From: an uncultured Coriobacteriaceae bacterium
GTDB taxonomy: Bacteria; Actinomycetota; Coriobacteriia; Coriobacteriales; Coriobacteriaceae
Length of the DNA stretch: 64,000 bases
Direction: 5' to 3'
NCBI GenBank assembly: GCA_944322305.1
Contig: CALUOP010000001.1
Location: forward strand, 1 to 64,000
In this document: positions 1 to 64,000 of the stretch, piece after piece
Position numbering within the stretch: the first letter of the stretch is position 1
How the letters are laid out: each line of letters starts with the position of its first letter
Program-made: the position numbers and the translations under genes
The notes under the pieces: model-generated
What the model saw: only the letters and a program-made list of their open reading frames with translations
Database searches by the model: none
What the model was told of the DNA's origin: nothing

Positions 1-50
1 TCCGTCTTTCCCTCTCGCGCGTCCGCCTCGGCTCTCGCCTCGGCGTCCGC

Positions 51-119
51 CGATATCCGGTTCTCAAGGTGCCCCGCCGCAGTTCTGTTAGGTACTTACC
101 TCTGCGGCGCAGGTAAGTA
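51..119 (-). promoter_or_regulatory. Probable rRNA operon leader with boxA-like element
   Basis: Read on the minus strand, a 9-bp inverted repeat (111-119 with 93-101) lies at the predicted transcript start. It is followed by CTTGAGAAC (60-68), which resembles the actinobacterial rrn boxA antitermination element (TTTGAGAAC type). Transcription runs out of the window at position 1, so the rRNA gene itself is not visible. No 16S 3' end or anti-SD sequence is present, so this is a leader rather than an operon end. The rRNA assignment is inferred from promoter architecture and the boxA-like block. Confidence 0.6.
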
Positions 120-147
120 ATGTATCTGAAGCTCGGAATCTTGTCAA
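119..147 (-). promoter_or_regulatory. Strong sigma70-type promoter (proximal rrn promoter)
   Basis: On the minus strand TTGACA (142-147), a 17-bp spacer and TACATT (119-124) form a near-consensus promoter reading towards position 1. It is the downstream member of a tandem pair, as is common for rRNA operons. Confidence 0.7.
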
Positions 148-225
148 GCACAAGGTGCTTCTCAATTTTCCTTCACAAGCAGCTCATTCGGTGAACGGCT
201 GCTTGCTGCCTCTCAACGGCAAACT

Positions 226-253
226 ATATTACCTGAACGTAAGGTTGATGCAA
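226..253 (-). promoter_or_regulatory. Second upstream promoter of the tandem pair
   Basis: Minus-strand TTGCAT (248-253), a 16-bp spacer and TAATAT (226-231) form a second good promoter about 105 bp upstream of the first, in the same direction. Positions 254-465 between it and the rplT terminator show no gene or clear structure. Confidence 0.55.
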
Positions 254-459
254 GCAAGAAGTTAAACGGGTTTCACGCGGTGCGTCAGTCTCCCCCTCGC
301 GGATATCGTGAGCTGCGCTTTTATCGTTAGCGTAGATCGTGAAGTTGTGAAGCAGCCGTGAAGTGCCAGCACGTGCTTTATCTAGATGCAGCGCTGCACC
401 AGCATGTCTCGTTTGCACGGCCACACCACGAACAGCACACCTTGCTGCCCTGGCGCAAA

Positions 460-490
460 CAGAAAGGGGGCACCCGATGGGTGCCCCCTG
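460..490 (-). terminator. Intrinsic terminator after rplT
   Basis: A perfect 10-bp stem (466-475 with 479-488) with a 3-nt loop is followed on the minus strand by TTTCTGTTT. It ends the infC-rpmI-rplT transcript 25 bp after the rplT stop. Confidence 0.9.
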
Positions 491-513
491 TTAACCAGTG
501 CGAGATGAGAAGC

Positions 514-870
514 TTAGGCCAGAGCCTTCTTGACGATCTCGGTGAGCTCGGCGAAGGACTGCGGATCCTCGTAGGCCATCTGAGAGAGAACCTTGCGGTC
601 GAGCTCGATGCCGGCGAGCTTCAGGCCGTGCATGAACTGGGAGTAGGACAGGTCGTTCATGCGGCAGGCAGCGTTGATGCGGGTGATCCAGAGCTTGCGG
701 ATCTCGCGCTTCTTGTTGCGGCGATCGCGGTACTGGTACTGCAGGGAGTGCTGGACCTGCTCCTTGGCCGCCTTGTAATGACGAGAACGGACGCCGTAGT
801 AACCCTTCGCACGCTCGAGGACGGTACGACGCTTCTTCTTGGCATGCATAGCGCGCTTAACTCGTGCCAT
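514..870 (-). CDS. rplT: 50S ribosomal protein L20
   Basis: Protein of 118 aa with the basic L20 start [15 protein letters not shown] and the [19 protein letters not shown] core of this 23S rRNA-binding assembly protein; length is normal for the family. It is the last gene of the conserved infC-rpmI-rplT cluster and is followed by an intrinsic terminator. In Bacillus and E. coli, L20 represses its own operon through the mRNA leader. A leader with an intrinsic terminator exists upstream of infC here (1687-1880), so similar feedback is plausible but unproven. Confidence 0.98.
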
Positions 871-917
871 GGTAGATCAACTCCTTGAGGGGGTTTCGAT
901 ACGGAACGTACGAGGGC

Positions 918-1115
918 TTAGTTGCCCGCGAGGCGCTGGGTGATGACCTTGCGGTCGGCCGGAGCCAGCTCGGTCTCCTGACGGAAGCCGCGCTTGCGCT
1001 TGGTGCTCTTCTTGGTCAGGATGTGGCTCTTGAACGCCTTGGCGCGCATGATCTTGCCGGTGCCGGTGCGGCGGAAGCGCTTGGCCGTACCCTTGTGGGT
1101 CTTCATCTTAGGCAT
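918..1115 (-). CDS. rpmI: 50S ribosomal protein L35
   Basis: Protein of 65 aa, beginning [14 protein letters not shown], with the basic L35 composition and normal length. GAAGGAGAA lies just before the ATG. It sits between infC (25-bp gap) and rplT (47-bp gap) in the usual order, so the three are co-transcribed. Confidence 0.98.
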
Positions 1116-1140
1116 CGTGGTTCTCCTTCAGGTCTCGGAC

Positions 1141-1686
1141 TTATTTCTTCTCGTCAACGCTATCAAAGGCGCCCTTGATAGGTGCGACGGTCATGTGCAT
1201 GTTGCGGCCCTCCATCTTGGGCTGCGACTCAACCGTAGCGTACGGCTTGAGGTCAGCTGCGAGGCGCTCGAGCACGTTCAGGCCCTGCTCGGGATGAGCC
1301 ATCTCGCGACCGCGGAACATGATGGTGATCTTCACCCGCGCGCCCTTCTTGAGGAAGCGCATCACATGGCCCTTCTTGGTCTCGTAATCGCCAACGTCGA
1401 TCTTGGGACGGAACTTCATCTCCTTGACCTCGACCTTGGACTGGTTCTTACGGGCAGCCTTGGCCTTGATGGCCTGCTCGTACTTGTACTTGCCGTAATC
1501 CATGACACGGCACACCGGCGGGTTCGCGTGTGGCGCGATCTCCACCAGGTCGAGGTTCTGCTCGTCGGCGACACGCTGGGCGTCGCGGATGGCGAACAGG
1601 CCGAGCTGGGAACCGTCCACGCCGATCAGACGGCAGGTCGGAGTCGTGATTGCCTCGTTGATACGGGGCTCGTTGGACTTGGCTAT
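1141..1686 (-). CDS. infC: Translation initiation factor IF-3, non-standard ATA start
   Basis: IF-3 binds the 30S subunit and proofreads initiator tRNA and start codon. The N-domain block NEPRINEAI and the C-domain block KEMKFRPKIDVGDYETKKGH are clear, and the protein is 181 aa, the usual size. The homology begins at I-A-K-S-N-E-P. That codon is ATA (1684-1686), preceded at correct distance by a strong Shine-Dalgarno (GGAGGAGG), and no in-frame ATG or GTG sits at the right distance from it. A GTG 81 bp upstream would add residues across the terminator hairpin and is unlikely. E. coli infC starts at AUU, which IF-3 discriminates against as autoregulation; an ATA start fits the same logic. The start assignment is an inference from spacing and homology. 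Confidence 0.93.
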   Translation of the reverse strand: MAKSNEPRINEAITTPTCRLIGVDGSQLGLFAIRDAQRVADEQNLDLVEIAPHANPPVCRVMDYGKYKYEQAIKAKAARKNQSKVEVKEMKFRPKIDVGDYETKKGHVMRFLKKGARVKITIMFRGREMAHPEQGLNVLERLAADLKPYATVESQPKMEGRNMHMTVAPIKGAFDSVDEKK

Positions 1687-1709
1687 TTTCTCCACCTCCT
1701 CCGTTGTGG

Positions 1710-1746
1710 AATAAAAAACCCGGAGCTGCATGATGAGCATCCGGGT
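1710..1746 (-). terminator. Leader terminator (putative attenuator) upstream of infC
   Basis: A hairpin with arms CCCGGA/TCCGGG (ends at 1719 and 1745) is followed on the minus strand by six Ts (1713-1718). It lies only ~25 bp upstream of the infC start, inside the transcript from the promoter at 1886-1914. A weaker upstream pairing (ACAAAAG with CTTTTGT, about 1747-1792) could form part of a switch. A terminator between promoter and first gene indicates conditional read-through. Confidence 0.75.
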
Positions 1747-1885
1747 GACAAAAGCGAGAAGCACGGTAACGTGCCAGGTTCTTTTGTGTGACCAGACAGC
1801 TGCTCATACGGCGCCGAAAGGTGGGAACCCGCAGGTTCCGCTTGGTGAGCCGGCATCAGGTGAAGCCGGCGTGGTTCGCTTGCGT

Positions 1886-1914
1886 ATAGTACCACAAGCC
1901 AGGCACGTTCACAA
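1886..1914 (-). promoter_or_regulatory. Promoter of infC-rpmI-rplT
   Basis: Minus-strand TTGTGA (1909-1914), a 17-bp spacer and TACTAT (1886-1891). The resulting 5' leader is about 190 nt and contains the putative attenuator. Confidence 0.7.
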
Positions 1915-1975
1915 ACCGCGCACAACGACAGACCTCCTCGTAGGCGTTCGCACCCCGCGAGAAGCTCGTGCATAG

Positions 1976-2003
1976 CAAAAAGGTCACCCCTGCGGGTGAC
2001 CTT
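1976..2003 (-). terminator. Intrinsic terminator after tRNA-Leu
   Basis: A 9-bp stem (1981-1989 with 1994-2002) is followed on the minus strand by a T run (1977-1980), 16 bp past the tRNA 3' end. It separates the tRNA from the infC promoter. Confidence 0.85.
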
Positions 2004-2018
2004 ACGCGTTTGCACGGG

Positions 2019-2102
2019 TGCCCGAGGCGAGACTCGAACTCGCACGATGTCGCCATCGGTGGATTTTGAGTCCACTGCGTCTGCCAATTCCGCCACTCGG
2101 GC
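2019..2102 (-). tRNA. tRNA-Leu (anticodon CAA)
   Basis: The acceptor arms GCCCGAG (5', ending at 2102) and CTCGGGC (3', 2020-2026) pair perfectly. The D-arm, an anticodon stem with loop CTCAAAA (anticodon CAA), a long class II variable arm and a TTCGAGTC T-loop are present. The discriminator is A and CCA is not encoded. Its 84-nt length fits tRNA-Leu. Confidence 0.95.
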
Positions 2103-2147
2103 ATTGCACGTGAAGATGCTACCACAGGCGGACGCGTCGTGCCAGAG

Positions 2148-2174
2148 AAAAAGCGGGCGCCCGAAGACGCCCGC
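2148..2174 (-). terminator. Intrinsic terminator after fba
   Basis: A 7-bp GC stem (2168-2174 with 2153-2159) around an 8-nt loop is followed on the minus strand by five Ts (2148-2152), about 50 bp after the fba stop codon. Confidence 0.85.
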
Positions 2175-2223
2175 CCTATTTCCGCCTCTCCTGTGAGAAG
2201 CGGGTGCCGTTTGCGGAGAATAC

Positions 2224-3093
2224 CTACTCGGCCTTGCCCACGGAACCGAACTCCTCCATGAGCTCCTTGGTGCGCGCAACGATGGCGTCGCGGCCCGGCT
2301 TGAGGACCTTGCGCGGGTCGAAGCCCTTGCCCTGCTGGTCCTTGCCCTCCTCGATGTACTTGCGGGTAGCAGCGGCGAAGGCGAGCTGCAGGTCGGTGTT
2401 CACGTTGATCTTGGAGACGCCGAGCGAGATGGCCTTCTGGATCTGGTCAACCGGAATACCGGTGCCGCCGTGCAGGACGAGCGGCAGGTCGCCGGTCTGG
2501 GCCTTGATCTCGGCCAGACGATCGAAGGAGAGGCCAGCCCAGTCCGCCGGATAGACGCCGTGGATGTTGCCGATGCCGCAAGCCAGGAAGTCGACGCCCA
2601 GGTCGGCGATCTGCTTGCACTCGTTGGGATCGGCAAGCTCGCCGGAGGAAGCCACGCCGTCCTCGACGCCGCCGATGCCGCCGACCTCGGCCTCGATGGA
2701 CAGGCCCTTGGAGTGGGCGAGCTCCACGAGCTCCTTGGTGCGGTCGAGGTTGATCTGGAAGGTCTCCTCATGGGAGCCGTCGTACATGATGGAGGTGAAG
2801 CCGGCGTCGATGGCCTTGAAGCAGTCCTCGTAGGAGCCGTGATCGAGGTGCAGAGCCACCGGGACGGTGATGTTCAGAGCCTCGACGGCGGCCTTGACCA
2901 TGTCGGCGCAGACCTTGAAGCTGCCCATCCACTTAGCGGCACCGGCGGTGCACTGCATGATCAGCGGGCTCTTGGCCTCCTCGGCGGCCTGGAGAATGGC
3001 GAGCGTCCACTCCAGGTTGTTGGTGTTGAACGCACCCAGGGCGTACTTGCCGGCCTCGGCGTTCTTGAGCATCTCTGCAGCGTTAACGAGCAT
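2224..3093 (-). CDS. fba: Class II fructose-1,6-bisphosphate aldolase
   Basis: Zinc-dependent aldolase interconverting fructose-1,6-bisphosphate with dihydroxyacetone phosphate and glyceraldehyde-3-phosphate in glycolysis and gluconeogenesis. Visible hallmarks are the zinc-binding HLDHGSYEDC segment, EAEVGGIGG, the HGGTGIP phosphate-binding loop and the NVNTDLQLAF block. Length is 289 aa. The start MLVNAAEML is chosen because GGAGGT lies 4 bp before that ATG; an upstream TTG would overlap the ribosome site. The gene is monocistronic with its own terminator. An extended -10 (TGGTATGCT) lies about 35 bp upstream. A tagatose-bisphosphate aldolase is a less likely alternative. Confidence 0.93.
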   Translation of the reverse strand: MLVNAAEMLKNAEAGKYALGAFNTNNLEWTLAILQAAEEAKSPLIMQCTAGAAKWMGSFKVCADMVKAAVEALNITVPVALHLDHGSYEDCFKAIDAGFTSIMYDGSHEETFQINLDRTKELVELAHSKGLSIEAEVGGIGGVEDGVASSGELADPNECKQIADLGVDFLACGIGNIHGVYPADWAGLSFDRLAEIKAQTGDLPLVLHGGTGIPVDQIQKAISLGVSKINVNTDLQLAFAAATRKYIEEGKDQQGKGFDPRKVLKPGRDAIVARTKELMEEFGSVGKAE

Positions 3094-3214
3094 CTGTACC
3101 TCCAAAACAGGATGGTTTTACCACACAGACGTAGCATACCACTCGGCGGGCATCCGTATACCCGCAACTCGGCAAGCGTGCGGTCAGGGACTGGAAAGGA
3201 ACGTGCCCCGGCCC

Positions 3215-4360
3215 CTACCCCACGATCACGAGATCGTGCGTGCTCCGCGTAAACGGCTCGTAGCCGTCCTCGGTCACCAAACCGTAGTCCTCAAGGCGCA
3301 CACCGCCCTTTCCGGGCAGGTAGACCCCCGGCTCGTTAGTCACCACGGCGCCCGCCGGAACGGGCTTGTCGTACGTACGGCCAAAATTGGGCAGCTCGTG
3401 GATATCGATGCCGACGCCATGGCCCAACCCGTGCTTGAAGTAGTCGCCGTAGCCCGCCTCGGAGATGATGCGGACCGCAAGCGCCTGCATGTCCGAGCCG
3501 ATGACGCCCGCACGAGCCTGCGCAGCGACCTCCTCGTGCGCGCGGCGCACCGTGTCGTACACCTCGCGCTGCCAAGCGGCGGGCTCCCCCACCACGACGG
3601 TGCGCGTCATGTCGGACCGGTAATCATGGTAGGACGCACCGTAATCCATGAGCACGAAATCGCCGGGCTCGACCACGCGGTCGGACGGAATGGCATGCGG
3701 GTTCGCAGTGTTAGGGCCGCTTGCCACGATAGACGAGAATGCCAGGCCGTCGGCGCCGTTCTCGAACATGAAGCTCTCGAGCTCGGTGCGGATCTGCTTC
3801 TCGGTGAGGCCGGCGCGAATGAAGCCGCACATGTGGTCGAACGCCGCGTCGGTTATGGACTGGGCGTGGCGCATGAGGGCGATCTCCTCGGCATCCTTCA
3901 CAATGCGCATGCGGTTGATGTCCCCGTGCATCTGGACGATAAGCGCCGGCGCGGAGAGGTCCTCCAAGCCGCGCATAAGGCCGGTGTAGAAGGAAAGCTG
4001 CGTCGAATCCTCGATGGCGAGCGTGCGGCTCCGCGTTGCGCGCACGCGCTCCGCCACCCAGCGCGGGATGTCGATGATCTCCATGTCGAGCTTCCAGGTG
4101 GGGCCGTCCTGAGGCAGGTGCTCCTGGAACGTGTTGTAATAGCGCGAGTCGGTGTGCAGGAAGAGCTCGTCCGAGGTGATGACGGCGGCGTGCGGGAACT
4201 CGTAGGTGAAATCGAAGGTGCCCTCCGCACCGGTAAGCCAGCGCAGGTTCGCCTCGTCGCGCACGAGCACGGCGTCGTAACCGCGCTCGGCCATAAGGTC
4301 GCGAACGCGCTCCACGCGCCCAACGGGCCCGGCGGGGTAGGTTTTCAGAGTATCGGACAT
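3215..4360 (-). CDS. Xaa-Pro aminopeptidase/dipeptidase (M24 family)
   Basis: 381-aa cytoplasmic metallopeptidase that removes the residue ahead of proline. The N-terminal creatinase-like domain (about 1-140) is followed by a pita-bread M24 domain. The metal ligands are visible: Asp in LMDYGASYHDY, Asp in SDMTRTVV, His in HGLGHGVG, Glu in NEPGVYLPG, and Glu in VRLEDYG. AAAGGAG precedes the ATG. It lies 121 bp upstream of fba on the same strand but probably has its own promoter. PepP and PepQ types cannot be told apart from sequence alone. Confidence 0.9.
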   Translation of the reverse strand: MSDTLKTYPAGPVGRVERVRDLMAERGYDAVLVRDEANLRWLTGAEGTFDFTYEFPHAAVITSDELFLHTDSRYYNTFQEHLPQDGPTWKLDMEIIDIPRWVAERVRATRSRTLAIEDSTQLSFYTGLMRGLEDLSAPALIVQMHGDINRMRIVKDAEEIALMRHAQSITDAAFDHMCGFIRAGLTEKQIRTELESFMFENGADGLAFSSIVASGPNTANPHAIPSDRVVEPGDFVLMDYGASYHDYRSDMTRTVVVGEPAAWQREVYDTVRRAHEEVAAQARAGVIGSDMQALAVRIISEAGYGDYFKHGLGHGVGIDIHELPNFGRTYDKPVPAGAVVTNEPGVYLPGKGGVRLEDYGLVTEDGYEPFTRSTHDLVIVG

Positions 4361-4662
4361 AGCTTCTCCTTTGCCTCAAACCGGTTTGGTTCCGCAGCAC
4401 AGCATACACCGCCCCGGCCGATAAGGGCAGGGGTTTCTCTCCTAAGGCGAAGGCCGTCCGAGCATCCGGCGGCTGGCGCGCCCGGCGCGCAGAAACCACC
4501 CCTTCCAGGGCCGCCGGCGAGAGCCCGCTGACGCCTTTGTGGGAAAATCGGAAAAGGAGCGCGGCGAAACGACAGGCGGCACCGCCCTCTGCACGCCGAG
4601 GACATCGCGCCGCAGCGCGATCGCCTCTTTGAAAACAAAGGTAAAGACGGAAAGGGGGCGCC
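4361..4662. other. Divergent intergenic region
   Basis: This 302-bp gap separates the M24 peptidase (minus) from the acetyltransferase gene (plus) and must hold both promoters. No convincing -35/-10 pair, repeat or RNA structure was identified; only the Shine-Dalgarno AAAGGGGG before position 4663 is clear. Confidence 0.6.
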
Positions 4663-5277
4663 ATGGAGCACCAGGACCTAGAGAAGCGCATGCACGACGG
4701 AAGGCTGTACCGCTGCACGGACAACCCGTGGTATGCGGAGCAACTGGCCCGCTGCGATGCGGTGGAGCGGTACAACCGGCTGATGCCAAGCCAGCTCGCG
4801 GAGCGGGCGGCCATGCTTGCGGAGATGTTCGCCGAGGTGGGCGACGATTGCGTGATCGAAGCGCCGTTCCATGCCAACTGGGGCGGCAAGCACCTGCGCT
4901 TGGGAGACCGCGTGTACGCGAACTTCGGGCTCACGCTGGTGGACGATACCGAGATAGCCGTTGGCGACGACACGATGATCGGCCCCAACGTGACCATCGT
5001 GACGGGAACGCACCCCGTTTCCCCGCGCCTGCGCGCCATGCAGGCGCAGTACAACAAGCCCGTGCGCATAGGAAGGCGCGTGTGGATCGGCGCTGGGTGC
5101 CTCATCATGCCGGGGGTGACCATCGGCGACGGCTCGGTCATCGGCGCGGGCAGCGTGGTCACGCGCGACGTGCCCGCCGGCGTGGTGGCCTACGGCACGC
5201 CCTGCCGCGTGGCGCGCCAGATCACCGAGGAGGACGACCGCACCTACGACCGCGGCCGGCCGGTGGACCTCGCGTAG
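4663..5277 (+). CDS. maa: Maltose/galactoside O-acetyltransferase-like (left-handed beta-helix)
   Basis: 204-aa acetyl-CoA-dependent sugar O-acetyltransferase of the LacA/Maa/NodL group. The N-terminal Maa domain (MHDGRLYRCTDNPWYAEQ, about 9-60) leads into hexapeptide repeats. The catalytic His motif GTHPVSP and the terminal IGAGSVVTRDVPAGVVAYGTPCR signature are visible in part. It is a single gene facing away from the M24 peptidase and convergent with the oxidoreductase at 5452. The physiological sugar cannot be deduced. A second family member is at 63257. Confidence 0.88.
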   Translation: MEHQDLEKRMHDGRLYRCTDNPWYAEQLARCDAVERYNRLMPSQLAERAAMLAEMFAEVGDDCVIEAPFHANWGGKHLRLGDRVYANFGLTLVDDTEIAVGDDTMIGPNVTIVTGTHPVSPRLRAMQAQYNKPVRIGRRVWIGAGCLIMPGVTIGDGSVIGAGSVVTRDVPAGVVAYGTPCRVARQITEEDDRTYDRGRPVDLA

Positions 5278-5451
5278 CGAACAGGTGGCGAGAAGGGCCG
5301 CGGGCGTTCCGCGAAGCCGGCGCAGCAGGCCCCGCCAGAGGCGCAGGGGCATGACGTCGCAGCGCAACGTCGGTTTCGAAAACGCCCGCGGCCCGAGGCA
5401 CAGCCGGGCTCGCGGGCGCACGCCGTCAACGGACGGGGCCAGAAACAGGGC

Positions 5452-6435
5452 TTACGCCGCGTCGTCCGCGGGAAAACGGACACCGGCCGCGAGACGCGCC
5501 TCGGTCATGGCGCGCGACACCGCCACGCTGTGGTCGAGCGTGCGGTAGCAACCCTCCAGGTCGCCCGCCGCGACGCCGGCGGCAAACGCGCGGAACTCGG
5601 ACTCGAAGCGCAGCGGCGGGTTGCCGTCGTAGGTCTCCTCGGTGCCGTCGTTCATGTGCAGCGTCACCTGCCCGCAGATGCCGGCGGGCGTGGTCTGCAG
5701 GATGTAGCCGTCGTTGCCCTGGATGACGTTTTGCGTCGGGGCGCCGCAGTCCTTGGCGGCAACGGAAACCGCCTTGAAGCCACCGTAGTCGAACGTCAGG
5801 ACGCCCGAGGTGTCGATGCCGCGCTCCACGTTTGCCTGATAGGCAACCTGCGCGGGCGCGCCGAAGAGCCCCACCACGTACTGCACGTTGTACAGACCGA
5901 GGTCCATGAGGGCGCCGCCGGCCTTTTGCGGGTCGAAGGCGGGCAGGACCGTGCCCGAGCGGAAGGCGTCGTAGCGGCTGGAGTACTGCGAGTAGTTGCA
6001 GGTAACGATCTTGACGTCGCCGATGCGCGGCAGCCACTCACGGATGCGCTGGTAGTTGGGCAGGTAGAGCGTGGTGATGGCCTCGTAGAGGAAGAGGCCC
6101 TTGTCGCGCGCCGCAAGCGCGAGCTTCTCGGCCTCGCGCACGGTGGCGGCCAGGGGCTTCTCCAAGATCACGTGCTTGCCCGCGTCGAGCGCGGCCATGG
6201 CGTGCGAGAAGTGCAGGTGGTTGGGCACCGCCACGTACACAGCGTCAACGTCGGGTTGGGCGAGCATCTGCGCGTAGTCGGTGAAGACCGCAGCGCCGTA
6301 GGGGTCTGCGATCTCGTGCGCCTTCGCCACGCTGCGCGGCGTAGAGCACACCGCGTTGACCTCGTAGCCCCATGCCCCCAGGTGCGGCACGATCTCGTGC
6401 GCGATCATGCCCGATCCCACAACGCCCAGCCTCAT
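5452..6435 (-). CDS. Gfo/Idh/MocA family oxidoreductase
   Basis: 327-aa NAD(P)-dependent dehydrogenase. The Rossmann motif GVVGSGMIA is at residues 4-12, and the family EKPLA lysine motif sits near residue 95. The C-terminal alpha/beta substrate domain contains a GGALMDLGLYNV segment. The family oxidises or reduces sugars, inositols and related polyols; substrate is not evident. The gene stands alone and is followed by argH on the same strand, separated by a terminator. Confidence 0.85.
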   Translation of the reverse strand: MRLGVVGSGMIAHEIVPHLGAWGYEVNAVCSTPRSVAKAHEIADPYGAAVFTDYAQMLAQPDVDAVYVAVPNHLHFSHAMAALDAGKHVILEKPLAATVREAEKLALAARDKGLFLYEAITTLYLPNYQRIREWLPRIGDVKIVTCNYSQYSSRYDAFRSGTVLPAFDPQKAGGALMDLGLYNVQYVVGLFGAPAQVAYQANVERGIDTSGVLTFDYGGFKAVSVAAKDCGAPTQNVIQGNDGYILQTTPAGICGQVTLHMNDGTEETYDGNPPLRFESEFRAFAAGVAAGDLEGCYRTLDHSVAVSRAMTEARLAAGVRFPADDAA

Positions 6436-6496
6436 GGCAGTCCCCTCTCGGATCGAACCGTTTCACGGCATAGCTTATACCCCGCCGAGCGCACAT

Positions 6497-6525
6497 GAAA
6501 AGCGGCGGGCGCAAAACCCGCCGCT
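6497..6525 (-). terminator. Intrinsic terminator after argH
   Basis: A 9-bp GC stem (6517-6525 with 6501-6509) is followed on the minus strand by TTTTC. It lies about 45 bp after the argH stop codon and ends the argGH transcript before the Gfo/Idh gene. Confidence 0.8.
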
Positions 6526-6571
6526 GTGGGACAGCGCTATGCGAGAAAGCCGGCGAAGCGCCTCGGAGGCG

Positions 6572-7999
<1,428 letters not shown>

Positions 8000-8094
8000 G
8001 GCCCGCTCCTTTCCTCGTGCATGCGCGCAGGGGATCCGGGACGCGGGGCCCGCGCGGCGCTCGTAGCTGTTGCTCTTCTCTCTTTATCCTACAG

Positions 8095-8125
8095 AAAAGC
8101 GCGCCCGGCCCAAAACCGAGCGCGC
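8095..8125 (-). terminator. Hairpin terminator between argG and argH
   Basis: GC-rich stem (8116-8125 with 8099-8108, one mismatch) followed on the minus strand by TTTTCTGT. It lies about 80 bp after the argG stop, suggesting argG is partly terminated before argH. Confidence 0.75.
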
Positions 8126-8202
8126 AAAAACGATGCGTTTGGCCGGACAGGCAGCCGAAGCGATTGCAGGCCGGCTGCGGCGGGCGGCTGGAAGCGACCC
8201 CT

Positions 8203-9429
<1,227 letters not shown>

Positions 9430-9508
9430 GAGTCCTCCTTGTGCGAACGGCCGCGCCCTGCGCGCCGCACCGTGGTTCCTGTAGTCATGCGCCCTCAGCG
9501 CATGGCGT

Positions 9509-9536
9509 ATAGTATAGCGTGTAACTGCATAGCTAA
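9509..9536 (-). promoter_or_regulatory. Probable argG promoter
   Basis: Minus-strand TTAGCT (9531-9536), a 16-bp spacer and TACTAT (9509-9514), overlapped by TATACT (9511-9516). It lies about 80 bp upstream of the argG start, just downstream of the operator-like repeats. Confidence 0.6.
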
Positions 9537-9544
9537 GCGTTAAA

Positions 9545-9637
9545 TTCTCATTTCTCGTAATATTTAGGCAGTTGGATTCATTCTTCTGCATAATTTAGGC
9601 ATATATATTCTCATACATGCATATTATGGTGAGAATA
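9545..9637. promoter_or_regulatory. Operator-like AT-rich repeats upstream of argG
   Basis: This AT-rich island in GC-rich surroundings has ATTTAGGCA twice (9572-9580, 9593-9601), spaced exactly 21 bp, i.e. two helical turns. ATTCTCAT occurs twice (9545-9552, 9607-9614). A perfect 8-bp dyad lies at 9606-9613/9630-9637 and TGCATA-type elements occur at 9588 and 9619. Actinobacterial ARG boxes are TGCATA-like, so ArgR binding is the obvious hypothesis; the match is not exact. Confidence 0.55.
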
Positions 9638-9972
9638 GCGCGGTTTTTTGGCCGTCGGGCCGGCTGCATCGTGCTGCTGTCATCGAGCGGGAGCGGCAGT
9701 TTGTTGCAGCGGAGGCGCTTGGGACGACGGTTGGTCGCGATAGCATCGACCAAGCTGCTGGTTGGCCGCGATCCCGTCGCGCAAGGCGCCGGTTGGCCGC
9801 GCTTCCGTCGCCCGCCGGGCGCTTAGCCGCCCGAACCGCAGCCGGCTCCCGGATTTCCGGGGGGGGTTGCGCGCGGCTTGGGAGGCCAGCCGGTCCCTGG
9901 ACGCCGAGCCAGCGGCCAACCCGGCCCCCGAGAGCCGGGCCCGCGAACGGCCGCGGGGCCGGCGCCCCGGCC

Positions 9973-10020
9973 GTAAGACGAAATGCGCCAAACCAGGCAC
10001 GGCCTCATTCGGCGCACGGC
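9973..10020. repeat. Imperfect palindrome related to the repeat at 10207-10250
   Basis: The sequence around GACGAAATGCGCC...GGCACGGC...GGCGCA is an imperfect copy of the element at 10207-10250 (same order: TACGAAATGTGCC, GGCACGGG, TGGCACAT). This suggests a small repeat family of extragenic palindromes. Confidence 0.5.
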
Positions 10021-10041
10021 CGCGGCGAACCCGGCACGCGA

Positions 10042-10167
10042 AAAATGGATGTCGTTTCGCGCGGGCGCGCCGAGTATGCCGGCCGGGTGCCAGTCGATCT
10101 ACCTGCGCCTTTCGCAAGAGACGGGGCGCCTCTACTCGAGACGCCCCTCTAAAACCACATCCATTTT
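10042..10167. repeat. 11-bp inverted repeat 104 bp apart
   Basis: AAAATGGATGT (10042-10052) and its exact complement ACATCCATTTT (10157-10167) face each other across 104 bp. The function is unknown. Confidence 0.45.
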
Positions 10168-10215
10168 CGGGGAGGGTGGGAAACCTACCCCATTCCCGCC
10201 GTTCCGTCTTACGAA

Positions 10216-10250
10216 ATGTGCCAGATTAGGCACGGGCTAATCTGGCACAT
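10216..10250. repeat. Perfect 14-bp-arm palindrome
   Basis: ATGTGCCAGATTAG (10216-10229) pairs exactly with 10237-10250 around a 7-nt loop. No T-run follows on either side, so it is more likely a REP-like element than a terminator. It lies about 90 bp downstream of the polA stop. Confidence 0.7.
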
Positions 10251-10336
10251 CGGGACAGGGCGGCCGGCGTCGACTCTGACACGTTGCCGCCCGGGAAGGA
10301 ACGGCCCGCCAGGGGCGGCCGCAGCTTCGGCTTGAG

Positions 10337-13066
10337 CTACTTGGCGTCGGCCCACGTCACGCCCGTGGACGCCTCGGCGATGAGCGGAACCTTGAGCTCA
10401 ACCACGTGCTCCATGGTGCCGCGCACCAGCTCGATGAGAGCATCGACCTCGTCAGGCGCGCATTCGAAGTCCAGCTCGTCGTGGATCTGCAGAATGAGGT
10501 GCGCGTGCAGGCCGGCCTCGCGGATGCGCCGGGGCACCTGGATCATCGCGAGCTTGATGATGTCGGCAGCAGAGCCCTGCATGGGGTGGTTCATGGCCGT
10601 GCGCTCGCCGAAACCGCGCTGTGCGGGGTTCTTGGCCCGGATCTCGGGGATGGGGCGCTTGCGGCCGAACATGGTGACCGCGTAGCCCGTGCGGCGCGCC
10701 TCCTCCACCGTCTGGTCGAGGTAGCGACGCACGCCCGGGTAAACCTCGAAGTAGCGGTCGATCATCTGGCGCGCCTCGCCCATGGGGATGCCGAGCGACT
10801 GCGAGAGGCCGTAGGCCTGCTGCCCGTACACGATGCCGAAGTTCACGGCCTTGGCGCGGCTGCGCAGCGTAGGGGTGACTTCGGCCACCGGCACGCCGAA
10901 CACCCGCGAGGCGGTCTCGGCATGGAAATCCTCGCCCTCGTTGAACGCGCGGACAAGGTGCTCGTCGCCGGAAAGATGCGCAAGCAGCCTCAGCTCGATC
11001 TGCGAGTAGTCAACCGCCACGAACAGGTTGCCCTCCCCTGCCGAGAACGCCGTGCGCACCGTGCGCCCGAGCTCGGAACGCGTGGGGATGTTCTGCAGGT
11101 TGGGGTTCGAGGACGACAGGCGCCCGGTGGCCGTGACCGTTTGGTTGAAAGTGGTGTGCACGCGCCCGTCGCGGCGGCGCAGGCCGCCGAGCGTGTCCAG
11201 GTAGGTGCTCTTGATCTTTGCCTTCTCGCGGTACTCCAAGATGAGCCGCACGATCTCGTGGTCGCGGCTGAGCTCCTCGAGCACGCGGGCGTTGGTGGAG
11301 TAGTAGCCGCGATGCGTCTTCTTGAGGCCGGCCGTGGGCAGGCCCATGACGTCGAACAGCACGTGGGAAAGCTGCATGGGACTCGCGATGTTGAAGTTCT
11401 CGCCCGCAAGCTCGTGGATGCGGGCCTCAAGCGCGGCGATGTCGGCGCCGAGCCCGTCGGAGAGGCTCTGCAGGCGGTCGGGGTCAACGAGCATGCCGTT
11501 GCGCTCCATGAGCACGAGCACCGGGACGAGCGGCATCTCGAGCTCGTCCATGCAGGTAAGGCTGCCGTCGGCCTCGAGCGCCGCAAGGAGCGGCTCGCGG
11601 ACCGCCAGCGCCACCACCGCCGAGCGCGCCGCCTCGCTGACATTGCCGGAAAGCTCGGGCAGCATGACGTGCAGGTACTCGTCGGCCAGGTAGACGTCGT
11701 CGAAGCTGGTGCGGATGGAGTCCAAAAGGTAGGCGGCCACGGTGGTGTCGAAGATGCGGGTGGGGTCGACGTCGAGCGGGTCGATGGCGGCCGGCTCGGC
11801 GGAGTCGACGGGCGCGAGCTCGTGGAGCAGCGCCTTCACGTCAGGCGAGGTCACACGGCCGCGCGAGAAAAGCTCGCCGAGGGCCCACGCGATGTCTTCA
11901 CCCTCGAAGCGCAGCAGGCCCGCGCAGCAGGCCGCCCACAGCACGTGCGTGGTGCCGAACAGCGCCCCCTCCTCCTTGTCGTCGTCGATGACGCAGGCGA
12001 CCCACTCCCCCGCCTCGACAGCTGCCGAAAGCGCATCGCGGGCCTTCTCGCCCGCCACCTCCGCCGGGATCTCCAGCGTGACCGACGCGGCCTGGGAGCC
12101 CGCGCCTGCGCCGTCGCTCAGCGCGAGGAAGCGCGTCATCAGCGCGTTGATCCCAAGGGCGCCGAAAGCAGCGCGCACCTCGTCGGGGTTGAAGCTCGGG
12201 AAGCGCACTGCGTCGAAGTCGCAGGAAACCGGGGCGTCCTTGCGGATGATCGCCACCTGCTTGGAGGTGCGCGCGTCCTCTATGTGAGCGCGGAGGTTCT
12301 CGCCCATCTTGCCCTTGACCTCGTCGGCGTGCGCGATCACGCCCTCCAGGCTGCCGTACTGGGTGATGAGCGCGGCGGCCTTCTTGGGACCGATGCCCGG
12401 CACGCCGGGGATGTTGTCGGACGTGTCGCCCTTGAGACCGTAGAAGTCGGGGATGAGGTCGGCCGTGACGCCGTTGTAGGCCTCCACAACCTCCTCGGGC
12501 GTGACGATCTTGACCTCAGAGAGGCCTTTTTTGGTGCCCACGATCTTGATATGGTCGGTGGCCAGCTGGTACATGTCGCGATCGCCGGTGACGAGGTACA
12601 TGTCGTAGCCGGCGGCCTCGCCCTGGCAGCCGAGGGTGCCGAGGATGTCGTCGCCCTCCCAGCCCTCGCACTCCTGGACGGGGACGCCGAGGGCAGCAAG
12701 GATGTCGTGGATCATGGGGAACTGCACGCGCAGCTCGTCGTCCATGGGTTTGCGCTGGGCCTTGTACTGCGGGAGCATCTCCATGCGCACGCGCGGCTTG
12801 CCCTTGTCGAAGGCGCACACGACCCCGTCGGGGTGGAAGGCGTCCACGAGCTTGAGAAACATGTTGAGAAAGCCGAAGACCGCGTTGGTGGGACGGCCGT
12901 CGGGCGCGTTCATGGTGGGCGGCACGCCGTGGTAGGCGCGGTGCATGAGGGAGTTGCCGTCGATGACGGCGATGATCTTGCGCGAGGTCTCCTCAGCGGG
13001 AGCGGGCCCGGCAGGCTTCTGCATCGTTAGGCTCTCGGGCTCTACCGCGGTGGTGGTGTCAGGCAT
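10337..13066 (-). CDS. polA: DNA polymerase I
   Basis: 909-aa repair and Okazaki-fragment polymerase. The N-terminal 5' nuclease domain (about 28-300) has IDGNSLMHRAYHG, EGWEGDDILG and GLKGDTSDNIPG. A central 3'-5' exonuclease-like domain lacks the catalytic DxE (the segment reads ACVIDDDKEEG), so proofreading is probably absent. The polymerase domain has motif A VDYSQIELRLLAHL, motif B RSRAKAVNFGIVYG and motif C QIHDELDFE. GAGAGGAA precedes the ATG. It is monocistronic and lies next to the old end of the CRISPR array. Confidence 0.97.
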   Translation of the reverse strand: MPDTTTAVEPESLTMQKPAGPAPAEETSRKIIAVIDGNSLMHRAYHGVPPTMNAPDGRPTNAVFGFLNMFLKLVDAFHPDGVVCAFDKGKPRVRMEMLPQYKAQRKPMDDELRVQFPMIHDILAALGVPVQECEGWEGDDILGTLGCQGEAAGYDMYLVTGDRDMYQLATDHIKIVGTKKGLSEVKIVTPEEVVEAYNGVTADLIPDFYGLKGDTSDNIPGVPGIGPKKAAALITQYGSLEGVIAHADEVKGKMGENLRAHIEDARTSKQVAIIRKDAPVSCDFDAVRFPSFNPDEVRAAFGALGINALMTRFLALSDGAGAGSQAASVTLEIPAEVAGEKARDALSAAVEAGEWVACVIDDDKEEGALFGTTHVLWAACCAGLLRFEGEDIAWALGELFSRGRVTSPDVKALLHELAPVDSAEPAAIDPLDVDPTRIFDTTVAAYLLDSIRTSFDDVYLADEYLHVMLPELSGNVSEAARSAVVALAVREPLLAALEADGSLTCMDELEMPLVPVLVLMERNGMLVDPDRLQSLSDGLGADIAALEARIHELAGENFNIASPMQLSHVLFDVMGLPTAGLKKTHRGYYSTNARVLEELSRDHEIVRLILEYREKAKIKSTYLDTLGGLRRRDGRVHTTFNQTVTATGRLSSSNPNLQNIPTRSELGRTVRTAFSAGEGNLFVAVDYSQIELRLLAHLSGDEHLVRAFNEGEDFHAETASRVFGVPVAEVTPTLRSRAKAVNFGIVYGQQAYGLSQSLGIPMGEARQMIDRYFEVYPGVRRYLDQTVEEARRTGYAVTMFGRKRPIPEIRAKNPAQRGFGERTAMNHPMQGSAADIIKLAMIQVPRRIREAGLHAHLILQIHDELDFECAPDEVDALIELVRGTMEHVVELKVPLIAEASTGVTWADAK

Positions 13067-13690
13067 GGCGTTCCTCTCATCTAGGTACTGTGAACCAGTC
13101 TACCCGCCCGTGCGGGCACGCGCCACGGGGAATCTTTGCGAGAGGGTGCGGGGCTGGGCGAGCTGGCGAGCGAGAAGAGCCTGCGGGCGGGCGGCGGACG
13201 AGGTAAACGTGTGCAGATAGCGGGCTTTGCGAGCGAGGAGAACCTGCGAGCGTAGGGCGGGCACGTTTTTCTTGGCAGGCGCACGGAAGCGATGCACGAC
13301 TGCGCTCTCTACTACACCCGTGCGCGTTCTTCTCGGCAGGTTCACTGGAGAGCCGCGCCGCCCAACCGTCCCCGCACATTCTTCTCGACAGATACGGGCC
13401 ACCTCACCCTAACAGCGGAAAAGTTGCGCGTTTCTCTCGACAAATCCAAACGACCATGCGAAACCAACGACCAACCGAACCCATCCGGCGCAAACCACTC
13501 GACAGATACACACCAAAGCCCGCCGCACCGCTACTCCATTCTGTATCTGCCGAGAAAAACGCGCAGAAATCTCTTTTCAACCCTCATTTCGCTTGTATCT
13601 GTCAGGAGAAATATCCGCACGTTCAAGTCCGACGGTCAGATCAAAACCACCTGCAGGACAAACCTCAGCGGCAACGTCGCCACGATAACG
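13067..13690. other. Gene-free region between polA and CRISPR array
   Basis: 624 bp with no credible coding region. It includes the polA promoter region near 13085-13110 and a set of dispersed motif copies (see 13260-13620). Base composition falls towards the array. There is no AT-rich CRISPR leader at this end. Confidence 0.6.
13260..13620. repeat. Dispersed copies of a ~20-bp motif
   Basis: Seven variants of GCGCGTTTTTCTCGACAGAT were found. Direct copies centre at about 13274, 13335, 13387, 13439 and 13501 (spacing 61, 52, 52, 62 bp). Inverted copies occur near 13541-13566 and 13592-13620. Two more distant relatives with GAGAAGAGCCTGC/GAGGAGAACCTGC lie at 13172 and 13235. The core is TTCTCGRCAGRTAC. 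It is not the CRISPR repeat and does not encode protein. Confidence 0.6.
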
Positions 13691-16650
13691 GGGATCATCC
13701 CCGCTGGCGCGGGGAGCACAGCGACCTGCGCGACATTAACAAGGCTCTGAAGGGATCACCCCCGCTGGTGCGGGGAGCACCAGCAGCAAGTCGCAGAGCC
13801 CCCCGGTGAGGGATCATCCCCGCTGGTGCGGGGAGCACACTTTGCCAGGAGCATCGCCGACACCTCCCCGGGGATCATCCCCGCTGGCGCGGGGAGCACC
13901 AGCATGGAGCCTACCGTTGAGACAGCAACCAGGGATCATCCCCGCTGACGCGGGGAGCACACGTTCGTACCCTTTGCCACCATGAGCTTGTAAGGATCAT
14001 CCCCGCTGACGCGGGGAGCACTACGTTCCGATCATCGCCGGTTACAACCTGATGGGATCATCCCCGCTGACGCGGGGAGCACCACGTTCACGTACATGTA
14101 TCCAAAGTACGACCGGGATCATCCCCGCTGACGCGGGGAGCACTTGCTTGCTATCTTCTGACCAGTCTCCGCATCGGGATCATCCCCGCTGACGCGGGGA
14201 GCACCTCGACGTTGCCTCAACCCCGGTGCTTTCGTTAGGGATCATCCCCGCTGACGCGGGGAGCACTGGAGCAAAGGCGAGTGCCTGCGCCGGTACTGCG
14301 GATCATCCCCGCTGACGCGGGGAGCACAGGCCCTCGCCCACGGTGCCGATGATCGGGTCGGGATCATCCCCGCTGGCGCGGGGAGCACAGGTTGTCTTCT
14401 CGGGCGGCGTGAAGGTACAGGGGATCATCCCCGCTGACGCGGGGAGCACCCCAGCTCCCAGAGCATGAAGGTGGCCCACGAGGGATCATCCCCGCTGACG
14501 CGGGGAGCACACGAGGCCATTATAGATCGCGAGCTTGACAAAGGGATCATCCCCGCTGACGCGGGGAGCACTGGGGCATCTGCGACCTTGCCAACCCCGA
14601 CACGGGATCATCCCCGCTGACGCGGGGAGCACGAGTTGTACACGCCTGCCATGTTGTAGTGGGTGGGATCATCCCCGCTGACGCGGGGAGCACGCGCCCA
14701 CGACGCGGACATTTACGACGATGACAGGATCATCCCCGCTGACGCGGGGAGCACGCTGCTTACGGCCAGGACAACCGCCATCGCGAGGGATCATCCCCGC
14801 TGACGCGGGGAGCACGATTCCTCAAGCTCCGTAAGGGACGAAATGGCGGGATCATCCCCGCTGACGCGGGGAGCACATCGTTCGTCTCCAACTCGTACGC
14901 GGTGTTCAGGGATCATCCCCGCTGACGCGGGGAGCACCAAAGGAAGGGAGTTTGAAATGGCAGACACGAGGGATCATCCCCGCTGACGCGGGGAGCACTG
15001 CTTCATCAGCAACTCGGGCGACCTGGCGAAGGGATCATCCCCGCTGACGCGGGGAGCACTACAAGGGAGGGTGGTGCTACGCAGACCCGAGGGGATCATC
15101 CCCGCTGACGCGGGGAGCACTTTTCCATTTGGTGCCCCTTTCTCTCTTGCTGGGGATCATCCCCGCTGACGCGGGGAGCACTGGCTTCGGCGCGTTTGGC
15201 GGCGGTGGGTGTGAGGATCATCCCCGCTGACGCGGGGAGCACAAGATGGGCGGCGGCACCGTCATATACAACACGGGATCATCCCCGCTGACGCGGGGAG
15301 CACTAATGAATTTCGTTACCGCTGTAGCGCCCGTCGGGATCATCCCCGCTGACGCGGGGAGCACGTTCTGCACGTTCTGAACGATGTTGGAGAACGCGGG
15401 ATCATCCCCGCTGACGCGGGGAGCACGTTCTGCACGTTCTGAGCGATGTTGGAGAACGCGGGATCATCCCCGCTGACGCGGGGAGCACGTTCTGCACGTT
15501 CTGAGCGATGTTGGAGAACGCGGGATCATCCCCGCTGACGCGGGGAGCACGCATGCGAGGGAGAGAGCGAGGTCAAGGTCAGGGGATCATCCCCGCTGAC
15601 GCGGGGAGCACCCGTTGTTTTTCATATACGTCACGTTCTCGAAGGGATCATCCCCGCTGACGCGGGGAGCACTCAACCTCGGCGTCGGTGTAGGGTCGGT
15701 CGCCGGGATCATCCCCGCTGACGCGGGGAGCACCCTGAGATACCGCCTGAACAACATTGCTGAAAGGGATCATCCCCGCTGACGCGGGGAGCACCAGTGC
15801 TTCTATCCTGACTGTCTACGTCGAATGGGATCATCCCCGCTGACGCGGGGAGCACCAGCCCTGGAAGGTCACAAGATGCTGCGGCTCGGGGATCATCCCC
15901 GCTGACGCGGGGAGCACGTTTTCAGCGCGGTTGGCGGCAAGGTAAACGAGGGATCATCCCCGCTGACGCGGGGAGCACTCGAGTACACGCAGACCATACC
16001 TATCGAAGGTGGGATCATCCCCGCTGACGCGGGGAGCACCACGAACTTCGACGTGGCTTCGCCGTACACCGGGGATCATCCCCGCTGACGCGGGGAGCAC
16101 CACGAACTTCGACGTGGCTTCGCCGTACACCGGGGATCATCCCCGCTGACGCGGGGAGCACTACAGCGGGCTATCTAGATAATTGCCCCGACGTGGGATC
16201 ATCCCCGCTGACGCGGGGAGCACAAGCAGCACGCTAACAAACGTGTTCCACGACGGGGATCATCCCCGCTGACGCGGGGAGCACTGGTCTGGTTCATGCC
16301 CTGCCCTTTCTCTTACGGGATCATCCCCGCTGACGCGGGGAGCACCGTAGTCGGTGACGTAACCTTCGAAAGCATCCGGGATCATCCCCGCTGACGCGGG
16401 GAGCACTCGCTGTTCACCGGCGCGACCGTGCAGGTGAAGGGATCATCCCCGCTGACGCGGGGAGCACAGGAGACGGTGAACCCTGAGACGGGCGAGGTTG
16501 GGATCATCCCCGCTGACGCGGGGAGCACCGGACGGGAACGGCGCGGCCCAGGAACTCCGCGGGATCATCCCCGCTGACGCGGGGAGCACCCGGTGACCGC
16601 GAGGCCCGTCACCACGCCGGTGGGATCATCCCCGCTGACGCGGGGAGCAC
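13691..16650 (-). CRISPR. Type I-E CRISPR array, 49 repeats / 48 spacers
   Basis: A 29-bp repeat with a CCCCGC...GCGGGG stem, ending GGGGAGCAC in the plus orientation, recurs with a 61-62 bp period; spacers are 32-33 nt. The transcribed strand is minus, in line with cas2-leader-array order. Repeats 1-4 (13691, 13752, 13810, 13871) carry GGCGC or GGTGC instead of GACGC; the second also has a T-to-C change, and the second spacer is only 29 nt. This marks the leader-distal, oldest end. The repeat at 14360 shares the GGCGC variant. Spacers at 15365, 15427 and 15489 are near-identical, and those at 16040 and 16101 identical. Confidence 0.99.
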
Positions 16651-16748
16651 ACTTAACGACCTGCAACGATCCCGTGGCTACCACGCTCGCCCATTCACTT
16701 TACCGTCTCAGCGGGCCACTCATAAGCAGCGCAGCAGCCAACCAGATC
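16651..16748 (-). promoter_or_regulatory. CRISPR leader
   Basis: 98 bp between the cas2 stop and the first (newest) repeat, the expected leader position. It has a perfect 5-bp hairpin CGTGG/CCACG (16673-16677, 16681-16685). It is not notably AT-rich. The repeat next to it (16622) is canonical, as expected at the integration end. No clear promoter hexamers were seen. Confidence 0.75.
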
Positions 16749-17111
16749 TTATCGCCCGCCATACTTCCTCGCTCGACGATACTTGCTTGCGTTGCTCCAG
16801 CCCTTCCGCATCGGTCCGGAAAGTGTGGCGTCGTCAGTGCCGGCCGGACGACAGATGAGCTCAACACCCTCGCAGTCAACCGGCTGCCAGTCAGGCTGAT
16901 GCACCTTGAACGCAAGGTGCTGCTCGTTGCGCGCCGTGTACACCATAACCGCCCGACCGTCCTTTGACAGCGCAATCACACGCTCCCACAGCCGGTTCCT
17001 GACACGGGCGCTTATACGCCCCACAAACACGCCCGGCGCGATCTCGAGCAACCAGCGAGAAACGTCTCCGCGCAAACCCGGAGGGCACGCCGTCAAAACC
17101 AAGACAACCAT
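16749..17111 (-). CDS. cas2: CRISPR-associated Cas2, type I-E
   Basis: 120-aa subunit of the Cas1-Cas2 spacer integrase. MVVLVLTACPPGLRGDVSRW and the following EIAPGVFVGRISARVR block are typical of I-E Cas2. The ATG at 17111 is chosen because the homology starts there and AAAGGGG lies 5 bp upstream; the frame is open further but overlaps cas1. It has no fused DnaQ domain; a separate DnaQ-like gene is the first gene of the same operon (26315). Confidence 0.96.
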   Translation of the reverse strand: MVVLVLTACPPGLRGDVSRWLLEIAPGVFVGRISARVRNRLWERVIALSKDGRAVMVYTARNEQHLAFKVHQPDWQPVDCEGVELICRPAGTDDATLSGPMRKGWSNASKYRRARKYGGR

Positions 17112-17181
17112 GCGACCCCTTTCCCCACGCGCACCATACCGAAAAGCGGCTCGAGCTTCGCGCCGACCCCCGCCGCCTCGC

Positions 17182-18144
17182 TCAATACTGCTTGCCCGCT
17201 GCAACCTCGCCGAGTTTCTCATCCCATAACGCAACGCGATCGACGTCCAGCTCGCCTCCAACACATAGCTCGTCGCCACCCGCCAGCAAATCTTTGACGT
17301 CGCGCACCGCTCGGTCGAGAAGCGACAGGTCGTATAGCGCGTCGCGCATGGCGTACCGAACCGCCGAGCCAACGTCCGCCGGCTCAGACGCAGCCGTGCG
17401 AAAAGCCACGGGAATGGAGAGCTCCGCCTTGTACAAATCGGCTATGTCATACACGAACGAGCGCTCATGTCCCGTGTGAACAAACCCAAGCCCCGGCGAG
17501 CAGCCCAGCGCAGCGATCACCGCATGCACCACACCGTACAGGCAAGCATGCGCCGCCGAGAGCGCCTGGTTGATCGCCGTACCGTCTCCATAATCATCGG
17601 GGTCGTACGTACGCTTATCCCAGGCAACACCCGTTTCTTTCGAGAGAGCGCGGTACACCCCGCGGATGCGCGCGCCCTCCCTGCCCCTCAGCTGCTGCAT
17701 GGTCAGCCGGCTTGTATCCTCGCCGGGAAACCGCATTTGATACATCCTCCGCGCTACGGCAAGGCGCGTGCGCCTGTTCGAAACCAGCGCCGCTTGCCTC
17801 AGGAGAAGAGCGCTTGAATGGGTGAGGGGCCTTCCCGCCGCATACAGGCGCACGCCGCGCTCTCCCACCCACAGAACCGTGGACCTGCTCTCCCCTATCG
17901 TCACCATCGCCCGATGCGTCACCTTGGTTCCCGGCCCCAACATCAGCACACCGAGCGCAGCGGAAGGGATGCGGATCGTACCGCGCTCGTCGGTTACCGT
18001 GATGGCGTTGTCCGCCTGGTTGACAACGCAATGCTCGAAATAAAGAAACGAGATGCGATCTTCCGCACGGACAAGGTCAGCAAGATCGGTGGGCAAAGCG
18101 CTCGGCACCGATCCAGTGGCCGTGCGGGCTGACCCCTCGCTCAC
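17182..18144 (-). CDS. cas1: CRISPR-associated Cas1, type I-E
   Basis: 320-aa integrase of the adaptation complex. The C-terminal helical domain holds the metal ligands: Glu in LRGREGARIRG, His in GFVHTGHERSF and Asp in VYDIADLYKAE. Its ATG overlaps the cas6e stop by 4 bp, suggesting translational coupling. A 70-bp gap separates it from cas2. Confidence 0.97.
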   Translation of the reverse strand: MSEGSARTATGSVPSALPTDLADLVRAEDRISFLYFEHCVVNQADNAITVTDERGTIRIPSAALGVLMLGPGTKVTHRAMVTIGESRSTVLWVGERGVRLYAAGRPLTHSSALLLRQAALVSNRRTRLAVARRMYQMRFPGEDTSRLTMQQLRGREGARIRGVYRALSKETGVAWDKRTYDPDDYGDGTAINQALSAAHACLYGVVHAVIAALGCSPGLGFVHTGHERSFVYDIADLYKAELSIPVAFRTAASEPADVGSAVRYAMRDALYDLSLLDRAVRDVKDLLAGGDELCVGGELDVDRVALWDEKLGEVAAGKQY

Positions 18145-18842
18145 GAATCCGCCCTCACGGGCGCAATCGTAAGCAATCCGCAGCCGAAACCCTTGGCGCG
18201 GCCGATCCCGAAGCCCAGAGCCCGCTTAAACGCCGCCGCGTCAACAACCTCGAGAACCCCGTCGAACTGCGCCGTGGCAAGCGTCACCGTCTGCCCGCCA
18301 CGCCTGAAACGCTCCCGCCGCCGATGCGAGACAACGAGCGCGTCAGCGCCGCTTGAAGACGGCAGCACCCGGAACCCGTGCGCCTCGGCGCGACCCAACA
18401 ACCAGGCTTGCTGCTGTTCAACCGTAACGTGACCTTGAATGGTTCCGCGCACAGACGGATTGGCAACCCTGCCCTTATCGACCATAACCTTGCGCACAGG
18501 ATTGGCCTTCAGCCTGAACTGCCAACGCTGCCCCTCGCAGACGCCGTCAAGCACGCCGTCGTACGGCTTGACCTCCCATGCGCCCCCCGCGGGAAGCCCC
18601 GCTTGGTCGGCGACAAGCGCACAGGCAGGCTCCGCAGGGCTAAGGATGTAAAGCCACAGGCAATCTGTGCGTCCAACCGGCTCGTCGAGACGCCACAGGA
18701 CTCTCCCGCGCTCAGTCACCCGGTCCGAGCCTGCCGGCAACGACGCTTCCACTGCCGCGTGAACACGGTACGGCGAGCTTGCGAACTCGATACCCTTGCG
18801 ATGAAGGATGTCGAGCGGTATACGAGAAAGATACACGTCCAT
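18141..18842 (-). CDS. cas6e: Cas6e pre-crRNA endoribonuclease
   Basis: 233-aa (CasE/Cse3) RNase that cuts each repeat at the base of its hairpin and remains bound as the Cascade head. Two RAMP folds are expected. The N-terminal PYRVHAAVE segment supplies the probable catalytic Tyr25/His28 pair, and the C-terminal glycine-rich loop GFGIGRAKGFGCG is clear. A GTG start three bases further upstream (18845) is equally possible. It follows the cas5 stop without a gap. Confidence 0.94.
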   Translation of the reverse strand: MDVYLSRIPLDILHRKGIEFASSPYRVHAAVEASLPAGSDRVTERGRVLWRLDEPVGRTDCLWLYILSPAEPACALVADQAGLPAGGAWEVKPYDGVLDGVCEGQRWQFRLKANPVRKVMVDKGRVANPSVRGTIQGHVTVEQQQAWLLGRAEAHGFRVLPSSSGADALVVSHRRRERFRRGGQTVTLATAQFDGVLEVVDAAAFKRALGFGIGRAKGFGCGLLTIAPVRADS

Positions 18843-18845
18843 CAC

Positions 18846-19574
18846 CTACATCCATGCCAGGGGATCATGCTCCGGCACCGTGAACGCGGCAGCTGTGCCG
18901 CCCTGACCCTCGGCGGGCAAAGCTTTCCCTGGCACCGCAACGCGCCCCACGTATACAGGACGGCACGCATACCTCCGCCCCGTCAGGCTGAACGAGAGCG
19001 GATAGTCGGCACGGCTCTCGCACGTCTCTCCCTCTCGGGCATCACAGACGATCTCCAGCGTTTCGAGCCCGGCATGACGGCCGCGGTACCACGCTGCCGC
19101 AAGCCACGGCTCCTGCTCCAGCGCCGCTCGCACGTCGGCGTACTCCTCGCGCAGCCCCAGGGCAAGCGGCAGCGCCGCAGGACACGACCTGCGCCCCAGG
19201 TACAACGGCCACCGCGGCATCTGCACCGCGCGGTCAAGCTCCTCTAGCATGGAGCGCGGTCCGCCGAGCGCAACGAGAAACACAGCGTCCTGCAGGTAGT
19301 ACCGCTCGGAGAGCGGCATGGTCTTGTCACCCGAGAGCGAACGTTCCGTCTGGAAATCCCTCAGGAGCATCCCCTCCTGATCCACACGCACGCCCAGCTC
19401 AAGCTGGGCAAGATCCTCTACGGAATCCTCTCTCGTGCGCCCAAGCGCTGCCGCCAGCAACCCAACCACGCCGCTCTTGGTTGGCTCGCGCCGCGTGGTG
19501 CGTCGCGCAAAGCGCGAGGACGAGTCGCCCCACGCCTGCAGCGGACCGGCCAAGCGCAGCAAAAGGACACTCAT
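18846..19574 (-). CDS. cas5: Cas5e (CasD) Cascade subunit
   Basis: 242-aa RAMP protein that caps the 5' handle of crRNA. The family start LLLRLAGPLQAWG, the TKSGVVGLLAAALG segment and DFQTERSL are typical. The start overlaps the end of cas7 by 4 bp. Confidence 0.95.
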   Translation of the reverse strand: MSVLLLRLAGPLQAWGDSSSRFARRTTRREPTKSGVVGLLAAALGRTREDSVEDLAQLELGVRVDQEGMLLRDFQTERSLSGDKTMPLSERYYLQDAVFLVALGGPRSMLEELDRAVQMPRWPLYLGRRSCPAALPLALGLREEYADVRAALEQEPWLAAAWYRGRHAGLETLEIVCDAREGETCESRADYPLSFSLTGRRYACRPVYVGRVAVPGKALPAEGQGGTAAAFTVPEHDPLAWM

Positions 19575-20713
19575 CGGTCCTCCCCGCCCGCAACGGCGTC
19601 GCCGAGATACGCAGCAACGTCTTCGAGCAGCGAGGCAAAATCCTCGCGCGTGCCCAACGCGTCAAGCGCGTCGTCCTCTGCATACTCAAGCGTCGTGCAC
19701 CATTTGGCGCGCGCCGGCTGCGCGTAAGCCCCTTCGACAGCCTCGAGCTCGCGCGCAAGCGCAACCGCTGCGTTATGCGAGATAGAAGCGTTCTCAGAAG
19801 CCCTGATGGGATTCTCAAACGCTGCCACGAGGTTGACCGGCTGCTCGTCACGCACGGCGACACACACCGTACTCGGAAGCGTCCGGTTGGCAAACGTGTT
19901 CTGCTTACCCGTGGGCATGGAGCGTACGAAGGCGTCGACAAACGCCTTGCAGGCGCCCACTGCGACCTCGGCGTCGCCCAGCTGGGCGATAAGCGCATCG
20001 AGATTGACGGTTGCGTAGCGATAGAGCGTCGAGGAGTTGAAATCCACCGTGCCGATCATGCCGGCGCCCGCGTTGTCGTCAGCGGCGCAATCGTCAACCG
20101 CCGTGAAGTAATCGTACTCGCGCGTGATGCGGTCGACCGAGATGGCATGGGCAACCTGCGCCGACGCATCCGTGTTGAAGTCGGGAGCATCGGCAAGCAT
20201 GCGGCCAAACAATGCGACGTCGATAGCCTGGTGCCCTTTGAACGCCGAGGACACCTCGGACTTGCGGGCGCGATCGACCTTCTTCACGTCGACGCCCGCA
20301 TCCGCCCAACCGATGGCAACTTCAGCGAGCGCCTCGAGCTCCGAGCGAGCGATGAAGATAAGGTAGCCCGTCTCCGGCGCCTCGCTGTCCGATCCCTTGC
20401 GTTTGGACTTCTTCACCTTGACGCCCGCCGCGTTAAGAACCGCCTCAGCGAGACCTTCTGCCTGATCGACAAGATCGGAACGCAGCTCGGTGATCTTATC
20501 CGCCAAGAGCTGGACAACGAGCTTGGTCCTCACGCCGAGGGATCCCGCGGGAAGCAGCGTGGGAAACATCTCGCGCATGGCGCGCTTCCACGCCTGGCTC
20601 GACACGCGAGCGCGCAGAGCGCCGCCGTATATGGCGGTTTTTGGGCTACCCGTATCGTCGCGGTTGATGTTGCTCGGCGGCACGTTTTGAATGGCGTACA
20701 TATCGACAAACAC
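19571..20713 (-). CDS. cas7: Cas7e (CasC/Cse4) Cascade backbone
   Basis: 380-aa backbone subunit (six per complex in E. coli) that coats the crRNA spacer. The N-terminus YAIQNVPPSNINRDDTG and GGALRARVSSQAWKRAMR are diagnostic. A single base separates it from cse2. Confidence 0.97.
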   Translation of the reverse strand: MFVDMYAIQNVPPSNINRDDTGSPKTAIYGGALRARVSSQAWKRAMREMFPTLLPAGSLGVRTKLVVQLLADKITELRSDLVDQAEGLAEAVLNAAGVKVKKSKRKGSDSEAPETGYLIFIARSELEALAEVAIGWADAGVDVKKVDRARKSEVSSAFKGHQAIDVALFGRMLADAPDFNTDASAQVAHAISVDRITREYDYFTAVDDCAADDNAGAGMIGTVDFNSSTLYRYATVNLDALIAQLGDAEVAVGACKAFVDAFVRSMPTGKQNTFANRTLPSTVCVAVRDEQPVNLVAAFENPIRASENASISHNAAVALARELEAVEGAYAQPARAKWCTTLEYAEDDALDALGTREDFASLLEDVAAYLGDAVAGGEDR

Positions 20714-20714
20714 G

Positions 20715-21344
20715 TTACTGCTCCTTCTGCTCGTTTGCGGACTCCCCGCGATACCCGTAATAGTCGCGCGACCACCTCATGAACACGTCACCGCGCGCCG
20801 CGTCAAACTGCATGAGGTAAAGGTCGCGCGCCAGCAGCCAGTAATCGACCCGCGCGTTCCCGGTGCGCATAAGTTGGACAAGAGCACGCAGGTGATGGCG
20901 GGCCTCGTCGAGGTCGTGCGCCGCCTCAACGGAGAGAAGCTTGCGGCGCACGCCGGCGGCCTCGTCCAAATCAGGCTCGACGAGACGACACGACAAACCG
21001 AACGACCTGCGACGTGCTTGCGCATCGTCCTCACCGGTCACCACCGCCATGGGCTCCTCACGCGCTTGCTGGTGCCAAGCATACAGTTCGAGTGCCGCCC
21101 GCACCGCCTTGATAAAACGCCCCTCGTCACGCTCGGAAAGCTCTAGATCCGGCAAATTCGAAAACAGCAACGCCCCCTCGCTGAGCCACGACGAGGCGCC
21201 GCCGGGGTGACGCAGGCGCGCCAACGCGGCGCGGGCATTTGCGGAAGACGCCCCAGAGCCAAGGTACGCGCGTTGAAGACGCTGCACCTTGGCGTCGGTA
21301 CAGGTACCGACGAGCGCCGCCGCGCGGTAAAGCGATAGCGTCAT
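20715..21344 (-). CDS. cse2: Cse2 (CasB) Cascade small subunit
   Basis: 209-aa helical protein that stabilises the displaced DNA strand in the R-loop. Position between cse1 and cas7, size, and the helical pattern with ALARLRHPGG and FIKAVRAALELYAWHQQ support it. The start overlaps the end of cse1 by 4 bp. Confidence 0.92.
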   Translation of the reverse strand: MTLSLYRAAALVGTCTDAKVQRLQRAYLGSGASSANARAALARLRHPGGASSWLSEGALLFSNLPDLELSERDEGRFIKAVRAALELYAWHQQAREEPMAVVTGEDDAQARRRSFGLSCRLVEPDLDEAAGVRRKLLSVEAAHDLDEARHHLRALVQLMRTGNARVDYWLLARDLYLMQFDAARGDVFMRWSRDYYGYRGESANEQKEQ

Positions 21345-23020
21345 GCTTCCTCCTCCTTTTCAGTTGCGTCCGGCGCGTCCGTGCAAGCGGGCACCCAACT
21401 TCCGAGCACCCGCGCCAAGCGCGCTTGAAAGATCGCAATCGCCCGACCAGTTGTCATCTTTTCACTCTCGCGAAACGCCGAAAGCGTACCGGCGGAAAGA
21501 TAGGCGCGCGCCAGGCGCTCGAGCACCGCACGGACCTCTCCGCACCACGCCGCGCAGTACGCAACAACATCCTCGTCGGGGCCGAACTTCGCGATCCTTT
21601 GACGAAACACGCCGTCGAGCTCGCCATAAGCCGCTTCTCGGGCATCCTTGTCATCCGCAGGCCGATCCTCCCCGTTGGCCTTGCGCACGTCGCACGTAAA
21701 GCGCGCGAAGGCGCCCACCGCCTCGTCAGTCTTCTGCACCACCTCGATGGCCGCCACGCGTGCCGGAGAGTCCTCGCGCACCATGGATGCGCTCAGGTCG
21801 AGGCCGTCGTCAACCATGGCGTCAATCACGCTGCTCTGCGCCCCGTAGCTTACGCCCAACGCGCGAAGCCGCACCGAGAAATCCGGGCCGTCGGCGTCTG
21901 CGTACTGCAGAGCGTCGTTCCATTTGATGACCTCGGCACGCAAATCCCCCGCGGATCCCACACACTTGCGCGAGATGCCCAGAAGCGAGGGAAGCCCGCG
22001 CCACAGCGCACGCGCAGGATCGATCAGGACAGGCATGAGCGGGACATGGGAGGTACCCAGCTTCCTTCTCTGCGCTTCGCTCGCGCGCCACCCTGTCATG
22101 AGCTCTACGCCGTACTTATCGGCGATTCGCGTCACGTCGCCGTAGCACAAGACGACGCCGGACACCGCCGTCCCCGTTTCGTTGGGTACCAGGCGAATCC
22201 TTCGGCTCTGCCAAGTAAGAAGGTCAACGGGGCCAGTCGGCTCCCGCTCCACCATGTACGGAACTGGACGCGAGCGCTCCCACGGGGGAAGATCGTCCTT
22301 AATGCCCAATAAACGCTTGCCGTTGGCGACAAGAACCCAGTTTCTCATCAGCGTCTCGAAGAGCGTGCGTCCCTCAAAGAAAATGCCGCCGATGGCTCCG
22401 AGCCAACCGGTGCCCAAAAGCCCTTTGGGGGCATAGGCTTTTCCGCCCTTTGCCCCCCTAAAGCCAACAACCGGACTTTTGATACCCGCCAAGTCGTAGT
22501 TCTGCGCCAGCACCAGCTGCCGCGCGGCCTCCGCAAACGAGATCTCGTCAGCGCAGCGATAGGACCTCATGGAAAACAGGTACTTATCTGGTTTCGGCAT
22601 GTCTACGATAAACGCTGCAATCGGATCCGGCTCCTTCGCGGCATACGCAAGATCGGCAACCTGGTAGAACGGATCGGCTCCGAAAAGGTCAAACCAGTCA
22701 GAGCAATCGTCGAGATACTCGTCGATCGCGCTTCCCGCAAATCGACCGTTAGCGTACAGGGTGTTCCAGCTTGCGAGCAGATCCGCGTTTGCAACGTCCT
22801 CATCCTCACCGATCCAGCTGTACGCGCGGTAGAGCACAGCGAGCGCCAAGCGCACGAAGGCGATATACTCAAGCGCAATGTCACCAGAGATGGTGCGGAT
22901 CTCGTGCGCCCGCGCGAACAGCTCGCGCAGGGACACCAACGCCGATCCACCCGTCACCAGCGTCACAGAAATCCAAGGTTGATCAACCAGATTGAAATGC
23001 GGCTCTCTTTGCTGATTCAT
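21341..23020 (-). CDS. cse1: Cse1 (CasA/Cas8e) Cascade large subunit
   Basis: 559-aa subunit that recognises the PAM and recruits Cas3. FNLVDQPWISV at the N-terminus, the FDLFGADPFYQV block and FRGAKGGKAYAPKG are characteristic of Cse1. The ATG at 23020 is preceded by GGGAGGAG and is preferred over one 21 bp further upstream. It is separated from cas3 by a 173-bp gap with hairpins. Confidence 0.96.
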   Translation of the reverse strand: MNQQREPHFNLVDQPWISVTLVTGGSALVSLRELFARAHEIRTISGDIALEYIAFVRLALAVLYRAYSWIGEDEDVANADLLASWNTLYANGRFAGSAIDEYLDDCSDWFDLFGADPFYQVADLAYAAKEPDPIAAFIVDMPKPDKYLFSMRSYRCADEISFAEAARQLVLAQNYDLAGIKSPVVGFRGAKGGKAYAPKGLLGTGWLGAIGGIFFEGRTLFETLMRNWVLVANGKRLLGIKDDLPPWERSRPVPYMVEREPTGPVDLLTWQSRRIRLVPNETGTAVSGVVLCYGDVTRIADKYGVELMTGWRASEAQRRKLGTSHVPLMPVLIDPARALWRGLPSLLGISRKCVGSAGDLRAEVIKWNDALQYADADGPDFSVRLRALGVSYGAQSSVIDAMVDDGLDLSASMVREDSPARVAAIEVVQKTDEAVGAFARFTCDVRKANGEDRPADDKDAREAAYGELDGVFRQRIAKFGPDEDVVAYCAAWCGEVRAVLERLARAYLSAGTLSAFRESEKMTTGRAIAIFQARLARVLGSWVPACTDAPDATEKEEEA

Positions 23021-23193
23021 GACTCCTCCCTTCTGTTGCATTGCCAGCCAAATCGAAACGCCCCACCGTTGTGGGGATCAAAGCAAACCTATCCTCGTTT
23101 CAAGGATCAGCCCGAACCGAAGGTTCAGGAAGCGCCAGCTATGACTTAGGACGCGTATTGTCACTATATTTGAACTGAAATGAGGAAAAGAAA
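23021..23193. promoter_or_regulatory. Structured cas3-cse1 intergenic region with CRISPR-like hairpin
   Basis: Three consecutive hairpins occur: about 23059-23077 (CCCCAC/GTGGGG stem), 23089-23106 (ATCCT/AGGAT) and 23110-23129 (8-bp stem with a 3-nt loop). The first, read on the plus strand, has the layout CCCC-8 nt-GGGGAT, the same as the repeat on the crRNA strand (CCCC-8 nt-GGGGAT). No good promoter was identified, though an internal cse1 promoter or a small antisense RNA may lie here. Confidence 0.5.
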
Positions 23194-26100
23194 TCATTTC
23201 CGCCCAACGGCGGATAATCCCCCGCCTCTGGTATATGAAACGGTAAACCCAGCTAGCTCAGCTTCCCATGCGCCACCAACGCGCTTAAGAGGAAGGACAA
23301 GCCGACCGGCCAGCCACTCAGAATCCTGCCACGCCCCCACATACGGGCCGTCGATTTCCTCAAGTTCGGCAATCAGCCCGTCGATCCGATATGGCTGAGA
23401 CAGGATCAGGGGCAAACGCACCGCGCATTGCGCAAGTACCTGAGCTGTGTTGTCATCCAAAGCGCCGTTCGTCGGAAGGCACGCACCGCACATAACCCCG
23501 AGCTTCTCCGAGCCAACCCACGGCATCAGTCTCCAATCGCCGTCGCTTTTCTCCACGAGCAGCACCTCCACGGTTTCCTGCGTGTCGCGCACCGCGCGCG
23601 GGCCGAAGTCCTCGTCATCGCTCCGCGCAGCGTCCGCATCGGCGTTGCGGGAAAACAGACCGTCGAGACTCGCCCCCTCTTTGACGAGGCCGCTTGCGCC
23701 GGCGAGCAAATACGACTGTGCGCGACGGCGCTTCTCGTCTTTGCCCTCTTCCCTGTCAACGCAAGCCTTGCGGTAAGACGCCTGCCAAGCAGCATCAATA
23801 ACAGAAGGGGCGCCGTCGCCGTACGCCCCCTGCACCAGCGGCGCGATGTCTTCCGGCAATCCAACCTGCCGCGAAGCCCGAAGCCCGTCGATGTTCAACA
23901 CGCCCAGCGCCTCCATGAGCGAAGCGGCGTCGTACACCTTGTCAACGCCTCGGGCAAACACAGGCGCTGGATCCCACCGGTCGATGCCGCGCACATAGCA
24001 CAGAGCCAAGCGCAGCCCGCGAGGACGGTCCGTTTGCCCCTCGCCCCGCATATGACGATGTACACGCCCCATACGTTGCAACAGCAGGTCGACGGGGGCA
24101 ACGTCGGTCACCAGCAGGTCGAAGTCGATGTCGAGCGACTGCTCGAGCACCTGGGTGCCCACCGCCACGAGACGGTCGGGACGCTTGCCGTTGCGCACGG
24201 TAGCACCAGGACCAAGCAAGGCACGCAGCCTCTGCTCGTTAGCCATGCGATCTATGTCCATGAAGCGGGCGTGGGTTAACAGGACCTCGTCAGGGCCAAA
24301 CCGCTGACGCAACGCGGCAACTGCCTCCTGCGCGCGGTCAACGGTGTTGCAGATGACACCTGCGCAGCCGCCCTCGGCGAGCTTGTCGGCCAACAGGTCT
24401 ACCAGGTCGGCAACGCCGTCAGGCATGACGCAAACACCGACCGCACAGCTACGCGCCGACCGTTCAACGGGAAGGATCTCTACCGACGCGCCCGTTACCG
24501 CAGTGATCACCGGATACGCGTCCGCGGGCGCATCCACATCGCCGGACGTCGGAACGCCCGCCGCAAGATCGCGTACACGCCCGCCCCGTCTCGGACGCGA
24601 CCTCGAAAACAAATCCGCGCGCGGCGCGCGCTTAACCACCAGCGCATTTCTCCCCTGGCGGTAGGCATCGGCAAACCTCATGCGCAACGCCGCCGGGAGC
24701 GTTGCAGAAAGCAAGATCACCGGTGTGCGAAACGCGCCAAGCCACTCGAGCACCCGGCACAGATACTCTTGCATGTACACGTCGTAGGCATGGCATTCGT
24801 CAACGATAACAATCTTGTTGGCAAGCGCCAGCTGCCTGAGCGCCACGTGACGCATCTGAAGGGCGCCCATGAGCACCTGGTCCACCGTGCACACCACGAA
24901 GTTGGCGAGCATACCTTTTTTGCGTCCGCGCATCCATGAGGAAACAACGGCGCGCTCGTCAAACGGCTCGTCGAGGTCAACGCCCACGCCACGGAAGTCC
25001 TCCGTCTTGGCGGAGGCCTTCATAAGGCCTTGGTACGTTTCGTTAAGCTGCGCCTTCCCGTGCGCCAAGAACAGGCTCTCCGGACCGTTGCCCCTGGACG
25101 GCAGGCGGTTGACCCACGAAAGCACCCTTCCGAACATGGCGTCGGTGGTCGCCATGGTGGGCAAGGCGACGCACACCCCGCCACGGCCCGAGCGCTCCGC
25201 CAGGATCTCTGCGGCCGAAAGCGCAGCTTCGGTTTTGCCCTCGCCCATGGGTGCCTCGATCACGAGCATGCCCGGCTCAGGCATGGTGCGCGCAGCGTTC
25301 ACGGCAGCCAGCTGAACAGGACGTGGGCACGCGCCGGACGGCACGTCGAAGCGCTTTAGGAAGCCTTCGCCATCAGGAAGGTCACCAGCATCTTCGTGCC
25401 ATGATGAAATGATGCCCGCCCAAGCCCAACCGCGCAGCGCACGCCGCTCGAGACCCTCCAAATCCAACGTGTCACCCCGGGCAAAGGGGTCGCTCCCCTG
25501 CGGCCCGACAAGCGGAAAGAGATAGACGTTGCTCGCAAGCCAATCCGCCATGATGACGACACCGGATAGCAAGCTAGCAAACGGCGTGGGCAAAACGCGA
25601 CTACGCAGCGCCCGAATGTCCCCTGTGCTCAAACCAGACAGCGAACGCGCAAGCTCCACAAGCTCGGTCTGCACGGGCACCCATATGCCCGCGTCCTCCT
25701 GCGCCCAACCCATCTGCACGTCTCGACCAGACCGGGCCTCTTCGAGATCGCTGACGAGCGCCGGGGTACCGTGATGCGCCCCCACCACCGAGGCAAGAGA
25801 GCAGATCACAGGGCGCGAGAGCCCCTGCTCGTCCAGCCAACGCGCGAGAATAGCCTCCCCCGCAACGGGATGGGTCGGGCGGCGCTCGCCCGCAAGGTCT
25901 CGCCGCACGGGCAGGCCCGCGCGCTCGGGAATCCACGCAAGCCCGACATCGGAGAAATCCGCGCTCGTGCGTTTGGCCTGGAACACCGGCGTAGCTTTGC
26001 CAATGTCGTGCACCGCGCAGAGAAACACCGCGAGCCGCCTCGTCAACGCGGCATCTATCCCCGCAGCATCCGCAACCGCCTGTTTCACGCCTTGCGGAAG

Positions 26101-26265
26101 CCACTGGTCCCAAAGCTTCTCGCCCATGGCAGCGGCATCAGCGGCATGCACATACAAGGGCAGCCACGCCTCACCCTCTCCGTAGTCGGACTTGGCCCAA
26201 AGCGAGCGCGCCTTCCGAGAAACCGTTAGGGATGCGCCCGCCGCGTCCGCCTCGCCATGCGCCAT
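23194..26265 (-). CDS. cas3: Cas3 helicase-nuclease, type I-E
   Basis: 1023-aa effector that unwinds and degrades target DNA. The N-terminal HD nuclease domain has HAADAAAMGEKLW and CAVHDIGKATP. The superfamily 2 helicase has Walker A APMGEGKTEAAL, DECH box VDECHAYDV, SATLP and QSLDIDFDLLVTD, followed by the Cas3 C-terminal domain. The start MAHGEADAAG is preceded by GAAAGGGAAGG; the frame is open upstream but would overlap the exonuclease gene. It is the second gene of the operon. Confidence 0.97.
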   Translation of the reverse strand: MAHGEADAAGASLTVSRKARSLWAKSDYGEGEAWLPLYVHAADAAAMGEKLWDQWLPQGVKQAVADAAGIDAALTRRLAVFLCAVHDIGKATPVFQAKRTSADFSDVGLAWIPERAGLPVRRDLAGERRPTHPVAGEAILARWLDEQGLSRPVICSLASVVGAHHGTPALVSDLEEARSGRDVQMGWAQEDAGIWVPVQTELVELARSLSGLSTGDIRALRSRVLPTPFASLLSGVVIMADWLASNVYLFPLVGPQGSDPFARGDTLDLEGLERRALRGWAWAGIISSWHEDAGDLPDGEGFLKRFDVPSGACPRPVQLAAVNAARTMPEPGMLVIEAPMGEGKTEAALSAAEILAERSGRGGVCVALPTMATTDAMFGRVLSWVNRLPSRGNGPESLFLAHGKAQLNETYQGLMKASAKTEDFRGVGVDLDEPFDERAVVSSWMRGRKKGMLANFVVCTVDQVLMGALQMRHVALRQLALANKIVIVDECHAYDVYMQEYLCRVLEWLGAFRTPVILLSATLPAALRMRFADAYRQGRNALVVKRAPRADLFSRSRPRRGGRVRDLAAGVPTSGDVDAPADAYPVITAVTGASVEILPVERSARSCAVGVCVMPDGVADLVDLLADKLAEGGCAGVICNTVDRAQEAVAALRQRFGPDEVLLTHARFMDIDRMANEQRLRALLGPGATVRNGKRPDRLVAVGTQVLEQSLDIDFDLLVTDVAPVDLLLQRMGRVHRHMRGEGQTDRPRGLRLALCYVRGIDRWDPAPVFARGVDKVYDAASLMEALGVLNIDGLRASRQVGLPEDIAPLVQGAYGDGAPSVIDAAWQASYRKACVDREEGKDEKRRRAQSYLLAGASGLVKEGASLDGLFSRNADADAARSDDEDFGPRAVRDTQETVEVLLVEKSDGDWRLMPWVGSEKLGVMCGACLPTNGALDDNTAQVLAQCAVRLPLILSQPYRIDGLIAELEEIDGPYVGAWQDSEWLAGRLVLPLKRVGGAWEAELAGFTVSYTRGGGLSAVGRK

Positions 26266-26314
26266 ACCTTCCCTTTCGTCAATGCCCTCATCTCTTGCCG
26301 AGCCGACCGACCGC

Positions 26315-26938
26315 TTACCGCACCCGCCCATGCCGATGCACAACCTCGAGGTACGGCATGCCTCCCGTCCCGCCAAAGCAGCCTCCATCATCCTCGAGCA
26401 TGCACCGAAAACACCGCAAGGTGGCTTGCGCATCTTCAAGCGCGTCGTGAGCGATGAGCGACACCCCGTAATGTCGTGCGCACTCTGCAAGCTTCACCCA
26501 GCTGAACGCACCCCGCCGCGCGTTCCAACGCCCCGCAACCGGCGCAAACTCCTGCATCACGTCAAACTGCCGTGTACGACGCACCATGACACCCGCCGCG
26601 CGCAAGAACGAGAGATCAAACCTAAGGTTGTAACCAACAAGCAGGTCGGCTTGGGCAAAGACATCCGCAACCTCGGCTTTTCGGGCGCGCAGCGATAACT
26701 TGCCCGCAACGTCTGCCGGGGCGATGCCGTGAACGCACTGTGCGCCTGACCACGCACGACGGTAGTCAGTGCCGAACTTCTCGGCGATAAGCACGTCGCC
26801 AGCGCCGTCTATCACAGCGAGTTGAAGCACCTCGTCCGCGCGGCGGTTCATACCGGTGGTTTCCACGTCAAAGCAGCGGATGCGCTCCGCTGAAACGTCC
26901 TGCAGCGCGCTAACGTCTCCACGCTCGTACCACAGCAT
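26315..26938 (-). CDS. DnaQ-like DEDDh 3'-5' exonuclease in cas operon
   Basis: 207-aa exonuclease. Exo I FDVETTG (Asp24, Glu26), Exo II YNLRFDLSFL and Exo III HDALEDAQ give a complete DEDDh active site. The ATG at 26938 is chosen for its GGGGTGG; a GTG 15 bp upstream is an alternative. It is the first gene before cas3 (49-bp gap, same strand), so co-transcription is likely. In Streptococcus thermophilus a DnaQ domain is fused to I-E Cas2, and host DnaQ enzymes trim prespacers. A dedicated trimming enzyme is the likely role here; general repair is the alternative. Confidence 0.85.
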   Translation of the reverse strand: MLWYERGDVSALQDVSAERIRCFDVETTGMNRRADEVLQLAVIDGAGDVLIAEKFGTDYRRAWSGAQCVHGIAPADVAGKLSLRARKAEVADVFAQADLLVGYNLRFDLSFLRAAGVMVRRTRQFDVMQEFAPVAGRWNARRGAFSWVKLAECARHYGVSLIAHDALEDAQATLRCFRCMLEDDGGCFGGTGGMPYLEVVHRHGRVR

Positions 26939-26985
26939 TTGCCACCCCGTCACATCAACAGCCCTGGTCCTCCGCCTTGCTCACC

Positions 26986-27031
26986 ATACTACCCCACCGC
27001 CGCGCATCCCCACCCCTCGGCACGCTATAAT
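26986..27031. promoter_or_regulatory. Divergent promoters: cas operon (-) and thiC operon (+)
   Basis: On the plus strand TATAAT (27026-27031) lies about 38 bp ahead of the TPP riboswitch. On the minus strand TAGTAT (26986-26991) lies about 50 bp ahead of the exonuclease gene. Neither has a good -35, so the sites are tentative. Confidence 0.45.
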
Positions 27032-27068
27032 AGCCTCACGCGGCTTGCCCGCGCACAACTGCATATCA

Positions 27069-27160
27069 ACGGGGAGCTTGCAGGATGAGACGGCAGGCTG
27101 AGAGGGGGCGCGCCCGCCCCGACCCGTAGAACCTGATATGGGTAATGCCAACGAAGGGAG
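27069..27160 (+). ncRNA. TPP riboswitch (THI element)
   Basis: The conserved blocks are present in order: CGGGGAGC, GGCTGAGAGG, ACCCGTAGAACCTGA, GGGTAATGCC and CGAAGGGAG. The last block serves as the thiC Shine-Dalgarno 7 bp before the ATG. Thiamine pyrophosphate binding would hide the ribosome site, so control is probably at translation initiation. No terminator hairpin is seen between aptamer and gene. Confidence 0.96.
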
Positions 27161-27167
27161 ACGCATC

Positions 27168-28538
27168 ATGGATGCACCGAACCACCCCACCACCGACAAC
27201 CCCGCGCCCACCCGCCCCGACGGCACCCCCTGCGTCACGCAGATGGACTTCGCGCGCGCCGGCGTCGTCACACCCGCGATGCGCACCGTTGCCGAGGCAG
27301 AGCACCGCGACCCCGAGTACATCCGCGAGCGCGTGGCGCGCGGCACCATTGCCATCCCGGCCAACATCCGCCACCTCGAGCGCGGCCTCGTCCCCCGCGG
27401 CGTGGGCGAGGGCCTTTCCACCAAGGTCAACGTGAATCTGGGCATCTCCGGCGACGTTGCCGACGCCGACGTTGAGTGGGAGAAGGTCCGCACGGCCGAG
27501 AAGTTCGGCGCCGACGCCATCATGGACCTCTCCAACTCGGGCAAGACGCGCTTCTTCCGCCAGCAGCTGGTTGAGAAGAGCCCGCTCATGATCGGCACCG
27601 TTCCCATGTACGACGCCATCGGTTACATGGAAAAGCCACTCGTCAAGCTCACCAAGGACGACCTGCTCGAGACCGTGCGCGCCCACGCGGAAGACGGCGT
27701 GGACTTCCTCACCATCCACTGCGGCATCAACCGCTCGGTCATCAAGACCTTCAAGGAGACCGGCCGCCTCATGAACATCGTCAGCCGCGGCGGCAGCCTG
27801 CTCTTCGGCTGGATGGAGGTCACCGGCAACGAGAACCCCTTCTTCGAGTTCTACGACGAGGTGCTCGAGATCTGCCATGAGTTCGACGTGACCATCTCGC
27901 TGGGCGACTCGTGCCGCCCGGGCTGCCTCTACGACGCCAACGACGCCGCCGAGACCGCCGAGATGATCGAGCTCGGCAAGCTCACCCGCCGCGCATGGGA
28001 TGCCGGCGTGCAGGTGATGATCGAGGGCCCGGGCCACATGCCCATCAACGAGATCGAGGCAAACGTGCGCCTGGAGAAGAGCCTCTGCCACGGCGCGCCC
28101 TACTACGTGCTGGGCCCGCTCGTAACCGACCTCGGTGTTGGCTACGACCACATCACCGCCGCCATCGGCGGGGCGATAAGCGCCTCGGCCGGCGCCGACT
28201 TCCTGTGCTACGTGACCCCGGCCGAGCACCTGTGCCTGCCGGACGCCCAGGACGTGCTGGACGGCCTCATCGCCACCAAGATCGCCGCGCACGCCGCCGA
28301 CATCGCCAAGGGCGTGCCGGGGGCTCAGGACGCCGACAACCGCATGGGCGACGCCCGCCGGCGCCTCGCCTGGGACGAGATGTGGAGCTACGCGCTCGAC
28401 CCGGTAACGGGCAAAAAACGCTACGAGGCCTCCCCTGCCTCCACCGAGGGTACCTGCACCATGTGCGGGAAGATGTGCGCGGTGCGCACGGTCAACAAGG
28501 TGTTCGAGGGCACCACGATCGACCTCGGCGCTGAGTAA
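27168..28538 (+). CDS. thiC: Phosphomethylpyrimidine synthase ThiC
   Basis: 456-aa radical SAM enzyme that converts aminoimidazole ribotide to HMP-phosphate, the pyrimidine half of thiamine. The barrel contains TIHCGINRS, SRGGSLLFGW, EGPGHMP and the C-terminal cluster motif CTMCGKMC. The Cys spacing is CX2CX3C rather than the CX2CX4C of E. coli ThiC, and the protein is shorter than the E. coli type. The ATG sits directly behind the riboswitch Shine-Dalgarno. It is the first gene of thiC-thiM-thiE-thiD. Confidence 0.97.
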   Translation: MDAPNHPTTDNPAPTRPDGTPCVTQMDFARAGVVTPAMRTVAEAEHRDPEYIRERVARGTIAIPANIRHLERGLVPRGVGEGLSTKVNVNLGISGDVADADVEWEKVRTAEKFGADAIMDLSNSGKTRFFRQQLVEKSPLMIGTVPMYDAIGYMEKPLVKLTKDDLLETVRAHAEDGVDFLTIHCGINRSVIKTFKETGRLMNIVSRGGSLLFGWMEVTGNENPFFEFYDEVLEICHEFDVTISLGDSCRPGCLYDANDAAETAEMIELGKLTRRAWDAGVQVMIEGPGHMPINEIEANVRLEKSLCHGAPYYVLGPLVTDLGVGYDHITAAIGGAISASAGADFLCYVTPAEHLCLPDAQDVLDGLIATKIAAHAADIAKGVPGAQDADNRMGDARRRLAWDEMWSYALDPVTGKKRYEASPASTEGTCTMCGKMCAVRTVNKVFEGTTIDLGAE

Positions 28539-28605
28539 GAGTCGCCGGCGAGCTTTCCCTTGCTGCTCTTTCTTTGCTTCTCTCTTATAGAAAGGATGAT
28601 CGTAC

Positions 28606-29439
28606 ATGGATACGGCAGTTTTGGCGGAGATGCTTGAGCAGGTGCGGGCGACCACGCCGCTGGTGCATTGCATCACCAACTACGTGACGGTGAACGACTG
28701 CGCCAACGCGCTGCTGGCGTGCGGCGGGTCGCCGATCATGGCGGACGAGGAGGAGGACGCGGTTGCCATCACCGGGATCTGCGGCGGGCTCGCGCTCAAC
28801 ATCGGCACGCTGAACAAGCGCACCGTGGCCACTATGCATGCCGCGGGCAAGCGGGCCGCCGAGCTGGGGCACCCCATCCTGCTCGACCCGGTGGGCGCCG
28901 GCGCCTCCCCGCTGCGCACCGAAACGGCCGCCGCGCTCGTTGACGAGCTGCCGCTCGCCGTGGTGCGCGGCAACATGAGCGAGATCAAGGCCATCGCCGG
29001 CACCGCCGCCTCCACGCGCGGCGTCGACGCCAACCCCGACGACGCCGTAACCGAGGACAACCTCGCCGCCAGCGCCGCCTTCGTGCGCGCGCTCGCGGCC
29101 AAGCTCGGCTGCGTGGTGGCCGTGACCGGCGCCATCGACGTGGTGGCCGACGCCGAACGCGCCTTCGCCGTCCGCAACGGCGACGCCGTCATGGGCAAGA
29201 TCACCGGCACCGGCTGCATGCTCTCCTGCGTCACCGCGGCCTACGTCACCGCCAACCCCGACCGCCCGCTGGAGGCAGCCGTGGCCGCCGTGGCGGGATG
29301 GGGACTCGCCGGCGAGGTAGCCCGCTCGCGCATGGGCGCGCTCGACGGCAACGGCAGCTTCCGCACCTACCTCTTGGACGCCGCCTACAACCTGGACGCC
29401 GCGCAGCTTGCCGCCGGCGCCCGCGTGGAGGCGATCTAG
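28606..29439 (+). CDS. thiM: Hydroxyethylthiazole kinase
   Basis: 277-aa ribokinase-fold enzyme phosphorylating salvaged hydroxyethylthiazole. HCITNYVTVNDCANALLA, LDPVGAGAS and ITGTGCMLS are the family blocks, the last with the catalytic Cys. It lies 67 bp after thiC and its stop is directly followed by the thiE ATG. Its presence without thiazole synthase genes in the window suggests thiazole is taken up. Confidence 0.96.
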   Translation: MDTAVLAEMLEQVRATTPLVHCITNYVTVNDCANALLACGGSPIMADEEEDAVAITGICGGLALNIGTLNKRTVATMHAAGKRAAELGHPILLDPVGAGASPLRTETAAALVDELPLAVVRGNMSEIKAIAGTAASTRGVDANPDDAVTEDNLAASAAFVRALAAKLGCVVAVTGAIDVVADAERAFAVRNGDAVMGKITGTGCMLSCVTAAYVTANPDRPLEAAVAAVAGWGLAGEVARSRMGALDGNGSFRTYLLDAAYNLDAAQLAAGARVEAI

Positions 29440-30168
29440 ATGGCCGAGAACAACGCGGTCGCGCCTGCCAGCAAGCCTGTTGACTCCGCCCGCCCCGTCC
29501 CCTGCCGACGCGGGAGCTTCTCGCCCGCCGACATCCGCCGCGCCATGCTGGTCTACGGCGTGACCGACCGCGCCTGGCTTGACGGCCGCAGCCTGCGCGA
29601 CGTGGTCGCCGCCGCGCTCGAGGGCGGCGCCACCTGCATCCAGCTGCGCGAGAAGCACCTCTCCACCGCCGAGATCGTCGCTGAGGCCGCCAAGCTTATC
29701 CCGTTGTGCCGCGCCGCCGGCGTGCCCTTCCTCATCGACGACGACGTGGAAGCCGCACGCCTCTCGGGCGCCGATGGCGTGCACGTAGGGCAAAGCGACG
29801 CGGCGCTCGCCGACGCGCGCGCCGCGCTGGGGCCCGAGGCCGTCATCGGCGTGTCGGCCCAAACGGTTGAGCAAGCACGCGCCGCCGAGGCGGGAGGCGC
29901 CGACTACCTGGGCGTGGGCGCCGTGTTCGCCACCGCCACCAAGACCGACGCCGTCCTCACTCCGCCGGAGGCGCTCGCCGAGATCTGCGCGAGCGTGTCC
30001 ATTCCCGTAACGGCGATCGGCGGGCTTAACTTCGACACGGTGGACGCCATCCGCGGCTGCGGAACAAGCGGCGCGGCGGTGGTCTCCGCCATCTTCGCCG
30101 CACCCGACCCCCGCGCTGCCGCGCAGGCGCTCCGCACCAAGATGGAAGGCATCGTCGGGCAGCCGTAA
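29440..30168 (+). CDS. thiE: Thiamine-phosphate synthase
   Basis: 242-aa TIM-barrel enzyme joining HMP-PP and thiazole phosphate. QLREKHLS, FLIDDDVEAA, GVHVGQSD, VGAVFATATK and TAIGGL mark the substrate and phosphate sites. There are about 30 non-conserved residues before the core; the ATG abuts the thiM stop, so coupling favours this start. Confidence 0.95.
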   Translation: MAENNAVAPASKPVDSARPVPCRRGSFSPADIRRAMLVYGVTDRAWLDGRSLRDVVAAALEGGATCIQLREKHLSTAEIVAEAAKLIPLCRAAGVPFLIDDDVEAARLSGADGVHVGQSDAALADARAALGPEAVIGVSAQTVEQARAAEAGGADYLGVGAVFATATKTDAVLTPPEALAEICASVSIPVTAIGGLNFDTVDAIRGCGTSGAAVVSAIFAAPDPRAAAQALRTKMEGIVGQP

Positions 30169-30230
30169 AGGCCGCCGGCGGCTCGGGGCGCCCTCAAGCG
30201 GCCGCCCCGCCCAAGCGAATCGAGGTTCCC

Positions 30231-31040
30231 ATGAGCAAGACCTACCCTGTTGTTCTCTCCGTTGCCGGGTCGGACTCCAGCGGAGGGGCCGGCATCCAGG
30301 CCGACATCAAAACAGCCACCGAGCTGGGCTGCTACGCAGAAACCGCCGTCACGGCGCTCACCGCGCAGAACACCCAGGGAGTCTCGGGCATCGAAAACGC
30401 CAGCCCCGCCTTCGTGGCCGAGCAGATCGACCGCTGCTTCGAGGACATCCCGCCGGCGGCCGTTAAGATCGGCATGGTGCCAACCGCCGAGATCGCGCAT
30501 ACCATCGCCGAGCGCCTGAAGGCCTGGGACGCGCCCAACATCGTGCTCGACCCGGTGATGGTGGCCACCAGCGGCTCGACCCTCTCCGACCAGGACGCCG
30601 TGAGCGTGCTGGCCCGCGAGCTCTTCGGCCGCGCCGCGGTTATCACCCCCAACATCCCCGAGACCGAGACTCTCCTCGGCCGCAGCGTAACCTGCGCCGA
30701 GGAGATGGCCGACGCCGCCCGCGAGCTGGCCGAGCGCTACGGCTGCGGCGTGCTGGTGAAGGGCGGCCACGCGGTTGAGGACGCCAACGACGTGCTCGCG
30801 GCGTTTACCGCCGACGGCGAGGTCGCGTGCGTCTGGGTCAACGGGCAGCGCGTGGCGACCGACAACACCCACGGTACCGGCTGCACCCTCTCCACCGCCA
30901 TCGCCTGCGGGCTGGCGCGCGGTCTGGCACTCGAGGACGCCGTGCGCTGCGCCAAAGGCTACCTCACCGGCGCGCTCTGCTCAGGGCTGGCGCTGGGCCA
31001 CGGCAACGGCCCGGTAGATCACATGTGGCAGCAGCGCTGA
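30231..31040 (+). CDS. thiD: Hydroxymethylpyrimidine (phosphate) kinase
   Basis: 269-aa kinase making HMP-PP for ThiE. The N-terminal SVAGSDSSGGAGIQADIKT, VLDPVMVATSG and THGTGCTLSTAIA motifs are standard. A 62-bp gap follows thiE. Two terminators follow it, ending the operon. Confidence 0.96.
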   Translation: MSKTYPVVLSVAGSDSSGGAGIQADIKTATELGCYAETAVTALTAQNTQGVSGIENASPAFVAEQIDRCFEDIPPAAVKIGMVPTAEIAHTIAERLKAWDAPNIVLDPVMVATSGSTLSDQDAVSVLARELFGRAAVITPNIPETETLLGRSVTCAEEMADAARELAERYGCGVLVKGGHAVEDANDVLAAFTADGEVACVWVNGQRVATDNTHGTGCTLSTAIACGLARGLALEDAVRCAKGYLTGALCSGLALGHGNGPVDHMWQQR

Positions 31041-31072
31041 CGCTTCTGCGCACCAAAAACGCGAGCCCGCCC

Positions 31073-31106
31073 GCGCCCCGTTGCCCTCCGGCTTCGGGGC
31101 GCTTTT
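31073..31106 (+). terminator. First terminator after thiD
   Basis: A perfect 8-bp stem (31073-31080 with 31095-31102) is followed by TTTTC, 30 bp past the thiD stop. Confidence 0.8.
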
Positions 31107-31148
31107 CTCGCCCACCTGGGCAAAGCGGCGTGGAGCAACGCCGGGGCC

Positions 31149-31177
31149 GGGGCCGCCAAAACCCGCGGCCCCTTTTT
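31149..31177 (+). terminator. Second terminator after thiD
   Basis: GGGGCCGC (31149-31156) pairs with 31165-31172 and is followed by TTTTT. It backs up the terminator 50 bp upstream and isolates the M18 peptidase gene. Confidence 0.8.
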
Positions 31178-31248
31178 GCCCGCGCGTATCCGCGCTAAGA
31201 TAACGGGCGGTATCCGTACGCACGCACTAAACAGCAAAGGAGAGAGCC

Positions 31249-32640
31249 ATGGAACGTCCCTGCGCCTGGAAGCGCTACGACGACGCCGAGGTCGCGAAGC
31301 TCGAGCAGCTTTGCGCCGACTACCGCGCCTTTATCAGCGAGAACAAGACCGAGCGCGAATGCGTGACAGCCTCCGTAGCCTTGGCCGAGGCCGCCGGCTA
31401 CGAGAACCTCGATCAGGTCATCACCGAGAACCGCGCCCTCAAGCCCGGCGACAAGGTCTACGCCGTCAACCACAACAAGACCCTCATGCTCGTGAACCTG
31501 GGCGCCGCGGCGCTCGAGCAGGGCGTGAACATCCTGGGCGCGCACATCGACAGCCCGCGCCTGGACATCAAGCAGAACCCGCTGTACGAGGCCGGCGACA
31601 TGGCCTACCTCGACACGCACTACTACGGCGGCGTGAAGGCCTACCACTGGGTGGCAACGCCGCTGGCCATCCACGGCGTGGTGTGCAAGAAGGACGGCGC
31701 CACCATTGCCGTGTGCGTGGGCGAGGACGCCTCCGACCCGGTGTTCTGCGTCTCCGACCTACTCATCCACCTGGCCGGCGACCAGATGAAGAAGCCCGCC
31801 GCCGAGGCCGTTGACCACGAGAACCTCGACGTGATCGTCGGCGGCCGCCCGGTGGTCATCGAGGACGACGAGGCCCCGAAGGAGCCGGTTAAGCAGATGC
31901 TGCTCGACCTGCTCGCCCAGAAGTACGGCATCGACGAGGAGGACTTCCTCTCCGCCGAGCTCGAGGTCGTGCCGGCCGGCGCCGCCCGCGACATGGGCTT
32001 CGACCGCTCGATGATCTTGGGCTACGGCCAGGACGACCGCGTGTGCGCCTACACCTCGCTGGCCGCGCAGCTGGCGGTGCCGGAGGTCGAGCGCACGAGC
32101 GTGTGCCTGCTTGTGGACAAGGAGGAGATCGGCTCGGTGGGCGCCACCGGCATGACGAGCCGCTTCTTTGAGAACACCATGGCCGAGATCCTTGCGCTCG
32201 CCGGGCTGGAGAGCCCGCTGGCGCTGCGCCGCTGCCTGGCCAACTCCCGCATGCTCTCCTCCGACGTATCCGCCGGGTTCGACCAGCTTTACGCCGACCG
32301 CTTCGAGAAGAAGAACGCCGCCATCATGGGCCGCGGCCTGTGCTTCAACAAGTTCACCGGGGCCCGCGGCAAGAGCGGCTCCAACGACGCCGACGCCGAG
32401 TACCTGGCGCTCGTGCGCGACATCATGGACGAGGCCGGCGTGGCGTTCCAGACCTGCGAGCTCGGCCGCATCGGCGCGGGCGGCGGCGGCACCATCGCCT
32501 ACATCCTCGCCGAGTACGGCATGCAGGTGATCGACTCCGGCGTGGCGGTGCTGTCCATGCACTCGCTGTGGGAGGTCACCAACAAGGCCGACGTGTACGA
32601 GGCCTACAAGGGCTACCAGGCCTTCATCAAGCGCGCGTAA
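31249..32640 (+). CDS. apeB: M18 family aminopeptidase (aspartyl aminopeptidase type)
   Basis: 463-aa zinc aminopeptidase releasing acidic N-terminal residues from peptides. Motifs include HIDSPRLDIKQNP (zinc His), HYYGGVKAYHW, the catalytic KEEIGSVG, SSDVSAGFDQ and the C-terminal MHSLWEVTNKAD. Length is normal for the family. AAAGGAGAG lies before the ATG. It is monocistronic, ended by a strong terminator, and convergent with the PHP gene. Confidence 0.92.
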   Translation: MERPCAWKRYDDAEVAKLEQLCADYRAFISENKTERECVTASVALAEAAGYENLDQVITENRALKPGDKVYAVNHNKTLMLVNLGAAALEQGVNILGAHIDSPRLDIKQNPLYEAGDMAYLDTHYYGGVKAYHWVATPLAIHGVVCKKDGATIAVCVGEDASDPVFCVSDLLIHLAGDQMKKPAAEAVDHENLDVIVGGRPVVIEDDEAPKEPVKQMLLDLLAQKYGIDEEDFLSAELEVVPAGAARDMGFDRSMILGYGQDDRVCAYTSLAAQLAVPEVERTSVCLLVDKEEIGSVGATGMTSRFFENTMAEILALAGLESPLALRRCLANSRMLSSDVSAGFDQLYADRFEKKNAAIMGRGLCFNKFTGARGKSGSNDADAEYLALVRDIMDEAGVAFQTCELGRIGAGGGGTIAYILAEYGMQVIDSGVAVLSMHSLWEVTNKADVYEAYKGYQAFIKRA

Positions 32641-32667
32641 CGTTTCACAGGCGCGCGCAACGCAAAG

Positions 32668-32707
32668 CGGCGGGCCGGTTGCCATGCAGCCGGCCCGCCG
32701 TGTTTTT
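32668..32707 (+). terminator. Strong intrinsic terminator after the M18 aminopeptidase
   Basis: An 11-bp perfect GC stem (32668-32678 with 32690-32700) is followed by TGTTTTTAT. Confidence 0.92.
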
Positions 32708-32757
32708 ATCCACTCATGCTGAAATGGGTTACTTTGAACCCGCCCCCAAACAACCCG

Positions 32758-33597
32758 TTACCCGATGGGCATCTGCTCCCACGAGCCGTCGGCGCGCGGC
32801 ACCTCGACCGTGCGGTAGCCGATGCGGCAGGCGTGCGCGTAGGCCTTGGCGATGCCGTCGCAGATGTCGGCCGGGTAATGCCCGTCGGAGCCCACCGCAA
32901 TGGGAACGCCGGCGCGGAAGAAGCGCTCGAGCAGCCCCTCGGCCGGATAGTAGTCGTGCAGGCCCTTGCGCCATGCGGCCGTGGAGAGCTCCACGCGCTT
33001 GCCGCAGTCGTGCGCGCAGGCCACCATCTCGTCCCACAGCGGCGCCAGGTCGATCGTGGGGGCGTAGCCCGCCTCGGAGAAGCGCTGTGCCAGGTCGGGG
33101 TGCGCCATGATGTCGAACAGGTCGCACTGGCAGGCCCTGAGCCACGCCTGCTGGTAGCGGCGCCATACCTCATCGGAACCGAGCTGCTCCCAAATATGCT
33201 GGTCCGAGGGGTCGTCGATCCACGCGCCGTCCTCCTGCGTGCCGATCCAGTGCACCGAGCCCAGGCGCACCTGCGCGCCGGCGCTCCAGCGGCGGATGTT
33301 GTCCTCGCAGCCCGGGTACCAGTCGCACTCGAACCCGTAGAGGTACTCGATCTCGGAGTGGGCGTCGCGCGCGGCCTCGAAGTCGGCGCGGTGGCGGGGC
33401 AGGTCTCCCTCGGTCACCTGCAGGTCTCCCTCCGGGTTCATCACATGCGGCAGCGTGAGGTGGTCGGTCGAGACGATCACCTTGCAGCCGGCCGCGACCG
33501 CCGCGCAAGCGTTCTGCTCAAACGTCCCCACGCCGTCGGAGTAAAACGTGTGGGTGTGGGTGTCTACGATGGAGTTGGCAGGAAGCGGTGCAGGCAT
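32758..33597 (-). CDS. PHP-domain phosphoesterase (histidinol-phosphatase-like)
   Basis: 279-aa metal-dependent phosphatase of the HisJ-like PHP family. The N-terminal DTHTHTFYSDG, the STDHLTLP motif, MAHPDLAQRF and the late VGSDGHYP supply the trinuclear metal ligands. It is last in a minus-strand run with an ABC importer and another PHP gene. No other his genes are nearby, so a histidine role is doubtful; hydrolysis of an imported phosphoester is an alternative. Confidence 0.82.
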   Translation of the reverse strand: MPAPLPANSIVDTHTHTFYSDGVGTFEQNACAAVAAGCKVIVSTDHLTLPHVMNPEGDLQVTEGDLPRHRADFEAARDAHSEIEYLYGFECDWYPGCEDNIRRWSAGAQVRLGSVHWIGTQEDGAWIDDPSDQHIWEQLGSDEVWRRYQQAWLRACQCDLFDIMAHPDLAQRFSEAGYAPTIDLAPLWDEMVACAHDCGKRVELSTAAWRKGLHDYYPAEGLLERFFRAGVPIAVGSDGHYPADICDGIAKAYAHACRIGYRTVEVPRADGSWEQMPIG

Positions 33598-33702
33598 GGC
33601 TCCTCGTTTCTCTCGGGCGACAAGCGCCGGTCAGCTGCGGTAAGTATAGGCGATAAGGACGAGCAAACGGCAAAGACAACGCTCTCGCCGCGCGCGCCCT
33701 GT

Positions 33703-34680
33703 TTAGCGCAGGGCGTTGGTCCAGGCTTTCTTGCCGCGCTCGTCTGCGCACTCAAAGCGGATGTAGGTCTCGGTACCCTTGAGCGGGATCTCCACGCGCT
33801 CCAAAAGCTCGCCGTCGGGCGCGATGACGGTGTGGTTGCCGCCGATGGGGCCGCCGGCCACCAAGTTCACGCGCTCGCACGGGCTGCACTCGATCCACGC
33901 CACGCCGTCGCGCACGCCGAAGGCGCGCACCTCGGGCCCCGCCGAGGAGTAGTACTCCCCCGCCGCCAACGCGCCCACCACGGCGTTGCGCGTAAGCTCG
34001 GGCGCGCAGACCACCACCCAGCCGCCGAACACGTCGTCGAACTCCGTCACGTGGTGGGAGTCGTCGGCCGCGATGCCGCCGATCCTCTCGCCGTGGCGCA
34101 GCAGCAGGTCCCAGTACACGGTGTCGGCGCCGTCGCCGCCCTCGTTCTCGGTGTCGTAGTTGTACACCTCGATCCCGAAGACGCCGGTGAGCCCCAGCAC
34201 GTCCTCGGGCTCGATACGGCTCCAGACGGGGTGGTTGTAGGTCACGACGCACCCGCGCCTTGCCAGCTCGTCACGCAGCTCCTCGGCCACGGCAAGGCCG
34301 TCCCACGCACCGAAGCGCTCAAGGGGCTCCAGGCGCTCGCCGTGCGCGAAGCGCGCCGGCGCGGCGGCGACCATCTCGTCGGTGCCCAGGATGCCGTGCA
34401 TGTGGTGACAGCGCAGGCGGCAGGCGCGCGTCTCGTCCGCGTAGAGGTAGGCCGACGCCTCGATGCCGGGCAGGACGATGAAGTCGTCGGTGTTAAAGGC
34501 GGCGGAGTAGTCGGTGAACACGTCGTGGTCCGACAGGCACAGAAACTGGTAGCCGTGCGCGCGGAAGTCATCGACCACGGCCTCGGGCGCCAGGCGGCCG
34601 TCTGAGTTGGTGGAGTGGGCGTGGAGGTTGCCCTTGTAGCGGTGCCCGCCCTCGGGCAGGCCCAGCTGGTCGGCGATCAT
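33703..34680 (-). CDS. PHP-domain protein (CehA/McbA-like)
   Basis: 325-aa protein with PHP motifs NLHAHSTNSDG (about 18-28), LSDHDVFTDY, VTYNHP and ADDSHH, followed by a C-terminal beta domain (about 240-325). It lies between the ABC transporter ATPase (130-bp gap upstream) and the second PHP gene. The pairing suggests processing of an imported phosphorylated solute; no substrate can be named. Confidence 0.8.
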   Translation of the reverse strand: MIADQLGLPEGGHRYKGNLHAHSTNSDGRLAPEAVVDDFRAHGYQFLCLSDHDVFTDYSAAFNTDDFIVLPGIEASAYLYADETRACRLRCHHMHGILGTDEMVAAAPARFAHGERLEPLERFGAWDGLAVAEELRDELARRGCVVTYNHPVWSRIEPEDVLGLTGVFGIEVYNYDTENEGGDGADTVYWDLLLRHGERIGGIAADDSHHVTEFDDVFGGWVVVCAPELTRNAVVGALAAGEYYSSAGPEVRAFGVRDGVAWIECSPCERVNLVAGGPIGGNHTVIAPDGELLERVEIPLKGTETYIRFECADERGKKAWTNALR

Positions 34681-34809
34681 AGCTGCTCCTTGGTTGAGAA
34701 GACATCGGAAAAGAATACGAGAAAACCCGGCGCCGAGTCAGGCGCCGGGCCCTTGGACGCGGTGCGCCCCGATGCGACCGGCGCGCACCCTCCGGGTACG
34801 TCCGACCCC

Positions 34810-35835
34810 TTACGCCGCCGCGGGGATGCGCAGGCAGTCGCGCTCGGGGATGAAGAGGTAGACCTCCTCGCCCGCGTCGAACATGTGGAAGCTGCGGAAC
34901 AGAGCGTCCACGCGCAGCAGGCTCTCGCCCACGCGCACGGTGTAGCGCAGCACGTTGCCGCGCGGAGTGCTGCCCGCGACCGTGCCCTTGAGCACGAAGC
35001 CCTCGCCGTCCACCTCGGGAAGCTCGGCGTAGATGCCGATGGTCTCGGGGCGGATGGCCACCACGTTGCCCGCGGGGACAACCTCGCCGGTGAGCGTGCG
35101 GAACTCCTCGCGCGACATCTGGTTGTAGCTGCCGATGAAGCTCGCCGCGAACTCGGACACCGGGCGCGTGTAGACTTCGACCGGGCTGCCAGCCTGCTCG
35201 ATGCGGCCGGCGTGGAACAGCTGGATCACGTCGGACATGACCATGGCCTCGTCCTGGTCGTGCGTGACGAAGATGGTGGTGAGCCCGAGCTCCTGCTGGA
35301 TCTCGCGGATGCGCGACTGCAGGGCGCGGCGCAGCTTGGCGTCGATGGCCGAGAGCGGCTCGTCGAGCAGCAGCACGGAGGGCTCAGTCACGATGGAGCG
35401 CGCGAGCGCGGCGCGCTGCTGCTGGCCGCCGGAGAGGTTGGCCGGGTAGGCCTTCTCCTTGCCCTGGAGCTCCACCATGGCGATGGCCTCGCCCACCTTC
35501 TTCTCGATAACGTCGGCGGGAGCCTTCTGCATCTTGAGGCCGAAAGCGATGTTCTGCTCCACCGTCATGTTGGGGAACAGGCTGTACTGCTGGAACACCA
35601 TGCCGATGTTGCGCTTGCTGGCAGGCATGCGGGTGATGTCGACGCCGTCCAAGACGATGGAGCCCTCGGTTACCTGCTCAAGGCCGGACAGGCAGCGCAG
35701 CAGCGTGGACTTGCCGCAACCCGACGGGCCGAGCAGCGTCACGAGGTCGCCTTTCTCGATCCCGAAGCTGATGTGGTCGAGGACGGTGTTGTCGCCGAAG
35801 CGCTTCACCACGTTGTTGAACTCGATGTAGGGCAT
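34810..35835 (-). CDS. ABC transporter ATP-binding protein (PotA-like)
   Basis: 341-aa cytoplasmic ATPase of a CUT1/spermidine-putrescine-type importer. Walker A GPSGCGKST (about 38-46), Q-loop, signature LSGGQQQRAAL and Walker B VLLLDEPLSAID are intact, and a C-terminal TOBE domain follows (about 240-341). It is 3 bp downstream of its permease. Substrate is not evident. Confidence 0.92.
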   Translation of the reverse strand: MPYIEFNNVVKRFGDNTVLDHISFGIEKGDLVTLLGPSGCGKSTLLRCLSGLEQVTEGSIVLDGVDITRMPASKRNIGMVFQQYSLFPNMTVEQNIAFGLKMQKAPADVIEKKVGEAIAMVELQGKEKAYPANLSGGQQQRAALARSIVTEPSVLLLDEPLSAIDAKLRRALQSRIREIQQELGLTTIFVTHDQDEAMVMSDVIQLFHAGRIEQAGSPVEVYTRPVSEFAASFIGSYNQMSREEFRTLTGEVVPAGNVVAIRPETIGIYAELPEVDGEGFVLKGTVAGSTPRGNVLRYTVRVGESLLRVDALFRSFHMFDAGEEVYLFIPERDCLRIPAAA

Positions 35836-35838
35836 GTC

Positions 35839-36675
35839 TTACTCCTTCTGAGACTTCTGCGTGCCGCTCTGCAGCTTGAGCACGGTAGCGGTCACGGCGC
35901 CCACAACCAGGAAGATGATGACGACGATGGCGCTCGACAGGCCGGAGGAACGCGCCATGTTGGCCTGCAGGAACACCTGGATGTTCTGGTAGTTGGTGCC
36001 GGCGATGTTGTTGGCGAGCACGAAGTCGCCGAAGACGATGCTTTCGGCAAGCAGGCTCGAAACCAAGATGCCGGAGATGATGTTGGGCAGCACCACCTGC
36101 ACGTAGGCGCGGAAGCGCCCGCAGCCGAGCATCTCGGCCGCTTGGATGAGCATGTTCGCGTCGATGGCGTTCAGCGCGTTGCGGATGCCCTGGTAGATGT
36201 AGGGCAGCACCAAGATGGTGTAGGCGCCGAAGAGCATGAGCATGCGGTTGGAGAGGACGGTGCCCGTGCCGGTGTAGAGCGAGATGATGCCGATGGAGAG
36301 GATCACGCCCTGGAGCGCATACGGGATCATGCAGACGAACTGCATGAAGCGCCCGAGCCTGCGGTTGACCGCCACCACCACGTACATGGCCAGCAGCAGA
36401 AGAACGATGGTGATGACCACGCTCACCAGGCACAGGATGAGCGTGCGCCCGATGGACAGCCAAAACGTCGCGTTGGTGAAGAGCTCGGCGTAGTTGCGCA
36501 GCGTGAAGCCGGAGGGCAGCACGTCGGTCCACTCCACGAACAGCGAGTACACGAGCGTGGTGACAAACGGGATCAGCAGGTACAGGGCCACGAGCCCCAG
36601 GAAGATCTTCGCGGCAAGCGGGGTCTTCTTGCCCGGCTTAGCGGCCTTTGCCTTGGCCTTGGCGTTGGCACTCAT
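35839..36675 (-). CDS. ABC transporter permease (second subunit)
   Basis: 278-aa membrane protein, with about six hydrophobic segments and the coupling loop QAAEMLGCGRFRAYVQVVLP that docks on the ATPase. A lysine/alanine-rich cytoplasmic N-terminus precedes the first helix. Its ATG overlaps the end of the first permease by 4 bp, indicating coupled translation. Confidence 0.92.
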   Translation of the reverse strand: MSANAKAKAKAAKPGKKTPLAAKIFLGLVALYLLIPFVTTLVYSLFVEWTDVLPSGFTLRNYAELFTNATFWLSIGRTLILCLVSVVITIVLLLLAMYVVVAVNRRLGRFMQFVCMIPYALQGVILSIGIISLYTGTGTVLSNRMLMLFGAYTILVLPYIYQGIRNALNAIDANMLIQAAEMLGCGRFRAYVQVVLPNIISGILVSSLLAESIVFGDFVLANNIAGTNYQNIQVFLQANMARSSGLSSAIVVIIFLVVGAVTATVLKLQSGTQKSQKE

Positions 36676-37565
36676 ACGATCTCACGACCCTTCGACGCGC
36701 GCTTGGTGAAGTAGTTGTTGATGAGCGTGCACGCCACCATGAGCAGGATGAGCACCACGGCCAGCGCGCCGCCCGTGGCGTTGTCGATCTGCACGTCGCC
36801 CTTGAACTTGGAGGTGATCTGCAGCGGCAGCAGCGCGTAGTTGTTCATCACCACGGCGTAGGCGGTGGCGTAGGCGGCCAGTGCGTTGGAGAACAGCACC
36901 GACAGCGTGCCCAGGATAGACGGCATGAGGTTGGGAATCACGATCTTGAACCAGTAAACGGCCGGCGAGGCCTTGAGGATAACGGCTGCCTCGCGCCACT
37001 CCTTGCGGATGCCCGAGAAGGCCGGCAGCAAAAGCAGCGTGGCCAGCGGGATCTGGAAGTAGATGTAGAGCACGAGCAGGCCCTGGCCGGTGTACAGGTC
37101 GAAGTCGGCCAAAAACGGGATGCCGAAACGCTGGCCCAAAAGCGTGAGCACGCCGGAGTTGCCCATGAGGATCATGAAGGCAAAGGCCAGCGGCACGCCC
37201 GAAAAGTTCGACATCATGTTGAGCACCATGGTGAACGCGTTGCGGACGCGCGCGCTCGACTCATAGGCGAAGCGCGCCGCCAGAAACGCCACGACGATGC
37301 CGACGATCGCCGAGATGACGCTGATCCACAGGCTGTTGACGATGGACTGCTGGTACAGCGGCGTGGTGAAGACCTTTATGAAGTTCTCGAGGCCGAACGA
37401 GCCGCTCTCCTTGCCGATAAAGGCGTTCACCACGAGCTGCGCCAGCGGCAGGAGCTCGTAGCCGATGACCACGATAAGAAACGGCAGAAACGCCGCGTAG
37501 CCGACCCACGGGCGGCGCTTGGCCCCCGCCTTGCCTGCGTGCGCGGGGCGCTCTGATGCTGCCAT
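36672..37565 (-). CDS. ABC transporter permease (first subunit)
   Basis: 297-aa permease with about six membrane helices; first helix starts near VGYAAFLPFLIVVIGYELLP. The coupling segment KEWREAAVILKASPAVYWFK corresponds to the EAA loop. The ATG at 37565 is chosen for its AAAGGAGG and because upstream frame reads through a hairpin. It follows the lipoprotein gene by 76 bp. Confidence 0.92.
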   Translation of the reverse strand: MAASERPAHAGKAGAKRRPWVGYAAFLPFLIVVIGYELLPLAQLVVNAFIGKESGSFGLENFIKVFTTPLYQQSIVNSLWISVISAIVGIVVAFLAARFAYESSARVRNAFTMVLNMMSNFSGVPLAFAFMILMGNSGVLTLLGQRFGIPFLADFDLYTGQGLLVLYIYFQIPLATLLLLPAFSGIRKEWREAAVILKASPAVYWFKIVIPNLMPSILGTLSVLFSNALAAYATAYAVVMNNYALLPLQITSKFKGDVQIDNATGGALAVVLILLMVACTLINNYFTKRASKGREIV

Positions 37566-37589
37566 GCGAAACCTCCTTTTTTCTCCGCA

Positions 37590-37624
37590 CGCGCAAGCGG
37601 GCAGCCGGAGCCGCCCGCTTGCGG
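37590..37624 (-). other. Intercistronic hairpin between lipoprotein and permease genes
   Basis: A perfect 10-bp stem (37613-37622 with 37593-37602) lies right after the lipoprotein stop. There is no T run, so it likely protects the 3' end of the lipoprotein mRNA and raises binding protein over permease levels, as seen in other importers. Confidence 0.6.
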
Positions 37625-37641
37625 TCGCGTGTACTGCGCGC

Positions 37642-38802
37642 CTAGCCCAGGATCGGGATGATGTTCTCCTGGTACCAGGTGATAAGCTCGTTGGTGACGT
37701 CGGTCCACTTGTCGTAGTCGATGGACTGAACCTGGTCGCCGTACTGCTCATCGGGAAGGCGCAGGGCCTTCACGTCGTCGGGCAGCACCACCGAGTCGCG
37801 GATGGGGGTGGCGTAGCCGCGGGCGAGGTTGATCTGGCCCTCGTCGGAGAGGATGTACTCGCGGGCCAGGCAGGCGGCCGCCGGATGCGGCGCGTTGCTG
37901 TTGATGATGGTGCAGTAGCCCGACTGCACCGAGCCGTCCTGCGGAATGCTCACCGTGAAGGAGGCGCTCGGGTTGCTCTCGAGGATCTGGGCGCGATAGT
38001 TCAGCGAGTTGTAGTCCCAGTTCAGACCCACGGCAACCTCGCCGCTCTCCAGACGAGCCACCGACACGTCGGCCACGTCCAGACGATCATCCTCGGCGAG
38101 CTTCTGGATGAAGTCGTACGCCGGCTGCATGTCGTCAAGGCTGCCGCCCATGGCGTAGGCGATGGCGAGGACGGCGTGCTGGGCTGCAGCCGCGGCGGTG
38201 ATGTCGCCGATGGAGACCTTGTAGTCGCCGTCGAGCAGCTCCTCGATGGTGGTGGGGGCGTTGGGCACCTGGTCGTCGTTGGAGATGATCGACATCGTGC
38301 CGTAGTAGCCCACGACCCAGTCGCCGTCGTCGTCCTTGGCCCAGTCGGGGATCTCGTCCCAGTAGCTGGTCTTGTACTTGAGGGTCACGCCCTCCTCCTC
38401 GGCCGTGGGGCCCCACTGCTGGCCCACGTCGCCGATGTCCTTGGTGCCGTCGGCGCCCTCCTCCTTGAACATGGCGATCTCCTCGGCGGAGGACATGTCC
38501 TGGTCGGCGTGCTCGAGGCCGTACTCGGTGTTGAGGTCCTCCCAGGTTTGCACCCAGTTGGCCCAGGTGTCGGGCATGCCCACGGAGTTGACCGTGCCCT
38601 CCTCCTTTGCCTGGGCGATTAGGTCGTCAAGCGACATGCTGTTGTAGTCGACGGCCTCCGCGGTGGCAGCGGATCCGTCGTCGCAGCCGGTCAGTCCGAG
38701 ACCCGCCACGCAGGCCAGGCCGGCCATGCCGCCCAGCATGCCGAAGAACGAACGACGGGACATCTGGGGCCCGGCGGCCGGGCGAACCATGTTCTTGCTC
38801 AC
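37642..38802 (-). CDS. ABC transporter substrate-binding lipoprotein (PotD-like)
   Basis: 386-aa extracytoplasmic solute receptor. A Tat-like SRRSFFG motif (about 15-21) leads a hydrophobic segment ending in lipobox LTGC (Cys40), so it is probably exported folded and lipid-anchored. The mature part resembles spermidine/putrescine-type binding proteins (acidic, with YYGTMSIISND and VGLNWDYNSL blocks). The GTG at 38802 is chosen because GAAGGGAG lies 5 bp upstream; an ATG four codons later is possible. It is the first gene of the importer-PHP operon. Confidence 0.85.
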   Translation of the reverse strand: MSKNMVRPAAGPQMSRRSFFGMLGGMAGLACVAGLGLTGCDDGSAATAEAVDYNSMSLDDLIAQAKEEGTVNSVGMPDTWANWVQTWEDLNTEYGLEHADQDMSSAEEIAMFKEEGADGTKDIGDVGQQWGPTAEEEGVTLKYKTSYWDEIPDWAKDDDGDWVVGYYGTMSIISNDDQVPNAPTTIEELLDGDYKVSIGDITAAAAAQHAVLAIAYAMGGSLDDMQPAYDFIQKLAEDDRLDVADVSVARLESGEVAVGLNWDYNSLNYRAQILESNPSASFTVSIPQDGSVQSGYCTIINSNAPHPAAACLAREYILSDEGQINLARGYATPIRDSVVLPDDVKALRLPDEQYGDQVQSIDYDKWTDVTNELITWYQENIIPILG

Positions 38803-39188
38803 ACATACTCCCTTCAGCAATGGTGGTGCGCGCCGCGGCCCGGCTTGCAAGCCGGTGGGAACCTTGGCTCCAGCCGCTCCTTGCGCGCCCGGCCACTATA
38901 CAAAACGCCGCAGGGGTGCCCGTGCGCCCGTACCCGTCCTTTGCAGAAGCGTTAAGATCACGCGCCGTTTCCTTACACGGTCGCGCTTTCCCATATCGGC
39001 GTCTTACGCCGCGCTTACCCGCTGCTGACGCGCCTGCGGCGCGGGCGGGCAGGCGCCACATATGCCGAGATTCAGTGCCCGCGCAAGCGGCCCGCGCCCG
39101 CGAGCGGCCCCTTGCGGTACTATTAAGCAGGTTGTTCGCAGGGACGGGAAAGCGCGCCTGAGCAGCGCGCTCAAGGGAGAGGAAGCCC
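38803..39188. other. Divergent intergenic region (importer / glutamine synthetase)
   Basis: 386 bp between the lipoprotein gene (minus) and glnN (plus). A -10-like TACTAT (39118-39123) lies 65 bp upstream of glnN without a good -35. No riboswitch or repeat was recognised. Confidence 0.5.
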
Positions 39189-41297
39189 ATGCCCAAGAAG
39201 GTTTCGTCACACAAGTACGGCAGCCTCGTGTTCAACGACGCGGTGATGCAGGAGCGCCTGCCCAAGCCCACCTACAAAGAGCTCAAGCGCGTGATCGACG
39301 ACAACGTGCCGCTCGACATCGACGTGGCCAACGAGGTGGCCCACGCCATGAAGGAATGGGCCGTCGAGCACGGCGCCACCCACTACACCCACTGGTTCCA
39401 GCCGCTGAACGGCATCACGTCCGAGAAGCACGACGCCTTCCTCACCCCCAAGGCCGACGGCACGGCGCTGCTCGCCTTCTCGGGCAAGGAGCTCGTCCAG
39501 GGCGAGCCCGACGCCTCCTCCTTCCCCAACGGCGGGCTGCGCGCCACCTTCGAGGCCCGCGGCTACACCGCCTGGGACCCCACCAGCCCCGCCTTCATCA
39601 AGGACGAGGTCCTCTGCATCCCCACCGCCTTCTGCTCCTACACCGGCGAGGCGCTCGACAAGAAGACGCCGCTTCTGCGCTCCATGGCCGCCGTCGACAA
39701 GCAGGCCAAGCGCGTCCTGGCGCTTTTCGGCAAGCACCCGCGCCGGGTGGTGCCCAGCGTGGGTAACGAGCAGGAGTACTTCCTCATCAAGGAAGAGGAC
39801 TACGCCAAGCGCATGGACCTCGTCATCACCGGCCGCACGCTGTTCGGCGCCGCGCCGGCCAAGGGCCAGGAGCTCGAGGAGCACTACTTCGGCGCCATCC
39901 GCCCCACGGTCAACGAGTTCATGAAGGAGCTCGACGACGAGCTGTGGAAGCTGGGCATCCCAGCCAAGACCAAGCACAACGAGGTGGCCCCCTGCCAGCA
40001 CGAGCTCGCCCCCATCTTCGAGAAGGCCAACGTGGCCATCGACCACAACCTGCTCACGATGGAGCTCATGAAGCTCATCGCGAGCCACCACGGCCTCACC
40101 TGCCTGCAGCACGAGAAGCCCTTCGAGTACATCAACGGCTCGGGCAAGCACGATAACTGGTCGCTCTCCGCTGACGGCGAGAACCTCCTCGACCCCGGCG
40201 ACACCCCCGAGGAGAACCTGCGCTTCCTCATCGTGCTCACCTGCATCATCGCCGCGGTTGACCGCCACCAGGACATCCTGCGCGCCATCTGCGCCACCTG
40301 CGGCAACGACCACCGCCTGGGCGGCCACGAGGCTCCGCCGGCCATCATCTCCATCTTCTTGGGCGACGACTTGGGCGGCATCGTAGACGCCATCATCAAC
40401 GGCAAGCCCTACCAGAGCCACCAGCGCGAGACCATGGACCTGGGCGTGCCGGCGCTGCCCGACTTCCTGAAGGACACCACCGACCGCAACCGCACCTCGC
40501 CCTTCGCCTTCACGGGCAACAAGTTCGAGTTCCGCATGTGCGGCTCCAACCAGAACCTCTCGGACGCCAACAAGGTGCTCGACACCATCGTGGCCGAGAT
40601 GTTCGACGAGTGCTACCACGCGCTGAAAGACGTGGCCGCCGGCGGCGACCGCCACGCGTTCAAAGACGCAGCGATGGCCTGGATCAAGCAGACCCTCACC
40701 GCGCACCAGCGCATCATCTTCAACGGCGACGGCTACGCCTTCGAGTGGGAGGCCGAGGCCGAGCGCCGCGGGCTGGTGAACTGCAAGAACACCCCCGAGG
40801 CCGTGTGCCGCGCCTACGAGAACCCCGCAAACGTGGAGGTATTCGAGCGCTACGGCGTGCTCTCCCCCACCGAGTGGGCCAGCCGCTACGAGGTCAAGCT
40901 CGAGCAGTACGCCAAGCTCATCAACATCGAGGCCAACACCATGGTCTACATGGCGCGCCACATGTACCTGCCGGCGCTCATGCGCTACGCGCGCGACATC
41001 ATGCGCACCGCCCTCAACAGCAAAGAGCTCCTGGGCGAGGCGTCGAACGCCGAGCTCAAGCTGGCGAGACGCATCAACGACGGCATCAGCCGGATCTCCG
41101 ATGCCACCGACGCGCTGGAGGAGCTGAACGCGCGCGTCCGCGCCACCGCCGACATGAAGGAGCGCGCCAACGCCTGCGCGGACGAGGTCATCCCCGCCAT
41201 GGAGGCCCTGCGCGCACCGGTGGACGAGATGGAGGCCCTCTGCGGCCGCGACTACTGGCCCGTCCCCAGCTACAACAAGATGCTCTACTACGTGTAA
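39189..41297 (+). CDS. glnN: Glutamine synthetase, type III
   Basis: 702-aa GSIII, normal length for this class, which forms dodecamers and makes glutamine from glutamate and ammonia. Visible blocks are the ligand segment [32 protein letters not shown], the [11 protein letters not shown] helix, [17 protein letters not shown] and the [16 protein letters not shown] substrate loop. AAGGGAGAGGAA precedes the ATG. GSIII lacks the adenylylation site of GSI. Monocistronic with its own terminator. Confidence 0.97.
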
Positions 41298-41309
41298 CAG
41301 ATAAGCGAG

Positions 41310-41338
41310 AAGGGCTCCGGAAACGGGGCCCTTTCCTT
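41310..41338 (+). terminator. Intrinsic terminator after glnN
   Basis: Stem GGGCTCCG/CGGGGCCC around a GAAA loop, followed by TTTCCTTT, 15 bp past the stop. Confidence 0.8.
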
Positions 41339-41419
41339 TGCTTTGCGCGCCGCAGGAGGGCCCGGTCAACGCTGTTCGCCACAATCAGACCGTGCACCGT
41401 CGACTCATAAGGAGCATGC

Positions 41420-42268
41420 ATGCTGCAGGTTGTCATCTCACCGGCCAAGAAGATGCGCGTGGCGCGCGACGCCTTCGAGCCCACGGGCATCCCGCCGTTT
41501 CCTGAGAAGACGGGGGCGCTTCTTGCCCGGCTGCACGGAATGGGGCGCGCCGAGCTCCAGGCGCTGTGGAGGACGAGCGACAAGCTCACCGACGCCGCCT
41601 GCGACACGCTCCGGGCGCTTGAGGCGGTGCCGCAGGCGCCCGGCGACCTTGCCGCGCCGCGCTTTGCCGCCACCTGTGCGCCGGCGGTCTTCGCCTACGA
41701 GGGCATCCAGTACCAGAGCATGGCGCCCGGCGTGATGGACGCGCCGGCGCTCGCATGGCTGCATGAGCATCTGTGGATCCTCTCGGGCTTTTACGGCTGC
41801 GCACGCCCCTTTGACGCCGTGGCGCCCTACCGGCTCGAGATGGGCGCCAAGCTCGCCATGCCCGCAGACGAGAAGAGCGGGCGCGAAGCTGCGCGCGACC
41901 TCTACGCGTTTTGGGGCGCCGACCTGGCACGCGCGGTTGCCGGCGTCGCAGACGGCGGCACCTCCCCTTGCACCGTCGTCAACCTGGCCAGCGTCGAGTA
42001 CTCCAAGGCGGTGCTCCCCCACCTGCCGGCAGGCGCCCGCAGCGTCACCTGCGTCTTCGGCGAGGTCCTGCGCGCGGGCAAGCCGGTGCAGCGCGCCACG
42101 GCCAGCAAGATCGCCCGGGGCAGCATGGTGCGCTGGATGGCCGAGAACCGCGTTGAGGATGCGCGGGGACTTGAGCGCTTCGAGGTGGGCTACGCCTTCG
42201 CGCCCGAGCTTTCGCAGACGACCCAAGATCCCGCCGACCCGGCAACGCTCGTCTTCATGCGCCGGTAA
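41420..42268 (+). CDS. yaaA: YaaA family peroxide-stress / DNA-binding protein
   Basis: 282-aa member of the UPF0246 (DUF328) family. LQVVISPAKKM at the N-terminus, FAYEGIQYQSM, LSGFYG and the YSKAVLP/VFGEVLR segments are the family blocks; the length is slightly above that of E. coli YaaA, which lowers free iron and limits oxidative DNA damage. It is followed 100 bp later by the LUD gene on the same strand. Confidence 0.92.
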   Translation: MLQVVISPAKKMRVARDAFEPTGIPPFPEKTGALLARLHGMGRAELQALWRTSDKLTDAACDTLRALEAVPQAPGDLAAPRFAATCAPAVFAYEGIQYQSMAPGVMDAPALAWLHEHLWILSGFYGCARPFDAVAPYRLEMGAKLAMPADEKSGREAARDLYAFWGADLARAVAGVADGGTSPCTVVNLASVEYSKAVLPHLPAGARSVTCVFGEVLRAGKPVQRATASKIARGSMVRWMAENRVEDARGLERFEVGYAFAPELSQTTQDPADPATLVFMRR

Positions 42269-42368
42269 CACGCGCCGACGAACGGACCGCCTGCGGCGCG
42301 CGCCGTGGCACAATGAGAGAAGGGCCCGGGCGGAACGCCGGCCCGCCCGCCATGAGAAAGGGGATTCC

Positions 42369-43007
42369 ATGCACGCCGCACGCCAAGACGCCTTCGCCAA
42401 AACCGCCGCAACCCTCATCAAGAACCTCGAGAAGCGCAACATCGAGGGCTACTACTGCCCCACCAGCGCCGACGCCGTCGAGCTGGTGCGCACGCTCGTG
42501 CCCGAAGGGGCCTCGGTCACCTGGGGCGGCTCGGAGACGCTCGCCGAGACCGGCGTGAAGGCGCTTCTCACCTCGGGCCCCTACCGCGTCATCGACCGCT
42601 CCCGCGCCACCACGCCCGAGGAGCAGCGCGCGGTGTGGCGCGAGCGCACCTGCGCCGACTTCCACTTCATGAGCGCCAACGCCCTCACCGTCTCCGGCGA
42701 GATCGTCAACATCGACGGCAACGCCGACCGCCTCTCGCTTCTGCTGCACGGCCCCGAGCACGTGATCATGCTCGTGGGCGCCAACAAGATCGTGACGGAC
42801 GTGGACGCCGGCATCAAGCGCACGCGCACCCACGCCTGCCCGCCCAACGCCAGCCGCCTGCACACCAACACCCCCTGCGAGCTCACCGGCGTGTGCCGCG
42901 AGTGCCACGCGCCCCAGTGCATGTGCTGCCAGGTGGTTGTCACGCGCCACAGCCGCCACACCGGCCGCATCAAGGTCGTGCTCATCGGCGAGGATCTGGG
43001 CTTTTAG
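42369..43007 (+). CDS. LUD-domain protein (lactate-utilisation family)
   Basis: 212-aa stand-alone LUD (DUF162) protein. The fold motifs are VTWGGSETLAETG, SANALTVSGEIVNIDG and VGANKIVTDVDAGIKR. A C-terminal cysteine cluster (THACPPNASR, TPCELTGVCRECH, CMCC) could bind a metal or Fe-S cluster. Partners LutA/LutB are absent, so lactate oxidation is not supported by context. ATG at 42369 follows AAAGGGG; the frame open upstream overlaps yaaA. Confidence 0.85.
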   Translation: MHAARQDAFAKTAATLIKNLEKRNIEGYYCPTSADAVELVRTLVPEGASVTWGGSETLAETGVKALLTSGPYRVIDRSRATTPEEQRAVWRERTCADFHFMSANALTVSGEIVNIDGNADRLSLLLHGPEHVIMLVGANKIVTDVDAGIKRTRTHACPPNASRLHTNTPCELTGVCRECHAPQCMCCQVVVTRHSRHTGRIKVVLIGEDLGF

Positions 43008-43046
43008 CGGTCTCGCGCCAGACAGCGCCTTCTTTTCTCGTGCACG

Positions 43047-43078
43047 CAAAGCCCCTGCAGGCGCAGGGGCTTTTTTCG
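43047..43078. terminator. Intrinsic terminator after LUD gene
   Basis: A perfect stem (43049-43058 with 43063-43072) around a 4-nt loop is followed on the plus strand by TTTTTTCG. On the minus strand it may also stop nfo transcripts, with a shorter T run. Confidence 0.9.
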
Positions 43079-43092
43079 TTGCAGGCGCCGCC

Positions 43093-43962
43093 TTACGCCT
43101 CCGCCAGCTCGCGCAGCAGCTTGATCTCGCGCGCGTAGCCGTCGAGCTCGTTGGGCGTTTCCAAGATGAACGGCAACCCGCTCAGGGCCGGGTGACGCAC
43201 GATGCGAGAAAAGACCTTCAGGCCGCCGCCCAGCTCCTCGCTGCCCAGGTAGCCTGCGCCGATGACCTCGTGGCGGTCCTTGTGCGCGCCGCGCGGGTTC
43301 TTGGAGTCGTTCAGGTGCACGGCGCGCAGGCGCCCCAGCCCCACCGCGCGGTCGAACTCGCCCAGCACGCCGTCGAGATCCGCCACCACGTCGTAGCCGC
43401 CGTCGTGCACGTGGCAGGTGTCCAGGCACACGCCCAGCTTGTCGGCGAGCTCGGGGCGCTTCTCGCCCACCCGCGCGATGACCTCGGCGATCTCCTCGAA
43501 GCTGCGACCCATCTCGGTGCCCTTGCCGGCCATGGTCTCGAGCAACACGCAGGTGCGCTGCTCGGGCCACATCACCTGCAGCAGCGTCTCGACGATAAGC
43601 TCGACGCCGCGTTCGGCGCCTTGCCCCACGTGGCAGCCGGGATGGAAGTTGTAGTACTGGCCGGGCAACGCCTCCAGGCGCTCCAGATCCTCACGCATGG
43701 CTTCGAGCGCGAAGGCGCGGGCGCTCTCCTTGGCCGAGCAGGGGTTGTAGGTGTAAGGGGCGTGCGCCACGAGCGGGCCGAAGCTGTTCTCGGCCATGAT
43801 GCGGCGCAAGCCGTCCACGTCTGAGCGGTCCAGGGCGCGCGCGTTGCCGCCGCGCGGGTTGCGGGTGAAGAAGGCGAAGGTGTTGGCGCCGATGGAGCAG
43901 GCGGTCTCGCCCATGGCGGTGTAGCCTTTCGCCGTTGAGAGGTGGCAGCCGATGGTAAGCAT
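43093..43962 (-). CDS. nfo: Endonuclease IV (AP endonuclease)
   Basis: 289-aa zinc TIM-barrel enzyme cutting at abasic sites. Visible zinc-ligand blocks are IGCHLSTAKGY, NFHPGCHVGQ, LLETMAGKGTEMG, GVCLDTCHVHDGGYD, HLNDSKNPRGAHKDRHE and FILETPNE. The ATG at 43962 has AAGGAG 5 bp upstream. It lies 37 bp downstream of the TetR gene on the same strand, so probably in one transcript. Confidence 0.97.
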   Translation of the reverse strand: MLTIGCHLSTAKGYTAMGETACSIGANTFAFFTRNPRGGNARALDRSDVDGLRRIMAENSFGPLVAHAPYTYNPCSAKESARAFALEAMREDLERLEALPGQYYNFHPGCHVGQGAERGVELIVETLLQVMWPEQRTCVLLETMAGKGTEMGRSFEEIAEVIARVGEKRPELADKLGVCLDTCHVHDGGYDVVADLDGVLGEFDRAVGLGRLRAVHLNDSKNPRGAHKDRHEVIGAGYLGSEELGGGLKVFSRIVRHPALSGLPFILETPNELDGYAREIKLLRELAEA

Positions 43963-43999
43963 GGAAACTCCTTGTCGGTCAGGTGCCGCGGACGGGGTT

Positions 44000-44572
44000 C
44001 TACCCGTCCGCGCGGATGAGCCCGGTGATGGCCAAGGCGGCCTGCGCGATGGCGTCCACCGCCGCCTGCTCGGCCGGCGACGCGCCGACCTGCGCCTCGC
44101 TGTCGCGGGCCCGCGCGGCTCGGTAGGCGTAGTAGCCGCCCTGGATCTCGAAGGTGAACAGCGCCGAGACGCGCGGGTCGGTCTCGACCTGGGGGAACTG
44201 CTCAGCCACGCGCAGGCGCATGGCATGCTCGACGCTTTGCGCGAGCACGCCGGCCTGCTCGCCCGAGAACAGCACGTCAACCACGTCGGCGTGCGTGCGG
44301 AACGCCTCGAAGAGCTGGCGGGTCACCCGGTCGGGCGCGGCGAGGTAGGCCTCCGGCTCGGCGATGGCGCCCACGATCTCGGCGATCGCCTCGCGCTGCA
44401 GCGCGTCGGACAGGTCGTATACGCTGCGGTAATGCAGGTAGAAGGTGGCCTTGCCCACCTCGGCACGCTCCACGAGCTCGCGCACCGTGATGCGCTCCAG
44501 GCTCTTCTCGGCGCGCAGGGCCAGAAACGCCTGCTTGATGCTCGCCCGGGTCTTGCGCTCCCTGAGGTCCAT
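44000..44572 (-). CDS. TetR family transcriptional regulator
   Basis: 190-aa regulator. The N-terminal helix-turn-helix RKTRASIKQAFLALRAEKSLERITVRELVERAEVGKATFYLHY pattern (residues 6-48) is typical, followed by a helical ligand and dimer domain (about 60-180). The ATG at 44572 follows AGGGAG. Two GTCCA-N4-TGGAC palindromes upstream (44602, 44672) are probable operators, suggesting autoregulation and possibly control of the divergent glgB. It is co-oriented with nfo. Confidence 0.9.
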   Translation of the reverse strand: MDLRERKTRASIKQAFLALRAEKSLERITVRELVERAEVGKATFYLHYRSVYDLSDALQREAIAEIVGAIAEPEAYLAAPDRVTRQLFEAFRTHADVVDVLFSGEQAGVLAQSVEHAMRLRVAEQFPQVETDPRVSALFTFEIQGGYYAYRAARARDSEAQVGASPAEQAAVDAIAQAALAITGLIRADG

Positions 44573-44601
44573 CGCCGCTCCCTGGTCGATTTTGTCCGTC
44601 T

Positions 44602-44615
44602 GTCCAATAATGGAC
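44602..44615. promoter_or_regulatory. Putative TetR operator 1
   Basis: GTCCAATAATGGAC, a palindrome with half-sites GTCCA/TGGAC, 30 bp upstream of the regulator start. It is exactly 70 bp from a second copy. Confidence 0.65.
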
Positions 44616-44671
44616 GCCCGCTCCCGATGTGTCGCTAGGCAGCGTTCTGGCGTCTTGTTATGCTCATAGTA

Positions 44672-44685
44672 GTCCATTACTGGAC
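44672..44685. promoter_or_regulatory. Putative TetR operator 2
   Basis: GTCCATTACTGGAC has the same half-sites and spacing as operator 1. It overlaps a possible plus-strand promoter (TTGTTA at 44655-44660, 17-bp spacer, TACTGG) leading to glgB and the region where the regulator promoter should lie. Confidence 0.65.
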
Positions 44686-44755
44686 GGGTATCCATAACTT
44701 TACGGAAGCGGCGCGGACCGCAGAGGCACCGCGCGGCGCAGGCAGGAGATAAGCG

Positions 44756-46804
44756 ATGGATATGCAGGCGTTTTACCGCGGCGAGAGCTTCGACGCGCAC
44801 GAGTACTTCGGCGCCCACCTCGACAGCGCCCCTGGGCCGGACGGCACGCGCGGGGCAACCTTCCGCACCTTCGCGCCGGCCGCCGCGGGCGTGACGCTTC
44901 TGCTGGAGCGCGGCTGCGCGTGGAGCGACGGCATGTCCGACGCCGACGCGGGCGAGAAAAGCGCAGGCGCGTCCGACGCCGGCAGCGAAGCCGCAAGCGC
45001 CGGCCCCGCCCCGCGCGAGGTCCCCATGGCGCGCGCCTACGACGGCAACGTCTGGGAGGCGCGCGTGGACGACGTGCGCCCCGGCGACCCCTACGAGTTC
45101 CGCGTCCACCTGCCAGGCGGCGGCTACCAGGACCACGCCGACCCCTTCGCCTTCGGCTCCGACCTGCGCCCGCACCACCGCTCCATCGTGCGCGACCTCT
45201 CCTCGTGGCGCTTCGGCGACGCGGCGTGGATGGAGCAGCGCACCGCCTGCCTGGACAAGCCCCTCAACATCTACGAGCTGCACGCCGGCTCTTGGCGCAA
45301 GCCCCGCAACGACGAGGGCGAGGAGCGGCCCGACCTGTGGTACCGCTACGACGAGCTCGCCGAGCCGCTGATCGCCCACTGCAAGGAGGGCGGCTTCACC
45401 CACGTGGAGTTCCTGCCGCTCACCGAGCACCCGGCCGACGAGAGCTGGGGCTACCAACCCAGCGGGTTCTTCTCGCCCACCAGCCGCTGGGGCACGCCCG
45501 AGGAGCTCATGCAGCTGATTGACCGCCTGCACCAAGCCGGCATCGGCGCCATCCTCGACTTTGTGCCCGTGCACTTTGCCTGCGACGCCTGGGGCATGGC
45601 GCGCTACGACGGCACGGCGCTGTTCGAGTACCCCAACCAGGATGTTGGCCTGTCGGAGTGGGGCAGCATGAACTTCATGCACTCGCGCGGCGAGGTGCGC
45701 AGCCTTCTGCAGTCAGCCGCCAACCTGTGGCTTGGCACCTACCACTTCGACGGCCTGCGCATGGACGCCATCAGCCGCATCATCTACTGGCAGGGCGACG
45801 AGCGCCGCGGCGTGAACGGCAACGCCGTGAGCTTCATCCGCACCATGAACGAGGGGCTGCACCGCCTGAACCCCGGCTGCCTTTTGGCCGCCGAGGACTC
45901 CACCAACTACCCGGGCGTCACGCGGCCGGGCAGCCAGGGTGGGCTGGGCTTCGACTACAAGTGGGACATGGGCTGGATGCACGACACGCTCTCGCTGTTC
46001 CAGATGCCGCCCGACGAGCGGCGCGCCAACTACCACAAGCTCACGTTCTCGATGATGTACTACGCCAACGAGCACTACCTTCTGCCCTTCTCGCACGACG
46101 AGGTGGTGCACGGCAAGGCCACCGTCCTGCAGAAGATGAACGGCGGCTACGAGGGCAAGTTCCCCCAGGGGCGGGCGCTGTACCTGTACATGGCCGCCCA
46201 CCCGGGCAAGAAGCTCAACTTCATGGGCAGCGAGCTGGGGCAGCTGCGCGAGTGGGACGAGAAGCGCGAGCAGGACTGGCTGCTTTTGGGCTACCCGGTG
46301 CACGACGCGTTCTGGCGCTATATGCGCGCGCTCGGGCAGACCTACGTGGCGCACCCCGCCCTGTGGGAACGCGACTACCGCGAGGACGGCTTTGCCTGGC
46401 TCGACTGCCACGAGGAGCAGCGCCTGATCTACGCCTTCGAGCGGCGCGGGGGCGATGAGCGCCTGGCCTGCGTGCTGAACCTGGACAGCGTGGCGCAACA
46501 CTACCGCGTGGCGCTGCCGGGGCTTTCGGCCGAGAAGAGCGGCGCGGCTGGCGGCGGCGATGCGCGCACCGACGCGACGCAGGGCGAAACGCGGCGGGCC
46601 GCTAGCGCTGGCGGCGGACCTGCGGCGCCCGCAAGCGCCGCGGTGCGCAAGCCTGTGCGGCGCGCGGTGGGGACGCTGGTCTACACCGACTGGCAGCCGT
46701 TCGGCGGATCCACGCCCGAGGCCGACAACCCCTGCGTCCTTGAGGATGACAAGCTGGTGTGCCGCCTCGCGCCGTTCTCCGGCGTGCTGGTGAAGATCCC
46801 CTAG
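44756..46804 (+). CDS. glgB: 1,4-alpha-glucan (glycogen) branching enzyme
   Basis: 682-aa GH13 enzyme forming alpha-1,6 branches in glycogen. An N-terminal CBM48-like domain with YELHAGSWRKP, the SWGYQPSGFFSP block, DFVPVHF, the nucleophile segment DGLRMDAIS, acid/base AAEDSTNYPG and LPFSHDEVVHGK define it. Two Ala/Gly-rich low-complexity inserts (about 62-82 and 590-640) lie outside the catalytic barrel. No other glg genes are in the window. Confidence 0.94.
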   Translation: MDMQAFYRGESFDAHEYFGAHLDSAPGPDGTRGATFRTFAPAAAGVTLLLERGCAWSDGMSDADAGEKSAGASDAGSEAASAGPAPREVPMARAYDGNVWEARVDDVRPGDPYEFRVHLPGGGYQDHADPFAFGSDLRPHHRSIVRDLSSWRFGDAAWMEQRTACLDKPLNIYELHAGSWRKPRNDEGEERPDLWYRYDELAEPLIAHCKEGGFTHVEFLPLTEHPADESWGYQPSGFFSPTSRWGTPEELMQLIDRLHQAGIGAILDFVPVHFACDAWGMARYDGTALFEYPNQDVGLSEWGSMNFMHSRGEVRSLLQSAANLWLGTYHFDGLRMDAISRIIYWQGDERRGVNGNAVSFIRTMNEGLHRLNPGCLLAAEDSTNYPGVTRPGSQGGLGFDYKWDMGWMHDTLSLFQMPPDERRANYHKLTFSMMYYANEHYLLPFSHDEVVHGKATVLQKMNGGYEGKFPQGRALYLYMAAHPGKKLNFMGSELGQLREWDEKREQDWLLLGYPVHDAFWRYMRALGQTYVAHPALWERDYREDGFAWLDCHEEQRLIYAFERRGGDERLACVLNLDSVAQHYRVALPGLSAEKSGAAGGGDARTDATQGETRRAASAGGGPAAPASAAVRKPVRRAVGTLVYTDWQPFGGSTPEADNPCVLEDDKLVCRLAPFSGVLVKIP

Positions 46805-46817
46805 CACCTCTGCCGTT

Positions 46818-46884
46818 GTGCCATTGGGGACGGGTGCGGATGGCAGAACAGCGTTCTGCCATCCGCACCCGTCCCCAATGGCAC
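46818..46884. repeat. Perfect 32-bp-arm palindrome (REP-like)
   Basis: The left arm 46818-46849 and right arm 46853-46884 are exact inverse complements around the 3-nt loop AGC. The element begins 14 bp after the glgB stop and has no T run. The GGGGACGGGT core resembles extragenic palindromes mobilised by Y1 (REP-associated) transposases; no such transposase is in the window. It would make a very stable hairpin at the 3' end of glgB mRNA. Confidence 0.85.
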
Positions 46885-46957
46885 TCGCTCGCGCTAAGCT
46901 GGGTACAAAGCCATTCACCGCCGGGAACCGCCCGCGCGACCTATCTGGGGAGACATC

Positions 46958-48808
46958 ATGACGCACCGCGCCGCGCACGTCCGCACCGACACGCCCGACC
47001 CCGCCGAGCCCGCGCCTGCAGGCGCGCCAAACACCGCCGCAGAGCCCGACGTGTTGGTGATCGGCGGCGGCATCGCCGGCACCATGGCCGCGCTCGCCGC
47101 CGCGCGCGCCGGCGCCGCAGTGGTTCTCGCCTGCGCGGGCACGCTCTTCTCGGGCTCGAGCTTCTACCCCGGCACCTGGGGGTTGGGCCTCGTGGGACCG
47201 GAGGACGAGGGTGACGAGGCAGAGCTCGCCGACACGATCTGCGCCATCGGCGGGGGCGCGGCCAACCGGGAGCTGGTGGAGAGCTTCGTAGCCGGCATCC
47301 GCCCGGCCATCGCCGAGCTCGAGGCGCTGGGCGTTGCGCTCAAGCGCCCAAAGAACGCCGACGACCAAACGTTCATCCCCTGCTTCGACCACAAGCACCG
47401 CCTGTGGCGCGGCATCACGCGCGAAAGCTACGAACAGGCAGTAGGCGCGGCGCTTGCGGCCGCCGGCGTGCGGGTGCTCGAGCGGCGCGAGCTCATGAAC
47501 CTTGTCGAGGTTGCGCCGACGGGCGAAGCGGCGGGTGCCGCGAGGGGCGCGGACGAGCGGCAGGCGGCAGGTGCGGTTCTCTACAACCGCGAAAACCAGC
47601 GCTTTGAGGAGGTGCGCGCGGGCGCGGTGGTGCTCGCCTGCGGCGGCTACGGCGGGCTCTTCGAGCGGCGCCTCACCGCCGCCGACGTGCTGGGGAGCGC
47701 GCAGGCGGTGGCCGCCGAGCACGGGTGCGGCCTCGTGAACCTGGAGTTCATGCAGATCATGCCGGCCATCGTCTCCCCACGGCGCGCGTGGGGCACCGTC
47801 TTCAACGAGAAAACCTGGCGCTACGCCCAGCTTGTCGACGACGCCGGCCGCGACGCGCTGACAGGCCCCGCCGCAGCTGAGGGGGTCTCCGTGGCAGAGC
47901 TGCTCGAGGCGCGCAGCGGCCACGGCCCCTTTTCCAGCCGGCTCGTCTCGCGCGCGGTGGACCTCGCCATCGACGCCGCCGGCGAGCGCGGCCTCACGGT
48001 ACGCTACCCCGGCGGACTCACAGGCGAGGGGGTGCCGGAGTTTGTTCGCGCCTTCAGCTCGTGGCTTGCGCAGGACAAGGGCGTGACCGGCGCCGACGAA
48101 CTGCGGGTGGCAGAGTTCGCGCACGCGGCAAACGGCGGCATCCGCATCGACGCGCAGGCCGCGACCGACCTGCCGGGGCTCTTCGCCTGCGGCGAGTGCA
48201 CGGGCGGCATGCACGGCGCCGACCGCCTGGGCGGACTCTCGAGCGCAAACGGCCTGGTGTTCGGCTTGCGCGCGGGACGCAGCGCCGCGGCATGGGTGCA
48301 GCGCGTGGGCGGCGCGAGCGGCCTAGGCTGCAAGGGGCATGGATCCGAGGGAATGCGCCGCGCCGACCGCGAAGCCCGCGTCGCCGATGCGGGCAAGCCG
48401 CACGAGGCGCCGCCCGCGCTGACGGACGAGCAGGCAAAGCAAAGCCGCGAGGAGGTGCGCACGCTGGCTGCCAAGCTGCGCCGCCGCATGAGCGCCTCGT
48501 GCATGGTGAGGCGCACCGCGGCGGGGCTCACGGGCGCGCTGGAAGAGATTGAGCAGCTTGAGGAGCGCCGCGCCGCGGTTGCCGAGGCGCTGAGGCAGGG
48601 CGCGCTTGAGAACAATGAGGCTGCGGGCGCAAAGGGCAACAGCCCCCGCGCAGACGCGGGCCCTTGGCTTGCCGCGCGCGGTGACGCAGCCGAGCTTCTC
48701 GCCAGCCTGCGCCGGCTCGAGCTGCAGCTTGCGCTCGCGCGAAGGATCGCGCAGGCGGCGCTGGCGCGCACCGAGAGCTGCGGGTCGCACTACCGCGCCG
48801 ACGCCTGA
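46958..48808 (+). CDS. FAD-dependent oxidoreductase (L-aspartate oxidase / fumarate reductase flavoprotein-like)
   Basis: 616-aa flavoprotein. VLVIGGGIAGTMAALAAARAG (about 30-50) is the FAD-binding Rossmann motif. The second FAD segment CGECTGGMHGADRLGG and SSANGLVFG match the succinate dehydrogenase/fumarate reductase/NadB family. A helical C-terminal domain ends ESCGSHYRADA. The residue pattern leans to NadB-like, but nadA and nadC are not adjacent, and the protein is longer than the usual 530 aa with Ala-rich inserts. Function is therefore left open. Confidence 0.75.
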   Translation: MTHRAAHVRTDTPDPAEPAPAGAPNTAAEPDVLVIGGGIAGTMAALAAARAGAAVVLACAGTLFSGSSFYPGTWGLGLVGPEDEGDEAELADTICAIGGGAANRELVESFVAGIRPAIAELEALGVALKRPKNADDQTFIPCFDHKHRLWRGITRESYEQAVGAALAAAGVRVLERRELMNLVEVAPTGEAAGAARGADERQAAGAVLYNRENQRFEEVRAGAVVLACGGYGGLFERRLTAADVLGSAQAVAAEHGCGLVNLEFMQIMPAIVSPRRAWGTVFNEKTWRYAQLVDDAGRDALTGPAAAEGVSVAELLEARSGHGPFSSRLVSRAVDLAIDAAGERGLTVRYPGGLTGEGVPEFVRAFSSWLAQDKGVTGADELRVAEFAHAANGGIRIDAQAATDLPGLFACGECTGGMHGADRLGGLSSANGLVFGLRAGRSAAAWVQRVGGASGLGCKGHGSEGMRRADREARVADAGKPHEAPPALTDEQAKQSREEVRTLAAKLRRRMSASCMVRRTAAGLTGALEEIEQLEERRAAVAEALRQGALENNEAAGAKGNSPRADAGPWLAARGDAAELLASLRRLELQLALARRIAQAALARTESCGSHYRADA

Positions 48809-48965
48809 CGCGGCGCCGGGCAGAGAAGCGACGGCGCCGCCCGCCCAACACGAGTGAGCGGAAGCGCTCGTCCTTGGTATGCTTGAGTGCGAACAGAAAC
48901 CCCTCAGCCGCGCCGGCACGTGGCGCGGCAACGCTTTGCACGCCCGTCCCGCCAAGGAGGAAGCC

Positions 48966-50765
48966 ATGGCCAACAACATCACCGCACCCGATCGCGGCAT
49001 CCGCTCCCCCATCTCGCGACGCGCGCTTCTCACCTTGCCCGGAACGCTCGCGCTGGCGCTCGCCGGCTGCAGCAACGTCGACGAGCCCGAGAGCTCCGGC
49101 AGCGAACCGGCCGACGCCGATGCCGCAACCTCCACGGTGGAGCTTACGGCGGACTTCGAGCGCACCGCGCCGGCCGTTGACGGCGCGGTCCTCTCGCAAC
49201 ACAGCGCAGAGGCCGCCGCCTTTGCCGTGCGCCTGTTGCAGGCAGAGCTGGGTCTCGAGCCGGCGCCGGTTGAGGAGGCGGAAGACGAAGCCGAGGCGGA
49301 TGCGGCGACAGCGGCGGCCGAAACCGGCACCGATGCCGATCCGGCCACCAGCGCAACCGACCCGGACGCGCCGATCACCAGCAGCGTTGATCCCGACGCG
49401 CCCGCGACCAGCTCCGTTGACCCGGAGGCCCCCGCGACCAGCTCTGTTGACCCGGAGGCGCCGGCCACCGGCACGGCCGACCCGGAAGCCCCCGCAACCA
49501 GCAGCACCGACCCGGAGGCGCCGGCCACCGGCACGGCCGACCCGGAAGCCCCCGCAACCAGCAGCACCGACCCAGACGCCCCGGCAGCACGCAACCTGCT
49601 GGTCTCCCCGCTCTCGCTTCTGCGGGCGCTCGGCTTGGTGGTCCTGGGCGCAGAGGGCGACACGCTCGCCCAGATCGAGGACGCCCTGGGGATGGAGCGC
49701 GACGCGCTTGTCGCCTACTTGGTTGCCTGCGCGCGCACCTTGGACATCGACCCACAGACGCTTGCCGCACAGGACAACACCTGGATTGACAGCCCGCTTG
49801 CCGAAAGCGCCCCCGCCGGAAGCGACGCCGAGAAAGAGGCCGCGAACGCCGACGAAGACGAGGACACGGCCCCCGAGACCACGCTCGAGGTGGCGGAGTC
49901 GCTCTGGATTAAAGACGAGCCGGCGCTCTCCGTTGAGGACGACTATCTCCAGGCGTGCGTGGACGACTTCGACGCGCAGGTGTTCTCGGGACCCTTTGAC
50001 GCGCAGACCTGCGCCGACCTCAACGCCTGGGTATCCGATAAAACTGCGAGCCGCATCCCGAAGCTCTTGGACGAGCTGCCGGCCGATGCTGTTCTCTACC
50101 TGGTAGACGCCTTGGCCTTCAGCGGCGCCTGGACCGAGCCCTACGAGGACGCCGACGTGGAGGACCACACCTTTACCTGCGAGGACGGCACCGAGCAGCC
50201 CATGGAGCTCATGCGCTCGACCGAGAACAGCTTTCTCACGCTGAGCGGTGCGCGCGGCTTTGTGAAGCCCTATGCGGGCAAGCGGTTCGCCTTCTGCGCC
50301 CTGCTGCCCAGCGAGGGCACCGCGCTCAGCTCGCTTGTTGCCCAGCTCACCGGCAATAAGCTCGCCGACGCCGTGGCAAGCGCCGAGGCAGGCAAGGTCG
50401 AGGCAGGCATACCGCGCTTCACCGTCCGATGCCGCACCGAGCTCACCGAGGCGCTCGGCAAGCTCGGCGTGACAGACCTGTTCGACCCGACGCTCGCGGA
50501 CCTTGCGGGCATCGGCGCCATGGACGACGGCGCCGGCCTCGCCGTGAGCCAGGTGCTGCAGGAGACCTTCGTCAACGTGGACGAGCAGGGCACCGAGGCA
50601 GCCGCCGCCACCGCGCTCGGCGTCTCGGCTGCCTCGGCCGCGCCGGAAGAGGAGCCTGAGCAGGTGATTCTCGACCGGCCCTTTGTCTACTTCATCTGGG
50701 ACACGCAGACCGCCGCACCCGTCTTTGCCGGCACGCTCGCCAGCATGGAGGGCCTGGAGGGGTAA
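48966..50765 (+). CDS. Serpin-family lipoprotein with decapeptide repeat insert
   Basis: 599-aa protein. A Tat-like SRRALL (18-23) and lipobox LAGC (Cys35) predict a lipid-anchored surface protein. Serpin blocks follow: FAVRLLQAEL, NLLVSPLSLLRALGLVVLGA, LYLVDALAFSGAW and, near the end, the hinge EQGTEAAAATAL (about 540-551) typical of inhibitory serpins, then DRPFVYFIWD. Between helix A and the NLLVSP strand it carries eight units of DPEAPATSST type (residues 131-207) plus a second acidic insert (about 270-290). Likely a covalent inhibitor of serine or cysteine proteases. The ATG follows AAGGAGG. Confidence 0.88.
   Translation: MANNITAPDRGIRSPISRRALLTLPGTLALALAGCSNVDEPESSGSEPADADAATSTVELTADFERTAPAVDGAVLSQHSAEAAAFAVRLLQAELGLEPAPVEEAEDEAEADAATAAAETGTDADPATSATDPDAPITSSVDPDAPATSSVDPEAPATSSVDPEAPATGTADPEAPATSSTDPEAPATGTADPEAPATSSTDPDAPAARNLLVSPLSLLRALGLVVLGAEGDTLAQIEDALGMERDALVAYLVACARTLDIDPQTLAAQDNTWIDSPLAESAPAGSDAEKEAANADEDEDTAPETTLEVAESLWIKDEPALSVEDDYLQACVDDFDAQVFSGPFDAQTCADLNAWVSDKTASRIPKLLDELPADAVLYLVDALAFSGAWTEPYEDADVEDHTFTCEDGTEQPMELMRSTENSFLTLSGARGFVKPYAGKRFAFCALLPSEGTALSSLVAQLTGNKLADAVASAEAGKVEAGIPRFTVRCRTELTEALGKLGVTDLFDPTLADLAGIGAMDDGAGLAVSQVLQETFVNVDEQGTEAAAATALGVSAASAAPEEEPEQVILDRPFVYFIWDTQTAAPVFAGTLASMEGLEG
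49356..49586 (+). repeat. Tandem 30-bp repeats inside the serpin gene
   Basis: Eight in-frame 30-bp units encode DP(E/D)APAT(S/G)(S/T)x. Units 4-5 and 6-7 form nearly identical 60-bp copies, indicating recent duplication and probable length variation. Confidence 0.9.
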
Positions 50766-50802
50766 CGTCGGGCGGCAGGCGGCGCATCACCCCAAAAGCC
50801 GC

Positions 50803-51942
50803 CTACCCGGCAAGCCTGGAGGCGAAGTCGGCCAGGGCGCCGGGGATGTCGATGCCCTGTGGGCACACGGCCGCGCAGCTGCCGCAGCCGATGCAGGCGC
50901 TGGGGCGCTTGTCCTCGGGCAGCGTGCTCACATACATAGACGGGATGAAGCCGCCCGCACCGCCGGTCACGCACGCCTCGTTGTACATCTCCAGCAGCTT
51001 GGGAATGTCGAGCTCCTGCGGACAATGGCTCGTGCAGTAGTGGCAAGCCGTGCAGGGAACCGCCGTGCGAGCAACCATGTCGTCGGCCACGCCGAGAAGC
51101 GCCGCGCGCTCCTCACCGGACAGGGGCTTGTCCTCGGAAAACGTGGCGATGTTGGCCTTGAGCTGCTCGAAGTTCGACATGCCGGAAAGCGTCACCACCA
51201 CCTCGGGCACGCTCTGCACAAAGCGGAAGCACCACTCGGGCGCGTCAGCCTCGGGGCGCAGAGCCTTGAGCTTGGCCATGTCGGCCTCGTCGATCTGCGC
51301 CAGCTTGCCGCCGCGCACCGGCTCCATCACCCACACGGGCAGCCCGTACTCGGCGAGCAGCTTGACCTTGCCCTCGGCGTCCTGCAGCTTCCAGTCCATG
51401 TAGTTCAGCTGGATCTGGCAGAACTCCATGTGCTCGCCGTACTTCTCGAGAAAGCGGCGCATGGTGGGTATGTCGCCGTGGGCCGAGAAGCCCAGATGGC
51501 GGATGCGGCCCGCGGCCTTCTGCTCCAGCAGGTGATCCATGATGCCGAAGCTCTCGTCCAGGTACTCGTTTATGTTCTTCTCGCACACGTTGTGGATGAG
51601 GTAGAAGTCGAAGTACTCGACCTGCAGCTTCTTGAGCTGCTCGGCGAAGATCTCCTTCACCTTGGGCATGTTGGCCACGTCGTAGCCAGGAAACTTGGTG
51701 GCCAGGTAAAAGCTCTCGCGCGGGTAGTCGGCAAGCACGCGTCCCATCACCAGCTCGGAGTTGCCGTTGTGGTAGCCCCAGGCGGTGTCGTAGTAGTTCA
51801 CGCCATGCTCCATGGCGTAGGCCACCATCTCGCGCGTGGCCTCCTCGTCGATGTGGGCGTCCTCGCCGTCGGTGAGCGGCAGGCGCATGCAGCCCATGCC
51901 GAGCGCCGAAAGCTTGAGGCCCTGAAAGTCCTTGTACTGCAT
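50803..51942 (-). CDS. Aldo/keto reductase with C-terminal ferredoxin domain
   Basis: 379-aa protein. An aldo/keto reductase barrel (about 1-280) has GLKLSALGMGCMRLPL, YYDTAWGYHNGNSE and the catalytic-type TKFPGYD and HNVCEKN segments. The C-terminus has two 4Fe-4S motifs, CTACHYCTSHCP and CIGCGSCAAVCP. This fusion is common in strict anaerobes; the redox partner and substrate are unknown. The ATG at 51942 follows AAAGGGGAG. A paralogue lies at 59520. Confidence 0.9.
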   Translation of the reverse strand: MQYKDFQGLKLSALGMGCMRLPLTDGEDAHIDEEATREMVAYAMEHGVNYYDTAWGYHNGNSELVMGRVLADYPRESFYLATKFPGYDVANMPKVKEIFAEQLKKLQVEYFDFYLIHNVCEKNINEYLDESFGIMDHLLEQKAAGRIRHLGFSAHGDIPTMRRFLEKYGEHMEFCQIQLNYMDWKLQDAEGKVKLLAEYGLPVWVMEPVRGGKLAQIDEADMAKLKALRPEADAPEWCFRFVQSVPEVVVTLSGMSNFEQLKANIATFSEDKPLSGEERAALLGVADDMVARTAVPCTACHYCTSHCPQELDIPKLLEMYNEACVTGGAGGFIPSMYVSTLPEDKRPSACIGCGSCAAVCPQGIDIPGALADFASRLAG

Positions 51943-52199
51943 TGAGCTCCCCTTTCCGTGCGCCGGCCCCGCGCCTTTGGCGGCGGCCGGCTTTGGCAAA
52001 AGTGTAGCGGTTAAAGCCGGCTTGAGGTCAAGGAAGGCAAAAGCGAACGCAATGTTGAAAACGCGTGGGCTCCGGCTGGGGATGCGCCCGGCACGCGCTT
52101 TGTGGCGTAGGATTATGGGAGCGCCCGATCGGCGCCTCGTTACAGAAACCGGCCACACCGGATCTATGACTTCCATCGCTTGCTCAAGAGGAGCGATTC

Positions 52200-53570
52200 A
52201 TGCATACCGAACCTGACCGCACCGACACCGCCGCGCCCGAGGCCTCGCCCGCGGCGTCACCGGCGACCCCGCAACCAACGGCGCCCGCTCCCGCGCCGGC
52301 GCCTGGGCCCGCGCACAACGCGCGGGCCGGCGCAGGCGCCCCGCGCCGCGGCGTCAGCGCCGACGACACCATCTCCGCCCACCGCGCCGACGCCTCGCCC
52401 GCGCTCTCCGGCGTGTCAGATGCCGCGCGCTCGCTCGGCACCGTGTTCACCGAGGGTCTCTCCGCCGTGCGCGCCCTCACCTCGGCCCGCCGCGCGCACG
52501 CCGAGGCCCGTAGCGCCCTGAAGGATCTTGTAGCCCAGATCGAGGAGAACACCGACCTTCTCGCCCACCGGCGCGAGGTTGAGAAGACCTACCCTGCCCT
52601 TGTGGCTGAGCAGACCGCGGCGCGTGACAAGGCCGCGCGCGACGCGCAGGAGGCCGAGGCGCTGCAAGACGACGTGGACGAGCAGGTCGGCGAGGTCGAG
52701 CGGCGGCTGAAAGCCATGCAGGAAGAGGACGACGCGGCCGAGAAGCGCCTGCGGGACGCTTGGGACGAGGCCCGCGCCAACGAGAAGAGCGCCCGCGACG
52801 GGTTGGAGATCGCCGAGCGCGGCTTGGCAGAGGCCCGACGCGCGCTGGACCAAGCGCACGCCACGCGCGAACGCAGCCTGTCCGCCGCGCAGCAGGCGCT
52901 TGACGCCGCCGTGGAGGAGCTCGGACAGCTGCGCAAGGAATACGCCGCGGTTCAGCGCAACCCATCGGCCAACTCGGCGGCGTACAGCGTGAAGAGCGAG
53001 GAGCTGGAGCTCAAGATCTCGGACGCGGCGGCGGCGCGCACCAAGGCCGAGCTGGACATCCCCCGGCTGCAAATCGCGTCGGACAAGGCCATCGAGGCGG
53101 CCGAGGAGGGCGTTGCAGAGGCCAAGGTACCGCTCGAGCAGGCCGAGGCATTCTACCAGCAGGCCGCCGACGCGGCTGACCAGGCCCAGGCGGCGCTCGA
53201 CGCCGCGCGCAAGGCTGCCGAGCGGCGGCAGAAATCCCTGCGCGACGAGGTGGGCGCCCTGCGCAAGACGCAGCGCAAACTGCGCCAGGCCGTTGAAGAG
53301 GCCAACGCACGCCGCGAGGTGGCCGAAGCGCTTATCGCCGAGGCGGAGGAGATCCACGCCCACCCCGAGAAGACCGAGGAGCTCGCGCGCACCCTCGCCG
53401 CCCAGGTGGCCGAGCGCGACGAGCGTCAGCGCTCCGTTGAGAGCCTTGCCGAGGCCGAGCAGGGCATCCGCGCCCGCACGCACGCAGAGCGCGTGCGCCT
53501 CGGGGTGGCGGCCGGCGCTGTGGCGGCGGTGATCCTACTGATCGTCCTTATCGTGACAGTGCTGGGGTAA
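52200..53570 (+). CDS. Tail-anchored coiled-coil protein of unknown function
   Basis: 456-aa protein not assigned to a family. Residues 1-80 are Pro/Ala/Thr-rich and probably disordered. Residues about 90-430 are a long Ala/Glu/Arg heptad-type coiled coil with repeated AEA.AL motifs. The last 22 residues (GVAAGAVAAVILLIVLIVTV...) form one membrane helix, predicting an N-in tail anchor. There is no signal peptide. It is a single gene between convergent or divergent neighbours. A structural or cell-envelope scaffold role is possible but unproven. Confidence 0.75.
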   Translation: MHTEPDRTDTAAPEASPAASPATPQPTAPAPAPAPGPAHNARAGAGAPRRGVSADDTISAHRADASPALSGVSDAARSLGTVFTEGLSAVRALTSARRAHAEARSALKDLVAQIEENTDLLAHRREVEKTYPALVAEQTAARDKAARDAQEAEALQDDVDEQVGEVERRLKAMQEEDDAAEKRLRDAWDEARANEKSARDGLEIAERGLAEARRALDQAHATRERSLSAAQQALDAAVEELGQLRKEYAAVQRNPSANSAAYSVKSEELELKISDAAAARTKAELDIPRLQIASDKAIEAAEEGVAEAKVPLEQAEAFYQQAADAADQAQAALDAARKAAERRQKSLRDEVGALRKTQRKLRQAVEEANARREVAEALIAEAEEIHAHPEKTEELARTLAAQVAERDERQRSVESLAEAEQGIRARTHAERVRLGVAAGAVAAVILLIVLIVTVLG

Positions 53571-53788
53571 AAGCCGGGCAGGGGTAGCGCGTCCCGCCCT
53601 CGCGTGGCTCGCCGCAAGGGCGCGCGGCGATGCGCGGTGATCTACGGCGGGCGCACCTGCTTCGGCGCGCCAAAGCCCGCAGACGCATGGTGACTTGGCA
53701 CCGGTAGCGCGGATATGAGCGCGCAGGGGCGACGGCGCCAACGCCAGCGGCTGCCTGCGGGGCGCTGCAGGCACCGCCGCTGCGCCCC

Positions 53789-54754
53789 TTACGCCCTGCG
53801 CCCTACGAGGATGTCAGCCTCAACCGTAACCTCTGACACCACCGCCATGTTGACCAGCGCAGCGTCCACGTGGAAGAACAGCGGCGTCATGGCCGCGAGC
53901 GCTTCAGCCACGTCCGACTCAAGCTCAAACGTCGCACCCACGCGGCGGCGCACCACCAGCTCGCAGCGCTCTTCAAAATGCCTGAGCACGCGCTCGTTCG
54001 AGTAGCTGTCATGCGCCAACTGCGCGCCCGCCGCCGCGCGCAGCTCCTGCAGGTGCCGCTCGGTGGGCACAACCTTCACCACGTAGCCGCCCGGACGCAG
54101 CACGCGCGCGAACTCAGCGTAGTTGGCGGGCGAGAACACGTTGAGCACGCACGCCGCCGCGCCGGTCTGCACCGGAATGGCCGCGAGATCGGCCACGAAC
54201 CACGCAACGCCGTCCTCAGCCGCAGCCCCGGCGGCAAGCTGCACGGAGTCCTTGGCGATGTCGAAGGCCGCCACCGCGGCACCGGTGCGCTCGCGCACCG
54301 CGCGGGCGAAGTACCCCTCGCCGCACCCGGCGTCGAGCACGAGCGGGGCGGGTTGCGCGTTCTTCTCGCCCGCCGCGACCGTCTCGCCCAACGTGCCCTT
54401 CTCGCCCAACGCGAACGCGGGCGCAATCACGCCAGCGTCCGCGCCCCGCCCTTGGCCTGCGGACGCCGGCGCGCAGACAAGCTCAGCCACCGCCCCAGCC
54501 AGCGCCTCGGCGATCGGCGCGTACAGCCCTGCCTCGAACACGCGGCGGCGCGCGGCAAAGGAGGCGCGATCGTACTCGCCCGCGCCCGTGTGGCCCCCGC
54601 GCAGCAGGTTCACGTACCCCTGGCGCGCAACGTCGAAGCTGTGCCCCGCGCCGCAGCGCAGCGCCCGCCCCTCAAGCGCCAGCGGCGCCCCGCACACCGG
54701 GCAGGCGAGAAACGCCTCGCACCCCCGAAACCGCTCAAGCTTCCGCGCGTCCAT
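53789..54754 (-). CDS. rlmA: 23S rRNA (guanine) methyltransferase RlmA-type
   Basis: 321-aa SAM-dependent methyltransferase. A zinc ribbon CPVC...C..GH (Cys18, Cys21, Cys34, His38), then QGYVNLL and the SAM motif VLDAGCGEGYFA, matches RlmA, which modifies G745/G748 of 23S rRNA. The insert of about 40 residues before the SAM motif (Ala/Gly-rich) is unusual. A regulator-type methyltransferase of the same fold is the alternative. Confidence 0.85.
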   Translation of the reverse strand: MDARKLERFRGCEAFLACPVCGAPLALEGRALRCGAGHSFDVARQGYVNLLRGGHTGAGEYDRASFAARRRVFEAGLYAPIAEALAGAVAELVCAPASAGQGRGADAGVIAPAFALGEKGTLGETVAAGEKNAQPAPLVLDAGCGEGYFARAVRERTGAAVAAFDIAKDSVQLAAGAAAEDGVAWFVADLAAIPVQTGAAACVLNVFSPANYAEFARVLRPGGYVVKVVPTERHLQELRAAAGAQLAHDSYSNERVLRHFEERCELVVRRRVGATFELESDVAEALAAMTPLFFHVDAALVNMAVVSEVTVEADILVGRRA

Positions 54755-54836
54755 ACCCCTCCTCGCTCATCAATGGGGCTCTGCGACAAACGAGCCGCGG
54801 CCCGGTTCGGCGCATTGCCTGACGCAGGCGCCCCGC

Positions 54837-55976
54837 TTAGTAGTCCTGCGCGGCGGGGCTCTCCATCCAGTCGCTCACGAAGTCGGCGTAGGTGCCGTCG
54901 ATGATGGCCTGGCGCGCACGGCGCATGAGGTCGAGCAGGTAGTAGATGTTGTGCATCGAGAGCAGGATGCCGCCGAGCATCTCTTTCACCGTCACCATGT
55001 GGCGGATGTGCGCGCGGCTGTAGCCGCCGGTGCAGACCGGGCAGGTGCACTTCTCGTCGATGGGCCGCGGATCGTGTGCGAAGCGGGCGTTGCGGAAGTT
55101 CAGGCGCCCCTCGCTCGAGAAAGCCGTGCCCATGCGGCCGGTGCGCGTGGGCAGCACGCAGTCGAACATGTCGATGCCGCAGGCAACGCCGCGCACGAGC
55201 GTGGTGGGGTTGCCCACGCCCATGAGGTAGCGGGGCTTGGTGCGCGGCATGTACTCGGCGGCGAGCGGCTCGAGCGTCTCGAACATCACCTCGTGGCTCT
55301 CGCCCACCGAGTAGCCGCCGATGCCGTAGCCCGGGAAGTCGCCGATCTCCTCCAGATGCTTGAGCGAGCGCAGGCGCAGGTCCAGGTGCATACCGCCCTG
55401 CACGATGCCGAAGAGCGCCTGGTCGGGACGGGTGTGGGCCGCGTAGCAGCGCTCGGCCCAGCGGCTGGAGAGCTCGGTGGACTTCTCCACGGCGCTGCGC
55501 TCGACGGGGTAGCCGATGCACTGGTCCAGTTGCATGCAGATGTCCGAGCCCAGCTTCTGCGCGATGGCCATGTTGTCCTCGGGCGTCCAGAACACATGGG
55601 AGCCGTCATAGTCGGTAGCGATGAAGCGCACGCCCTCGTCGGTGAGCTTCACGGCGTCGGAGTGGCTGAACACCTGGAAGCCGCCCGAGTCGGTGAGGAT
55701 GGGACCGTGCCAGTTCATGAAGTCATGCAGGCCGCCCATCTCTTCCACGAGATCGGCGCCGGGACGCATGGCCAGGTGGTACGTGTTGGACAGCACGATC
55801 TGAGCGCCCAGGTCTTTAACCGCCTCCCACGGGATGCCCTTCACCGTGGCACGCGTACCCACCGGCATGAAGATGGGCGTCTCGATGTCGCCATGCGGCG
55901 TGTGCAGCACGCCGGCGCGCGCGTGCGTTTTGGGATCTTCGGCAACGATGTCGTACGTGAAGAGCTTCTGGTCCAT
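54837..55976 (-). CDS. tgt: Queuine tRNA-ribosyltransferase
   Basis: 379-aa TIM-barrel enzyme inserting preQ1 into tRNA position 34. ILTDSGGFQVFS (catalytic Asp), GGYSVGE, FDCVLPTRTGR (nucleophile Asp) and the zinc motif CTCPVC with later His are present. The ATG at 55976 has AAGGAT upstream; homology begins there. The next queuosine gene, queA, is 5 kb to the right on the same strand; preQ1 synthesis genes are not seen. Confidence 0.97.
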   Translation of the reverse strand: MDQKLFTYDIVAEDPKTHARAGVLHTPHGDIETPIFMPVGTRATVKGIPWEAVKDLGAQIVLSNTYHLAMRPGADLVEEMGGLHDFMNWHGPILTDSGGFQVFSHSDAVKLTDEGVRFIATDYDGSHVFWTPEDNMAIAQKLGSDICMQLDQCIGYPVERSAVEKSTELSSRWAERCYAAHTRPDQALFGIVQGGMHLDLRLRSLKHLEEIGDFPGYGIGGYSVGESHEVMFETLEPLAAEYMPRTKPRYLMGVGNPTTLVRGVACGIDMFDCVLPTRTGRMGTAFSSEGRLNFRNARFAHDPRPIDEKCTCPVCTGGYSRAHIRHMVTVKEMLGGILLSMHNIYYLLDLMRRARQAIIDGTYADFVSDWMESPAAQDY

Positions 55977-56428
55977 GGGGATCCTTGTCTGTTGTCTGCG
56001 CAGAGCGCGCATTATATGCCGATACGCCGGTCCGGGCGTTTCCGCACGGAGCGCCTGGGAGTCAGCGCTCACGAGCGCGCGGAGCCCGCCCAGAACGCGC
56101 GCATTGCCCCGCGCGGCGCTTGTAAGCTGCCGCCATTCTACAATGCGCCCGCCGGCGCGGGCGTCGCACCGCACCCCTGCGCGGAATCTATGGAAACGAA
56201 GGCCCGCCCGCAGCGATTTGCTGCAAACCTCCGCGTTAACGTGCGCAAGGCAACGCACCTCGAAAGTACAGAAGAGGCCAGCACCAGAAAAATACCTGGT
56301 CAGAGCGCTGACCTCATACCGGTGTACTCAGTGCCCCCAGAATGAAGCGCACGTTAACTCAGAGGTTTGCATGCGCGCGCCGCTCAGCCCCGCAACCCGC
56401 GCCGCAGACGCAGCCCAGCACCCCGTTC
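55977..56428. other. Intergenic region between tgt and radical SAM gene
   Basis: 452 bp holding the tgt promoter region (not resolved) and a MITE-like element at 56222-56371. Nothing else coding is visible. Confidence 0.6.
56222..56371. mobile_element. MITE-like element, copy 1
   Basis: 150 bp bounded by 25-bp terminal inverted repeats (56222-56246 and 56347-56371, 23/25 matching) that begin TGCAAACCTC and contain GTTAACGTGC. It is flanked on both sides by TGC, a candidate 3-bp target duplication. The inner ~100 bp encodes nothing. A second copy is at 59195. Confidence 0.75.
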
Positions 56429-57754
56429 TTACGCCGGGGTGCCGTCGCCGAAGAGCAGCTCGCGCTCGGAGCCGGAAAGCGCAGCGCGCGCCTGGTCGCG
56501 CAGCTCGTTCAGGCCCGACAGGAACTGGCGCTGCATCACCAGGGCGTAGTAGCGCCCGCGCGTGGTGAGCGTGAGCTCCTCGGAGTTGTCGGTGGCGAAG
56601 GCCCCGTTGGCGCGCATGAACGCCATCTCAACAGGCAGGCCGCGCTCAACCGACACGCCGAAGTCGCGCTTGAAGCGCTGCTTGTCCAGCCGCAGGGAGT
56701 ACAGGTCCTGCATGAAGCGGTAGCGCATGAGGTCGCGCTTGCTCATCTTGGTCTTGCCCATGAGCGACATCCGCCCACCCTCGATAGCCTCGTTGTACTC
56801 GGCGAGCGAGAACGTGTTCACGTAGATGGTGCCGTTCAGGTGCGTCACCGCGCCCGACCCGATGGCCGGGTACTCCTCGTAGGTCACGCCGAACTCGTCC
56901 ACCGGCACCTCGCCGCAGGCGTGCAGGTCCTGCCCCGCCCGGTTGAAGGTCCACACCGTGCGGCGCTCAAAGGGCGCGTTCGGACCCTCGGCCAGCGTTG
57001 CGTCAAGCATCTTGTAGTACTCATACTCGCGAGCGTAGGCAGGCTGCCCCAGCGTGTCGAGCATCTTCTTGGTGGTGGCGCGCGAGAAGTACAGCGGGCT
57101 GAACGTGGTCTGCTGGCAGCCGCACTGCTTGATGAGCTCCACGTCGCGCATGAGGACGTCCTCGGTCTGCGAGGGGAAGTTGAAGATCATGTCGACGTTC
57201 AGGATGTCGAAGTACGGAGCGGCCTCGCCGATGCGCTCGAAGATCTCCTCGCCCGAGCCGTACTTCTCGTAGCGGTCCATCTGGCGCAGCAAGTCGTTGT
57301 TGAAGCTCTGCACGCCCACCGACAGGCGCTGCACGCGGCCCTTCAGCTTTTCCAGGTAAGGGCGGGTGAGATGGTTGGGGTTGGTCTCGCTCGAGACCTC
57401 CTTGATGGAGAAGGTGTCGCGTGCCAGGTCGAGCGTTTCGCACAGCTCGTCGATCATGATGGTGGGCGTGCCGCCGCCGCAGTAGATGCTCTCGAAGTCG
57501 TAGCCCAAGTCTTTGAGCATGAGCATCTCGCGGCGCAGGTTCTTGAAGTACGGCCGCGCGATCTCCTCGCGGAAGGGGTAGCGGTTGAAGCTGCAGTAGG
57601 GGCATAGCCGCTGGCAAAAGGGAATGTGCATGTAGAGCATGTAGTGCATGCCGGGCTTGGGGCCGGGCAGCGCCCACTCGTGCGCGGGCTCCATCTTGAG
57701 CTCGTGCTTGGTCATGGTTTTGATGACGCTCGTGAGCATACGTTCCGAAAGCAC
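56429..57754 (-). CDS. HemN-like radical SAM protein
   Basis: 441-aa coproporphyrinogen-III-oxidase-family radical SAM protein. The cluster motif is CQRLCPYC (CX3CX2C), followed by YCGGGTPT, SSETNPNHL and RLSVGVQSFN. Homologues include HemN, HemW and the haem-utilising ChuW/HutW group, so the exact reaction is uncertain. GTG at 57754 is chosen for GAGGAGG 5 bp upstream; the frame is open 27 bp further and an ATG lies five codons in. A TATAAT (minus, 57814-57819) may be its -10. Confidence 0.82.
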   Translation of the reverse strand: MLSERMLTSVIKTMTKHELKMEPAHEWALPGPKPGMHYMLYMHIPFCQRLCPYCSFNRYPFREEIARPYFKNLRREMLMLKDLGYDFESIYCGGGTPTIMIDELCETLDLARDTFSIKEVSSETNPNHLTRPYLEKLKGRVQRLSVGVQSFNNDLLRQMDRYEKYGSGEEIFERIGEAAPYFDILNVDMIFNFPSQTEDVLMRDVELIKQCGCQQTTFSPLYFSRATTKKMLDTLGQPAYAREYEYYKMLDATLAEGPNAPFERRTVWTFNRAGQDLHACGEVPVDEFGVTYEEYPAIGSGAVTHLNGTIYVNTFSLAEYNEAIEGGRMSLMGKTKMSKRDLMRYRFMQDLYSLRLDKQRFKRDFGVSVERGLPVEMAFMRANGAFATDNSEELTLTTRGRYYALVMQRQFLSGLNELRDQARAALSGSERELLFGDGTPA

Positions 57755-57951
57755 GCTAGCCTCCTCATCTGGCCGTTGCACCTCAACGGGACTCGCCTTC
57801 CCGCAAACAATTGATTATAAGCCTCCGCGCGAGGTGCGAACCCGACAACGAGCGCTTCCCGCCCCGCAACCATGGACGGAAAGGGCAAACGTCCCGCGCG
57901 GGCGCGGCTGCGCGCCGCGGCGAAGGGCGCGGGACCGACAAAGGAGGGCAC

Positions 57952-59127
57952 ATGGTGATTCTCTACGGAACGTCGGCATGGCAGTACTACCAAACACCCC
58001 CGGTCATCCGGGATGCCGAGCTGCCGAAAGGCGGCGCGCTCGCATCGCAACCGGAGGGAGCGGGAGCCCCCGAGCCGGCCCGGTCGTCCCGCCGCACGGC
58101 ATCGGAGGCAACGCGCATCCTGTCCTCGCGGCTCGCGCAGAACCTCAAAGGCGTCGCGACGCCCGTGCACTGCATGGTGGACGAGCCGTCGACGTTTCGC
58201 GCAAACGGCATCGTGCGGTACCACCACATGCGGCGCTTCGTCCCAAAAGAGGAGCTCGTCCCTTTGGGCGGAGACCTTTACGTGACGTCTCCCGAGCTCA
58301 CGCTCGTCCACCTGGCCATGGGACGGGACGCGGCGCGCCTTGCGCTTCTTATCTATGAGGCGTGCGGCACCTACGCCACCCCCACCCCTACGGGAGCGGC
58401 GCGCTTCGTCTTCAACCAGCTGGTTGGCAACGGCTACCTTGACCACGTGCGCGACCTGCCCGCGCTGAGAGAGTTCGAGGACAGCGCCGGACGCCGCGTC
58501 GCGTTGGTTGACGCATATGGGGAGGCGCTCCCCTGGAAACCCGCGCTCAACGCGCGCAGAAAGCCGACCGGCCTTTGGAGGCGGCCACCGCTCACCTCGG
58601 TCGAGCGCCTTTCCAAGCTGGCCGATCGCGTGCGGGACACGCGCGGCCTGCCCGCGCTCAAACGCGCGCTCGGCGTCACCCGCGACGGCGCGGCCTCGCC
58701 CTTGGAAGCGCGCGTTCTCATGCTCTGCTGCTCCGACCCCTACCTCGGCGGAGAGGGTTGGCCGTGGCCGGCGATCAATCGCCGCATCGACTTTCCCCGC
58801 CCGCTCAAAACGCTTGCGGGAACCAGCTACTGCATCGCCGACCTGCTGTGGGACGCGCAGAGGGTTGATCTGGAGGTCAACGGCGAGGATTACCACACAG
58901 ACGAGTACGGCTTCGTACGCAGCAACGGGCGCAGGGCCGCGCTCGAGGCGATGGGCTACACGGTGCTGGATATCGACTATGCGCAGGCCGCCAACCTCAA
59001 AAGCCTCGACATCATGCTGGACTCGTTTTCCCAAAAGCTCGGCATCCGGCCGAAGCGACGCACGGCCGCGTTCCTCCAACGCAAAAAGAAGCTCCACGCC
59101 GTGTTGTTCCCGTATGGGGAGCGGTAA
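57952..59127 (+). CDS. Putative DUF559-type endonuclease-like protein
   Basis: 391-aa protein. The N-terminal half has an AbiEi-like look (VRYHHMRRFV, LYVTSPELTLVHLAM). The C-terminal part resembles the PD-(D/E)XK DUF559 fold: an Asp in IADLLWD, then RVDLEVNGEDYHTDEYGF, a conserved Arg, and ALEAMGYTVLDIDY. DUF559 proteins are Vsr-related nuclease-like proteins. The ATG at 57952 follows AAGGAGG. It diverges from the radical SAM gene and both are bracketed by MITE-like elements. Function is unproven. Confidence 0.65.
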   Translation: MVILYGTSAWQYYQTPPVIRDAELPKGGALASQPEGAGAPEPARSSRRTASEATRILSSRLAQNLKGVATPVHCMVDEPSTFRANGIVRYHHMRRFVPKEELVPLGGDLYVTSPELTLVHLAMGRDAARLALLIYEACGTYATPTPTGAARFVFNQLVGNGYLDHVRDLPALREFEDSAGRRVALVDAYGEALPWKPALNARRKPTGLWRRPPLTSVERLSKLADRVRDTRGLPALKRALGVTRDGAASPLEARVLMLCCSDPYLGGEGWPWPAINRRIDFPRPLKTLAGTSYCIADLLWDAQRVDLEVNGEDYHTDEYGFVRSNGRRAALEAMGYTVLDIDYAQAANLKSLDIMLDSFSQKLGIRPKRRTAAFLQRKKKLHAVLFPYGER

Positions 59128-59519
59128 CAGGCGGGCAAGGCGCGCGAAACAAAGCGGCTGCGCCTTCTGAGATCGTTCCCTCCATGCCCTGCGCTGCAAA
59201 CCTCGGAGTTAACGTGCACCACGAACAGGCATCCCAAGGATAACCCACGTCTTTCAGATGCAAAATGCCTGGTACGCACCCCGCCCAAACGTTGGCTCCC
59301 GGATGAGGCTCTCACCTTGTGCACGTTAACTCCGAGGTTTGCACGCGAGGCCCATTCCGTGGCACCGCACCACCGCGCGCCGCGATGCGCACGCGGAAGT
59401 CCGCCGCGCCTGCACGGCGACGGAGCGTCGCGCAGCGCAGCGAGATGAGGCAAACCACCGTGCCCGCACAGGTCAGCCGCGATGGCGCACAAGCATGCTG
59501 TGGACGGCTCCCCGCGGCA
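59128..59519. other. Intergenic region between DUF559-like gene and AKR
   Basis: 392 bp containing a MITE-like element (59195-59343). The remainder (59344-59519) is GC-rich without recognisable signals; the genes on both sides converge here. Confidence 0.6.
59195..59343. mobile_element. MITE-like element, copy 2
   Basis: 149 bp with perfect 25-bp terminal inverted repeats (59195-59219, 59319-59343), the same family as 56222-56371. Flanking CGC on both sides is a candidate 3-bp target duplication. Its interior is largely different from copy 1 apart from a short AAAATGCCTGGTA-like stretch. Confidence 0.8.
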
Positions 59520-60737
59520 TCAGCGGCGAGACAGAAGCCCCAGCATCCAACCAACCGGGCCGGGCTGGAAGCGCCGGCACACCGCCTCGAGCTCCTCGGG
59601 AATCGCGATGTGCTGCGGGCATTTCCGCGCGCATGCGCCGCACTTCACACAGTTGCTCGCCAGCTTAGGCGAGCCGGTGCGCACCGCGCTCGCCGTGAAG
59701 TACTGCGAGAGCCCCGTGAACCAGCTGTGGGCAAAGCTCGCGTTGTAAGCCGAGAAGCACCCCGGAATGTTGACGCCGTGTGGACAGGGCATGCAGTAGT
59801 TGCAGCCCGTGCACGGCACGCGGTTGGTGCGCGCGAACTCCTCAACCACGCGGGCGACAACCTCGTGCTGCCGAGGGGTCAGGCATCCCGGCAGCGCACG
59901 GTCGGCCACCTGCGCGTTTTGCTCTATCTGCGAAAGCGACCCCATGCCGGAAAGCAGCATGGTCACCTCCGGATGGTCCCACACCCAGGCAAGGCCCCAC
60001 GCCGCCGGCGTGGCAAGCGCAGGCCCCGCGTCCACCGACCCCGCCGCGCCGCCGGTCTGCGCCGCCTCGGTAAAGATGCGCTGGGCGCGGACGGGCAGCT
60101 TGTCGGCCAAGCGTCCGCCCAAGAGCGGCTCCATCACGAACACCGCCATGCCGCGCGCCGCCGCAGCCTTGAGGCCGGCCGTGCCCGCCTGATACGTCTC
60201 GCCGGCGTAGTTGTACTGGATCTGGCAGAAGTCCCAGTCAAACGCATCCAGCAGCACGGGGAAGTCGCCCGCGCTGCCGTGGTAGGAAAACCCGATCTGG
60301 CCGATGCGGCCGGCCGCCTTCTGGCGCGCGACCCACGCCTCCACGCCCAAGGCGCGCAGGCGCTCCCACTGCGCCGGGCTCGTGACGTTGTGCATCAGGT
60401 AGTAGTCCACGCGGTCGGTGCGCAGGCGGCGAAGCTGCTCGTCAAAGAAGCGGTCGAAGTCCTCCGGCCGCTTGACTGAGGCGTGCGGCAGCTTGGTGGC
60501 AACGAGCACCCGGTCGCGCAGGCCCAGGTCCTCAAGCGCCGCGCCCACCGCCGCCTCGTTGCCGGGGTACAGGTAAGCCGTGTCCAGGTAGTTCACGCCA
60601 AGCTCAACCGCCCGGGCGATAAGCTCCCGGGCGGCGCGCGCGTCGGGCCTGCCCAGCGCCGCCCCCGGCATGCGCATGCACCCCAGCCCCAAGGCCGAGA
60701 TCCGCTCGCCGTTTCGCGGGTTCACCCGGTACTGCAT
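59520..60737 (-). CDS. Aldo/keto reductase with C-terminal ferredoxin domain (second)
   Basis: 405-aa paralogue of the gene at 50803. The barrel has ALGLGCMRMPG, NYLDTAYLYPGNE, ATKLPHASV and MHNVTS; Fe-S motifs CTGCNYCMPCPHG and CVKCGACARKCP follow. It is 26 aa longer, with an Ala-rich insert around 240-260. The ATG at 60737 follows GGGGAGGG. Sits 62 bp downstream of queA on the same strand. Confidence 0.9.
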   Translation of the reverse strand: MQYRVNPRNGERISALGLGCMRMPGAALGRPDARAARELIARAVELGVNYLDTAYLYPGNEAAVGAALEDLGLRDRVLVATKLPHASVKRPEDFDRFFDEQLRRLRTDRVDYYLMHNVTSPAQWERLRALGVEAWVARQKAAGRIGQIGFSYHGSAGDFPVLLDAFDWDFCQIQYNYAGETYQAGTAGLKAAAARGMAVFVMEPLLGGRLADKLPVRAQRIFTEAAQTGGAAGSVDAGPALATPAAWGLAWVWDHPEVTMLLSGMGSLSQIEQNAQVADRALPGCLTPRQHEVVARVVEEFARTNRVPCTGCNYCMPCPHGVNIPGCFSAYNASFAHSWFTGLSQYFTASAVRTGSPKLASNCVKCGACARKCPQHIAIPEELEAVCRRFQPGPVGWMLGLLSRR

Positions 60738-60799
60738 CTGCCCTCCCCAACGCGTCCCGGCCCGGCCGCGGCCGGGCGCCTGGCGCCGCACGCGCGCGT

Positions 60800-62023
60800 C
60801 TACTCGATCAACATCGCGTCGCCGAAGGAGAAGAAGCGGTAGCGCTCGCGCACCGCCTCCTCGTAAGCCGCGATGATCTCCTCGCGCGTGGCCAGCGCGC
60901 TCACCAGCATCATGAGCGTGGAGCGCGGCACGTGGAAGTTGGTGATGAGCGCGTCCACCACGTGGTACGTGGAGCCGGGCATGAGGTAAAGGTTGGTGGT
61001 GGCGTTCTCGCGCGCCACGATGTCGCCCGCGCCCGCAACCGCCGCGGAGTCGGGCGCGTCCTCGAAGCCGCGCGCCGTAACCGGCGGGTCAGCCACCGGC
61101 GCGCCCGCCTCCCACGCGCTCTCGAGCGAGCGCACCGCCGTGGTGCCCACGGCAACCACGCGGTGCCCGGCGGCCTTGGTGGCGTGCACGGCGTCTACCA
61201 CCGTCTGCGGCACGTGGTAGCGCTCGGTGTGCATCACGTGCTGGGTGGGATCGTCCTCCTCCACCAGGCGGAAGGTGTCGATGCCCACCTCCAGCTCCAC
61301 GGTGACCCAGCCCACGCCCTTCTCCTTCAGCCGGTCGATAAGCTCCGGCGTGAAATGCAGGCCCGCCGTGGGCGCCGCGGCGCTGCGCTCCTCGGCCACG
61401 GCGTACACCGTCTGGTACTTCTCGGGGTCGCCCTCGTAGCCGGTGATGTAGGGCGGCAGCGGCACGCGCCCCGCCTCGTGGATGGCCTCGTCGAGCGTGC
61501 GGGGCTTGCCGGCGGCGTCCGCGCCCTGCGGCGTGAAGCGCACCAGGCGCCCGCCGCGGCTCTCGGGCACGAAGTCCACCACCTCGCCGGTGAGCACCAC
61601 CTCGGCGGTCAGGGGCGCCGCGATCCCGCCCGCGCGGTACTCCACCACCGCGCCCGGCTTCAGGCGCTTGCCCGGGTTCACCAGGCACTCCCACACGTGC
61701 CCGAGCGCGTCGACGTCTTCACGGCGCTTGAGCAAAAGCGTCTCGGCCACACCGCCCGTGCCCTGCTTGTGCCCCATCAGGCGCGCCGGCAGCACGCGGG
61801 TCTCGTTGGCCACGAGCAGGTCGCCGGGCTCCAGGTAGTCCACGATGTCGCGGAAGATGCGGTGCTCCACCGAGGCCCCGCCCGCAATGGGTGCGGCCGT
61901 GCCGGTGGGACCCTCACCGCCGGCGCGGTCGAGCACCAGCAGGCGGCAGGAGTCGCGCGGCTCGGCCGGCGCCTGGGCGATAAGCTCCTCGGGCAGGTTG
62001 TAATCGAAGTCGTCAGTGCGCAT
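60800..62023 (-). CDS. queA: S-adenosylmethionine:tRNA ribosyltransferase-isomerase
   Basis: 407-aa enzyme adding epoxycyclopentane to preQ1-tRNA during queuosine formation. DFDYNLPEELIAQAPAEPRD, ANETRVLPARL, TAGLHFTPEL and the C-terminal FHVPRSTLMMLVSA are diagnostic. The ATG at 62023 follows GGGAG; an open upstream extension is not conserved. Longer than the ~345-aa E. coli protein owing to inserts. Confidence 0.97.
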   Translation of the reverse strand: MRTDDFDYNLPEELIAQAPAEPRDSCRLLVLDRAGGEGPTGTAAPIAGGASVEHRIFRDIVDYLEPGDLLVANETRVLPARLMGHKQGTGGVAETLLLKRREDVDALGHVWECLVNPGKRLKPGAVVEYRAGGIAAPLTAEVVLTGEVVDFVPESRGGRLVRFTPQGADAAGKPRTLDEAIHEAGRVPLPPYITGYEGDPEKYQTVYAVAEERSAAAPTAGLHFTPELIDRLKEKGVGWVTVELEVGIDTFRLVEEDDPTQHVMHTERYHVPQTVVDAVHATKAAGHRVVAVGTTAVRSLESAWEAGAPVADPPVTARGFEDAPDSAAVAGAGDIVARENATTNLYLMPGSTYHVVDALITNFHVPRSTLMMLVSALATREEIIAAYEEAVRERYRFFSFGDAMLIE

Positions 62024-62207
62024 GCGTTTGCTCCCATCAAGCACCGGGCGCACCCGGCGCCAGCTCATCGGTTTTTCATCCGGTCTATGGTAAACCGCCC
62101 GCGCAGCGTGTGCACGGGCGACGGGCAATGTCCCGAAAAGCGACAAGGAGCGCGCAGGGCGCGGCGACAGCGCGAATTCATCCGCGCACAGCAGCCGGCA
62201 CACCCTC

Positions 62208-62240
62208 TTGCCCTTATTTTATAATAGTTATAATAATTAG
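62208..62240 (+). promoter_or_regulatory. AT-rich promoter/operator of the ROK regulator operon
   Basis: A 30-bp AT island in GC-rich DNA. TTGCCC (62208-62213), 17-bp spacer, TAATAA (62231-62236), or TATAAT (62229-62234) with 15 bp. Repeated TATAATA near 62220 and 62229 and the AT dyad resemble NagC/XylR-family operators, suggesting autoregulation. Confidence 0.55.
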
Positions 62241-62264
62241 TGTAATAACAAGGAGGGTGGGCCC

Positions 62265-63260
62265 ATGAAGGATGCCGCGGCCATCAAGCACCGCAACAAA
62301 ACTCAGATCCGCAAGCTGCTGCGCAGCGGCGCCTCCCTCACCAAGCAGCAGATCGCCCGGCAAACCGGCCTCAGCGTCGCAAGCTGCAACACCTACCTCA
62401 ACGAGATGGAGGCAACGGGCGAGGTTGCGGGCAAAAAGCACAAGCTCCACGACGTGGGCCGTACCGCCGTTGCCTACACCCTGAGCGAGACCTACGAAAG
62501 CATCCTGTGCCTTTCGTTCGCGCTGATCCAAGGTGTCAAATCGATAACGGCCGCCGTCCTCTCCCCCACCGGGCGCGTGCTCGACCAGCGCGTGCACGCG
62601 TACGACGTGCTGGACGCAACCGCCGTTGAGCAAGAGGCAGCAGCCGCTTTCGGGCGCTTCCCCAACATCAGCCAGGTCGTGGTGGGCACGCCCAGCATCG
62701 CCGAGAACGGCGTGATCCGCCACAGCGACATCCCCGAGCTGGAAAACGTTGCTGTGCAAGACCAGCTTGAGCGCGCGTTCAAGCGTCCGGTCAGCCTCGC
62801 CAACGACATGCACCACAAGGTGTACGGCTACTGCCGCCATGAGCATGCGGAAGACAAGATCGTCACGCTGGTGAACTACCCCGCGGACGTGCTGCCCGGA
62901 ACAGCCACGGCCTACCGGGGCACGGTGCTGACCGGGCGCAACCTGTTCGCCGGCATGGTGGGCTTTTTGGATGTGGGCGTGGGCCAGCCGGAGCAGCTGC
63001 GTCTGCTGAGCCGCCCGGACACGGCGGAACCCCTGATCGCCAAGGCTGTCACCGCGCTTATCGCCATCTTGAACCCGCACCTGCTGCTGCTCACCGGCGA
63101 CCTCGTGCACGCAGACAGCCTCGAGCGCATCCGCACGGCCTGCGCGACCTGCATCCCCGAGGAGTACCTGCCGGAGTTTGCCTTTGTCCCCGACACCGAC
63201 CTCTATTACCTCAAGGGGATGTACTGGAGCGCCATAGACAACGAGGAGAGGATCGCATGA
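62265..63260 (+). CDS. ROK-family-like transcriptional regulator
   Basis: 331-aa protein with an N-terminal winged helix (about 8-65; TKQQIARQTGLSVASCNTYLNEM) and a ROK/ASKHA-type domain. The ATPase-like parts are diverged (no clear DxGxT), so it is likely a sugar sensor rather than a kinase. AAGGAGGG precedes the ATG. Its stop overlaps the acetyltransferase start by 4 bp. The operon context suggests regulation of carbohydrate use. Confidence 0.82.
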   Translation: MKDAAAIKHRNKTQIRKLLRSGASLTKQQIARQTGLSVASCNTYLNEMEATGEVAGKKHKLHDVGRTAVAYTLSETYESILCLSFALIQGVKSITAAVLSPTGRVLDQRVHAYDVLDATAVEQEAAAAFGRFPNISQVVVGTPSIAENGVIRHSDIPELENVAVQDQLERAFKRPVSLANDMHHKVYGYCRHEHAEDKIVTLVNYPADVLPGTATAYRGTVLTGRNLFAGMVGFLDVGVGQPEQLRLLSRPDTAEPLIAKAVTALIAILNPHLLLLTGDLVHADSLERIRTACATCIPEEYLPEFAFVPDTDLYYLKGMYWSAIDNEERIA

Positions 63261-63847
63261 CCGAACGCGAGAAGATGCGCCAAGGGCTTCTCTACGACGC
63301 CAACTACGACGAGGAGATCTTGGCGGAACGGGAGCGCTGCAAAGACCTGTGCTTCTCGTTCAACCAGCTGAGGCCTTCCCAAACCGCCGAGCAGGAAGCG
63401 CTGATCAGGCAGCTTTTTGCGAAAACGGGCGAGCGGCCCTGCGTCACCGCCCCGTTTTGGTGCGACTACGGCCGCAACATAAAGGTCGGCGCGCACTTTT
63501 ACGCCAACCACGGCCTCGTGATCCTAGACGGCGCACCGGTCACCTTCGGCGACCACGTGTTCATAGGGCCCAACTGCGTTTTCTCCACCGCCGGACATCC
63601 GCTGGACGCCGAGCGCCGCAACCGGGGGCTGGAGTACGCCCGCCCCATCTCGGTGGGAGACAACGTGTGGTTCGGCGCCTCGGTAACCGTGCTGCCGGGC
63701 GTCAGCATCGGCGACGGCGCGGTGATCGGCGCGGGGAGCGTTGTGAACCGCGACATCCCCGCCGGCGTGGTGGCCGCAGGCACCCCCTGCCGGGTGCTAC
63801 GGCGCATAACCGAAAAAGACAAGCACGCATACGAAAGGAGCGCATAA
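63257..63847 (+). CDS. Maltose/galactoside O-acetyltransferase-like
   Basis: 196-aa left-handed beta-helix acetyltransferase, second in the window. The N-terminal Maa domain GLLYDANYDEEILAERERC, catalytic-His segment TAGHPLDAERR and the end GAGSVVNRDIPAGVVAAGTPCR are clear. It is translationally coupled to the ROK regulator (ATGA overlap) and to the next gene (TAATG). Confidence 0.88.
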   Translation: MTEREKMRQGLLYDANYDEEILAERERCKDLCFSFNQLRPSQTAEQEALIRQLFAKTGERPCVTAPFWCDYGRNIKVGAHFYANHGLVILDGAPVTFGDHVFIGPNCVFSTAGHPLDAERRNRGLEYARPISVGDNVWFGASVTVLPGVSIGDGAVIGAGSVVNRDIPAGVVAAGTPCRVLRRITEKDKHAYERSA

Positions 63848-64000
63848 TGGCGTTTGACGTGCACAACCTGCAATGGACCCGCGAACCTGAAAGCTTCAGC
63901 ATCTCGACCGAGCGCATCGAGGTGGTGACCAAGCCCCACACCGACCTGTGGCAGCGCACCTACTACCACTTCCGCAACGACAACGCGCCGGTTCTGCAAA
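63847..64000 (+). CDS. DUF1349-like protein (partial, runs off window)
   Basis: Only the first 51 codons are visible, starting MAFDVHNLQWTREPESF and including HTDLWQRTYYHFRNDNAP. This pattern matches the start of DUF1349 proteins, which have a concanavalin-A-like fold often linked to glycan metabolism. AAAGGAG precedes it, and its ATG overlaps the previous stop by one base. Confidence 0.6.
   Translation, partial: MAFDVHNLQWTREPESFSISTERIEVVTKPHTDLWQRTYYHFRNDNAPVLQ

Follow-up and report, generated by a model that had tools for sequence, protein, structure and literature searches.

What does an array of proline-rich decapeptides do inside the fold of a serpin? The question is raised by a gene at positions 48966-50765 (+) of the window, by which we mean the whole 64,000-nucleotide stretch of DNA from an uncultured Coriobacteriaceae bacterium that was analysed here. 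The reading towards which we lean, with slightly better than even confidence, is that the product is a membrane-anchored serpin of the inhibitory type whose loop between helix A and strand s6B has become a disordered repeat bristle without breaking the fold.

The serpin gene, its export signal and its reactive loop

The reading frame given in the initial annotation is correct. It opens with an ATG preceded by AAGGAGG, and a Pfam scan of the 599-residue product detected one family, Serpin (PF00079, E 7.1e-69, 233 bits), the match spanning profile positions 19-368 of 370, which establishes its family membership. This protein is the sole serpin of its own genome. A scan for sigma-70 promoters found none.

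The lipid anchor that had been proposed for this protein has its signal in the sequence. A twin-arginine motif (SRRALL, with the pair Arg18-Arg19 at 49017-49022, +) and a lipobox-like LALALAGC with Cys35 (49068-49070, +) are present at the N-terminus, and TatC is encoded in the genome (E 3.9e-58). From these features we infer that the serpin is probably exported via a Tat-like lipoprotein signal and lipidated at Cys35, and hence would be anchored in the membrane. A lipobox-like motif was found in 69 of the 91 serpin rows of the order sample. The N-terminal linker also contains an ELTA motif (49140-49151, +); [D/E/N/S]L[T/M/S]A-like motifs recur between the lipobox and helix A in 43 of these 91 rows, as counted with a loose pattern, and could represent a tengpin-like stabilising segment.

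The designation as an inhibitory-type serpin is likewise supported by the hinge of the reactive loop (P17-P9, residues 540-548, 50583-50609, +), which reads EQGTEAAAA and agrees with the inhibitory form ExGTEAAAA. In the consensus as worded in PMC8233489, x is E, K or R, and the Gln at P16 of the window serpin falls outside these three residues. The hinge is intact and conserved within the genus. By counting from hinge residue P15, P1-P1' is predicted at Ala556-Ser557 (50631-50636, +), a placement that is uncertain because the reactive loop is approximately five residues longer than that of alpha-1-antitrypsin; Ala-Ser occupies the predicted place in all four genus members. Such a pair at P1-P1' suggests elastase- or subtilisin-like proteases as targets. 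The long reactive loop would also suit a non-inhibitory serpin or a decoy substrate, and inhibition by the window serpin is itself a prediction; against this stands the intact, genus-conserved hinge, and we consider such a role very improbable. In the mechanism that we propose instead, the serpin would be exported by its lipoprotein signal and held at the outer face of the membrane, where a visiting protease with a preference for small residues (elastase- or subtilisin-like) would cut the reactive loop at the cell envelope and be trapped by the usual loop-insertion mechanism of serpins.

The repeat array and its distribution among relatives

In an alignment of 91 order-sample serpin rows (94 reading frames were kept, of which two duplicates and L052_9, which does not have the region, were dropped), an insert of 116 residues (94-209) separates helix A from strand s6B. 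Both this alignment and the structural model described below place the repeat inside the fold, after helix A and before the NLLVSP strand, rather than in the N-terminal linker, as the initial annotation had it. The array makes up only part of the insert: a non-repeat, acidic Ala/Glu-rich spacer of approximately 35 residues (97-131, 49254-49358, +), poorly conserved in the sister species G001 and modelled mostly with pLDDT <50, precedes the units. The tandem array (49359-49592, +) contains the eight DPEAPAT-type units that had been counted before, in the form of DP[DE]AP units that start every 30 bp, the first at 49359 and the last at 49569. Units 1-7 are full decapeptides, and the truncated eighth, DPDAPAAR, runs straight into NLLVSPLS (49593-49616, +), which by alignment comprises strand s6B and the start of helix B and in which the model has a strand at residues 211-213.

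One 60-bp duplication, of the kind reported earlier, is exact, units 4-5 (49449-49508, +) being identical in DNA to units 6-7 (49509-49568, +; 30/30 and 30/30), and the longest exact repeat in the array is 65 bp, with copies at 49449 and 49509. This duplication looks recent. The periodicity far exceeds that of shuffled sequences, with 57 of 102 insert residues matching at lag 10 (shuffled mean 15.8, maximum 33 in 10,000 shuffles) and 176 of 276 insert nucleotides matching at lag 60 (maximum 116 in 2,000 shuffles). When the repeat was searched against the proteins of its own genome, significant matches (E 2e-8 or better) were confined to the serpin gene. As a DNA pattern it gave matches in the same genome that, outside the array, all had two mismatches, the total being smaller than that of the reversed control, and it was absent from viral contigs. 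A match in L005 (Myxococcales), obtained in the contig scan with a single protein, covers only the repeat-like residues 129-173 and was therefore discarded as low-complexity similarity. A PMT-family enzyme that would O-mannosylate the Thr/Ser-rich units was also considered; the idea is unsupported, since the genome has no PF02366 match.

Serpins are present in all four genomes of the genus and in 23 of 65 genomes of the family; in the order and phylum samples the counts are 112 of 395 and 64 of 396 genomes, respectively. In 88 of the 91 order-sample rows, the helix A-s6B loop has 5-21 residues (11-21 in several serpins), the exceptions being the window serpin (116), that of G001 (78) and that of L075, a member of another family (40). 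Approximately 25 match rows of the order sample lie outside the alignment, and those of them that span helix A have no room for a large insert. In the phylum sample, the loop has 4-15 residues in each of the 41 new rows; the 55 rows of that sample also include 13 reference rows and one without the region, with part-matches only partly included. The repeat occurs in two of 64 family genomes, namely in the serpins of the window species (G000) and G001. At the species level, with one genome per species, the unit count is eight in the window species, five in G001 and zero in both G002 and G003, whose helix A-s6B loops have ten residues. A second low-complexity insert, acidic and situated before strand s2A (49770-49874, +, with approximate borders taken from the alignment), is longer in G002 and G003 and shorter in G001; it is modelled mostly with low pLDDT (model residues 209-242).

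The gene order GlgB, FAD-binding protein, serpin, aldo/keto reductase and coiled-coil protein is also found in G001 and G003 and, in part, in G002, whose contig is short, and on account of this conservation we take the four genus serpins to be orthologues at one place. The expansion predates the split of G000 and G001, i.e., it began in the ancestor of the two sister species. In that ancestor a short permissive loop would have given way to a Pro/Ala/Thr loop that is acidic and disordered and may still be lengthening by 30- and 60-bp duplications. Serpins were found in 20 of 72,556 plasmid records and in two of 50,697 phage records, all of them with <60% identity and none covering 80% of the query. 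Given these distant serpins and the conserved gene order, vertical descent is preferred and a horizontal origin was rejected.

Two side observations concern mobile elements and the rest of the window. The unannotated 'Bacteriophage sp.' records MT835777.1 and MT835510.1, both from human faeces, encode serpins, the former at two places. The window also carries a CRISPR-like array at 13752-16650 (unit GGATCATCCCCGCTGACGCGGGGAGCAC, period approximately 61), within which two stretches, 16011-16161 (100% alike) and 15270-15551 (90%), resemble duplicated spacers.

Constraint on the repeat and predicted shape of the loop

By simple Nei-Gojobori counts, the serpin cores of G000 and G001 give a dN/dS of 0.296 and those of G002 and G003 one of 0.208. 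Within the repeat, eleven units provide nine distinct seven-codon blocks, in which variation affects every one of the seven third positions but only two of the 14 others (hypergeometric P 3e-4), a contrast that GC-rich codon usage may inflate. Both of the varying non-third positions belong to a single Ala-to-Ile change in unit 1. It follows from this contrast that the DPxAPAT peptide was held while its codons drifted, and the position pattern argues for selection on DPxAPAT.

The main rival is that the array is a tolerated low-complexity expansion, in which a permissive loop in an insert-prone genome acquired a repeat without a function of its own. This account stays serious because the neighbouring enzymes, which are of cytosolic type, carry species-specific low-complexity inserts, those of the adjoining GlgB-like enzyme (44756-46801) and FAD-binding protein (46958-48805) differing among the window species, G001 and G003, and the genome seems prone to such inserts. 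The same place in the fold has also received material elsewhere: the L075 serpin (202-1578, -) carries an unrelated, independent low-complexity insert of 40 residues there, and several other loops, as given above, have 11-21 residues. The non-repeat part of the insert, moreover, diverges freely between the window species and G001. We take residue Asn46 of alpha-1-antitrypsin to fall in the helix A-s6B loop. Its glycosylation (PMC7731214) would mean that the place tolerates bulk. Unlike the inserts of the neighbours, however, the DPxAPAT block has been held at the protein level despite codon drift, and we regard a tolerated expansion as possible rather than probable. A further proposal is that selection keeps the DPxAPAT unit while 30- and 60-bp duplications change its copy number, the loop being tunable in length and copy number governing either how accessible the anchored inhibitor is or how long its metastable state lasts; if true, the serpin would carry a repeat-number dial, and we think it rather unlikely.

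For the shape of the loop, an AlphaFold2 model of residues 61-599 was used, which was built with an alignment of five remote serpins from viral contigs. These came from scans with queries A2 and A3, which returned a few remote serpins, whereas a scan of viral contigs with query A1 returned none. The alignment was trimmed to start at s6B, so that helix A and the insert were modelled unguided by it, and the placement of helix A is without evolutionary support there. This shallow-alignment model has a pLDDT of 69 and a pTM of 0.70. Helix A lies at model residues 13-34 (protein residues 73-94, 49182-49247, +) with pLDDT 69-90, the insert is mostly <50 and the core mostly at 74-94. A single-sequence AlphaFold2 run on the whole protein reached a pLDDT of only 37.6, and no structural inference was drawn from it.

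In a fold search with the model, native-state tengpin ranked first among solved structures (Z 43.8, rmsd 2.3, 367 residues aligned, model residues 6-534), followed by miropin (Z 41.2), with alpha-1-antitrypsin entries at about 39-40; the predicted fold is that of a serpin. Alignments to solved serpins begin at model residues 3-19 in 50 of the 50 matches listed, and helix A (13-34) therefore sits at the place of helix A in solved serpins, its docking being read from alignment end points rather than from a direct view of the coordinates. The model predicts that the serpin fold is kept, with helix A docked and the insert as a disordered loop. Structure prediction had been suggested as a check on whether the insert loops out, and in the model it does so while leaving the predicted fold undisrupted.

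The same model speaks against the term 'stalk', which we do not retain from the initial annotation. The repeat follows helix A, and the insert appears as a loop; with each of its ends tied to a docked element of the fold, it could not extend a tether and would therefore not be a stalk. The tether is, according to the model, the N-terminal linker (residues 36-72) that precedes helix A. A true stalk would require helix A to stay with the anchor, either undocked or docked in another molecule, the repeat then extending the serpin from the membrane. The order of the parts would permit this, since the insert separates the anchor and helix A from the remaining serpin, but the model docks helix A in cis, as the starting points of the alignments indicate, and we give this arrangement hardly any credence.

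In the bristle reading that we favour, the loop would instead bulge outward and leave the fold intact, and this hydrophilic, hard-to-cleave, proline-rich bristle would shield or space the anchored inhibitor and thereby alter access to it. The locus provides a natural site in the serpin fold that tolerates >100 extra residues, and its counterparts at the same place in G002 and G003, members of the same genus, serve as an unexpanded control; the contrast constitutes a clean natural experiment on loading a metastable fold.

Comparison with known serpins

The Group T bacterial serpins include tengpin, miropin and the siropins. The siropins and the Bifidobacterium longum serpin are serpins of gut commensals that inhibit elastase-like proteases; they were compared by description only, and the portions of the two reports consulted mention no repeat insert (PMC5127057, PMC8201313). 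In the open-licence literature that was searched, we found no account of tandem repeats in serpins or of extra sequence inserted between helix A and s6B. A large serpin phylogeny of 2021 (PMC8233489) removed insertions as well as sequences whose length departed from the median by >25% in either direction; serpins with long inserts would therefore be easily missed and are probably absent from it.

PAI-2, with its 66-98 loop, and MENT resemble the window serpin in having a long loop within the serpin fold; they differ in that another loop than helix A-s6B is involved and in that it does not consist of tandem repeats. The 66-98 loop of PAI-2 is its helix C-D loop. Judging by the titles of entries 2arq and 1jrr, PAI-2 was crystallised with loop 66-98 deleted.

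Miropin of Tannerella forsythia (5ncs) is, like the window protein, a bacterial serpin of the inhibitory type; it is the second bacterial serpin by sequence and, as noted above, a close fold match, and it inhibits elastase- and subtilisin-like proteases (PMC8201313). It differs in that its aligned chain of 375 residues has no such insert.

Tengpin of Thermoanaerobacter tengcongensis (2pee, 2pef, 2vh4), the closest solved relative, gives rise to one more reading, namely that the appendage beside helix A might, by analogy with the tengpin tail and with vitronectin on PAI-1, which act at a shared patch, tune the native-to-latent transition. The 51-residue N-terminal segment of tengpin prevents latency (PMC12702362, PMC8233489). 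It is, however, the N-terminal tail that acts in tengpin and not the helix A-s6B loop, and the insert studied here is modelled as disordered and has no hydrophobic docking segment, so that we judge control of metastability to be improbable. Tengpin resembles the window serpin as a bacterial serpin with a long N-terminal segment, being both the best solved sequence match (E 1.5e-139 with the family profile) and the top fold match, and it differs in precisely the loop at issue, its helix A-s6B connection being five residues shorter than the family profile and repeat-free.

Follow-up and report, generated by a model that had tools for sequence, protein, structure and literature searches.

A predicted Vsr-like-fold nuclease gene associated with a dispersed family of palindromic elements in Coriobacteriia

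Introduction

The nuclease Vsr acts at CTWGG. The EDxHD homing endonuclease I-Bth0305I (PDB 3r3p) is described as dimerising on a target that, at nearly 60 bp, is unusually long (PMC3943268). Furthermore, AbiEi antitoxins bind to their own promoter at inverted repeats (PMC3985639). Repeat populations that reside in a genome together with a nuclease are represented by the REPtrons, in which TnpA(REP)/RAYT occurs with REP, BIME and REPIN repeats (PMC8266576).

In this study, a window of 64,000 nucleotides from an uncultured Coriobacteriaceae bacterium (GCA_944322305.1 CALUOP010000001.1:1-64000) was analysed. The source genome (G000) is a 2.35 Mb draft assembly of 15 contigs. The window carries a gene whose product is predicted to be a nuclease of Vsr-like fold with an AbiEi-like part, accompanied by palindromic elements with many dispersed copies. 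This system of a gene and dispersed repeats in gut Coriobacteria looks previously undescribed. A search of the open-access literature gave no paper on inverted repeats with DUF559, on Collinsella repeats or on MITEs in Coriobacteria, and neither the element nor the full protein is described by a family in Rfam, Pfam or NCBIfam. The newness is claimed for the gene-element pair; the mobility of the elements is inferred.

Results and Discussion

Elements in the window

The sequence-only reading had described a pair of elements of 150 and 149 bp with inverted arms, and both its coordinates and its match counts were confirmed (Table 1). The arms were complementary at 23/25 positions in element 1 and at 25/25 in element 2. 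The arm pattern had four matches in the window, compared with none expected from dinucleotide shuffles of the window. Element 1 was located between a radical-SAM gene (56432-57739, minus strand) and a TGT gene (54840-55976, minus strand), and element 2 started 67 bp 3' of the nuclease stop codon. The neighbours of the nuclease gene were the TGT, radical-SAM and aldo/keto reductase genes; it had an element on its 3' side only, with element 1 lying beyond the radical-SAM gene. In addition, a copy resembling the third window element, with like flanks, was seen on contig C11 (L232).

Table 1. Positions of the elements and of the nuclease gene, counted from the first letter of the window
Feature	Position	Strand	Arm sequence	Basis or remark
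Element 1	56222..56371	+		150 bp; solo copy
Element 1, left arm	56222..56246	+	TGCAAACCTCCGCGTTAACGTGCGC	inverted-repeat and arm-pattern search
Element 1, right arm	56347..56371	-		inverted-repeat and arm-pattern search
Element 1, central CCTGG (CWGG motif), at midpoint	56295..56299	+		sequence; motif statistics
Cognate nuclease gene, 391 aa	57952..59127	+		predicted AbiEi-like N-terminal part and EDxHD/Vsr-like C-terminal nuclease domain
Element 2	59195..59343	+		149 bp; gene-flanking copy
Element 2, left arm	59195..59219	+	TGCAAACCTCGGAGTTAACGTGCAC	inverted-repeat search
Element 2, right arm, perfect complement	59319..59343	-		inverted-repeat search
Element 2, central CCTGG, at midpoint	59268..59272	+		sequence; motif count
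Third window element, other arm family	10042..10167	-	AAAATGGATGTNGTTTT	belongs with the paralogous nuclease gene of contig C3 as its cognate

Copies in the source genome

A search of the genome with the element ends gave many further copies. Window-type arms were present in 13 copies in G000, all 148-150 bp long, and every clear window-type arm there was a member of such a pair. Among the relatives searched, the only matches to these arms were one in G003 and one in G049, the latter having 2 mismatches and looking like chance. The exact arm pattern had no match in the GTDB genomes and IMG/VR, partly since G000 may be left out there. Moreover, neither viral contigs nor plasmids matched the window-type arms, and the core pattern was absent from viral contigs.

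The interiors had been described as largely different, which was true of the pair itself (arms 90% identical, core 39%). However, in 14 aligned copies, the cores were 40% identical on average, compared with 25% for shuffled cores that were not realigned. The conserved core blocks lay at the centre and at AGTAGAC. The 3-bp direct repeats noted at the flanks (TGC and CGC) were indeed present at the window pair, but they were not a property of the family, as only these 2 of the 13 copies had them. Direct repeats of 2, 4, 5 or 8 bp flanked none of the 13 copies, and no consistent target duplication was found among the copies in G000. The comparison with a relative showed that G003 was without both window loci, and element 1 was absent from the collinear region; however, the intergenic DNA there was not alignable, and no precise empty site was obtained. 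The outcome that would have told against the sequence-only reading, a lack of both further copies and any empty site in a relative, was not what was observed.

At L014 (G000:C2:33210-33358), a window-type element was in frame within a 623-aa ORF; in G003, the gene at this locus (C2a) had an unrelated 88-bp linker and no clean junction. At L031 (G000:C7:23684-23833), both arms were altered together, from TTAAAGTGCAC to TTATATTGCGG.

Arms and core of the wider family

A covariance model built from the 25 arm pairs only was used to search 60 relatives, and related elements were detected in 38 of them, with tens per genome in several. The elements of the family were palindromic and about 120-150 bp long, with arms about 100 bp apart. 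The arms differed wholly between genomes, yet they were always self-complementary. Pairing was better between the two arms of one element than between arms of different elements (swap test, p = 5e-5). At a locus orthologous between G010 and G034, a stem block had changed with compensation (AGGGGA/TCCCCT versus ACGGTT/AACCGT). A directional core was common to the families, CCGAGTAGAC ... AAAANCCGCWGGTAGA ... GGTCTACTCGG, which spanned about 98 aligned columns and was almost free of gaps. The window-type cores in G000 were decayed relative to this shared core, with the centre kept. The motifs AGTAG...CTACT were found in the core across different arm families; together with the fixed spacing and the core CWGG, they contradict the earlier suggestion that the ends alone are recognised.

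The elements were mostly intergenic. They were found 3' of genes as often as 5', in both core orientations, and also between convergent genes. In G004, near-identical copies (L111-L115) had flanks conserved for more than 45 bp beyond the arms, indicating a longer repeat unit there. The most distant homologs, from other families of the order (L254 in G038, L174 and L253 in G053), had larger elements of about 140-190 bp, which mostly kept CWGG near the centre. Palindromes of the types GGTTGGGGACGTGTTCC and GGGACAGG occurred near elements and some Y1 genes (L120, 1150-1200; L288, L289, L293 and L294) as an independent REP system. Integron attC sites were also considered and were rejected, as the GTTRRRY/RYYYAAC boxes were absent.

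Association of the elements with the nuclease gene

Homologs of the window gene were found in 48/60 relatives, some matching the C-terminal half only, and their named carriers included Slackia equolifaciens, Collinsella intestinalis and Raoultibacter timonensis. In a de-duplicated gene set from Coriobacteriia, a hairpin element (arm score >=14) was located within 1.1 kb of 46/55 homologous genes, that is, beside 23/27 full-length and 23/28 C-terminal-only homologs; none was detected near the other 9 of the 55. In the controls, hairpins were found at 3/30 DUF559 genes elsewhere in the phylum, all three being unrelated inverted repeats, and at 2/22 background loci. The earlier statement that no transposase in the window matches the elements overlooks the gene beside element 2, which is not a classical transposase but whose homologs are mostly flanked by such elements (46/55). 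For 15 homologs, an element was present on both sides, and the arms were common to both in 14 of these. The G000 paralogs on C3 and C5, found by BLAST with the window, were each flanked on both sides with their own matching arms. In addition, one C-terminal-only homolog (L179, G001:C85) was situated amid at least seven overlapping inverted repeats (CTCCCAAGCCGGGACG...).

Predicted fold of the nuclease

The window protein had no Pfam or NCBIfam assignment. Among 16 of its relatives compared with Pfam, half matched DUF559 weakly and one matched AbiEi_3. The residues E252, D297, E308, H315 and D317 were invariant, and all were present in the window protein. A profile match to I-Bth0305I (PDB 3r3p) was obtained at E = 0.004-0.006. 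When the C-terminal domain was modelled alone (pLDDT 74), the structural matches at the head of the list were 3hrl (DUF559-like, Z 9.8), 3r3p (Z 9.0) and Vsr (PDB 1cw0 and 1vsr, Z 7.9 and 7.0, respectively); Foldseek with the same model returned nothing at E <= 0.001. The N-terminal part matched the AbiEi antitoxin 6y8q at a modest Z of 5.7, and the full-length AlphaFold model was poor (pLDDT 62) and weak in the nuclease part. The model of the C-terminal domain predicts a nuclease of Vsr/EDxHD-type fold.

Cognate element sets and divergence of arms and protein

The dispersed copies carried the arms of the resident nuclease gene in five cases: two sets in G000 and one each in G007, G013 and G034. 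In the latter three genomes, the main dispersed arms were those beside the resident full-length gene. The sets in G000 comprised the 13 window-type copies and about 24 copies of the C3 type, which all measured 117-118 bp between fixed arm points. The C3 arm pattern had 43 occurrences in G000, and none of 59 relatives had more than one. In G007, a second arm family (GTCAACTCGAGCCGG...; TGTCAACTC...GAGTTGACA) was present at L092, L093, L102, L104, L107 and L109, and no nuclease gene was found beside its elements.

Divergence of the arms followed that of the protein. Nuclease pairs with N-terminal identity of 80-96% had arms in common, and those with 60-75% had arms partly in common. Arm similarity fell as the proteins diverged (Mantel rho = 0.20, p = 0.002), and agreement was clear only where identity exceeded about 60%. 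The correlation was equally seen for the C-terminal part, and the N-terminal part was not singled out.

The central CWGG motif

Of 65 gene-flanking elements in a non-redundant set, 46 had CWGG, on one strand or the other, no more than 3 nt from the exact midpoint, compared with 18/390 shifted positions. The motif was also central in 23/24 C3-type copies and in 12/14 window-type copies, one of the 14 being the copy from G003. In 71 cores selected by PWM, C was found in 70/71, A or T in 70/71 (52 A, 18 T), GG in 69-71/71 and T in 70/71; as this set was chosen by the profile itself, the count of 46/65 is the independent test of CWGG.

Proposed role of the elements and alternative explanations

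The elements are probably sites of the cognate nuclease, whose arms would be bound and whose centre would be cut, with the sets dispersed by the nuclease or maintained with it. The two window repeats would be 2 of the 13 copies in the set of the nuclease gene lying between them. The 25-bp arms would be bound lineage-specifically by the AbiEi-like N-terminal part, acting as a symmetric dimer, and the core of about 98 bp would set CWGG exactly half-way, where the Vsr/EDxHD-type domain may nick or cut. Constant geometry, a central motif and arm-protein matching would follow naturally from a dimer on the arms that cuts at the midpoint. After a central cut, copying might proceed through a hairpin intermediate, or else existing sites might undergo gene conversion or ends-out repair. 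The nuclease would spread the sets, or at the least persist together with them, in the manner of TnpA(REP)/RAYT and REPs, although the enzyme is an unrelated one. Furthermore, direct-repeat elements flanking a gene (L165) could collapse to a solo element, like long terminal repeats.

The elements could instead be operators. The AbiEi-like protein would then be a DNA-binding regulator that uses the arms to autoregulate its gene and to control dispersed ones, and its nuclease domain would be incidental. The AbiEi-like N-terminal part, the promoter binding of AbiEi antitoxins and the mostly intergenic position agree with this. Nevertheless, we regard it as unlikely, as the elements are as often 3' as 5' of genes, including 3' of the nuclease gene itself, occur in both core orientations and also lie between convergent genes. 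The AbiEi inverted repeats are 3 bp apart at 23-bp length (PMC3985639), compared with about 100 bp here, and a function as a nuclease is favoured by the conserved residues of the active site and by the CWGG at the centre. The sequence-only reading had taken the elements to be MITE-like. What stands of it is that the repeats form a dispersed, non-coding family whose ends are inverted; a 3-bp flanking repeat as a family trait and ends-only recognition do not stand. That they are ordinary MITEs, which as non-autonomous DNA transposons would depend on a DDE-type transposase from another locus, would account for the inverted ends, small size, dispersal and intergenic position, but it is improbable given the lack of a consistent target duplication, a length that stays within 2 bp across one arm family despite diverged cores, and a core conserved between families with unrelated arms. 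The longer autonomous element with the same ends that the reading expected was not seen in the draft assembly of G000, because each clear window-type arm belongs to a pair.

A family of structured RNA genes with long closing stems is slightly less probable still. Although every pair of arms keeps its self-complementarity and the two arms change together, as at the G010/G034 locus, covariation in the interiors was not above swapped controls (swap test, p = 0.10), and RNAalifold found no structure. The core is almost without insertions and deletions, unlike RNA loops; the orientation relative to genes is mixed, and a search of 4227 Rfam families gave no relevant match. Least of all do we expect REP-type repeats mobilised by the Y1/HUH transposase (RAYT) of the genome. 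One Y1_Tnp gene is present in G000 (C4:265091) and such genes occur in many relatives, and GTAG motifs lie within the core. However, 0/10 inspected Y1 genes adjoined such an element, some had their own different hairpin or GGGACAGG repeats, and G016, G021 and G023 carry elements without a Y1_Tnp match.

The association ties an uncharacterised nuclease family to intergenic repeats of common gut bacteria that number tens per genome and have lacked an explanation. A second, mechanistically different system of a nuclease plus a resident repeat population would make spread and persistence testable outside HUH enzymes. Moreover, a code of DNA recognition would emerge from the many protein-arm pairs that nature provides, and the enzymes would represent compact nucleases whose targets are very long.

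Comparison with known systems

The elements are like MITEs in being small and dispersed with inverted ends; they differ in having no consistent duplication, no parent transposon seen, a fixed length and a conserved core. The protein resembles AbiEi and the actinobacterial AbiEi-DUF559 proteins in the fold match of its N-terminal part and in the weak DUF559 profile matches of half of its members. However, the 30 DUF559 genes elsewhere in the phylum were without flanking elements except for the 3 unrelated inverted repeats. Unlike AbiE toxin-antitoxin systems, in which AbiEi stands beside an AbiEii nucleotidyltransferase, no AbiEii partner adjoins the window gene.

The predicted nuclease fold is shared with Vsr, whose CTWGG is similar to the CWGG in the middle of the elements. 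The protein differs from Vsr in the extra AbiEi-like N-terminal part and in the embedding of the putative site in a palindromic element of about 150 bp. The EDxHD homing endonuclease is, together with the very-short-patch repair enzymes, the closest solved fold, and its catalytic residues are kept in the predicted model. Homing endonuclease genes interrupt a single target, whereas here elements with intact centres flank the gene, dozens of solo copies exist and there is no intron.

With REPtrons, the system has in common a nuclease gene with inverted palindromic repeats on its flanks and many dispersed cognate intergenic copies, a repeat sequence that is specific to the lineage and varies along with the protein, and the lack of clear target duplication. 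It is unlike them in its enzyme, which has a predicted Vsr/EDxHD fold and is not a HUH tyrosine enzyme. Its elements of 120-150 bp, with a core of about 98 bp, a central CWGG and GTAG inside the core, also differ from a palindrome of 20-50 nt preceded by GTAG, and the Y1 genes of the same genomes are without these elements (0/10). As in REPtrons, the dispersed repeats have the sequence of those flanking the gene (two sets in G000, and G007, G013 and G034). We would give an even chance to the wider proposal that sets of palindromic sites of about 150 bp are replicated or maintained in the host chromosome by a nuclease of Vsr/EDxHD fold whose DNA-binding part evolves fast. This would be a new class of dispersed selfish or domesticated element that is widespread in Coriobacteriia and has evolved independently as a counterpart to RAYT/REPIN.
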